A stretch of 33,232 nucleotides of DNA from Candidatus Aminicenantota bacterium (GTDB lineage Bacteria > Acidobacteriota > Aminicenantia > S016-38), in the NCBI GenBank assembly GCA_026991555.1, contig JALXBI010000118.1, forward strand, positions 1 to 33,232, written 5' to 3'. Below are positions 1 to 33,232 of the stretch, piece by piece. Below the pieces are notes generated by a model that was not told the DNA's origin, did no database searches, and saw only the letters and a list, made by a program, of their open reading frames with translations. A program made the position numbers and the translations under genes. The stretch's first letter is position 1; each line of letters starts with the position of its first letter.

Positions 1-601
1 CCCCATAGGCCACACCATTGGGGGTTATGAACCTTATGTCCCTTATTCCCCGCTGAACCAGTTTCCCAACCCAGTATCCCAGTCTTTCAGGGCTGCGATG
101 CCTCATCCTCCTTCCGAAAAGCCGGGGAGTCTGGCAATAGGTGCAGAGAAAGGGACATCCCCTGGATATTTCGATGGGGATGGGGAGGAGCTGGGAGAAG
201 GGAGGATGACGGTCAATTTCCACTCCCGTGCAAACCTCACCGTTAATTCCTTTTCCCGCAACGCATGGAGGTGGCTCTGCTCTTCCCTCTAAGAAATCAA
301 GGAGTCCGTTTATTTCTTCCTCTCCCTCCCCTAAGAAAACATAATCAAATCCCATTTCCAACGCATGGAGGGGAAGGCCAGACGCGTGAGGTCCTCCAGC
401 CACCTTTATCGTTCCCGGGGGAAGAGCCTTCAGGACTTCAGCCACCTGGGGGGCCTGGGGGGAAAGAAAGGAAAACAAAACGGAGTCCCCGGCCTGCACT
501 TCCCTCAAATCCTCAATGGGAATTAGCCTTCCGGCGGCCTTGGCTATAAGAGGGGAAAAGGAATACCTGTTCTGCCTTGTAATATAGGCGAAGAACCTCA
601 C
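1..601 (-). CDS. B12-binding/radical SAM domain protein, MJ_1487-like (partial, 3' end outside window)
   Basis: I translated this by hand from a GTG at 601 down to the left edge; about 200 codons are open without a stop. The N-terminal ~110 residues look like a degenerate cobalamin-binding-type Rossmann domain, with GGPHASG at 69-75 and LGEGEEEI at 90-97. The radical SAM signature follows at 148-159, with the 4Fe-4S cysteines C149, C153 and C156 in CxxxCxxC spacing. The motif CTYCQTP followed by RRMRHRSPERL and RFITPNG recalls the B12-binding/radical SAM family named after MJ_1487, whose substrate is unknown. The GTG overlaps the upstream sulfatase stop by four bases (GTGA), so the two are probably co-transcribed. 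The classical B12 DxHxxG motif is not visible, so cobalamin binding is uncertain. The core of the radical SAM barrel lies beyond the window. Confidence 0.85.
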   Translation of the reverse strand, partial: MRFFAYITRQNRYSFSPLIAKAAGRLIPIEDLREVQAGDSVLFSFLSPQAPQVAEVLKALPPGTIKVAGGPHASGLPLHALEMGFDYVFLGEGEEEINGLLDFLEGRAEPPPCVAGKGINGEVCTGVEIDRHPPFSQLLPIPIEISRGCPFLCTYCQTPRLFGRRMRHRSPERLGYWVGKLVQRGIRDIRFITPNGVAYG

Positions 602-2064
602 CTCACATAGCCTAAGGATTTAAGAACCTTGAACATTCTCCTTTCCTTTTTGGGCCTTTTCTTTATGTGGGAAAGGGCCTGCTTTTCAAATTTCCTGAGT
701 CTCTTCATCATAATCGGCGTATATTCATTAAAGGGAATGGGTTTTATGGAGCCACGGTCCTTCTTCAGATCAAAGAAAAAATACTTCTTCTTGGCCGGAG
801 TGTGGATAAGCTGGAATTGGTTCTCCACTATGGAGAAACGGTCAAAAAAGGATTCCGGGGCATAGGTCTCAAGAAAAAGCCTCTGGTGGCCCTCACCCTT
901 TATAAGGTCCCTGCCCACTATTCCTTTGGGAACAGGGTTTCCTGTAAGCCTGAGAATGGTGGGGAAAATATCCACGATCTGGCGATATTCGTCCCTGAGA
1001 CCCTTTTTCCCGTCAGGGGTCAGGATCAGGAGAGGTATTCTCGTATAAATCCCGTTAAGGAAATGAATATGACCCTTGTGGCCCTTCCATTCTCCCAGCC
1101 CCTCCCCGTGGTCAGCCAGTATAAAAACATAGGTGTTTTTCAGAAGGCCCCTTCTTTCAAGCTCACCATAGAGCTTTTTAAATTCCTGATCCCAGTAATC
1201 CACTTCCCTGGAGTAAAGGAATCTCGCCCAAAAAATAGATAGAAAAACCGTAGGTCTGATTCTCACCCAGCCCTTATCTCCGATGGTTAACTTGAAATTT
1301 ACCTTTCTCTGTCCCTTTTTAGTCATAAGCACAACCTTCTCATTCAAGGAAGGGATTTCCACGCTATAGGTCACCCTTCTGAGGGGACGCCCCTTCAGCC
1401 TAACCTCTACATCCACCTTCTGTCCGGGCCTGCCCTTTATAAAGAAATATTCCTTTCTCAGGAAATTAACATCCCCGAGCTTCTTCCCGTTGACCCAGAC
1501 TTCGCCATCCGGAGGAAGCCATGGGGGCGCGTAGGGTTCATGGGGGTCGGAATAATGAATCCAGAGGAAAAAGGGGGATTTAATTTTGGGGAGGAGCTCT
1601 TCTACTTCCTGGTTTACTTCTTGGGCGGTTTTATACCACCGGGTTTTAGGAAACTTATCTTTATAAACATCAAACCCCCGGGCAGGGCCTAAATATCCCT
1701 GAAGGGTGCCCAGAGAAACTACTGCGTAGGTGTTATATCCCCTTTTCTTCAACCTCTCCGCCAGTAATTTATAATCCTCCCTATATTTCTCCCCATTATT
1801 TATAACCCGATTCTGAAATGGATACCTTCCGGTGAACATGGAAAGATGAGCAGGCAGGGTTATGGGGATGGTGGTAAAGGCGTTTTTAAAGTATATTCCC
1901 CTTTTTTTAAGCGAAGAAAAGAAGGGAGCCTTAGCTCCTCCAAGGTCCTCCCTCATGGTATCCACCACCACCAGAAGAATATTTGGCTTGGGCTTTTTGA
2001 GGAGCAGAAAAGTCCCTCCCAACATCAGTAAAAGAGCAATTAGAATTAAAATAGTCCTTTTCAT
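598..2064 (-). CDS. Membrane-anchored sulfatase / phosphoglycerol transferase-like protein
   Basis: A 488-residue protein of the alkaline-phosphatase superfamily. One N-terminal transmembrane anchor (residues ~4-22) would place the catalytic domain outside the inner membrane. Metal-site segments are visible: NILLVVVDTMRED at 28-40, TLPAHLSMFTGRYP from 69, and ADHGEGLGEWKGHKGH around residue 317. The position that carries Cys or Ser in true sulfatases is Thr69, as in LTA-synthase-like phosphoglycerol transferases, so the sulfatase name is only a family label. About 95 residues (~190-285) look like an inserted beta-rich domain between catalytic segments. I chose the ATG at 2064, not the GTG at 2094, because GGAGG lies five bases upstream and the signal anchor then begins at once. 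The end overlaps the radical SAM gene by four bases. The substrate is unknown; an envelope glycolipid or polysaccharide is a guess. Confidence 0.85.
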   Translation of the reverse strand: MKRTILILIALLLMLGGTFLLLKKPKPNILLVVVDTMREDLGGAKAPFFSSLKKRGIYFKNAFTTIPITLPAHLSMFTGRYPFQNRVINNGEKYREDYKLLAERLKKRGYNTYAVVSLGTLQGYLGPARGFDVYKDKFPKTRWYKTAQEVNQEVEELLPKIKSPFFLWIHYSDPHEPYAPPWLPPDGEVWVNGKKLGDVNFLRKEYFFIKGRPGQKVDVEVRLKGRPLRRVTYSVEIPSLNEKVVLMTKKGQRKVNFKLTIGDKGWVRIRPTVFLSIFWARFLYSREVDYWDQEFKKLYGELERRGLLKNTYVFILADHGEGLGEWKGHKGHIHFLNGIYTRIPLLILTPDGKKGLRDEYRQIVDIFPTILRLTGNPVPKGIVGRDLIKGEGHQRLFLETYAPESFFDRFSIVENQFQLIHTPAKKKYFFFDLKKDRGSIKPIPFNEYTPIMMKRLRKFEKQALSHIKKRPKKERRMFKVLKSLGYVR

Positions 2065-2069
2065 TTCCG

Positions 2070-2074
2070 CCTCC
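2070..2074 (-). promoter_or_regulatory. Ribosome binding site deciding the sulfatase-like start
   Basis: On the minus strand GGAGG sits five bases before the ATG at 2064. The upstream in-frame GTG at 2094 has no comparable site, which supports the shorter protein. Confidence 0.7.
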
Positions 2075-2095
2075 GTGAGGATAAATTCTAACACC

Positions 2096-2125
2096 TTGAC
2101 AAAACCAGGAGGTAATTCGTATTAT
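2096..2125 (+). promoter_or_regulatory. Sigma-70-type promoter for ispH-rpsA-HIT
   Basis: TTGACA at 2096-2101 and TATTAT at 2120-2125 are separated by 18 bases. Transcription should begin near 2132, only a few bases before the ispH ATG at 2135, so the message would have almost no 5' leader. An AGGAGG at 2106-2111 lies inside the promoter, 23 bases from the start codon, and is probably not used as a ribosome binding site. Confidence 0.65.
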
Positions 2126-2134
2126 TCCCTCCTT

Positions 2135-2974
2135 ATGGAAATTCTCCTGGCAAGGGAAAGCGGCTTCTGTTTCGGGGTAAGGAGGGCGGTTAAAATAGCC
2201 TACGAAGCCAAGGAAAAATGGGGCCAGGTATATACCTACGGGGAGCTTATACACAATCGTCAGTTTGTGGAAAAACTGGAAAAGGACGGGATAAAGGCGG
2301 TAGGGAGCCCGGAGGAACTCCCTCCCGGGGCAGTGGTGATAATCCGATCCCACGGTATAAGCCCCCAGGAGGAAAAAATCCTGAGAAGCCGTTTCAAGGT
2401 AATAGACGCCACGTGTCCCTATGTGAAAAAATCCCAGAAAATCGCTGCCAAGGAAGTTCGTTCGGGAAAGGAACTTGTAATCTTCGGTGACAGAAACCAC
2501 CCGGAAATCAGAGGAATCCTCGGTTATACCCAGGGAGCTGGCCTGGTCATATCATCTCCCCAAGAGACCTCCTCCCTGACCACCTCCCCCAGGAGGGCCG
2601 TTATTTCCCAGACCACCAATGACTTAGAGGATTACAAAAGGTTCGTGGGGGGACTTCTTGAGAACACTGAAAGATTAACCGTCCATCAGACGATATGCTC
2701 CTCTACCATAGAAAAACACCGTTCAGCCAAGGAAATTGCTTCCAAGGTGGAGCTTATGCTCATAATAGGTGGCAAACACAGCTCCAACACCAGGAAGTTG
2801 TTTAAGGCCTGCCGAAGAATTCAGCCCAATACCTATCACATAGAGACCCCGGAGGAACTTGATTTGATAGAATGGAGAAAATATGAGAGAATAGGCTTAT
2901 CCGCAGGAGCTTCAACTCCTGACTTCATAATAAAAGCGGTTATGGAAAAACTTAAGGAGGAAGGCAATGACTGA
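2135..2974 (+). CDS. ispH: 4-hydroxy-3-methylbut-2-enyl diphosphate reductase
   Basis: IspH catalyses the last step of the MEP isoprenoid pathway, reducing HMBPP to IPP and DMAPP with a 4Fe-4S cluster. The protein is 279 residues. The three cluster cysteines are C12 (in GFCFGVRRAV), C94 (DATCPYV) and C188 (TICSS). The substrate-binding histidines H40 (GELIHN), H73 (RSHGI) and H122 (DRNHPE), with E124, are in place, and the GGKHSSNT segment at 212-219 matches the family. The open frame extends upstream to 1862, but the family starts at the MEILLARESGFCFG segment, which fixes the ATG at 2135. No Shine-Dalgarno precedes it. The end overlaps the rpsA-like gene by eight bases. Some bacteria carry an IspH-S1 fusion; here the two are separate but tightly coupled. 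Confidence 0.95.
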   Translation: MEILLARESGFCFGVRRAVKIAYEAKEKWGQVYTYGELIHNRQFVEKLEKDGIKAVGSPEELPPGAVVIIRSHGISPQEEKILRSRFKVIDATCPYVKKSQKIAAKEVRSGKELVIFGDRNHPEIRGILGYTQGAGLVISSPQETSSLTTSPRRAVISQTTNDLEDYKRFVGGLLENTERLTVHQTICSSTIEKHRSAKEIASKVELMLIIGGKHSSNTRKLFKACRRIQPNTYHIETPEELDLIEWRKYERIGLSAGASTPDFIIKAVMEKLKEEGND

Positions 2975-4619
2975 AGAGAAGAAAGAAGAAGAGCAGAATT
3001 ACGAGAAGCTTCTTGAGGGCTATAGGTTCCAGTTACCTTCCAGTGGTGAAGTGGTAAAGGGAAAGGTCATAGAAATTACGGACAAGGAAGTTCTGGTGGA
3101 CATAGGGGCCAAAATAGAGGGCGTGATTCCATTGGAGGAATTCCGGAATTTTGAAGGGGAAATCACCGTTAAAGAAGGAGACGAGGTGGAAGCCATTGTG
3201 GAAAAAAGGCCCTCCTCCTATGGTTATATCCCCCTTTCAAAAAGGAAACTGGAAATAAGGAAGGCCATGGAGGTTCTCAATAAAGCCTTCAGAGAAGGAC
3301 AACCGGTGGAAGGTAGAATTCTTAAGAAGGAAAAGAAAGGGTTTACCGTTGAAATAATGGGAATAAAGGCCTTTCTTCCCGCCTCTCAGCTTGAAATAAG
3401 ACCGGTGAAGGAAACCTATAAGTATATAGGCAAAACCTTCCCCATGAAGATACTGGACATAAGAAAACACCGGGGAGGAGTTTCTGTGGTGGTCTCCCGC
3501 AGGGTTCTAATAGAGGAAGAGATAAAAAAGAAAAAAGAGGAAGTGCTCTCCAGAATAAAGGAAGGGGAATGGGTAAAGGGGGTTGTGAAAAACATCACCG
3601 ACTTCGGAGTTTTCGTTGATCTGGGGGGCATAGACGGTCTGCTTCCCACCAGCGAAATTAGCTGGGGAAGGGTAACTGACCCCAGAAGATTCTTCAAAGA
3701 AGGCCAGGAAATAGAAGTGCTAATCCTGAGTTTTGACCCCGAAAAGGAAAGGATAACCTTGGGTTACAAACAGAAAACCCCTGATCCCTGGGAAAACATC
3801 GAGGAAAAATATAAGCCCGGCGACAGGGTAAAGGGAAGGGTTGTAAGTCTCACCGACTTCGGGGCATTCATAGAACTGGAAAAGGGGGTTGAGGGCCTGG
3901 TAAGAAGCAGGGAGCTCAGCTGGACGGAAAACATAAAGGACCCTCACCAGATAATGAGCGAGGGGGAAATAGTTGAGGTTGAGGTCTTAAGCGTAAACCC
4001 CCAGGAAAGGAAGATTGCCCTCAGTTACCGCAGGACCCTTCCCACCCCCTTTCAGATATTTGCTTCCACCCACCAGGTAGGGGAGGTCATAAAGGGAAAG
4101 GTAAAGGATGTGAAGGACTTCGGAGCCTTTGTGGAGCTGGAACCCGGGGTTGAAGCCCTTTTGCGGAAGGGTGATTATTCCTGGGAAGCGGTGGAAAACC
4201 TTCAGGAAGTTTTGAAGAAGGGGGATGAAATAGAGGTTAAAATCCTCGAGATATTACCAGAGGAAGGAAGGGTGAGGGTGGGGAGGAAACAGCTCCTTCA
4301 GGATCCCTTTCTGGATTTTGTGGAGAAATATAGGGTTGGGGACGAACTGCAAGCCAGGGTAGTAAATGTGAAGGAAAACGGTTATACCCTGGAACTCGTC
4401 CCTGGAGTATACTCATTCCTGCCCAAGGGAAAAAAGGAGCTGCAGCAGGGCGATTCCCTTAAGGTAAGAATATCAGCTATAAGCCCGGAGAGGAGAAGGG
4501 TAAGGGTTGAGATTCCCCAGGAAGAAGAAAGCGGAAAAAAGAGGAAGAAGAAAGAAAAACAGGCACCGGCAAAACCCCCTACCTTAGGGGATTTGCTTCC
4601 CGACTCGCTTAAAAAATGA
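2967..4619 (+). CDS. rpsA: Ribosomal protein S1-like protein with six S1 domains
   Basis: A 550-residue protein with six consecutive S1 RNA-binding repeats, starting near residues 27, 110, 198, 284, 371 and 456. Repeats 3 to 5 are the most canonical, each with a [TK]DFG[AV]F[VI] core (for example TDFGVFVDL, TDFGAFIEL, KDFGAFVEL). Repeats 1, 2 and 6 are more divergent, as in S1 proteins whose N-terminal repeats bind the ribosome. The C-terminus is a Lys-rich tail (KKRKKKEK) followed by a short hydrophobic end. S1 brings mRNA to the 30S subunit and helps melt structured starts. AAGGAGG at 2954-2960 precedes the ATG by six bases inside the ispH end. Its stop overlaps the HIT gene start as ATGA. 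Confidence 0.92.
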   Translation: MTEEKKEEEQNYEKLLEGYRFQLPSSGEVVKGKVIEITDKEVLVDIGAKIEGVIPLEEFRNFEGEITVKEGDEVEAIVEKRPSSYGYIPLSKRKLEIRKAMEVLNKAFREGQPVEGRILKKEKKGFTVEIMGIKAFLPASQLEIRPVKETYKYIGKTFPMKILDIRKHRGGVSVVVSRRVLIEEEIKKKKEEVLSRIKEGEWVKGVVKNITDFGVFVDLGGIDGLLPTSEISWGRVTDPRRFFKEGQEIEVLILSFDPEKERITLGYKQKTPDPWENIEEKYKPGDRVKGRVVSLTDFGAFIELEKGVEGLVRSRELSWTENIKDPHQIMSEGEIVEVEVLSVNPQERKIALSYRRTLPTPFQIFASTHQVGEVIKGKVKDVKDFGAFVELEPGVEALLRKGDYSWEAVENLQEVLKKGDEIEVKILEILPEEGRVRVGRKQLLQDPFLDFVEKYRVGDELQARVVNVKENGYTLELVPGVYSFLPKGKKELQQGDSLKVRISAISPERRRVRVEIPQEEESGKKRKKKEKQAPAKPPTLGDLLPDSLKK

Positions 4620-5125
4620 AATACATATTCACCCCCTGGAGATGGAAATACATAAGGAAGGCCATGAAGGGAGAAGAAAGTTGCATTTTCTGTGAAGCCC
4701 AGAAAAAATCGGACGAAGAGGCTTTCATACTCTACCGGGGAAAATACAACCTCATAATAATGAATATATATCCCTACAATAACGGTCACATAATGATAGC
4801 TCCGCTTCAGCACCTGGCCAGTCCTGAAGATGCCTCTGAGGGGCTTCTTTTGGAAATAGGCTTCCTGCTTCAAGCTTCGCTCAAGGCCCTGAGAAAACTC
4901 TTTTCCCCCCACGGGTTCAATGTGGGGATGAACATAGGACGAAGCGCGGGGGCCGGAGTTGAGGACCACTTCCACCTCCACATAGTCCCCCGCTGGGAGG
5001 GAGATTCAAACTTCATGGCGGTTTTTGCAGATAGCAAGGTCATAGCCCTTGATGTGTCTCGGGTATACAGAATGCTGAAACCGGTATTGGAGAAAGAGAT
5101 AAAAAACCTAACAAAAGCAGACTAA
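4616..5125 (+). CDS. HIT-family nucleotide hydrolase/phosphorylase
   Basis: A 169-residue histidine-triad protein. The HxHxHxx motif is HFHLHIV at 118-124, followed by PRW, and the family element NGHIMIAP lies upstream. The N-terminus FTPWRWKYI, followed by C23 and C26 in CIFC, resembles the Ap4A phosphorylase-like HIT subgroup, where the cysteines help bind zinc. Likely substrates are dinucleoside polyphosphates or nucleotide monophosphate conjugates; the exact one cannot be read from the sequence. The ATG is in an ATGA overlap with the rpsA-like stop, so it is the last gene of the ispH-rpsA-HIT unit. No terminator hairpin is evident before the dnaK promoter. Confidence 0.9.
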   Translation: MKYIFTPWRWKYIRKAMKGEESCIFCEAQKKSDEEAFILYRGKYNLIIMNIYPYNNGHIMIAPLQHLASPEDASEGLLLEIGFLLQASLKALRKLFSPHGFNVGMNIGRSAGAGVEDHFHLHIVPRWEGDSNFMAVFADSKVIALDVSRVYRMLKPVLEKEIKNLTKAD

Positions 5126-5144
5126 AATAATTTAACAAGAACAC

Positions 5145-5173
5145 TTGAAATTTCTTCCCCTTTGTTCTATAAT
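5145..5173 (+). promoter_or_regulatory. Sigma-70-type promoter for dnaK
   Basis: TTGAAA at 5145-5150 and TATAAT at 5168-5173 are 17 bases apart, very near consensus. The start point should be near 5180. AGGAGG at 5191-5196 lies six bases before the dnaK ATG. I saw no CIRCE inverted repeat (TTAGCACTC/GAGTGCTAA) in this interval. Confidence 0.85.
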
Positions 5174-5202
5174 ATTGATGAAATTCACAGAGGAGGTAAA
5201 AA

Positions 5203-7116
5203 ATGGGAAAGATAATAGGAATTGACTTAGGAACCACCAACTCCGTGGTAGCCGTTATGGAGGGTTCCGAGGTAAAGGTTATACCCAACCAGGAAGGTCA
5301 GAGGACCACTCCATCGGTGGTGGCCTTCCTTAAGGACGGCCAGATACTGGTGGGACTTCCTGCCAAGCGCCAGGCTATAACTAACCCGGAAAATACCATA
5401 TATTCCATAAAAAGGTTTATGGGAAGGAGGTATGATGAAGTTCAGGAAGAGATAAAAATGGTCCCATATAAAGTGGTAAAGGGACCTCATGGAGATGCCA
5501 GGGTGGAGGTTATGGGGAAGGTTTACTCCCCCCCTGAAATTTCCGCCAAGATTCTCATGAAGCTCAAGGATGCGGCGGAGGCTTATTTAGGGGAAAAGGT
5601 AACCGACGCCGTGATTACCGTTCCCGCCTACTTCAACGACGCCCAGAGGCAGGCTACCAAGGATGCCGGGACTATAGCCGGGCTTAATGTCCGCAGGATA
5701 ATCAACGAGCCAACAGCTGCAGCCCTTGCCTACGGTCTTGACAAGAAAAAGGACCAGAAAATAGCTGTTTACGATTTCGGAGGAGGAACCTTTGATATTT
5801 CAATCCTTGAAATAGGAGAGGGGGTCATAGAGGTAAAGGCCACCGCAGGAAACACCCACTTGGGCGGGGATAATATAGACCAGAGAATAATCGATTGGAT
5901 GGTTGAGGAGTTCAAGAAGGAGCATGGCATAGACCTGAGGCAGGACAGGATGGCCCTGCAGAGGCTCAAGGATGCGGCGGAAAAGGCCAAAATAGAGCTT
6001 TCCTCTGCCTTGGAGACCGAAATCAACCTTCCTTTCATCACCGCTGACGCTTCGGGACCGAAACACTTAGTCATGAAACTCACCAGGGCCAAACTGGAGT
6101 CCATGATAGAGGATATTGTGAACATGACCTTAGAGCCCTGCAAGCAGGCCTTAGAGGATGCTGGGCTGAAGCCCCAGGATATAGACGAGGTTATCCTGGT
6201 GGGAGGTTCCACAAGGATTCCCTTAGTCCAGCAGAAGGTCAGGGAATTCTTCGGAAAGGAACCCAACAAAAGCGTTAACCCCGACGAAGTGGTGGCCATA
6301 GGAGCAGCCATTCAGGGTGCGGTTCTTGCGGGAGAAATGAAGGATGTTCTGCTTCTGGACGTAACTCCCCTGTCTCTGGGAGTTGAAACCTTAGGCGGGG
6401 TAATGACCAAGATAATACCCAGGAACACCACTATCCCCGTAAGGAAGAGCGAGATATTCACCACCGCTGAGGACAATCAGACCCAGGTGGAAATCCATGT
6501 GCTCCAGGGAGAGAGGGAAATGGCCAAGGACAATAGAAGTCTTGGAAAGTTCATACTCTCGGGAATCCCACCAGCGCCCAGGGGTGTGCCGAAGATTGAA
6601 GTTACCTTTGATATAGACGCCAACGGTATTCTCCATGTCTCTGCCAAGGACCTTGCCACCGGAAAGGAGCAGGCCATTACCATAACTGGAAGTTCGGGCC
6701 TAACCAAAGAAGAAATAGACAGAATGGTAAAGGAGGCCGAAGCCCACAAGGAAGAGGATCGCAGGAGAAGAGAGCTAATAGAACTCAGGAACCGGGTGGA
6801 CGGCCTCGCCTACGAGCTTGAGAAGGTTTTAAAGGAAAACAGGGCCAAGCTTTCTGGCCCTACTATTGAAGAGGTGGAAAAGGCCATTTCTAAAGCCAAA
6901 GAGGCCATAAACACCCAGGACAGGAAGGCCCTTGAAGATGCTTTAAACGAGCTCAACCAGGTAAGCAGCCTGATGGCCAAGGAGCTCTACAGCTCAGGCC
7001 AGGCAGGGCCTTCCCAGCAGGCCTCCCAGCAACAGGCCACCTCTCAGGGAGGCTCAGCTCAGGACAGCTCCCAGGAAGGAGAGGTTATAGACGCAGAATA
7101 CGAGGAAGGAAATTAA
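5203..7116 (+). CDS. dnaK: Molecular chaperone DnaK (Hsp70)
   Basis: DnaK binds unfolded polypeptides in an ATP-driven cycle with DnaJ and GrpE. The protein is 637 residues, the usual length. ATPase-domain signatures are present in order: GIDLGTTNS at 6-14, the [17 protein letters not shown] segment, the [11 protein letters not shown] segment, [10 protein letters not shown] and LVGGSTRIP. The linker and substrate domain follow ([17 protein letters not shown]), then a helical lid, a Gln/Ser/Gly-rich tail and the conserved end [10 protein letters not shown]. Neither grpE, dnaJ nor hrcA is adjacent. Its own promoter and downstream hairpin suggest a single-gene transcript. Confidence 0.98.
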
Positions 7117-7121
7117 ACCAA

Positions 7122-7140
7122 GAGGGGGCTTTGCCCCCTC
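7122..7140. terminator. Hairpin between convergent dnaK and lipoprotein gene
   Basis: A perfect eight-base-pair stem, GAGGGGGC at 7122-7129 and GCCCCCTC at 7133-7140, closes a TTT loop six bases after the dnaK stop. There is no long T-run on the plus side and only a broken one on the minus side (TTGGTTTAATTT), so it may be a bidirectional or assisted terminator. The right arm overlaps the stop codon of the convergent gene (7139-7141). Confidence 0.6.
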
Positions 7141-7498
7141 ACTCTCCCACATTTACTCCGATACGACGGCGATAGGTTTTTCCGTTCACCTTAACCAGAA
7201 CCTGCACATTGACCTTCCCAGGAACGGTGAACATAAATTCATGGGTTACCACACTCCGGTTGCATACCTTTTCCCGGTATTCGTTTTTATCCATGGAGAA
7301 ACCAGCGTACCAGTACTGCCAGGTTATCTCAGCACACCGGTAATCGGTGGAGAAAAAAACATACCCCACCACCTCCAGGGGAGCCCTCCCGTAATGGGCG
7401 GAGAGATCTATCTGAACTGGCGGCAAACTTCGGGGGCCACAGCCTGCAGCTCCTGCTGTAATTATTAACCATAGGGAAAAAATAAAACCTTTTCTCAC
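7139..7498 (-). CDS. Small predicted lipoprotein with PKD/Ig-like fold
   Basis: A 119-residue protein from the GTG at 7498. The N-terminus has a charged MRK, a hydrophobic core and a lipobox-like AAGC with C20, as in a lipoprotein signal. The mature part starts after a Pro-rich stretch and contains YGRAPLEVVGYVFFST, which resembles the opening of PKD repeats (GxAPLxVxF). A final pair of strands (HEFMFTVPGKVNVQVLVKVN) is like the last strands of that beta-sandwich. Two cysteines near residues 59 and 81 could form a disulfide. A TTG at 7534 would extend the protein by 12 residues, but that gives a poor signal peptide and a badly spaced Shine-Dalgarno. It is divergent from the polysaccharide locus and may belong to it functionally. 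No specific function is recognised. Confidence 0.65.
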   Translation of the reverse strand: MRKGFIFSLWLIITAGAAGCGPRSLPPVQIDLSAHYGRAPLEVVGYVFFSTDYRCAEITWQYWYAGFSMDKNEYREKVCNRSVVTHEFMFTVPGKVNVQVLVKVNGKTYRRRIGVNVGE

Positions 7499-7510
7499 TT
7501 CAATTAATTT

Positions 7511-7516
7511 ATTATA
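7511..7516 (-). promoter_or_regulatory. Candidate -10 element for the lipoprotein gene
   Basis: On the minus strand TATAAT occupies 7516-7511, 12 bases before the GTG at 7498. No convincing -35 lies upstream. If used, the transcript would have a leader of only about five bases. The same AT-rich palindrome also reads TATAAT on the plus strand (7513-7518) and could serve the divergent gene. Confidence 0.4.
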
Positions 7517-7523
7517 ATTAAAT

Positions 7524-7544
7524 CTCAGACTCAATAGTTCTGAG
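7524..7544. repeat. Imperfect inverted repeat between divergent genes (operator candidate)
   Basis: CTCAGA at 7524-7529 and TCTGAG at 7539-7544 are inverted with nine bases between, and CT/AG inside extends the symmetry with one unpaired base. It lies between the lipoprotein gene start and the first gene of the polysaccharide locus. It could be a regulator site or chance; no regulator gene is present nearby. Confidence 0.35.
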
Positions 7545-7569
7545 CATCCTACTATTCAAGGAGGAGACA

Positions 7570-8016
7570 ATGAGAAGAGTTTTACCTCTTATTTTTCTGG
7601 CGGTCATAGTAAGCTTCTCCTATGGGGAGGCCACCCTTCTGGGTTATGTTTTCAAGACCCCGGAAAAGAAAACACCTATAAAAGGAGCCGTGGTTAAACT
7701 CCAGGGCCTGAACGGGAAAATCTACTTCTCAAAACCCACTCCAGCAGATGGAAGCTACATGATACAGAATATAGAAAGGGGGAAGTATAAAATATCCGTA
7801 CTTTATAAAAACAGGGAATATAAAGCCGTCTTTACCCAGCCGGGCAGCAAGCCCAGTGAGCACCCTGTTCTTGTGGAAGGAGGCACCCTCATAATCTCCC
7901 TCGCCCTCAAGCCCGGCAAGGATCTTCTGGCCATAGCGATTTTAGGAGGAGCTGCCCTGACAGGTGGGGCTTATGAATTTACAACCAAGGAAGAGACTGT
8001 CAGCCCGATTAAGTAA
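7570..8016 (+). CDS. Secreted protein with carboxypeptidase-regulatory-like domain
   Basis: A 148-residue protein that opens the polysaccharide locus. It has a signal peptide (residues 1-18) and then a transthyretin-like beta-sandwich: ATLLGYVF, IKGAVVKLQG, PADGSYMIQNIERGKYKISV and EYKAVF match the pattern of CarboxypepD_reg-like domains. Near the C-terminus, residues ~120-136 form a hydrophobic Gly/Ala-rich segment that could be a membrane helix, with a short charged tail. GGAGG lies five bases before the ATG. Its end overlaps the next gene by 44 bases. A structural role at the cell surface or in the exporter is an inference from position only. Confidence 0.7.
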   Translation: MRRVLPLIFLAVIVSFSYGEATLLGYVFKTPEKKTPIKGAVVKLQGLNGKIYFSKPTPADGSYMIQNIERGKYKISVLYKNREYKAVFTQPGSKPSEHPVLVEGGTLIISLALKPGKDLLAIAILGGAALTGGAYEFTTKEETVSPIK

Positions 8017-9175
8017 GTTCTTAATTGTCTTCGTCTTAATTTCTCTTTTACCCTCTAAGAATTTCGAAAGGGAAAAGCGGCGGGTAGAAAGAAGAGCCAG
8101 GTGGAAGATAGGTTCCCTGTATATAAGGCCATTTCTTGAGCTAAGAAACTTAGGCTACGACTATAACGTATATACCGCTGGAGGGAATGTGGGGGATTGG
8201 TTTATAAGCGGAGGAGGGGGACTGGATGCTTCCCTGTTAAGGCCTTCATTCCTATTAAAGATGTCCATAGCTCCTAATTTTCTGGCTTTTCTCCGTCATC
8301 CCTCGGAAAACTTTGCCAGCACCGATATTAAAGGAGAGCTCGCCACCAGGATATGGAAGCTCCATCTTTTTACTGACTATGCGAAATTCAAAAGAAAACA
8401 GAGACCCCCTTACGAAATGGCCCCAAGGGTCATTATAGGATACGAAGGATTCTCTTTCTCCGCAGAGCTCTCCCCGGGCTTTCCCCTTTCCATGGGAGTG
8501 ATTTTTAAGAGGGAAAATTTTTCCTATAAAAGACCGGAAACCAATTTCCTCTTTTTCTCTCCGGACAGGGTGGAATACAACTATATTTTTTTCATAAAAA
8601 GGAGGATATTTACTGCAACCCACCTATTGCTTGAATTGGGCCTTAGAAGGGCCAACTTCAAAATAGCCCCTGAACGCAGGGACGCCATTCACCGGTGGTT
8701 TTCCTTAGGGGCCGAGCTTCCTGATGTAGGGGTTATCCAGGGTTCCTTCGCCGTGGGTTATAAGGAAATTTTCCCACTAAAGTCCGGGGACTTCCATTTC
8801 AAAGGGCTTTACGGCATGGGAAACATACTGGCAGACCTGAACATTGCGTTTTTTTCCCTCCTATACACCCTTGACTGGAACTACTCCCCTTATTTTGGCG
8901 AAATCGTAAGGGTGGAGTTAGTCAGGGCAGGAGCTGGTGTAAGATTGGCAGGAAGAAGGATAAAAATCCGGGCGAGGAGGGGATGGGGAAAGCTCACCTT
9001 TCCTTTTATGGAAAGAATTGATAAAATTAAAAGTTACGAAGGAGATTTTCTTTTAAGGATCAGACCCGGAACCTATGTGGGACTTGCCTATTCAAGGATG
9101 CGGAGCAGTTCTACTGTTGCGGGCTGGACAAGGAAACTGGAAACTATAGGAGGAATAATTGAGTATGGTTTTTAA
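7973..9175 (+). CDS. Outer-membrane beta-barrel protein of the polysaccharide export locus
   Basis: A 400-residue protein. After an N-terminal hydrophobic segment (residues ~15-28, signal peptide) the rest is a succession of amphipathic strands with aromatic girdles, Gly-rich turns (FISGGGGLDASL) and a C-terminal phenylalanine (IIEYGF), as in outer-membrane barrels. Position and pattern recall the BBP2-like barrels found beside OPX genes. The start is uncertain: GTG at 7964 or ATG at 7973, both overlapping the previous gene; the ATG has only a weak GGTGGGG upstream. The following OPX gene overlaps it by 17 bases. In Myxococcus xanthus such a barrel pairs with a short OPX protein to make the outer-membrane pore; a similar job is likely here. 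Confidence 0.75.
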   Translation: MNLQPRKRLSARLSKFLIVFVLISLLPSKNFEREKRRVERRARWKIGSLYIRPFLELRNLGYDYNVYTAGGNVGDWFISGGGGLDASLLRPSFLLKMSIAPNFLAFLRHPSENFASTDIKGELATRIWKLHLFTDYAKFKRKQRPPYEMAPRVIIGYEGFSFSAELSPGFPLSMGVIFKRENFSYKRPETNFLFFSPDRVEYNYIFFIKRRIFTATHLLLELGLRRANFKIAPERRDAIHRWFSLGAELPDVGVIQGSFAVGYKEIFPLKSGDFHFKGLYGMGNILADLNIAFFSLLYTLDWNYSPYFGEIVRVELVRAGAGVRLAGRRIKIRARRGWGKLTFPFMERIDKIKSYEGDFLLRIRPGTYVGLAYSRMRSSSTVAGWTRKLETIGGIIEYGF

Positions 9176-9989
9176 AAGAGTCTTCGTTCTCCTTTCCCTG
9201 GCAGGGTTTATACTGGCTGCAGCTGGGGACCTTTACGAATACAAAATAGGACCCAAGGACCTCTTAATAATACGGGTGTTTCAGGTTCCCGAACTCAACA
9301 CCACTGTAAGGGTGGGAGAGGACGGGACCATAACCTTGCCACTGCTGGGTAAAATTTCCGTAGGAGGATTAACAAGATATCAACTGGAAAGGAAAATAGC
9401 AGGTTTGCTTTCCCGGAAATTCGTGAAAAATCCCCAGGTTACGGTTTTTATCAAGGAATACAGGAGTCGGACCGCCCTTATAATGGGGGCTGTGAGGAAG
9501 CCGGGAAGTTACGAAATCGTTGGAAAGACCACATTGCTTCAGCTTATAGCCATGGCAGGGGGGATAACCAGCGCTGCCCGGGACCGCATCATAGTCATAA
9601 GGAATCAGGACGGCAGGCAGCGTTCCCTCGTAATACCCATTGCGGACCTTCTCCTGGAAGGGAAGGTTAAGGAAAACATAGAGATTCTTCCAGGAGATGT
9701 GGTGAACATCCCCGGCCAGATAAACATAGAGGTTTATGTCTTCGGGCAGGTCAGGAATCCCGGGGTGGTAAGCCTTCCCCTGGGCTCAGGAACCACCGTG
9801 CTTCAGGCCATAGCCAAAGCCGGCGGCTTCACTGAAAGGGCAAAGAAGTCCTCGGTTCTTATAAGGAGAAGGGAAGAAGGTAGAGAAAAAATAATAGTGG
9901 TGAATATAAAGGCAATACTGAGGGGCAAAGCCCAAAACATAAAATTGAAACCTTACGATGTAATATATGTTCCAGAAAGCCTGTTTTAG
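9159..9989 (+). CDS. Polysaccharide export (OPX/Wza-type) protein, short form
   Basis: A 276-residue periplasmic protein. After a signal peptide (to about AAAG at 20-23) comes the Poly_export domain, with YKIGPKDLL, VGEDGTITLPLLGKI and FVKNPQVTVFI. Two SLBB-type domains follow, GAVRKPGSYEI...LLQLIAMAGG and GQVRNPGVVSL...LQAIAKAGG. The protein has no cysteine, so it is not a lipoprotein, and it stops after the second SLBB (YDVIYVPESLF) without the C-terminal helix that forms the pore in E. coli Wza. AGGAGG at 9148-9153 is spaced five bases from TTG 9159 and eleven from ATG 9165, so either may be the start. It probably forms a periplasmic ring linking the kinase/co-polymerase to the barrel. Confidence 0.92.
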   Translation: MSMVFKRVFVLLSLAGFILAAAGDLYEYKIGPKDLLIIRVFQVPELNTTVRVGEDGTITLPLLGKISVGGLTRYQLERKIAGLLSRKFVKNPQVTVFIKEYRSRTALIMGAVRKPGSYEIVGKTTLLQLIAMAGGITSAARDRIIVIRNQDGRQRSLVIPIADLLLEGKVKENIEILPGDVVNIPGQINIEVYVFGQVRNPGVVSLPLGSGTTVLQAIAKAGGFTERAKKSSVLIRRREEGREKIIVVNIKAILRGKAQNIKLKPYDVIYVPESLF

Positions 9990-9998
9990 GAGGGGAAA

Positions 9999-12128
9999 GT
10001 GAACTACAGAGAGGAAGAGAATTTTTCCGAGGAAATAAGTTTCTCACAGCTCCTGGAGGTCTTAAAGAGGAGAAAAAATATAGTGCTTATTTCCCTTATA
10101 TTTACCGTAGTGATTATGATGGCTCTTACCTTCATGAAAACCCCTGTTTACGAAGCGGAGTCCACTATTTTAATAGAGAGGGAAGCCAATGTTCTTATCT
10201 TCAAAGACCTCTTTACCATAGAGGCAGGAAAATGGGACCAGAAATTCAACTCATATGTCAGGATGCTTCACAGCCGGAGCCTGGCCAAAAGGGTCGTCAA
10301 AAGACTTAAAATGGATTCTAAACTGCCCAGGGATTTGTCCCCGGAGAAAAGGCAAGAGGCCATCTCAAAAATGGCTTCGTCCTTGCTTTCCAGGCTAAAG
10401 GTAATTCCTATAGAAAATACCCGCCTGGTGGTAGTTAAATACAGGGACACGGACCCAAAGAGGGCAGCGAGAATAGCCAACGCCTTTGTGGACGAATTCA
10501 TCCAGTTCACCGTTGAGCTCAAGGGGGAATCCGCCAAGAGAGCTGCCGAGTATCTGAGTCATCAGATAGAAAGGCTTAGAAAGACCCTGGCCGAAAAGGA
10601 GAAGGAGCTTCAGAAGTACAGTCAAAGAAAGGACCTCTATTACCTTACCGACAAGCAAAACACCATAATTCAAAAATTCGCCCAGCTGAACAGGGCCTAT
10701 ACCCAGGCCCAGATCAACAGGGTAAACCTTGAGGCAAATTACAGGGAACTTCTCTCCAAGAGCTTTGACCAGTTTCCCAATGTGGTGAAGAATCCCCTGA
10801 TAATTTCCCTAAAGGCAGAGTATTCCAAACTGGAAGCTCAATACAAGCAAAAATCCGCCATCTTCAAGCCCGATTATCCGGAAATGAAAAGTCTTCGCTC
10901 CAGAATGGAGGCTCTGAAAGCGAGGATAGAAAAGGAAACCAGGGCTTTAGGAGAGGAGGCCCTTAAAACTGCTAAGGCTAAATACCTGGCAGCTCTTAAG
11001 ACCGAACAGTCCCTTAAAAAATTGGTGGAAGAACAGAAAAAACAGATGGCCATGGCCAACAAAAGCGGAATTTACTACAACAGCCTGAAAATAGAGGTTA
11101 AGAACCTGCGGGAGCTCCTGGCCCATCTCACCAAGAAACAGAAGGAATCCATTCTTTCAGCCAACCTTGAGGGAATGAGAACCAGCAACATCAAAGTGGT
11201 GGACCGGGCCGAGGTCCCCTTCTACCCTGCCAGCCCCAACAAGAAAAAGAACCTGCTCCTTGCCATTCTTTTTGGATTAACCGCCGGAGTTCTTCTGGCC
11301 TTTCTGGTGGATGCTCTGGATACTTCAGTGAAGGATGCGGAGGAAGCCGAAAAACTCTTTAAATTGCCGGTCCTCGGCCTTGCCCCTAACATGGAGATGG
11401 AAGACGGTCAGGCGGAGACTTCACCCCTTGACTGGATGCAAAATAACTTTCCCTTTTCGGAGAGGATTAAAACCATAACCACCTCAATTCTCCTTTCCTC
11501 TCCTGAATCTCCCCCATCAACCATAGCCATCACCAGTTCCCTTCCCGGGGAAGGGAAAACCACTATAGCCTCAAGCATTGCCGTCTCTTTAGCTGCTCTG
11601 GGCAAAAAAACCCTTATCCTTGACGGGGACCTTAGAAAGGGGAAAATCCGGGATATGTTCAAAATCCCCGAAGAGCACGGCTTATCCTCCGTCCTTACGG
11701 GACACATTCCTCTTAAGGAAGCCATCGTCTCCACCCAAATTCCCATGCTCTATGGTCTGCCTTCAGGACCAACCCCTCCCAATCCCGTGGAACTCCTTTC
11801 TTCGGACAGGATGAGGGAGGTGCTGGAAACGCTGACCAGGGAGTTTAAATTCATAATAATAGATACCCCTCCCATGGTGGGAATCTCTGACCCCATCATT
11901 CTTTCCAGCCTGTCCCAGAAAACGATTCTTGTGCTCTGGGCAGGGAAAACTTCCAGGAAAGTGGTGAAGGAATCCTTGGACCTTCTCCGGAAAAATGGTA
12001 TCAAACCCATGGGAATAGTCCTCAACAGAATAGGATATCGGGGAACCGGTTATAAAAAATACTACAGGTACGAAGAGTATGGATACGGATATGGTGGATA
12101 TACACGCTCATATCCTCCCGGGCATTGA
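9999..12128 (+). CDS. Polysaccharide co-polymerase fused to BY-family tyrosine autokinase (Wzc-type)
   Basis: A 709-residue inner-membrane protein. A Wzz-type periplasmic region lies between two membrane helices (residues ~30-50 and ~422-442) and has a long coiled coil at ~185-380. The cytoplasmic kinase has Walker A SSLPGEGKTT at 513-522, Walker A' (LILDGDLRKG) about 25 residues later, and Walker B FIIIDTPP at 618-625. The tail holds ten tyrosines between 680 and 705 (for example YKKYYRYEEYGYGYGGY), the autophosphorylation cluster. Such proteins control chain length and export by cycles of phosphorylation. GTG 9999 has AGGAGGGG at 9988-9995. The last 50 bases overlap the phosphatase gene. 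Confidence 0.95.
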   Translation: MNYREEENFSEEISFSQLLEVLKRRKNIVLISLIFTVVIMMALTFMKTPVYEAESTILIEREANVLIFKDLFTIEAGKWDQKFNSYVRMLHSRSLAKRVVKRLKMDSKLPRDLSPEKRQEAISKMASSLLSRLKVIPIENTRLVVVKYRDTDPKRAARIANAFVDEFIQFTVELKGESAKRAAEYLSHQIERLRKTLAEKEKELQKYSQRKDLYYLTDKQNTIIQKFAQLNRAYTQAQINRVNLEANYRELLSKSFDQFPNVVKNPLIISLKAEYSKLEAQYKQKSAIFKPDYPEMKSLRSRMEALKARIEKETRALGEEALKTAKAKYLAALKTEQSLKKLVEEQKKQMAMANKSGIYYNSLKIEVKNLRELLAHLTKKQKESILSANLEGMRTSNIKVVDRAEVPFYPASPNKKKNLLLAILFGLTAGVLLAFLVDALDTSVKDAEEAEKLFKLPVLGLAPNMEMEDGQAETSPLDWMQNNFPFSERIKTITTSILLSSPESPPSTIAITSSLPGEGKTTIASSIAVSLAALGKKTLILDGDLRKGKIRDMFKIPEEHGLSSVLTGHIPLKEAIVSTQIPMLYGLPSGPTPPNPVELLSSDRMREVLETLTREFKFIIIDTPPMVGISDPIILSSLSQKTILVLWAGKTSRKVVKESLDLLRKNGIKPMGIVLNRIGYRGTGYKKYYRYEEYGYGYGGYTRSYPPGH
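12079..12128 (+). other. Dual-coding overlap: kinase tyrosine tail and phosphatase metal motif
   Basis: In one frame these bases encode the kinase tail from Y694 to the stop (YGYGYGGYTRSYPPGH). In the next frame they encode the phosphatase N-terminus, including HAH of the PHP metal site (MVDIHAHILPGI). If the phosphatase begins at its second ATG (12091), the overlap is still 38 bases. Confidence 0.9.
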
Positions 12129-12807
12129 CGACGGGCCAGAAACCCTGGAGGAATCCTTAGGGCTCGCCGAAGAACTTGCGCTTCAGGGAGTTCATACTGT
12201 GGTTACCACCCCCCATTGGGGGAGGATAACGAAAAGGACCCTTTCGGAGATAAGAGAAATCTTCCTGGAAATTAAGGAAAAACTCCAGGAAAACTCCGTT
12301 GAAATAAATATTTGTCTTGGCTTTGAACTCTTTCTGGACCTGGAAACCCTGGAGGAAGTGAAAGGAGAGCCGGAAAAATTCTCCTTAGCAGGGGGGAATT
12401 TCATCCTGGTGGAATTTCCCTTTGAATTTCTCTATCCCAACTGGGAAGTTCTCCTGCGGGAAATACGGGAGGCAGGGCTCAGCCCGGTAATCGCCCATCC
12501 TGAAAGATACGGACCTGTTTTAAGGGATTATTCCCTGCTGTCAAGAATGGTGGCAGAGGGGGCCATTTTACAGGTCAACGCAGAAAGCCTCCTGGGGGAA
12601 AACGGGGAAAGGGCCCGGAAAACAGCAATGAAGTGCCTCCAGGAAGGCCTGTGTTCAGTGGTGGCCTCTGACACCCACGGCCTAAGATTCCGCCCTCCTC
12701 GCCTCAGGAAAGCCTACGAACTGATAAGCAAAAAAATCTCTCCTTCTTCAGCCCAGGACTTTTTTGAGAAGAACCCCGGAAACCTTCTTCAGGGAGTAAG
12801 CGGATGA
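12079..12807 (+). CDS. PHP-type protein-tyrosine phosphatase (CpsB/YwqE family)
   Basis: A 242-residue phosphatase of the polymerase-and-histidinol-phosphatase fold that removes phosphate from the BY-kinase tyrosine cluster. Metal-site motifs are visible: DIHAHILPGIDDGP at 7-20, TTPHW near 44, IAHPERYG in the middle and ASDTHGL towards the end, all typical of the CpsB/CapC/YwqE group. It starts inside the kinase gene, at ATG 12079 or 12091. Family members usually begin just before the DIHxH motif, so 12091 is plausible. Neither has a strong Shine-Dalgarno, which suggests translational coupling to the kinase. The stop overlaps the next gene as ATGA. Confidence 0.93.
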   Translation: MDTDMVDIHAHILPGIDDGPETLEESLGLAEELALQGVHTVVTTPHWGRITKRTLSEIREIFLEIKEKLQENSVEINICLGFELFLDLETLEEVKGEPEKFSLAGGNFILVEFPFEFLYPNWEVLLREIREAGLSPVIAHPERYGPVLRDYSLLSRMVAEGAILQVNAESLLGENGERARKTAMKCLQEGLCSVVASDTHGLRFRPPRLRKAYELISKKISPSSAQDFFEKNPGNLLQGVSG

Positions 12808-14096
12808 TAAGACCAGGAATTTACCTCCTTGCCCTGCTCGTCCTTCTTGCCCCCCTTCCCATGGGGTGTGTCCACTGCTGGAGCTTTTACCTCCTTCTCG
12901 TTCTCGTAAACATCGCTTCCCTCCTTCTTCTCAGAGACGAGCAGGAAGAAAAAAAAGACAGATGTCATTATTTCCTTTACGGTTTTCTGGCCTTAGGGCT
13001 GTTCCAGCTCCTTCCCCTGCCAAAATTCCTTTTAAAACTCATCTCTCCCTCGGCGGCAAAACTTCTCACCAGAGCCGGGCTTCAGTTTAAATTTCATCCC
13101 CTATCATTGCTCCCTGCTTCAAGTTTTCTTTACCTGGTTGGCTTTTCTTCCTTCCTATTGCTTGGAATTACCCTGTGGAAAAGAAAATGGACAAGGGAGG
13201 AATACCTCATTCTTGTCCGGGCAATAATCCTTACAGGATTGGTCCAGTCCCTTTTCTCAATACTCAAATTCGCAGGAAAGTCTAAGAAGATTTTTGTGGT
13301 CTGGGGACCACATACTATTTTTCCCTCAGGAACCCTGAGGAACCCGGACCACCTTTCTGCCCTCCTTGAGATAACCCTCCCGGTGGCCCTGGGTTATCTC
13401 ATTTATAAAATCAAAAGGGACGGCATAGGCTTCTTCTTGCGGTCATGGGAGTTTGCTATCCTGGTATCCCCTATTTTCATATTAGCAGGAATATTCCTGT
13501 CAGGTTCCAGGGCCGGGCTTGCCGCCACCTTCCTATCCCTTTACGCCTTCGCCCAGATACTCGTCCAGAGAATTTCCCATACAGGATACAGGAGGGGATA
13601 TCGTCAGATTTTCCTCCTTTTCCTGGCGGTTATTCTCGTCCTTGGAGGGCTTTTCACCTTCAAAAAGGGAGTGCCTGCGGTAAGGCACAAAATATGGGCC
13701 CTTTCCCTGAAGGCTTTCTTTTCATATCCCATCTTCGGTTCAGGGTTGGGGACCTTCCCGGACCTTATAGAAACCTACAGGAAAGAGCCGGAATTTACGG
13801 CCCTTATTGAACACGCCCACAACGATTACCTGGAAGTCCTTACGGAAACCGGGATAATCGGAGGATTTCTCCTTCTTTATCCCCTGATTCTAATTTTTTA
13901 CCGCACATACAAGAAATGGGAGCTCAGAAGATATCCCCTGGTCAAATACCTGGGGGCTGGTTTCATATCCTCGGTCATAGCTGTCGGATTCCATTCCTTT
14001 TTTGATTTTCCCCTGAGGGTGCCGGCCATTTCCCTGCTCTTCATCTTAACCTTCTCTGCGGCCTCCACCATAGTTCATCTAAGGAGAAGAAGATGA
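12804..14096 (+). CDS. O-antigen polymerase/ligase-family membrane protein (Wzy/WaaL-type), first copy
   Basis: A 430-residue protein with about ten to twelve hydrophobic segments. It carries the Wzy_C/O-antigen ligase signature SGLGTFPDLIETY...HAHNDYLEVLTETGIIGG (residues ~310-354), and FLSGSRAGLAA upstream marks the cytoplasmic or periplasmic arginine loop of the family. It either polymerises lipid-linked repeat units or transfers finished chains to an acceptor; the fold is shared and sequence alone does not decide. The position next to the phosphatase and the TPR-like protein favours polymerase. It is joined to both neighbours by ATGA overlaps. A second member of the family lies at 23753-25078. 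Confidence 0.88.
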   Translation: MIRPGIYLLALLVLLAPLPMGCVHCWSFYLLLVLVNIASLLLLRDEQEEKKDRCHYFLYGFLALGLFQLLPLPKFLLKLISPSAAKLLTRAGLQFKFHPLSLLPASSFLYLVGFSSFLLLGITLWKRKWTREEYLILVRAIILTGLVQSLFSILKFAGKSKKIFVVWGPHTIFPSGTLRNPDHLSALLEITLPVALGYLIYKIKRDGIGFFLRSWEFAILVSPIFILAGIFLSGSRAGLAATFLSLYAFAQILVQRISHTGYRRGYRQIFLLFLAVILVLGGLFTFKKGVPAVRHKIWALSLKAFFSYPIFGSGLGTFPDLIETYRKEPEFTALIEHAHNDYLEVLTETGIIGGFLLLYPLILIFYRTYKKWELRRYPLVKYLGAGFISSVIAVGFHSFFDFPLRVPAISLLFILTFSAASTIVHLRRRR

Positions 14097-15493
14097 TGGA
14101 AAAAAGAGCGGTCCAGATTCTTATGATTCTCTCGGCTGCTTTAGGCATTCTTTGTTTTTTCCCGGGTAAAAATCTGTTAAATTACAAGGCCCAGTACCTT
14201 GAGGGAATAAAGGCCCAGGGAAGGGAAAGGGAAATTTACGCAGAGAGGGTGGTTAAACTGAATCCCCTTTTCCCCCACGGGCACCTGCTTCTCGCCTCCG
14301 TCTATCTGACCCGGCCCGAGGGCTTCAAAAGGGCCATGGAGGAAATTGACATAGCCGTTGCTCTGGGTCCTTACCGGCGTGGAATTTCCTGGAACGCCTT
14401 CAAGACATACCTCAGTCTGTGGCCCTTCCTGCCCAGGAAAGAAAAGCAAGCGGCGCTACAGGCAGGTAAATTCGCCGTAAGGACCGCCTCCCGCAAGAGA
14501 ATTCAGGAAATGCTTTCCCTCTGGAGGAGGTTCTGCAGGGATTTTGACTTTATTTATCAAGTTTTAAACGAAAAGCCAGGATACATGAACATGCTGGCTC
14601 AGGAAATTTACAGGAGCGGTCTCCCTTTAAAATGGAGATGGAAGGCCTTAGCTCGCTACGAAAAATGGCTCTTTGAAACCACTTCCCGGAACAGGCCTGA
14701 GGAAATGTCCGTTCCCATGCTCAAAAAAACCCTTAAAATCCTGGACAGCATAAAGTTCTATCATAGGCTGGCGGGGACCAAATTTGAGGAAAAGGTTTTT
14801 CACCGTTACAGGGAAAGGGTTCTTTTCCAACTGGCCATGCTCACCCAGGAGCCAGAGTTCGTGGAGAAATATCTGAAATTCTCCACCCTCAGGGACGAAA
14901 TAAAGAAACTAAGGGAAGAACTACAGCAGGACGGATTTTTATCCAGAAGGGACTTTAAGCATTTCTATCTGAAGGAGCTTTTCCGATACAAACTCCGGGA
15001 ATACGAAGCCCTCAAGGACGAAATAGAGGCCTTCAGGCAGAGCGTAAAGTGGGTAAAGCGGGAGGAAGTGCCGGACTACATAGCCATAAACCTCCTCCTG
15101 GTGGATGTTTACTATCAGGAAAACCTTTTGCTGAAGGCATCCTCCATACTCCAGGAAATGATGAAACTTGAGACCACCCCGGAAATTCTCCTGAGACTCA
15201 AAAGAATAAAGGAGCTTACCGGGGAGAACTTCTCCGCATCCCTTCCTGGGTTTTATTACTCCAACCCTGTTACCTTAAAGGCTAAGGGGACAAAATTCCT
15301 TTTCTCCCCACCGGTGGGAGAAAAAACCCTGCACCTTAAAATAGAACCCCTTAGTCAGGGAAGGCTCCTTCAGGTTTTCATGGACGGCGAAATAGCCAAG
15401 GAAATTTATTGGAAAAATAGGGAAACGGAATTGGTTATAATTCTTCCCCCTGCCAAGGATTATTTCCGTATAGAAATTAAACTTCTGAAATGA
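14093..15493 (+). CDS. Membrane-anchored TPR-like protein of unknown function
   Basis: A 466-residue protein with an N-terminal transmembrane segment (residues ~6-23) and then a mainly helical region. The part YAERVVKLNPLFPHGHLLLA...AMEEIDIAVALGPYR (~47-97) looks like degenerate TPR repeats, and further helical pairs run to about residue 380. The last ~75 residues switch to beta strands (VTLKAKGTKFLFSPP, LLQVFMDG, LVIILPP), perhaps a small beta-sandwich. In several bacteria an O-antigen polymerase carries C-terminal TPRs; here a polymerase and a TPR-like protein are adjacent and overlap by four bases, so they may form the same unit as two chains. No catalytic motif is seen. Confidence 0.65.
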   Translation: MMEKRAVQILMILSAALGILCFFPGKNLLNYKAQYLEGIKAQGREREIYAERVVKLNPLFPHGHLLLASVYLTRPEGFKRAMEEIDIAVALGPYRRGISWNAFKTYLSLWPFLPRKEKQAALQAGKFAVRTASRKRIQEMLSLWRRFCRDFDFIYQVLNEKPGYMNMLAQEIYRSGLPLKWRWKALARYEKWLFETTSRNRPEEMSVPMLKKTLKILDSIKFYHRLAGTKFEEKVFHRYRERVLFQLAMLTQEPEFVEKYLKFSTLRDEIKKLREELQQDGFLSRRDFKHFYLKELFRYKLREYEALKDEIEAFRQSVKWVKREEVPDYIAINLLLVDVYYQENLLLKASSILQEMMKLETTPEILLRLKRIKELTGENFSASLPGFYYSNPVTLKAKGTKFLFSPPVGEKTLHLKIEPLSQGRLLQVFMDGEIAKEIYWKNRETELVIILPPAKDYFRIEIKLLK

Positions 15494-16572
15494 AGAAAAA
15501 CACCGCGGCGGAAAAATATTTCGCCCTACCCTCCAGGAAAAATCCCAAATTCTGGCTCTCGGCTGATGGTAAAAGCACCTTTAAAAAGGGACTCTTTTTC
15601 TATCCAGCCTTCAGCTGGAAGGCGAAGATGAAGAAGTGGGCCCTTTTAAACTCATATCCCATTCTGGCCTGGATTTTCAGCCATGGGAAACACTCTATAG
15701 AAGAATTAATGGGACATCCTCTGCTTAGTGAACTACAAACCCTGTCTCGCCCATGTGGAAGATGGGCTAATTTATATGTGCCCCGCCCCGGAAAAATCGT
15801 AATTCAACTGGAGGGAAGGGACGGGAAAATTTCCGCTTACATGAAGATAGGAATCCAGGAGAAGGAAAGAGCGCTTATAAAAAGGGAATTTCAGGCTCTG
15901 AAATGGCTTGGTGAAAGGGAACTCTCCAACTTTGAGGTGCCCAGGGTTCTTGAATACGAAGAAAAAAACGGCACTTCCTCACTCATTTTATCTGCTCCCC
16001 CGCATCTCTTCTATCCAGAAAATTACGAACTGGAAAAACTCCTTCCTGTGGTCCGGGAGATATACTTTCTTAAATTCGCCGTTAAACCTCTTAAGGAGAG
16101 CGGCCATTTCCAGAAAATAAAGAAAAGGGCTGGGGGGGAAATTCCAGAAAAAATAGAGCACCTCCTCGCAGACCAGCCTTTTCCCTCCGGCTGTCTTCAT
16201 TACGACTTCAAACCCTGGAACATAATGGTTAACGGGGAGACGGGAAAATTTTTCGTCATAGACTGGGAATTCTTCACCCAAGAAGGATTGCCCCTCTGGG
16301 ACCTCTTTACCTTCGTTCTCCAGCCCATGCTCCTTACCAGAGGGGCAAGTGTGGATAAAATCCTGGTAAATTTAAGGCATCATTTTCCCCTGATGAGGGA
16401 GGAATTAAGTAAGTTGGACTTAGACGAAGGGATTTTGCCTTTTCTCTTTACCCTTTACCTGATAGATTCCATAGCCTTTCTGGAAAACTACGGTCACAGG
16501 GACAAAAGGACCAATATGACCTTAAGAAAACTGGAGGAGCTCCTAAGAGAATATGAAAAAGAAATCCTCTAA
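15490..16572 (+). CDS. APH/choline-kinase-fold phosphotransferase-like protein
   Basis: A 360-residue protein. The Brenner-type catalytic loop HYDFKPWN is at 237-244 (H237, D239, N244) and the metal-binding IDWE at 257-260 (D258), as in aminoglycoside/choline kinase-like enzymes. The N-terminal ~90 residues before the kinase lobe are unusual and rich in Trp, Lys and Phe. The nucleotide-binding lobe is poorly conserved; K140 in YMKIG or a nearby lysine may be the ATP-anchoring residue. Its place between the TPR-like protein and the flippase suggests that it phosphorylates a sugar, a lipid-linked intermediate or a polyol used in the polymer; an antibiotic-resistance role is unlikely. It starts in an ATGA overlap and its end overlaps the flippase gene by 20 bases. 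Confidence 0.75.
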   Translation: MKKNTAAEKYFALPSRKNPKFWLSADGKSTFKKGLFFYPAFSWKAKMKKWALLNSYPILAWIFSHGKHSIEELMGHPLLSELQTLSRPCGRWANLYVPRPGKIVIQLEGRDGKISAYMKIGIQEKERALIKREFQALKWLGERELSNFEVPRVLEYEEKNGTSSLILSAPPHLFYPENYELEKLLPVVREIYFLKFAVKPLKESGHFQKIKKRAGGEIPEKIEHLLADQPFPSGCLHYDFKPWNIMVNGETGKFFVIDWEFFTQEGLPLWDLFTFVLQPMLLTRGASVDKILVNLRHHFPLMREELSKLDLDEGILPFLFTLYLIDSIAFLENYGHRDKRTNMTLRKLEELLREYEKEIL

Positions 16573-17983
16573 GAACTCCCTTCTGGTCAATTTTTCCAGT
16601 CTATCCTTCGTTCAGATAGTGAATTACCTTTTTCCCCTCCTGCTTATACCCTACATAGTCAGGATTATAGGACCTGCTAAATACGGAGCCTTCGCCTTTG
16701 CTACGGCGGTAGCCGGGTATTTTGCCATGCTCGCCGATTGGGGAATAAGCCTTTACGCCCCCAGGGAAATAGCCATACACAGGGAAGAACCTCAGGAACT
16801 TTCTCACCTGCTCTCCAGCATTATTTACTTAAGAGCCCTTTCGGTTCTCTTCCTGAGTTTAGCCTTCATTGCAGCTGTAATGCTGGTGGGGAAATTCCGG
16901 CAAGAAAAGACCCTTTTTCTCCTTTCCACCCTTTACATACTTATGGCCGGGTTCGGTATCAACTGGTTTTTTCAGGGGGTGGAAAGGATGACCCACATAG
17001 CTTTTTCCCAATTAATGACCAAAATCCTATGGGCTGCTCTAATACTTTCGTTTATAAGAAAGGAGCAGGATTACCTGATTCTCCCTTTGATATATTTCAT
17101 TTCTGACCTGGTAGGGAAGATTTATTTGTTTTCTCTGATGTTCAAAAAATGGAGGATTTCTCTTTCCCTCCCCAGTTTCCACAGAATGAAGGAAATAGTT
17201 AAGGCCTCCTTTCCCCTTTTCGTATCCAATATTTCCATAAAAATATACACGGGAATAAACACGGTATTTCTGGGATTCCTCACTAACAGCGAAGTGGTAG
17301 GCTACTACAGTCTGGCGGAGAAGATTATAAAAGCCCTGCTGGGGGTTCAATCCCAGATAAGTGTGGTGTTTTACCCTCACATTTCATCCCGCATTAAAAC
17401 TTCGCTGGAAAAGGCCGCCCGTTCTGTAAAGCAGGGGGCTACGGCGGTTATGCTCATGGCCATTCCCCTATTTCTTTTATCCTTCACCTTTGCTAAGGAA
17501 ATAATCCTCCTTGTGGGAGGGGAAAAATTCCTTCCCTCCATCACCACCTTCCGGGTTCTAAGTTTCCTCTTTATAATAGTGGGCCTGAGCAATGTTCTGG
17601 GGCTTCAAATTCTCCTTCCCATGGGAAGGAGAAGGGAATTCATGAACGCCACCCTGTGGTCAATTCTGGTAATCGTCCTTCTTGACATTCTTCTCATACC
17701 TCCTATGAAACAATACGGGGCTGCCCTTTCCTTCGTATTTTCGGAAGTAGCGGTAATGCTGATTATGTTTTACCACTACATAAAAATGGGAATTGGCTTT
17801 CTTGAATGGAAAAGATTGGTTAAACTTCTAACCCTTGCCCTCATCATGGGGCTGGCTTTGATGGCCATGGAAGCAATGGGGTTTCAGCTCCTGGTGGAAC
17901 TGGCAGTTTTCCTGGTTCTTTATGTTATCCTAATAGAGGTCTTAGGTTTAATCAGCATTAAAAAGAAAACCATAATGGCATAA
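16553..17983 (+). CDS. Wzx-type flippase (polysaccharide biosynthesis protein family)
   Basis: A 476-residue membrane protein with about twelve to fourteen hydrophobic segments. The N-terminal region FSSLSFVQIVNYLFPLLLIP, followed by YIVRIIGPAKYGAFAFA and WGISLYAPREIA, is typical of the RfbX/Wzx branch of the MOP superfamily. It moves undecaprenyl-diphosphate-linked repeat units from the inner to the outer face of the cytoplasmic membrane, where the polymerase joins them. It begins inside the preceding kinase-like gene and ends one base before glf. Confidence 0.92.
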   Translation: MKKKSSKNSLLVNFSSLSFVQIVNYLFPLLLIPYIVRIIGPAKYGAFAFATAVAGYFAMLADWGISLYAPREIAIHREEPQELSHLLSSIIYLRALSVLFLSLAFIAAVMLVGKFRQEKTLFLLSTLYILMAGFGINWFFQGVERMTHIAFSQLMTKILWAALILSFIRKEQDYLILPLIYFISDLVGKIYLFSLMFKKWRISLSLPSFHRMKEIVKASFPLFVSNISIKIYTGINTVFLGFLTNSEVVGYYSLAEKIIKALLGVQSQISVVFYPHISSRIKTSLEKAARSVKQGATAVMLMAIPLFLLSFTFAKEIILLVGGEKFLPSITTFRVLSFLFIIVGLSNVLGLQILLPMGRRREFMNATLWSILVIVLLDILLIPPMKQYGAALSFVFSEVAVMLIMFYHYIKMGIGFLEWKRLVKLLTLALIMGLALMAMEAMGFQLLVELAVFLVLYVILIEVLGLISIKKKTIMA

Positions 17984-17984
17984 A

Positions 17985-19160
17985 ATGCTGAAGGATTTCC
18001 AGGCAGATTACATTGTAGTTGGCTCAGGTTTTGCAGGGGCAACCATCGCCGAACGCATAGCAAGCAAGCTCAACAGGAAGGTTCTGGTTGTGGAGAAAAG
18101 GGAGCATATTGGGGGAAATTCCTACGACTATTACGACGAAAACGGCTTCCTTATTCACAAATACGGCCCCCACATCTTTCACACGGAAAAGAAATGGCTC
18201 TGGGATTATGTTTCCAATTTTACCGACTGGAGGCATTATATACACAGGGTTCTTGCTTACATTGACGGTAAAAAGGTTCCTCTGCCTTTCAACTTGAACA
18301 GCCTCTACGGCCTATTTCCCACACCCAAGGCCCTCAGACTGGAGAAAAAACTCCTGGAGAAATTCGGCCCTGGCCAGAAAATCCATATCCTGGAGTTGAG
18401 AAGCGCCCAGGACCAGGAGCTTAAGGAACTGGCGGACTTCATTTACCGGAAGGTTTTTCTAAACTACACCCTTAAACAATGGGGAATGAGACCGGAGGAA
18501 CTTTCTCCTGAGGTTACAGGAAGGGTTCCCATCTTCATTTCCCGGGACAACAGTTATTTTCAGGACAGGTATCAGGGAATCCCCCATGAGGGTTACACAA
18601 GAATTTTTGAAAGAATGCTCTCCCATCCCAATATTAAAGTTCTACTTAGGACCGACGCCAGGGAGATTATCCAATTGGATTTCCTATACAGAAGAATTTA
18701 TCTAAACGGCAGGGAATTTCAGGGGAGAATAATTTATACAGGTCCCATAGACGAACTCCTGGATTTCAAATACGGGGAACTTCCCTACCGCTCCCTCAGA
18801 TTTCAGCTTGAGGTCCACCCCGTGGAATACTATCAGGAGGTGGCAGTGGTGAATTATCCCAACGATTACGCCTTTACCCGTATAACCGAATTTAAACACC
18901 TTACCGGACAGGCCCACCCTAAAACCATGATAGCCAAGGAATTCCCCCAGGAATACAGAAGAGACGAGCCCGGGAAGGACATTCCCTATTACCCCATTCT
19001 CAGGGAAGATGAGGTGGAAAAATACATGAGATACCGCAGGGAAATAGAAAAATTCGACGGAAAAATCCTTCTGGTGGGAAGACTGGCTGAGTATAAGTAT
19101 CTTAATATGGATAAGGCCATAGAAGGCTCCTTAGTGCTTTTTGAAAATAAAATAAAATGA
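17985..19160 (+). CDS. glf: UDP-galactopyranose mutase
   Basis: Glf interconverts UDP-galactopyranose and UDP-galactofuranose using reduced FAD, supplying galactofuranose donors. The protein is 391 residues. The FAD-binding GSGFAGA lies at 13-19, followed by VVEKREHIGGNSYDYY and the family-typical HKYGPHIFHT. The long middle region (FIYRKVFLNYTLKQWG, SRDNSYFQDRYQGIPHEGY) and the end LVGRLAEYKYLNMDKAI match bacterial UGM. It starts one base after the flippase stop and has no clear Shine-Dalgarno, so it is probably coupled. Its last four bases overlap the next glycosyltransferase gene. Confidence 0.96.
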   Translation: MLKDFQADYIVVGSGFAGATIAERIASKLNRKVLVVEKREHIGGNSYDYYDENGFLIHKYGPHIFHTEKKWLWDYVSNFTDWRHYIHRVLAYIDGKKVPLPFNLNSLYGLFPTPKALRLEKKLLEKFGPGQKIHILELRSAQDQELKELADFIYRKVFLNYTLKQWGMRPEELSPEVTGRVPIFISRDNSYFQDRYQGIPHEGYTRIFERMLSHPNIKVLLRTDAREIIQLDFLYRRIYLNGREFQGRIIYTGPIDELLDFKYGELPYRSLRFQLEVHPVEYYQEVAVVNYPNDYAFTRITEFKHLTGQAHPKTMIAKEFPQEYRRDEPGKDIPYYPILREDEVEKYMRYRREIEKFDGKILLVGRLAEYKYLNMDKAIEGSLVLFENKIK

Positions 19161-20218
19161 GAAATGGCAAAGAAACCGTATGCGCCGTGGTGGTAACATA
19201 TAATAGGAAAAACTACCTTCTTGATTGTCTTGAAAGCCTGAAGCACCAGAGCCTTCCCCCTGAGGCCATACTCATAGTGGACAATGCTTCCTCAGACGGG
19301 ACCCCCGAAGTCCTTAAAAAAGCCGGTTATATTTCAGATGTCCCCGTTTCAGACACAAAAAACACCTGGGAGACCCACGGAGAAGTTAGTTCGCCTGAAG
19401 GGGAAAAAATAAAAATTCATTATCTGCGCCTTCCTCAGAACACAGGAGGGGCCGGTGGCTTTTATCATGGAATGAAGAGGGCTTACGAGTTGGGATACAC
19501 CTGGATATGGATAATGGACGACGATGTGGTTGCAGACGCAGAAGCCTTGGGTATTTTGAAAAAACATTCTGGTCCTTCTCTGGCTATGGCTCCGGCAGTG
19601 AAAACCGAGGACGGGAGCATAGCCTTGACCCATAGAGGAAACCTCAAACCAAAGGGCTTGTTCCCGGGGCTCCAAAGACCCCTGGCCCCGGAGGAATACG
19701 AAAAAAGCCAGCTTTATATTGACCTGTGTTCTTTTGTGGGATTGATGGTAAGGAGAGAAGCCATCTCAAAAATAGGGCTTCCCATAGCTGACTTCTTCAT
19801 CTATGCGGACGATGTAGAATATTCCCTTCGGCTTTCTTCCGAATTAGGAAAAATTTTACTTATTCCGGCAAGTTATCTAATAGACCGGAATGCCAAGAAG
19901 AAAGCAGGATATATTGTAAAGAATATTCTCCTTTTTAAATTCAAGAGACAACCCATTTCTTCCTATTGGAGGACATATTATTCCTTAAGAAATGTCCTGT
20001 ATGTATCCCAAAAATATTCCCGCAACAAAGCCTTTTTCTATATCAGGGTTATGTTTCATTTGCTCAAAAGTTTATTGACCTCATTTCCCCTCATCCTTAC
20101 CCTGGATGACCACAAAAAGGACCGCCTCAAAATAAGATTTCTCCCGTATATACATGGTCTTCGTGGAGTATTGGGCAAAAAGGTAGAATATAAAAATGGA
20201 AAAATTATCTGGCACTGA
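19157..20218 (+). CDS. GT2 glycosyltransferase, galactofuranosyltransferase-like
   Basis: A 353-residue GT-A enzyme. VVTYNRKNYLLDCLESL and VDNASSDGT open the nucleotide-binding half, and LPQNTGGAGGFYHGM precedes the metal-binding WIMDDDV with D121-D123. The combination of NTGGAGGF and DDD is typical of the GlfT1-like branch that transfers galactofuranose, and the gene directly follows glf. I therefore infer a Galf transferase. About 25 residues separate the first two motifs more than usual (~55-82, rich in Ser/Thr/Asp/Glu). The family has a long C-terminal helical part, here rich in Lys, Tyr and Phe. Confidence 0.85.
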   Translation: MRNGKETVCAVVVTYNRKNYLLDCLESLKHQSLPPEAILIVDNASSDGTPEVLKKAGYISDVPVSDTKNTWETHGEVSSPEGEKIKIHYLRLPQNTGGAGGFYHGMKRAYELGYTWIWIMDDDVVADAEALGILKKHSGPSLAMAPAVKTEDGSIALTHRGNLKPKGLFPGLQRPLAPEEYEKSQLYIDLCSFVGLMVRREAISKIGLPIADFFIYADDVEYSLRLSSELGKILLIPASYLIDRNAKKKAGYIVKNILLFKFKRQPISSYWRTYYSLRNVLYVSQKYSRNKAFFYIRVMFHLLKSLLTSFPLILTLDDHKKDRLKIRFLPYIHGLRGVLGKKVEYKNGKIIWH

Positions 20219-21239
20219 CCTGCCCCCGGTGGCTATAGTTGTTCTCAATTACAGGTCCTGGAAGGAAACCCTTGAATGCCTGGAATCCCTCCAGACCATG
20301 GATTACCCTGATTATACCCTAATAGTTGTGGACAATGCCTCCGGGGACGAATCCTTAGAGAAAATAAAACAATGGGCAGAGGGAAAAATCCAGGTGGAAA
20401 GCCAGTATGTGGAATATCACCGGGAACTTAAGCCGGTTTTTTATGTGGAATACCACCGGAGGGAAGCAGAGGCAGGGGGAATTCCTGAAAAGGAGGAAGA
20501 ACTGAAAAAACATCCTCCGGCCCAAAGAATGGTCCTCATAAAGACCGAAAAAAACCTCGGCTTTTCCGGTGGAAACAATGTGGGTGCGAGGTATGCATAT
20601 AATAAAGAAACATTCAAGTATGTTCTTCTATTAAATAACGACACCATAATTATGGACAGGGATTTTTTAAAGAAGCTTGTTTATGTTCCCGAACGACATC
20701 CTGAAGCCAAATTGGTAGGACCAAAGATAATAAATTTTTCCGATGATTTTGATAGTCCTTTTAAGAGGATAGGTTTCTTAGGGGAAATAGGTGGCATGGG
20801 AATAAAAAACCTGCTTAGAAGGCTTCTGGGCTGCAGTATGTCTGCTTACATAGACGAAAAAGCCATAATGAGCCATAAACCTAAGGAGGTTTACAAAATC
20901 TCCGGTGCATGCCTCTTTTTGGACTTGAACTTTTTCCACGAAATAGGATATTTAGACGAAGATTTATGGCTTTCCAGTGAAGAAGCTGCCCTTGCGGAAG
21001 CAGCGAGGAAAAGAGGAGGCAAGATATTTTTTCAGCCCCTTACCCTTCTCCTGCACAAAAAAGCCGCCTCACCCAGAGGGGCAAATTGGTTTGAAATAAG
21101 AAAGAACGCTATAAAGCAAAGGGAATATTTTCTTAAGAAATACAGGATCTATCCCTGGGAAAAATTAGTAATTATAAAACTGGTTAATAGATTAAGACTC
21201 TTGGTAAGCAGGCTTAAAATCAAATTGGTAAAGTCCTGA
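20196..21239 (+). CDS. GT2 glycosyltransferase with an internal insert
   Basis: A 347-residue GT-A enzyme. VVLNYRSWKETLECLESL and VVDNASGDES define the donor-binding half, and KNLGFSGGNNVGARYA and LLLNNDT (D149) supply the acceptor-loop and metal-binding elements of rhamnosyl/galactosyl-type GT2 enzymes. Between the two halves an insert of about 45 residues (~66-110) carries two near-identical YVEYHR segments. The start lies 23 bases inside the previous gene. The sugar transferred cannot be read from sequence; rhamnose or galactofuranose is likely from the locus. Confidence 0.85.
   Translation: MEKLSGTDLPPVAIVVLNYRSWKETLECLESLQTMDYPDYTLIVVDNASGDESLEKIKQWAEGKIQVESQYVEYHRELKPVFYVEYHRREAEAGGIPEKEEELKKHPPAQRMVLIKTEKNLGFSGGNNVGARYAYNKETFKYVLLLNNDTIIMDRDFLKKLVYVPERHPEAKLVGPKIINFSDDFDSPFKRIGFLGEIGGMGIKNLLRRLLGCSMSAYIDEKAIMSHKPKEVYKISGACLFLDLNFFHEIGYLDEDLWLSSEEAALAEAARKRGGKIFFQPLTLLLHKKAASPRGANWFEIRKNAIKQREYFLKKYRIYPWEKLVIIKLVNRLRLLVSRLKIKLVKS
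20406..20459 (+). repeat. In-frame direct repeat inside the GT2 gene
   Basis: The 18 bases at 20406-20423 recur at 20442-20459 with one difference (TAT versus TAC codon). The repeat unit offset is 36 bases, exactly 12 codons, so the reading frame is kept. It encodes the twice-occurring YVEYHR. Confidence 0.8.
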
Positions 21240-21240
21240 A

Positions 21241-22398
21241 ATGAGGAAGATGGCCATAATTTCTTCTACCAATTACCAGGATTGGCCCATGGGGGGAATG
21301 TTGTCTTTTTTGAGGGATATAATACCTTATCTTGCCGGGAATTTTCATATAGAACTCTGGGGGGTAAAGACGGCAAATGAAGGAGAGGAAATTTTACTGG
21401 GTGGGAGGGAGTTTAAGATCTTTTTCTTCAGCCAATTAAATCTTAAGAGGAAAAAATTTATACCCAACATAGCGAGAGTTGTTAAGGATATTAAAAGGCA
21501 TAAGGAAGAAATCCTCTCCAGGAATTACCATGTGCTTTACTTTCATGGCATTCCTCTGGAATTGCCCTTTCTAAAAGTCCAAGAACCCAGAATAGTTACC
21601 CATGTCCATGGGATCACAAACCCGTTCTCAGTTTCAGGAAATCCTTTTACAACTCTACTGCAGTTTCCCTATGAGATTCTGCGAGGAAAAATTGTTAACC
21701 ACAGCCATCTTGTCTTTCTTTCGGCAGACACCCCTTCCTATGAAAAATTCAAAAGGAAATTCAGGAAGAGTCCAAGAATTGTTAAAATCCACAATTTTGC
21801 GGATCCAAAGGTTTTTCATCCCAAGGAAAAAAATGCTCTTCGTCAGAAGATGGGTATAAAAAAGGAAGACCGGATAATTATTTTTACCGGAAGATTTTCC
21901 CATCAAAAGGACCCCTGCCTTGCTCTTGACGCCTTTGAGTGCTTAGCAAGGGAATTGGATAATGTCCGCTTATATCTGATAGGAGACGGCCCCCTTTTAG
22001 ATGCATGTAAAGAACTCTCCGATAAAAAAAGGCTCCAGGAAATGGTGAAGTTTTTTGGGAAACAACCCAGGGAAAGGGTAGCAGAGCTTTTATCCCTTTC
22101 CGATGTGTACTTATACACCTCCTTCGGGAATGGGGTTCCAGTTTCGGTGGTTGAGGCTTTAATGTGTGGATTACCGGTAATCACCACCGATATCCCAGGG
22201 ATACATGACGCCGTGATAGATGGGATAACTGGATTTAAAGTAAAAGGAAGAAGTCCTTGTGAATTAGCCGGATATTTAAAGATTGCCCTGAAAGATAACG
22301 AAAAAATGAGGGATAACTGCATTAGACACTCCGCAAGATTTACCCCGGAAAGAGCAGCCGAAATAATCTCAGAGGAAATAGAAAAACTATGGACTTAA
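21241..22398 (+). CDS. GT4 glycosyltransferase (GT-B fold)
   Basis: A 385-residue enzyme. The N-terminal acceptor domain begins with MAIISSTNYQDWPMGGM, whose GG loop is typical of GT4. VHGITNPF and KIHNFADPKVFHP lead into the donor domain with FTGRFSHQKDPCLALDAF, LIGDGPL and SFGNGVPVSVVEALMCGLPVI. The second Glu of the EX7E motif is present (VVEAL) but the first position is Asn/Gly, a variant seen in parts of the family. It transfers a sugar from a nucleotide donor with retention. It starts two bases after the preceding stop; the next gene overlaps its last ten bases. Confidence 0.88.
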   Translation: MRKMAIISSTNYQDWPMGGMLSFLRDIIPYLAGNFHIELWGVKTANEGEEILLGGREFKIFFFSQLNLKRKKFIPNIARVVKDIKRHKEEILSRNYHVLYFHGIPLELPFLKVQEPRIVTHVHGITNPFSVSGNPFTTLLQFPYEILRGKIVNHSHLVFLSADTPSYEKFKRKFRKSPRIVKIHNFADPKVFHPKEKNALRQKMGIKKEDRIIIFTGRFSHQKDPCLALDAFECLARELDNVRLYLIGDGPLLDACKELSDKKRLQEMVKFFGKQPRERVAELLSLSDVYLYTSFGNGVPVSVVEALMCGLPVITTDIPGIHDAVIDGITGFKVKGRSPCELAGYLKIALKDNEKMRDNCIRHSARFTPERAAEIISEEIEKLWT

Positions 22399-23756
22399 AC
22401 ATACATAAAATAACCTCTCAACTATTCGGAGAATTGGAGGAAAGGGGTTTCTCTTACTGCATATACAACGGGTATGAAAACTTACCTGAGGAAGTAAAAA
22501 ATGACCTGGACATCGCCATTGAGCCATCCGCACTCAAGCATTTAGACGAAATTTTGCTTAACATAAGCCGGGAAAACAATGCTTACCTTCTCCACAAAAT
22601 ATGGCACGATGCTGGGAAAGTGGCCTATATAATATCCCCCCGAGAGTTAACCCATCCAGAAAGACTCCAGCTGGATTTCTTTTCGGAATTTTCCATAAAG
22701 GACCGCTTGAGAAGGGGTCCATTTAACAGATACCTTCTTATGAAAGGGGAAGAACTCCTGAAAAAAAGGATTAAGAAGGATTATTATTACATACCCTCCA
22801 CCGACATGGAGTTTATAATGAAGCTCCTCAGGAGGATTTTTAAGGGGGATTTCGACAGGGATAGATTTTCCCGAATAAGGGAACTCTTTATAAGGGACAG
22901 GGAGGCTTCTCAGGAAATTTTAAGGAAGTATTTCTCTGAAAACTACAGGGAAATATCAAGGGCCCTGGAAAACGACGACTTACAGTGGTTTCTTGAAAAT
23001 GAAAAAACCCTGAGAAAGGAGCTAAAAAGGTTCAGGAGACATTATTTTACTCTCGGTAGAGTTCTTCTTAGCATAAAAAGGTTTCTCTATAGAATAAAAC
23101 ACCCGGTAGGAATGACTGTGGCCTTCTTAGGCCCTGATGGTAGCGGAAAGAGCACCTTAGCCAAGGAAACCATGAGGTTGCTTTCAAGAAGCTTTCACGG
23201 ACAGAAATTATTCTACTGGAGGCCCGGGCTTTTAAAGCAACCGGGAGTTGCCTTTAGGCTCAGGGAAGAAATAAACCTGGGCACCAATCCCGACCCTCAT
23301 GGTCACGAGCCAGAACATCCCTTAAAATCCCTGTTTCGCTTTCTTTATTACCTCATTGATTTTACCTTAGGATACTGGTTAAAGGTGTGGCCCCTCAAGG
23401 TAAAAAAACATTTATGCGTCTTTGACCGATACTACTATGATGTTCTGGTGGACCCTTTCAGATATAATTTTTCTCTTCCAGAATGGCTTTTAAAATTGCC
23501 GCTGCCTGTAATTCCTACTCCTGATCTTATCATTATCCTCGACGTATCCCCATATAAATCCTTTCAAAGAAAGCAAGAACTACCCTTAAAAGAACTCATG
23601 AAACAAAGGAAACAATTTCAGAAGGTTGCCGGCACCTTGCCTAATTGCTTCTTAATAGAAAATAATGATAACTTATCCGAAACCTTGGGTATAATTATAT
23701 CCAAGATAATTCGGGTGAAAAGCAGAAGAACTCTTTCCGCGATTATAAAAAAATGA
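22389..23756 (+). CDS. Nucleotidyltransferase-like / thymidylate-kinase-like fusion
   Basis: A 455-residue two-domain protein. The N-terminal half resembles a minimal nucleotidyltransferase fold: NDLDIAI with D39 and D41 and a later LQLDFF with D96 could be the three metal-binding aspartates. The C-terminal half is a P-loop kinase: GPDGSGKST at 248-256 is a Walker A, FDRYYYD at 345-351 resembles the DR[YF] motif of dTMP kinases, and PTPDLIIILDV precedes a Lys/Arg-rich lid. The region WRPGLLKQPGVAF would occupy the acceptor site. Its length is twice that of dTMP kinase, so a housekeeping role is unlikely. It lies among glycosyltransferase genes; sugar or nucleotide-sugar activation is conceivable, but nothing in the sequence settles it. 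Confidence 0.75.
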   Translation: MDLNIHKITSQLFGELEERGFSYCIYNGYENLPEEVKNDLDIAIEPSALKHLDEILLNISRENNAYLLHKIWHDAGKVAYIISPRELTHPERLQLDFFSEFSIKDRLRRGPFNRYLLMKGEELLKKRIKKDYYYIPSTDMEFIMKLLRRIFKGDFDRDRFSRIRELFIRDREASQEILRKYFSENYREISRALENDDLQWFLENEKTLRKELKRFRRHYFTLGRVLLSIKRFLYRIKHPVGMTVAFLGPDGSGKSTLAKETMRLLSRSFHGQKLFYWRPGLLKQPGVAFRLREEINLGTNPDPHGHEPEHPLKSLFRFLYYLIDFTLGYWLKVWPLKVKKHLCVFDRYYYDVLVDPFRYNFSLPEWLLKLPLPVIPTPDLIIILDVSPYKSFQRKQELPLKELMKQRKQFQKVAGTLPNCFLIENNDNLSETLGIIISKIIRVKSRRTLSAIIKK

Positions 23757-25078
23757 AAGGTGCATTTTTCTCTATTGTTTTGCTCCTGATAGGCTCAATT
23801 TTTTATGTTTTATTCAAAAGCTATAGTAAAAATAGGAACTTTATTTTTCCGCACATCTTATGGACCATGCTATTGATTTCCACATTTATCTTTAGGGTGA
23901 GAACCACCTCCCAATTAATAGAGAATCCTTTGGATACTGCAGGGATATTTAGGCTCACTACGATTCTTTTAGTTTTTACCCTTTCTTTCGTTTATATAGC
24001 ATTACATAAGTTTTCTGGCTTTCTCAGAAAAAGAGATTATCTTGTTTTAAGCATGTTAGCTTATCTTACCTTTGCGGCGATTTCCTTCGTTTATTCTCCT
24101 ATACCTAAATTAACCCTATATAAATCCTTCGAGCTATTGACGGAAATTCTGCTCTTGTTGGTTTTATTAAGGCCATTAAATTTAAGGATCATTAAAATTC
24201 AGTTTGACATAAATTATTATATACTCTTTTTCCTAATAGCCTCTGCTTGGTTTTGGGTTCCTTTTAAACCTCAGGAGGCGATAATCCGCCATGGATACTT
24301 AAACTTTATTCTAAGGGGCGCGTTCCCCCTGCAAGATGCTGACATGGTCACAGTCCATGCCGCTATCCTTTCAGTAGCTGCTTATGTAAGAAGCAGGTTC
24401 TCTGAAAGAAAAAATTTTTATAGAATACTTTTCATATTTTCTTTAACAACTATGTTTTTTGCCCAAGGACGAACTTCCATAGTGGGATTTCTGGTAGCGT
24501 TAGCATTCATTTTCTATCTGCTCAAGGATAAAAGCAAATTGTTACTTATGGTTACTTTAGCCTTGATTATAGCTAATTCGAAATCTATATATAATATTCT
24601 TTATTCTTATTTTTTAAAAGGCTCCTCCCCAAAACTTATAACGAACATAGGGGGAAGGTGGTTGCTTTGGAAAGCCGGCTGGAAGGCTTTCCTTACCTCT
24701 CCCATTATCGGACACGGCTTTGCTACAGGCTCAAGGATGGTGGCACAAAGCGTAGTGGGTTTTCTCATTTCTACTTACAATACATTTTTGGAAATATCCG
24801 TTAATACGGGAATTTTAGGATTAACGCTATTCAGCATTGCTTTTTTCGGAACTTTCTTTCAGCTGTGGAAATTCTATTCTAAAATAAATTCTAGCCTCCC
24901 AGGAAAAAATTACCTATTAGTCCGTTCGCTAATCTTGGAGAGTACCGGGATATTTATCGTGCTACTATTTAGGGCCACAACTTCTTTCTCTTTGGGAGAA
25001 CACGGAATAACCATGGCAATTTTCATGTCTTTGTTGGGCTTGGCTGAAGTTTTAAAATATAAAAAAATTAAACCATGA
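23753..25078 (+). CDS. O-antigen polymerase/ligase-family membrane protein, second copy
   Basis: A 441-residue protein with about eleven hydrophobic segments. The signature is IIGHGFATGSRM...STYNTFLEISVNTGILGL (~320-356), preceded by AQGRTSIVGFLVALAF; both match the O-antigen ligase/Wzy_C family. The His of the HxxNxxL core found in the first copy is replaced (TYNTFLE). It is visibly richer in A and T than the genes at both ends of the locus. With another member at 12804, one may be the polymerase and the other a ligase, or each may handle a different repeat unit. ATGA overlaps join it to both neighbours. Confidence 0.82.
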   Translation: MKGAFFSIVLLLIGSIFYVLFKSYSKNRNFIFPHILWTMLLISTFIFRVRTTSQLIENPLDTAGIFRLTTILLVFTLSFVYIALHKFSGFLRKRDYLVLSMLAYLTFAAISFVYSPIPKLTLYKSFELLTEILLLLVLLRPLNLRIIKIQFDINYYILFFLIASAWFWVPFKPQEAIIRHGYLNFILRGAFPLQDADMVTVHAAILSVAAYVRSRFSERKNFYRILFIFSLTTMFFAQGRTSIVGFLVALAFIFYLLKDKSKLLLMVTLALIIANSKSIYNILYSYFLKGSSPKLITNIGGRWLLWKAGWKAFLTSPIIGHGFATGSRMVAQSVVGFLISTYNTFLEISVNTGILGLTLFSIAFFGTFFQLWKFYSKINSSLPGKNYLLVRSLILESTGIFIVLLFRATTSFSLGEHGITMAIFMSLLGLAEVLKYKKIKP

Positions 25079-26325
25079 AAATCCTCCTTTCTGCTTATGC
25101 CTGTGAACCCGGGAAGGGTTCGGAACCAAGGCTTGGCTGGATGTGGGTGAAATATTTGTCTAAAAGGCACGAAGTATGGGTAATCACCAGGGCCAATAAT
25201 AAACCTTTAATAGAAGATGAACTCCGTAAAAACCCTACTACAAAAGCAAATTTCCTCTATTACGACCTTCCCCCATGGATAAGATTCTGGAAAAAAGGAA
25301 GGAGGGGCTATCACCTTTATTATTACCTTTGGCAAGTGGGCATATATTTTAAGTTCAAGGATTTCATAAAAAGGATGGATTTTCACATAATCCAGCACAT
25401 AACCTTCGGCAATAATTGGCAACCCAGCTTTCTTTCCCTGATAAATAAGAGCTTCATCTGGGGCCCTGTGGGAGGAGAAAATACCCCGTGGAAGATTTTT
25501 AAAATCCTTCCCTTAAGGGCGAAGATAAAAGAAGCATTCCGCGAAACCATGAGATTTATAGGTCATCATTTTGACCCATTCGTAAGGCTCACGGCAAAAA
25601 GGGCAAAGCTGATCCTTGATACTTCCTCCCGGTGGGCTCATTCACCTTACCCTAAAAAAGAAAGAAGCAAAATTGTGAAATTTTCCCAGAACGGGATTTC
25701 CCCTGAAGAATTGCCCTTCAGCCTTGATAAAATCCTGGAAACCAAAGAGAGAGGAACTTTCCGGATAGTCTTTATAGGGGAATTTGTTCATTGGAAGGGG
25801 ATATTGTTTGTAGCAGAAGCATTAAAGGATTTTGCAGCAAAGGTGGATAATGGATGGGAAGCAATCCTGGCAGGTTACGGTCCAGAATTCAAAAGGGTAA
25901 AGAAAATGTTAGAAAATTTAGGAGACAGAATAAAAATGCCCGGGAAAATAAGCATGCAAGAAGTTTGGAACACCCTCAGGGATTCCCATGTATTCATATA
26001 TCCATCCTTCCATCACGGACAATCCACCATAATAATGCAGGCTATGGCATGTGGTCTTCCAGTAATATGTATAGAAGGGGATGCCACAGCAGAAACTGTG
26101 GAAGAAGGGGCCGGAATAGTGGTCCCCCTTTCCACAAAAGAGAAAATAATAAAGGGTCTCAGTGAGGCTCTTCAGAAACTTTATCACAATAGGGAACTTG
26201 CTACGCAAATGGGCTTGAAGGCTCAAAGCCTGGTGTTTGAAAAATACTCATGGGAAAAGAAGGTGGAGCTTCTGGAAAAGATTTATGGACAGGTTATACA
26301 AAATGAAAATCCTCATAGTTCATAA
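25075..26325 (+). CDS. GT4 glycosyltransferase with altered EX7E motif
   Basis: A 416-residue GT-B enzyme. SAYACEPGKGSEPRLGWMW is the GGxG-like acceptor loop of one GT4 subgroup, and QHITFGNNWQPSF and WGPVGGENTP follow. The donor domain has FIGEFVHWKGILFVAEAL, LAGYGPEF and YPSFHHGQSTIIMQAMACGLPVI. In most GT4 enzymes the last segment has a Glu where this protein has Gln (MQAMACG), and the first Glu is also absent. The rest of the fold looks intact, so it may be active with other residues or be impaired. It overlaps the next gene by 23 bases. Confidence 0.85.
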   Translation: MKILLSAYACEPGKGSEPRLGWMWVKYLSKRHEVWVITRANNKPLIEDELRKNPTTKANFLYYDLPPWIRFWKKGRRGYHLYYYLWQVGIYFKFKDFIKRMDFHIIQHITFGNNWQPSFLSLINKSFIWGPVGGENTPWKIFKILPLRAKIKEAFRETMRFIGHHFDPFVRLTAKRAKLILDTSSRWAHSPYPKKERSKIVKFSQNGISPEELPFSLDKILETKERGTFRIVFIGEFVHWKGILFVAEALKDFAAKVDNGWEAILAGYGPEFKRVKKMLENLGDRIKMPGKISMQEVWNTLRDSHVFIYPSFHHGQSTIIMQAMACGLPVICIEGDATAETVEEGAGIVVPLSTKEKIIKGLSEALQKLYHNRELATQMGLKAQSLVFEKYSWEKKVELLEKIYGQVIQNENPHSS

Positions 26326-27475
26326 CTTCCACAGAAAGGGCTCTGCCAGCGGGGACGATGCGGTGGTAGAGAGGGAGCTTTCCCTGCTTAAAACCCATGG
26401 CCATGATGTTATGCTCTTTGCTAAGGAGAATTCGGAAATATACGAAGCCTCCCCCATAAGGAAGCTGAATCTCGCCATGAAAATTCCCTGGTCATGGGAG
26501 AACTACCGCAGTCTTCGCCGGCTCATCCGGGAATTCCGCCCGGACATAATCCATGTTCATAATTTCTTCCCCCTTATAACTCCGTCCGTTTACCTTGCAG
26601 CTTACCAGGAAGGAATTCCATTAATCCAATCGGTTCACGACTTCAGGTTCTTCTGCCCTGCAGCCTTCTTTTTCAGGAACGGGGAAATATGCCAGCAGTG
26701 TCCGGAGCGCGGGCTATGGCAGGCGGTGAAATATCGCTGTCTCAGGGGTTCTCTATCCCAGAGCCTTCTGGCAACCCTTGCGGTAAAAAAAGCAAGAAAG
26801 CTCCTCCCATATATTTCCACCTTCATAGTTTTTACGGAGTTTTCCAGGGAAAAACTTGCTGAAATGGGAATTGAGGATGAGAGGCTCTTCGTAAAACCAC
26901 ATTTCCTTCAGGATTCCAGCTGGGAAGGAAACCATAGGGGGGAATTTTTCCTCTTTGCCGGCCGGCTGGGAGAGGAAAAGGGAATAAGGGTTATCCTTAG
27001 GGCCTGGGAGAATCTTGGCCTTCCCCTGAAAATAGCAGGAAGCGGTCCCTTGGAGGAGTGGGTAAAATCAGAGAGCAGCCGTCTAAATCATGTGGAATTC
27101 TTGGGCTTTCTTCAGCCCCGGAAACTCCTGGAAAAGATAGAAAGGGCCTATGCCGTGATAATCCCCTCCATCTGGTATGAAACCTTCGGCCTTGCTGTCA
27201 TAGAATCCTATTCCCGGGGCACACCCGTTATAGCCTCAAGGGTAGGGGCCTTGGCCGACCTGGTCCAGGATGGCAAAACAGGGCTTCTTTTTGAAAGGGC
27301 AAATCCCCGGGACCTTGCGGAAAAGGCCCTGTGGCTATGGGAACATCCAGAAGAAAGGGACAGAATGGCAAGGGAGGCAAGGGAGGAGTTTGAGGAAAAA
27401 TACACCGCTGAAAGGAATTACAAAATTCTTATGGAAATTTATAATAAAGCCATAGAAAGGCACAGAAACCAATGA
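26303..27475 (+). CDS. GT4 glycosyltransferase with Cys-rich acceptor loop
   Basis: A 390-residue GT-B enzyme. The N-terminus MKILIVHNFH, the GSASGDD loop and DIIHVHNFFPLITPSVY match the family. HDFRFFCP, followed by ICQQCPERG and YRCLRGS, is a cysteine cluster found in one GT4 subgroup and may bind a metal. The donor domain has FAGRLGEEKGIRVILRAW and a complete EX7E in ETFGLAVIE. An upstream frame reaches 26237, but the family begins at MKILIVHN, so I chose ATG 26303. The end overlaps the next gene as ATGA. Confidence 0.9.
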   Translation: MKILIVHNFHRKGSASGDDAVVERELSLLKTHGHDVMLFAKENSEIYEASPIRKLNLAMKIPWSWENYRSLRRLIREFRPDIIHVHNFFPLITPSVYLAAYQEGIPLIQSVHDFRFFCPAAFFFRNGEICQQCPERGLWQAVKYRCLRGSLSQSLLATLAVKKARKLLPYISTFIVFTEFSREKLAEMGIEDERLFVKPHFLQDSSWEGNHRGEFFLFAGRLGEEKGIRVILRAWENLGLPLKIAGSGPLEEWVKSESSRLNHVEFLGFLQPRKLLEKIERAYAVIIPSIWYETFGLAVIESYSRGTPVIASRVGALADLVQDGKTGLLFERANPRDLAEKALWLWEHPEERDRMAREAREEFEEKYTAERNYKILMEIYNKAIERHRNQ

Positions 27476-28548
27476 GAGTGGCCATTATAGGTTCCCGGGG
27501 AATACCCGCCCGATACGGAGGGTTTGAGGTATTCGCTGAAAGGCTCGCTGAAAGGCTGCCCTCCATGGGTTTTGAGCTTGAGGTTTACTGCAAATGGGCT
27601 CTTAAAAAACACCATTTTAAAAGGGAGGGGGTTAAAAGGCATTTCCTTCCCTGCCCCTCCTCAACTTCCCTGGAAAAGCCCTGCCTGAGCAATCTCGCCA
27701 TGCTCAGGGCTTCCTTTACCGGGGTGGACGCCATCCTTCTCCTGGGGGTCTCCGGAACCCTTTTCATCCCCTTAGCCCGGCTCCTGGGGAAAAAAATCGT
27801 GCTGAATCCTGACGGCATTGAATGGAAAAGGGGAAAATGGAACGCCTTGGGGAGAAAAACCCTTAAATTTCTTGAAACCCTCGGGATAAGGTTCTCCCAC
27901 AGGGTAGTTGCCGATTCCATGGCCATAAAGGAATACATAAAGGAAAAATACGGGAAGGATAGCACATTCATCCCCTACGGTGCCGACCCTCCGGAGTTCT
28001 CTCAGGAAGATTGGGATTCGGTAAGGGAAAGATTTTCCTTGGCCCCAGGAGAATATTACATAGCAGTGGGAAGGGATGTTCCGGAGAATAATTTTCCCCT
28101 TATAATAGAGGGTTTCTTAGGCTCAAAAACCCGGAAAAAACTGGTGATGGTGAGCGACCTCGGCAATACATACCGCAGGTTTTCAGGGGAAAGAAGGATA
28201 GTTTTCACCGGGCCAATATACAAAAGGGGGGAGCTGTTCGCCCTCAGGGTAAATGCCTTCGCCCACATCCACGGACACAGCGTAGGGGGAACCAACCCCT
28301 CCCTTTTAGAAGCCATCTCCAGCGGGGCTCCTGTGCTGGCATACGATGTGGTTTTCAACCGGGAGGTTTTGGGAAGGGCTGGGCTTTTCTTCAAGACCCC
28401 TCAGCAGCTTTCTCAACTTATGGAATGGCTTGAGGAAAAGGGGGACGAATTCAGGAAGGGCTTGGACGAGTATTACCGGAAACTGCTCAGGGAGAGGTAT
28501 AACTGGGACCTGGTGGCTGAAAAATATGCCAGAATATTAAGGGAGTAG
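27472..28548 (+). CDS. DUF1972-type glycosyltransferase, probable rhamnosyltransferase
   Basis: A 358-residue GT-B enzyme whose N-terminal domain is the DUF1972 type: GSRGIPARYGGFEVFAERLA is its hallmark. LNPDGIEWKRGKWN and FIPYGAD follow, and the donor domain has the family-typical HGHSVGGTNPSLLEAISSGAPV. Relatives such as Cps2T/WchF add rhamnose in capsule synthesis. The dTDP-rhamnose genes begin three bases downstream, which supports a rhamnosyl donor. The four-base ATGA overlap with the preceding GT4 suggests coupling. Confidence 0.88.
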   Translation: MRVAIIGSRGIPARYGGFEVFAERLAERLPSMGFELEVYCKWALKKHHFKREGVKRHFLPCPSSTSLEKPCLSNLAMLRASFTGVDAILLLGVSGTLFIPLARLLGKKIVLNPDGIEWKRGKWNALGRKTLKFLETLGIRFSHRVVADSMAIKEYIKEKYGKDSTFIPYGADPPEFSQEDWDSVRERFSLAPGEYYIAVGRDVPENNFPLIIEGFLGSKTRKKLVMVSDLGNTYRRFSGERRIVFTGPIYKRGELFALRVNAFAHIHGHSVGGTNPSLLEAISSGAPVLAYDVVFNREVLGRAGLFFKTPQQLSQLMEWLEEKGDEFRKGLDEYYRKLLRERYNWDLVAEKYARILRE

Positions 28549-28550
28549 AA

Positions 28551-29417
28551 ATGCTGAAAATAGCCCTAATTGGAAGCAACGGTCAGCTCGGCTCTGACAT
28601 ACTGGAGGTTCTGAAGGGGGAAAACACCGTATTTCCCTTAACCCACAGGGACATTGAGATTTCGGACAAAAATTCGGTAAAAGGGGTTCTTGGGGAAATA
28701 AAACCGGAGGTGGTGATAAACACCGCTGCCTTCCACCATGTTCCCCGCTGCGAAAGGGAGCCTGAGAGGGCCTTTGTGGTAAATGCCCTGGGGGCAAGAA
28801 ACCTGGCGGAGGTATGCGAGGAAATAAACGCGGTGCTTTACCACATAAGCACCGATTATGTTTTTGACGGCAAGAAGAGGAGCCCCTACATAGAGGAGGA
28901 CACTCCCCGGCCCCTCAATGCCTACGGGATCACGAAATTGGCAGGGGAACATTTCATCCAGGCAATCTGGGAAAAGCACTATATTTTAAGGGTTTCCGGA
29001 CTTTACGGGAGGGTCCCGTGCAGGGCCAAGGGAGGGCGTAATTTCGTATTTCAGATGATAAAACTGGCTAAGGAAAAGGGAAAAGTGAGGGTGGTGGACG
29101 ACGAGATTCTAACCCCCACCCATACCTTGGAGGTGGCCCGTCAAATTAAAAGGCTTCTAAAGGAAGCTCCACCCTTCGGCATCTATCACGCCACCGCCGA
29201 AGGTCAATGCTCCTGGTATGAATTCGCAAGGGCCATATTTGATATTTCAGGGATACGGGTAAACTTGGAGAAGGCCCTTCCCGGGGAATTCTCCGCTGGA
29301 GTCTTGAGGCCAAAATATTCGGTTCTTGAGAACAGGAGGCTAAAAGAACTGGGCATAAACATTTTCAAGCACTGGAGGGATGCCTTAGAGGAGTTTTTAA
29401 GAATGGTGAGGGTTTGA
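28551..29417 (+). CDS. rfbD: dTDP-4-dehydrorhamnose reductase
   Basis: The last enzyme of dTDP-L-rhamnose synthesis, an extended-type short-chain dehydrogenase using NAD(P)H. The protein is 288 residues. GSNGQLGSDI near the N-terminus binds the nucleotide, STDYVFDG is a family marker, and the catalytic YxxxK is Y125-K129 (YGITK). The segment NTAAFHHVPRCEREPERAF replaces the more usual NAAAYTxVDxAE and resembles versions from thermophiles and archaea. GGGAG lies a few bases before the ATG. The other three genes of the pathway follow directly. Confidence 0.93.
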   Translation: MLKIALIGSNGQLGSDILEVLKGENTVFPLTHRDIEISDKNSVKGVLGEIKPEVVINTAAFHHVPRCEREPERAFVVNALGARNLAEVCEEINAVLYHISTDYVFDGKKRSPYIEEDTPRPLNAYGITKLAGEHFIQAIWEKHYILRVSGLYGRVPCRAKGGRNFVFQMIKLAKEKGKVRVVDDEILTPTHTLEVARQIKRLLKEAPPFGIYHATAEGQCSWYEFARAIFDISGIRVNLEKALPGEFSAGVLRPKYSVLENRRLKELGINIFKHWRDALEEFLRMVRV

Positions 29418-29451
29418 CTTGGCAAAGGATGTTGATAAGATTTTCAGGAAA

Positions 29452-30456
29452 ATGAAAACCTTATTGGTAACTGGAGGAGCGGGCTTTATAGGAAGCGAGC
29501 TGGTCCGCCAGGCGGTCTCCCGGGGTTACAGGGTAATTGTTCTGGACAAACTCACCTATGCTGGGGACCTGGAAAGGCTTGAGGGGGTTAAAGACCACAT
29601 AGTTTTTTACCAGGAGGACATCCGCTCCCCAGAGGCGGTGGAGAAGATTTTCCTCAGGGAAAGGCCTGAAATCATATTCCACTTGGCAGCAGAAAGCCAT
29701 GTGGACAGGAGCATTCTTGACCCATCCCCCTTTCTTTCCACCAATGTAGATGGCACCTCGGTTCTTTTAACCGCAGCCAGGAAATACGGGGTGGAAAAAT
29801 TTATCAACATGTCCACCGATGAGGTATACGGGGAACTTGGAGAGCGGGGAAAATTTACAGAAAAAAGTCCCCTGAATCCCAATTCCCCATATTCCGTGAG
29901 CAAAGCGGCGGCAGATATGCTGGGAAGGGCCTTTTTCCGCACCTACGGTCTTCCGGTGATAACCGTCCGGGCCTCCAACAATTATGGCCCCTGGCAATAT
30001 CCTGAGAAGTTCATCCCGGTGGTAATTCTAAAGGCTATACTTGACGAGAAAATTCCCATTTACGGGAAAGGGGAAAATATAAGAGAATGGCTCCATGTAA
30101 GTGATTGCGCCAGGGCCCTCCTGAAAATAATGGAGGAGGGACAGCCCGGAGAAATTTACAATGTGGGAAGCGGGGAAGAAAGGAGGAACATTGAGGTGGC
30201 AGAGGAAATCCTGAAGATAATGGGCAAGGGCCGGGAGCTCATAAACTTCGTTGAGGATAGACCGGGACACGATTTCCGCTATTCCTTGGACTGGGGAAAG
30301 ATAAAAAGAGAATTAGGATGGGAACCGACCGTAAAATTTGAGGAGGGGCTCAGCAAAACCGTCCGCTGGTATATGGAAAACAGGGACTGGCTAATGAGGA
30401 AAAGGGAGGCGTTGGAAAGCCTCTGGAGGAAGGTTTACAGGAGAGGTGAAAAATGA
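29452..30456 (+). CDS. rfbB: dTDP-glucose 4,6-dehydratase
   Basis: Converts dTDP-glucose to dTDP-4-keto-6-deoxyglucose with bound NAD. The protein is 334 residues from ATG 29452. TGGAGFIGSELVR (7-19) binds NAD; STDEVYG at 121-127 carries the Asp-Glu pair used for dehydration, and Y147-K151 (YSVSK) completes the active site. RASNNYGPWQYPEKFIP and DRPGHDFRYSLD are further markers. A TTG at 29419 would add 11 residues; I prefer 29452 because the family begins MKxLLVTGG, though the 34-base gap after rfbD then leaves only a weak AGGA before the start. Confidence 0.95.
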   Translation: MKTLLVTGGAGFIGSELVRQAVSRGYRVIVLDKLTYAGDLERLEGVKDHIVFYQEDIRSPEAVEKIFLRERPEIIFHLAAESHVDRSILDPSPFLSTNVDGTSVLLTAARKYGVEKFINMSTDEVYGELGERGKFTEKSPLNPNSPYSVSKAAADMLGRAFFRTYGLPVITVRASNNYGPWQYPEKFIPVVILKAILDEKIPIYGKGENIREWLHVSDCARALLKIMEEGQPGEIYNVGSGEERRNIEVAEEILKIMGKGRELINFVEDRPGHDFRYSLDWGKIKRELGWEPTVKFEEGLSKTVRWYMENRDWLMRKREALESLWRKVYRRGEK

Positions 30457-31517
30457 AGGGCCTTATTCTCAGCGGTGGTAGGGGAACCAGATTGAGGCCC
30501 CTTACCTATTCCCTGCCAAAACAGCTGGTCTCCGTGGCCAATAAACCAATTCTCCATTATGTGGTGGAAAATCTTCTCCAGGCAGGAATAGGGGAAATAG
30601 GAGTTATCATCTCCCCGGAAACCGGGGAGCAGATTAAAAAAAGCCTTATGGAGGCCGGATTCAAAGGGGCAAATTTCACATTTATCCTTCAGAAAGAGCC
30701 CCTGGGTCTTGCCCATGCCGTGAAGGTGGCAAGGGACTTTCTGGGAGAGGAAAGCTTCGTTATGTATTTGGGGGACAATCTAATAGGTTCGGGAATAAAT
30801 GACTTAGTAAAAGAATTTGCCGGGAAAAACCCCGATGCCCTTATTCTTCTCAAGGAGGTGGAAAATCCCCGTATGTTCGGTGTTGCGGAGGTGGGGGAAA
30901 ATGGGGAAATTTTAAGGCTTATAGAGAAACCGGAAAAACCTCCCTCCAACCTTGCCTTGGTGGGGGTTTACCTCTTTTCCCCGGCCATCCACCAGGCCAT
31001 TGACAGGATAAAACCCTCCTGGAGAGGGGAACTTGAAATAACCGACGCCATACAGGAACTCATAAACTCCGGGAAAAAAGTTCTTTATCACAAACTGGAA
31101 AGGTGGTGGCTGGATACGGGGAAAAAGGACGATATGCTCAGGGCGAACAGGGTGGTTCTTGACGAGCTTCAGGGAAGGAAGATAAAGGGAAGTGTGGAAA
31201 ACTCATTGCTGGAGGGCAGGATAATCGTGGAGGAAGGGGCCAGAATAAAAAACAGCAGGATAAGGGGACCGGTAATAATTGGAAGGGAAACCTTGGTGGA
31301 AAACTCCTTCATTGGTCCTTATACCAGCGTGGGAGACCGCTGCAAAATACTGAGGTCCACCATAGAGCATTCGGTGCTCCTGGGGGAGGTGGAGATTTCT
31401 GGGGTGGAAGGCCTTGAGGATTCCCTTATAGGAAGAAGAGCTAAGATTATCAGGGGCGCCGGGGTAAAAAAAGTCTTCAGGGTAATGATAGGGGATGATT
31501 CCATAGTGGAGATTTGA
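30453..31517 (+). CDS. rfbA: Glucose-1-phosphate thymidylyltransferase, long form
   Basis: Makes dTDP-glucose from dTTP and glucose-1-phosphate. The protein is 354 residues. The pyrophosphorylase signature LILSGGRGTRLRPLTYSLPK is at 4-23, YLGDNLIGSG holds the metal-binding Asp, and EKPEKPPSNLALVGVYLF and WWLDTGKKDD complete the sugar site. The last ~100 residues (KGSVENSLLEGRIIVEEGARI onward) form hexapeptide-type left-handed helix turns, which identifies the long RmlA group common in thermophiles, archaea and actinomycetes, not the ~290-residue E. coli type. ATGA overlaps link it to rfbB. Confidence 0.94.
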   Translation: MKGLILSGGRGTRLRPLTYSLPKQLVSVANKPILHYVVENLLQAGIGEIGVIISPETGEQIKKSLMEAGFKGANFTFILQKEPLGLAHAVKVARDFLGEESFVMYLGDNLIGSGINDLVKEFAGKNPDALILLKEVENPRMFGVAEVGENGEILRLIEKPEKPPSNLALVGVYLFSPAIHQAIDRIKPSWRGELEITDAIQELINSGKKVLYHKLERWWLDTGKKDDMLRANRVVLDELQGRKIKGSVENSLLEGRIIVEEGARIKNSRIRGPVIIGRETLVENSFIGPYTSVGDRCKILRSTIEHSVLLGEVEISGVEGLEDSLIGRRAKIIRGAGVKKVFRVMIGDDSIVEI

Positions 31518-31519
31518 AA

Positions 31520-32077
31520 ATGGCTAAGTTCACCTTTGAAAGGCTGGAAATCCCGGATTTGGTTCTACTAAAGCCTGAGGTCTTTGAGGATTCCAGGGGA
31601 TTTTTCATGGAAACCTACAATTACAGGGAGTTTGAGGCCTTCGGAATAAAGGACAATTTTGTCCAGGACAACCACTCCAGATCCATAAAAGGGGTTTTGA
31701 GGGGGCTTCATTACCAGTTGAAGGAGAGGGCCCAGGCGAAATTGGTCAGGGTGGTAAGGGGGGAAATTTTTGACGTGGCCGTGGATATAAGGAAGGGTTC
31801 CCCATATTACGGAAAATGGGTTGGTATGAGGCTTTCGGAGGAAAACAGGAAAATGCTTTACATCCCCGAAGGATTTGCCCACGGTTTCTGCGTTCTTTCT
31901 CCGGTGGCGGAGGTGCTGTATAAAACAACGGATTTTTACTCTCCGCAGCATGAAAGGGGGATAATATGGAACGACCCCGAACTCGCCATCAAATGGCCGG
32001 TAAGGAATCCCATCCTCTCCCCCAAGGACGAAAAATGGCCCCTTTTCAGAGATGCAGAAAATGACTTCACCTATTGA
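31520..32077 (+). CDS. rfbC: dTDP-4-dehydrorhamnose 3,5-epimerase
   Basis: Epimerises C3 and C5 of dTDP-4-keto-6-deoxyglucose. The protein is 185 residues of the RmlC cupin. FEDSRGFFMETYN at 22-34, QDNHSRS at 49-55 and GVLRGLHYQ (H64, the catalytic base) are typical, as are IPEGFAHGFCVLS and VLYKTTDFYSP. ATG 31520 has GGAG at 31508-31511, eight bases upstream; a TTG at 31514 overlapping the rfbA stop is the other option. The stop lies inside the end of the convergent epimerase gene, with an 11-base overlap, and no terminator is visible. Confidence 0.95.
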   Translation: MAKFTFERLEIPDLVLLKPEVFEDSRGFFMETYNYREFEAFGIKDNFVQDNHSRSIKGVLRGLHYQLKERAQAKLVRVVRGEIFDVAVDIRKGSPYYGKWVGMRLSEENRKMLYIPEGFAHGFCVLSPVAEVLYKTTDFYSPQHERGIIWNDPELAIKWPVRNPILSPKDEKWPLFRDAENDFTY

Positions 32078-33047
32078 CTTTTATCTTCCTTACCAACTGG
32101 CTATTTTCCTTAAACCAGGAAACAGTTCTCCTTAAGCCCTCCTCAATGCTAACCTCCGGCTCCCATTGAAGGAGCCTTTTGGCCTTCCCTATGTCAGCCC
32201 AGGTGGTTTTCATGTCCACCTTCTTAAAATCCCCGTATTTAACCTTAGCCTTGACCCCTAAGAGTTCCTCAAGAATCTCTATTATCCTGTTAAGGGATAT
32301 GGGGTTTTTCCCTCCCCCGAGGTTTATTATTTCATAACCCAGGGGTCTGAGAGCCTTTACTGTCCCTTGGGCTATATCGTCCACATAGGTAAAATCCCTG
32401 CTCTGGGTCCCGTCGCCGTATATTTCTATCTCCTGCTCCTCCATCATCCATTTTATGAACCGGAAAATGCTCATATCAGGTCTTCCCGCAGGCCCGTAAA
32501 CTGTGAAATACCTCACCACGCTCACATCTATTCCGTAAAGGTAGTGGTATGTGTAGCAGAGAACCTCCGCTGCTTTTTTGGTGGCCGCATAGGGGGAGAT
32601 AGGAGTATTTACGGGAAGCTCTTCTTTAAAGGGAAGGGGCTGGCCAGCGTAGAGGGAGGAGGTGGAGGCCAGGACGAATTTTCCCACCTCGTATTTTCTG
32701 GCAAGTTCCAGCAGGTTAAGGGTTCCCCTCACATTTGTAGAAAGGTAAACGAAGGGGTTTTCCACCGAATACCTGACCCCTGCCCTGGCCGCTAAGTTAA
32801 TTATGGCGGAAAAACTGTTCTTTTTGAAAAGGACCTCAAGGGCAGGCAGGTCCTCTATGTCCAGCTTGAAAAAGGAAAAACCTTCCCTTTCCCTGAGGCG
32901 GGAAAGTCTCCACTCCTTGAGCCTTACATCGTAGTAATCGTTGAGGTTATCCACCCCCACCACCTGGTATCCGCGCTCCAGCAGTTTCTCTCCGGTCTTC
33001 CAACCTATGAAGCCGGCTGCCCCGGTAAGGAGAATAACCTTTGCCAT
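32067..33047 (-). CDS. NAD-dependent nucleotide-sugar epimerase, UDP-glucuronate 4-epimerase-like
   Basis: A 326-residue extended SDR. TGAAGFIGWKTGEKL near the N-terminus binds NAD. VDNLNDYYDVRLKEWRLSRL, the NLAARAGVRYSVENPFVYL segment, RYFTVYGPAGRPDM and RDFTYVDDIAQG closely match UDP-glucuronate 4-epimerases, and the active-site YxxxK is Y153-K157 (YAATK). UDP-glucose 4-epimerase or 4,6-dehydratase activity cannot be excluded. The frame is open to 33146, but the family starts at MAKVILLTGAAGFIG, which sets ATG 33047. No Shine-Dalgarno precedes it. It would supply UDP-galacturonate or a related donor to the locus on the opposite strand. Confidence 0.9.
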   Translation of the reverse strand: MAKVILLTGAAGFIGWKTGEKLLERGYQVVGVDNLNDYYDVRLKEWRLSRLREREGFSFFKLDIEDLPALEVLFKKNSFSAIINLAARAGVRYSVENPFVYLSTNVRGTLNLLELARKYEVGKFVLASTSSLYAGQPLPFKEELPVNTPISPYAATKKAAEVLCYTYHYLYGIDVSVVRYFTVYGPAGRPDMSIFRFIKWMMEEQEIEIYGDGTQSRDFTYVDDIAQGTVKALRPLGYEIINLGGGKNPISLNRIIEILEELLGVKAKVKYGDFKKVDMKTTWADIGKAKRLLQWEPEVSIEEGLRRTVSWFKENSQLVRKIKVNR

Positions 33048-33054
33048 GTAACAT

Positions 33055-33082
33055 AGCATACCGCAAAAACTGAAATATTCAA
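33055..33082 (-). promoter_or_regulatory. Candidate promoter for the epimerase gene
   Basis: On the minus strand TTGAAT (33082-33077) and TATGCT (33060-33055) are 16 bases apart. Only seven bases separate the -10 from the ATG at 33047, so transcription should start at or next to the A of the start codon. Confidence 0.5.
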
Positions 33083-33092
33083 GCTTCCTTTC

Positions 33093-33105
33093 AGGGACAG
33101 ACCCT
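33093..33105. repeat. REP-like short palindrome beside the transposase gene
   Basis: AGGGACAGACCCT is a four-base-pair palindrome around an ACAGA loop. Related AGGGTCTGTCCCT-like words are, as I recall, common next to REP-associated tyrosine transposase genes, which fits the gene 20 bases downstream. Only one copy is visible in the window. Confidence 0.4.
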
Positions 33106-33109
33106 ATTA

Positions 33110-33118
33110 TGGTATAAT
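33110..33118 (+). promoter_or_regulatory. Extended -10 promoter of the transposase-like gene
   Basis: TGGTATAAT (TGnTATAAT) ends six bases before the ATG at 33125. No strong -35 is evident, as expected for an extended -10. The message would be leaderless or nearly so. Confidence 0.5.
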
Positions 33119-33124
33119 TTCCCC

Positions 33125-33232
33125 ATGGCACGCATCGCCCGCACATACATCAAATTCCCCTCCGCCCACTACCACATCTTCACCCACCTCGCCGACGAAC
33201 TGCCCTACCTTCTCCCCTCGGAAAAAGAACAC
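33125..33232 (+). CDS. IS200/REP-associated tyrosine transposase-like protein (partial, 5' end)
   Basis: The first 36 codons of an open frame that runs off the right edge. The start MARIARTYIKFPSAHYHIFT resembles the N-terminus of Y1-type transposases of the RAYT group (MARxxR...YHV or YHI). The HUH and tyrosine motifs that would prove it are outside the window. Codon use differs sharply from all other genes: 25 of 36 codons end in C, and arginine is CGC where neighbours use AGG/AGA. This suggests recent acquisition. No Shine-Dalgarno is present. Confidence 0.6.
   Translation, partial: MARIARTYIKFPSAHYHIFTHLADELPYLLPSEKEH

Follow-up and report, generated by a model that had tools for sequence, protein, structure and literature searches.

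The window, a stretch of 33,232 nucleotides, is a contig of a Candidatus Aminicenantes genome of the Acidobacteriota (G000). As listed in Table 1, a BY-kinase gene and a PHP phosphatase gene in this window share part of their DNA. The two ORFs, 9999-12128 and 12079-12807, are as given in an earlier sequence-only reading, and the BY-kinase and PHP domains assigned to them were confirmed. The pair is flanked by an SLBB/Poly_export gene upstream and a Wzy_C ligase gene downstream, and the order SLBB-kinase-PHP-ligase is kept across the host family. The setting of the kinase and CpsB-type phosphatase genes is a polysaccharide export operon. Elsewhere in the window, ORFs 7570-8016 and 7964-9175 show an apparent same-strand overlap of 53 nt, and ORFs 25075-26325 and 26237-27475 one of 89 nt; both involve GTG or TTG starts and probably reflect over-long ORF starts. 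The SLBB export gene, when read from a TTG start, overlaps ORF 7964-9175 by at most 17 nt (9159-9175), and both of these neighbours are conserved in the host family.

Table 1. Features of the kinase-phosphatase locus (positions in the window)
Feature	Position	Strand	Remarks
Wzc-type BY-kinase gene, 709 aa	9999..12128	+	Wzz, GNVR, and tyrosine autokinase domains in one protein
C-terminal kinase tyrosine cluster, Y685 to Y705, nine Tyr	12051..12113	+	translated sequence
Alternative upstream ATG, 50-nt overlap	12079..12081	+	not conserved
CpsB/CapC-type PHP tyrosine phosphatase gene, 238 aa from ATG 12091	12091..12807	+	PF19567, CpsB 2wjd
Phase-1 (+1 frame) overlap, 38 nt	12091..12128	+	kinase YGGYTRSYPPGH-stop; phosphatase MVDIHAHILPGI(D)
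Phosphatase H5, A6, and H7 codons (metal-binding HxH)	12103..12111	+	also part of kinase codons 702-705
Kinase stop TGA	12126..12128	+	third base of the phosphatase Ile12 codon (ATT) plus bases one and two of Asp13 (GAC)

The kinase gene starts with GTG and has an AGGAGG sequence 9 nt upstream of the start. Its product scores 167 bits against TIGR01007 (cut-off 108) and matches the structures of CapA/CapB (3bfv, E 2e-47) and Wzc (7nhr, E 5e-41). It has the features of a Wzc-type BY-kinase: the Wzz/GNVR part, Walker A, A′ (ILDGDLRK), and B (IIIDTPP) motifs, and a C-terminal tyrosine cluster with nine tyrosines in residues 685-705. After GxxLN, the kinase tails have 30-33 residues and 7-11 tyrosines in the host family, and 19-56 residues and 4-10 tyrosines in other Acidobacteriota. 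Since tail lengths and tyrosine numbers are similar in relatives without the overlap, the kinase tail itself is ordinary for the phylum. A second BY-kinase, 32% identical, was found only in the window's genome (L181, contig C99); its contig has a GC content of 54% versus 46% for the window and is possibly foreign or a contaminant.

The phosphatase matches PF19567 (CpsB_CapC) over profile positions 1-233 of 234 (E 2e-52), the domain covering the whole protein, and CpsB (2wjd) with an E-value of 1e-33. In Cps4B, the metal ligands are H5, H7, D14, H42, E80, E108, H136, D199, and H201, with His5 and His7 among the M1 ligands, and the catalytic residue is R139 (PMC2777267). The aligned residues of the window phosphatase are H5, H7, D14, H42, E79, E108, H136, R139, D194, and H196. 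The kinase is the presumed substrate and partner of this phosphatase.

Is the overlap common in the host family? The sample consisted of seven genomes, and five of them, belonging to two genera, have the kinase-PHP pair: G000-G003 in genus g1, and G006 in the other genus. In one of the five, the sequence is cut off after 41 PHP codons. A contig scan with the single phosphatase protein as the query found one relative only, on a contig of G001, the nearest relative of the window's genome. The other two family genomes have neither the phosphatase nor a Wzc-type kinase and gave only weak 255-aa P-loop matches; thus, the pair is lost as a unit. In all five pair-bearing genomes, the kinase has the same frame and the same stop position, and its TGA ends exactly 32 nt after the first base of the DxHxH motif. 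G006 and the window are 42% identical in the phosphatase and 62% in the kinase (the lowest in the family). Since the overlap is conserved at this divergence, it is an old conserved feature rather than an assembly error, and it was confirmed to be real, beyond chance or error. With a length of 2 modulo 3, two coding frames, and conservation in 5/5 genomes, it is a long phase-1 co-directional overlap. The sequence-only reading had named, as observations that would speak against it, separated genes or a later phosphatase start in close relatives, and a sequencing error truncating the kinase frame; all five genomes overlap, and their separate assemblies share the frame. It had also proposed a comparison of homologous pairs, in which the frame, the length, and the phosphatase motif held up within the family, while the kinase residues in the overlap vary and Tyr705 is not kept.

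The exact start of the phosphatase determines the length of the overlap. The mechanical overlap of the ORFs is 12079-12128, the 50 nt that had been claimed. As had also been claimed, it contains Y694-H709 in the kinase frame, with five tyrosines (694, 696, 698, 701, and 705), and the phosphatase HxH in the other frame (H5 codon, 12103-12105; H7 codon, 12109-12111). Kinase TAT-GG codons supply both phosphatase ATGs (12079 and 12091), in agreement with the proposal that TAT-GGA codons do so. A start at ATG 12079 would add four residues (MDTD); this ATG is in frame, occurs in G000 and G001, and has an anti-SD duplex energy of -3.8. However, it adjoins a six-base (codon) indel, G002 has no upstream ATG at all, and G003 and G006 have one at a different site. 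ATG 12091, two codons before DxHxH, is kept in all four g1 genomes, and the start in G006 is one codon farther upstream, giving an overlap of 41 nt. The solved CpsB and YwqE chains align from the Met equivalent to 12091. The lysis gene of phage fr, coupled at -38 nt, has a start at -50 as well, but only the -38 start is used (PMC12548453). I regard the upstream start as quite improbable, and it was rejected because conservation is against it. Since ATG 12091 is conserved and ATG 12079 is not, the supported overlap is 12091-12128. Thus, the overlap that had been reported is genuine but shorter, and so is the share of the tyrosine tail in it: three of the nine cluster tyrosines (Y698, Y701, and Y705) lie inside, while the majority lie upstream of the phosphatase start. 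The codon of the metal ligand Asp14 (12130-12132) comes next after Asp13 at the hidden TGA. It is hardly conceivable that the arrangement is an artefact in which a sequencing error extends the kinase, or the site of a programmed +1 frameshift that fuses both proteins. Both frames are indeed open over approximately 90 nt around the junction, but the five assemblies agree, the five junctions have no conserved slippery motif (G006 lacks the A6 run at 12054-12059), and a +1 shift at the kinase stop would yield a phosphatase without HxH. Programmed frameshifting was therefore rejected, having neither a conserved slippery site nor a sensible product.

The sequence-only reading had further claimed a mutual constraint, at the nucleotide level, between the tyrosine cluster and the active site of the phosphatase, which would bind enzyme to antagonist by functional dual coding. 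In two close pairs (G000-G001 and G002-G003), five substitutions were found in the overlap, a small sample, and all five are synonymous in the PHP frame and nonsynonymous in the kinase frame; the random expectation for this class is 24% each, which gives about 0.001 for 5/5 by simple multiplication. One of them changes kinase Tyr705 to His, and position 705 is His in G001 and the remaining family genomes. The proposed measurement of synonymous-site constraint gave no support either: PHP synonymous codons change in the overlap about as they do outside (for G000-G002, 3/9 identical versus 0.50 elsewhere, with values varying by genome pair), without slowing, and the kinase frame is free. The Tyr codon TAT over the phosphatase ATG is kept in 5/5 genomes and Tyr701 in 4/5, but these are explained by the start codon and by the Asp3-Ile4 codons (GAT AT), while the other kinase residues in the overlap vary freely. 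The matching tail length and tyrosine number in relatives without the overlap also argue against mutual constraint, which I consider very unlikely. Protein-level constraint was found in the PHP frame only, not in both frames as dual coding would have it, although the substitutions are few. The constraint in the overlap is one-way, from phosphatase to kinase, and these few data show that the part of the kinase tail encoded there is a side effect of coding for the phosphatase.

The overlap could be frozen and neutral, the kinase extension being a harmless accident and the phosphatase initiating independently. Neutral models account for long phase-1 overlaps without selection (PMC2542354, PMC3887535), and the kinase frame lacks protein-level constraint in the overlap. 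Against independent initiation, none of the five family genomes has a Shine-Dalgarno signal, judged by duplex energy, where the phosphatase starts (anti-SD duplex energies of -3.1, -3.1, +1.5, +0.4, and -3.1; random median, -3.0); the kinase start has -10.7. Since the phosphatase start lacks a Shine-Dalgarno sequence, phosphatase translation probably depends on kinase ribosomes, that is, it is probably coupled to kinase translation, as the sequence-only reading had also held likely. A consensus RNA fold of the junction was weak, its covariation term was positive (unfavourable), and it contained no notable start-sequestering helix. A weak leaderless or structure-driven independent start of the phosphatase is possible. 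The T completing the kinase TGA also bears on neutrality: it is kept in all five genomes despite the change among Ile, Val, and Leu (codons ATT, GTT, GTT, and CTT), whereas T ends 24-39% of Ile/Val/Leu codons in family genes and is found at the same site in 18/141 genes outside the family. In these small samples of related genomes, the retained T weakly hints at selection for the kinase stop. I regard a neutral overlap without coupling as unlikely.

The kinase-PHP junctions of other Acidobacteriota were sought in 142 genomes of the class plus a draw of 396 from the phylum, giving 55 distinct non-family junctions whose upstream tail was recognised as a kinase. None of the 55 has an overlap longer than 4 nt; the kinase stop lies at or before the PHP start in every case, with a 4-nt ATGA overlap in 11. 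In most of them, the PHP start has the same position relative to DxHxH. Thus, the kinase end is the part that changed. In addition, the phase-1 frame was read from the start codon of 141 distinct non-family PHP genes (non-overlapping or unlinked). In 35 of these genes the first stop is at +2, and in 39 (28% overall, 37% of those passing +2) it falls within the Ile/Val-Asp-Asp codons, at +32 or +35, so the stop on which the kinase landed pre-exists. The phase-2 frame stops immediately at ATGA in 109/141, which explains why the long overlap occurs only in phase 1. According to these counts, loss of the kinase stop leads to a 4-nt overlap or, with phase-1 reading, often to extension exactly as far as the hidden stop. 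Ten plasmid-borne kinase-PHP loci were read in other phyla; as annotated, their genes either lie apart or share 4-14 nt. In a different family (f4; L014-L017 and L089-L091), the phosphatase starts 19 codons before DxHxH and the kinase stops at most 5 nt before it; there, the phosphatase rather than the kinase has an extension, at its N-terminus. At two further loci (L020 and L033, on contig C237 of G027), the end of the contig carries the phosphatase start on each strand; this inverted repeat is apparently an assembly artefact.

The best explanation, which I consider likely, is kinase stop loss with extension to a hidden TGA in the PHP gene and probable coupling. In the ancestor of the host family, the kinase would have lost its old stop codon; it is read on, in the +1 frame, to the first stop, the TGA across Ile/Val/Leu12-Asp13 of the conserved GIDDG motif. 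The phosphatase stayed in place: its start still precedes DxHxH by two to three codons and lies within TATGG, at a Tyr codon of the kinase tail. Ribosomes ending the kinase at the TGA probably then step back 38 nt to the nearest start, or open the RNA there; either would tie phosphatase output to kinase output. The ancestral kinase stop codon was seen in no intermediate genome. Long phase-1 overlaps usually originate when the upstream gene loses its stop (PMC10666635; PMC3887535), and the hidden-stop pattern of the PHP genes agrees with published models, in which stop loss is followed by a chance in-frame stop inside the next gene, without return to a short overlap (PMC10666635; PMC3887535; PMC2542354). 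A narrower proposal is that reinitiation by stepping back over 38 nt sets the phosphatase:kinase ratio and that the family keeps the TGA in the metal motif for this reason; it is tentative and, in my judgment, unlikely. If true, it would make the junction the equivalent, on a bacterial chromosome, of the coat-lysis switch of phage fr, balancing enzyme and antagonist.

The overlap is of an ordinary, known kind, and it is a well-defined family-wide example. With an outgroup for comparison, it cleanly shows, in nature, the formation of a long phase-1 overlap by extension of the upstream gene to a latent stop, here one within a motif conserved in the downstream gene. The understanding of BY-kinase regulation is unchanged by it. 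The suggestion that the overlap had not been described stands for this gene pair, for which no description was found in the literature searched, but not for long phase-1 overlaps, which are well described.

Several known systems resemble this locus in part. The protein families and operon context are those of CapB-CapC, CpsD-CpsB, and YwqD-YwqE, and the window phosphatase has all the metal ligands and Arg139 as in Cps4B. In contrast, the BY-kinase/PHP pairs examined elsewhere are separate or overlap by 1-14 nt. The holD-rimI overlap of Enterobacteria (32-56 bp; PMC2478687) is likewise a family-conserved same-strand overlap of tens of bases, in which the upstream 3′ end is read through the downstream 5′ end. 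Unlike holD-rimI, the partners in the window are a kinase and its presumed phosphatase, and two metal-ligand codons lie within the overlap, with a third next to its end. Against coupling in the window, native E. coli and Haloferax gene pairs show a steep fall of coupling with distance, and long overlaps are described as typically originating without it (PMC10666635). The phage fr coat-lysis overlap, given as 34 nt in the same paper, has -38 and -50 distances that are those of ATG 12091 and ATG 12079, and in phages fr and MS2 the downstream gene also lacks an independent strong start. Coupling was measured in the phage and is inferred in the window, and an RNA phage genome differs from a bacterial operon. 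If the coupling is true, this would be a chromosomal pair that shares its spacing with the classic phage fr example and fixes the kinase-to-phosphatase ratio by simple means.
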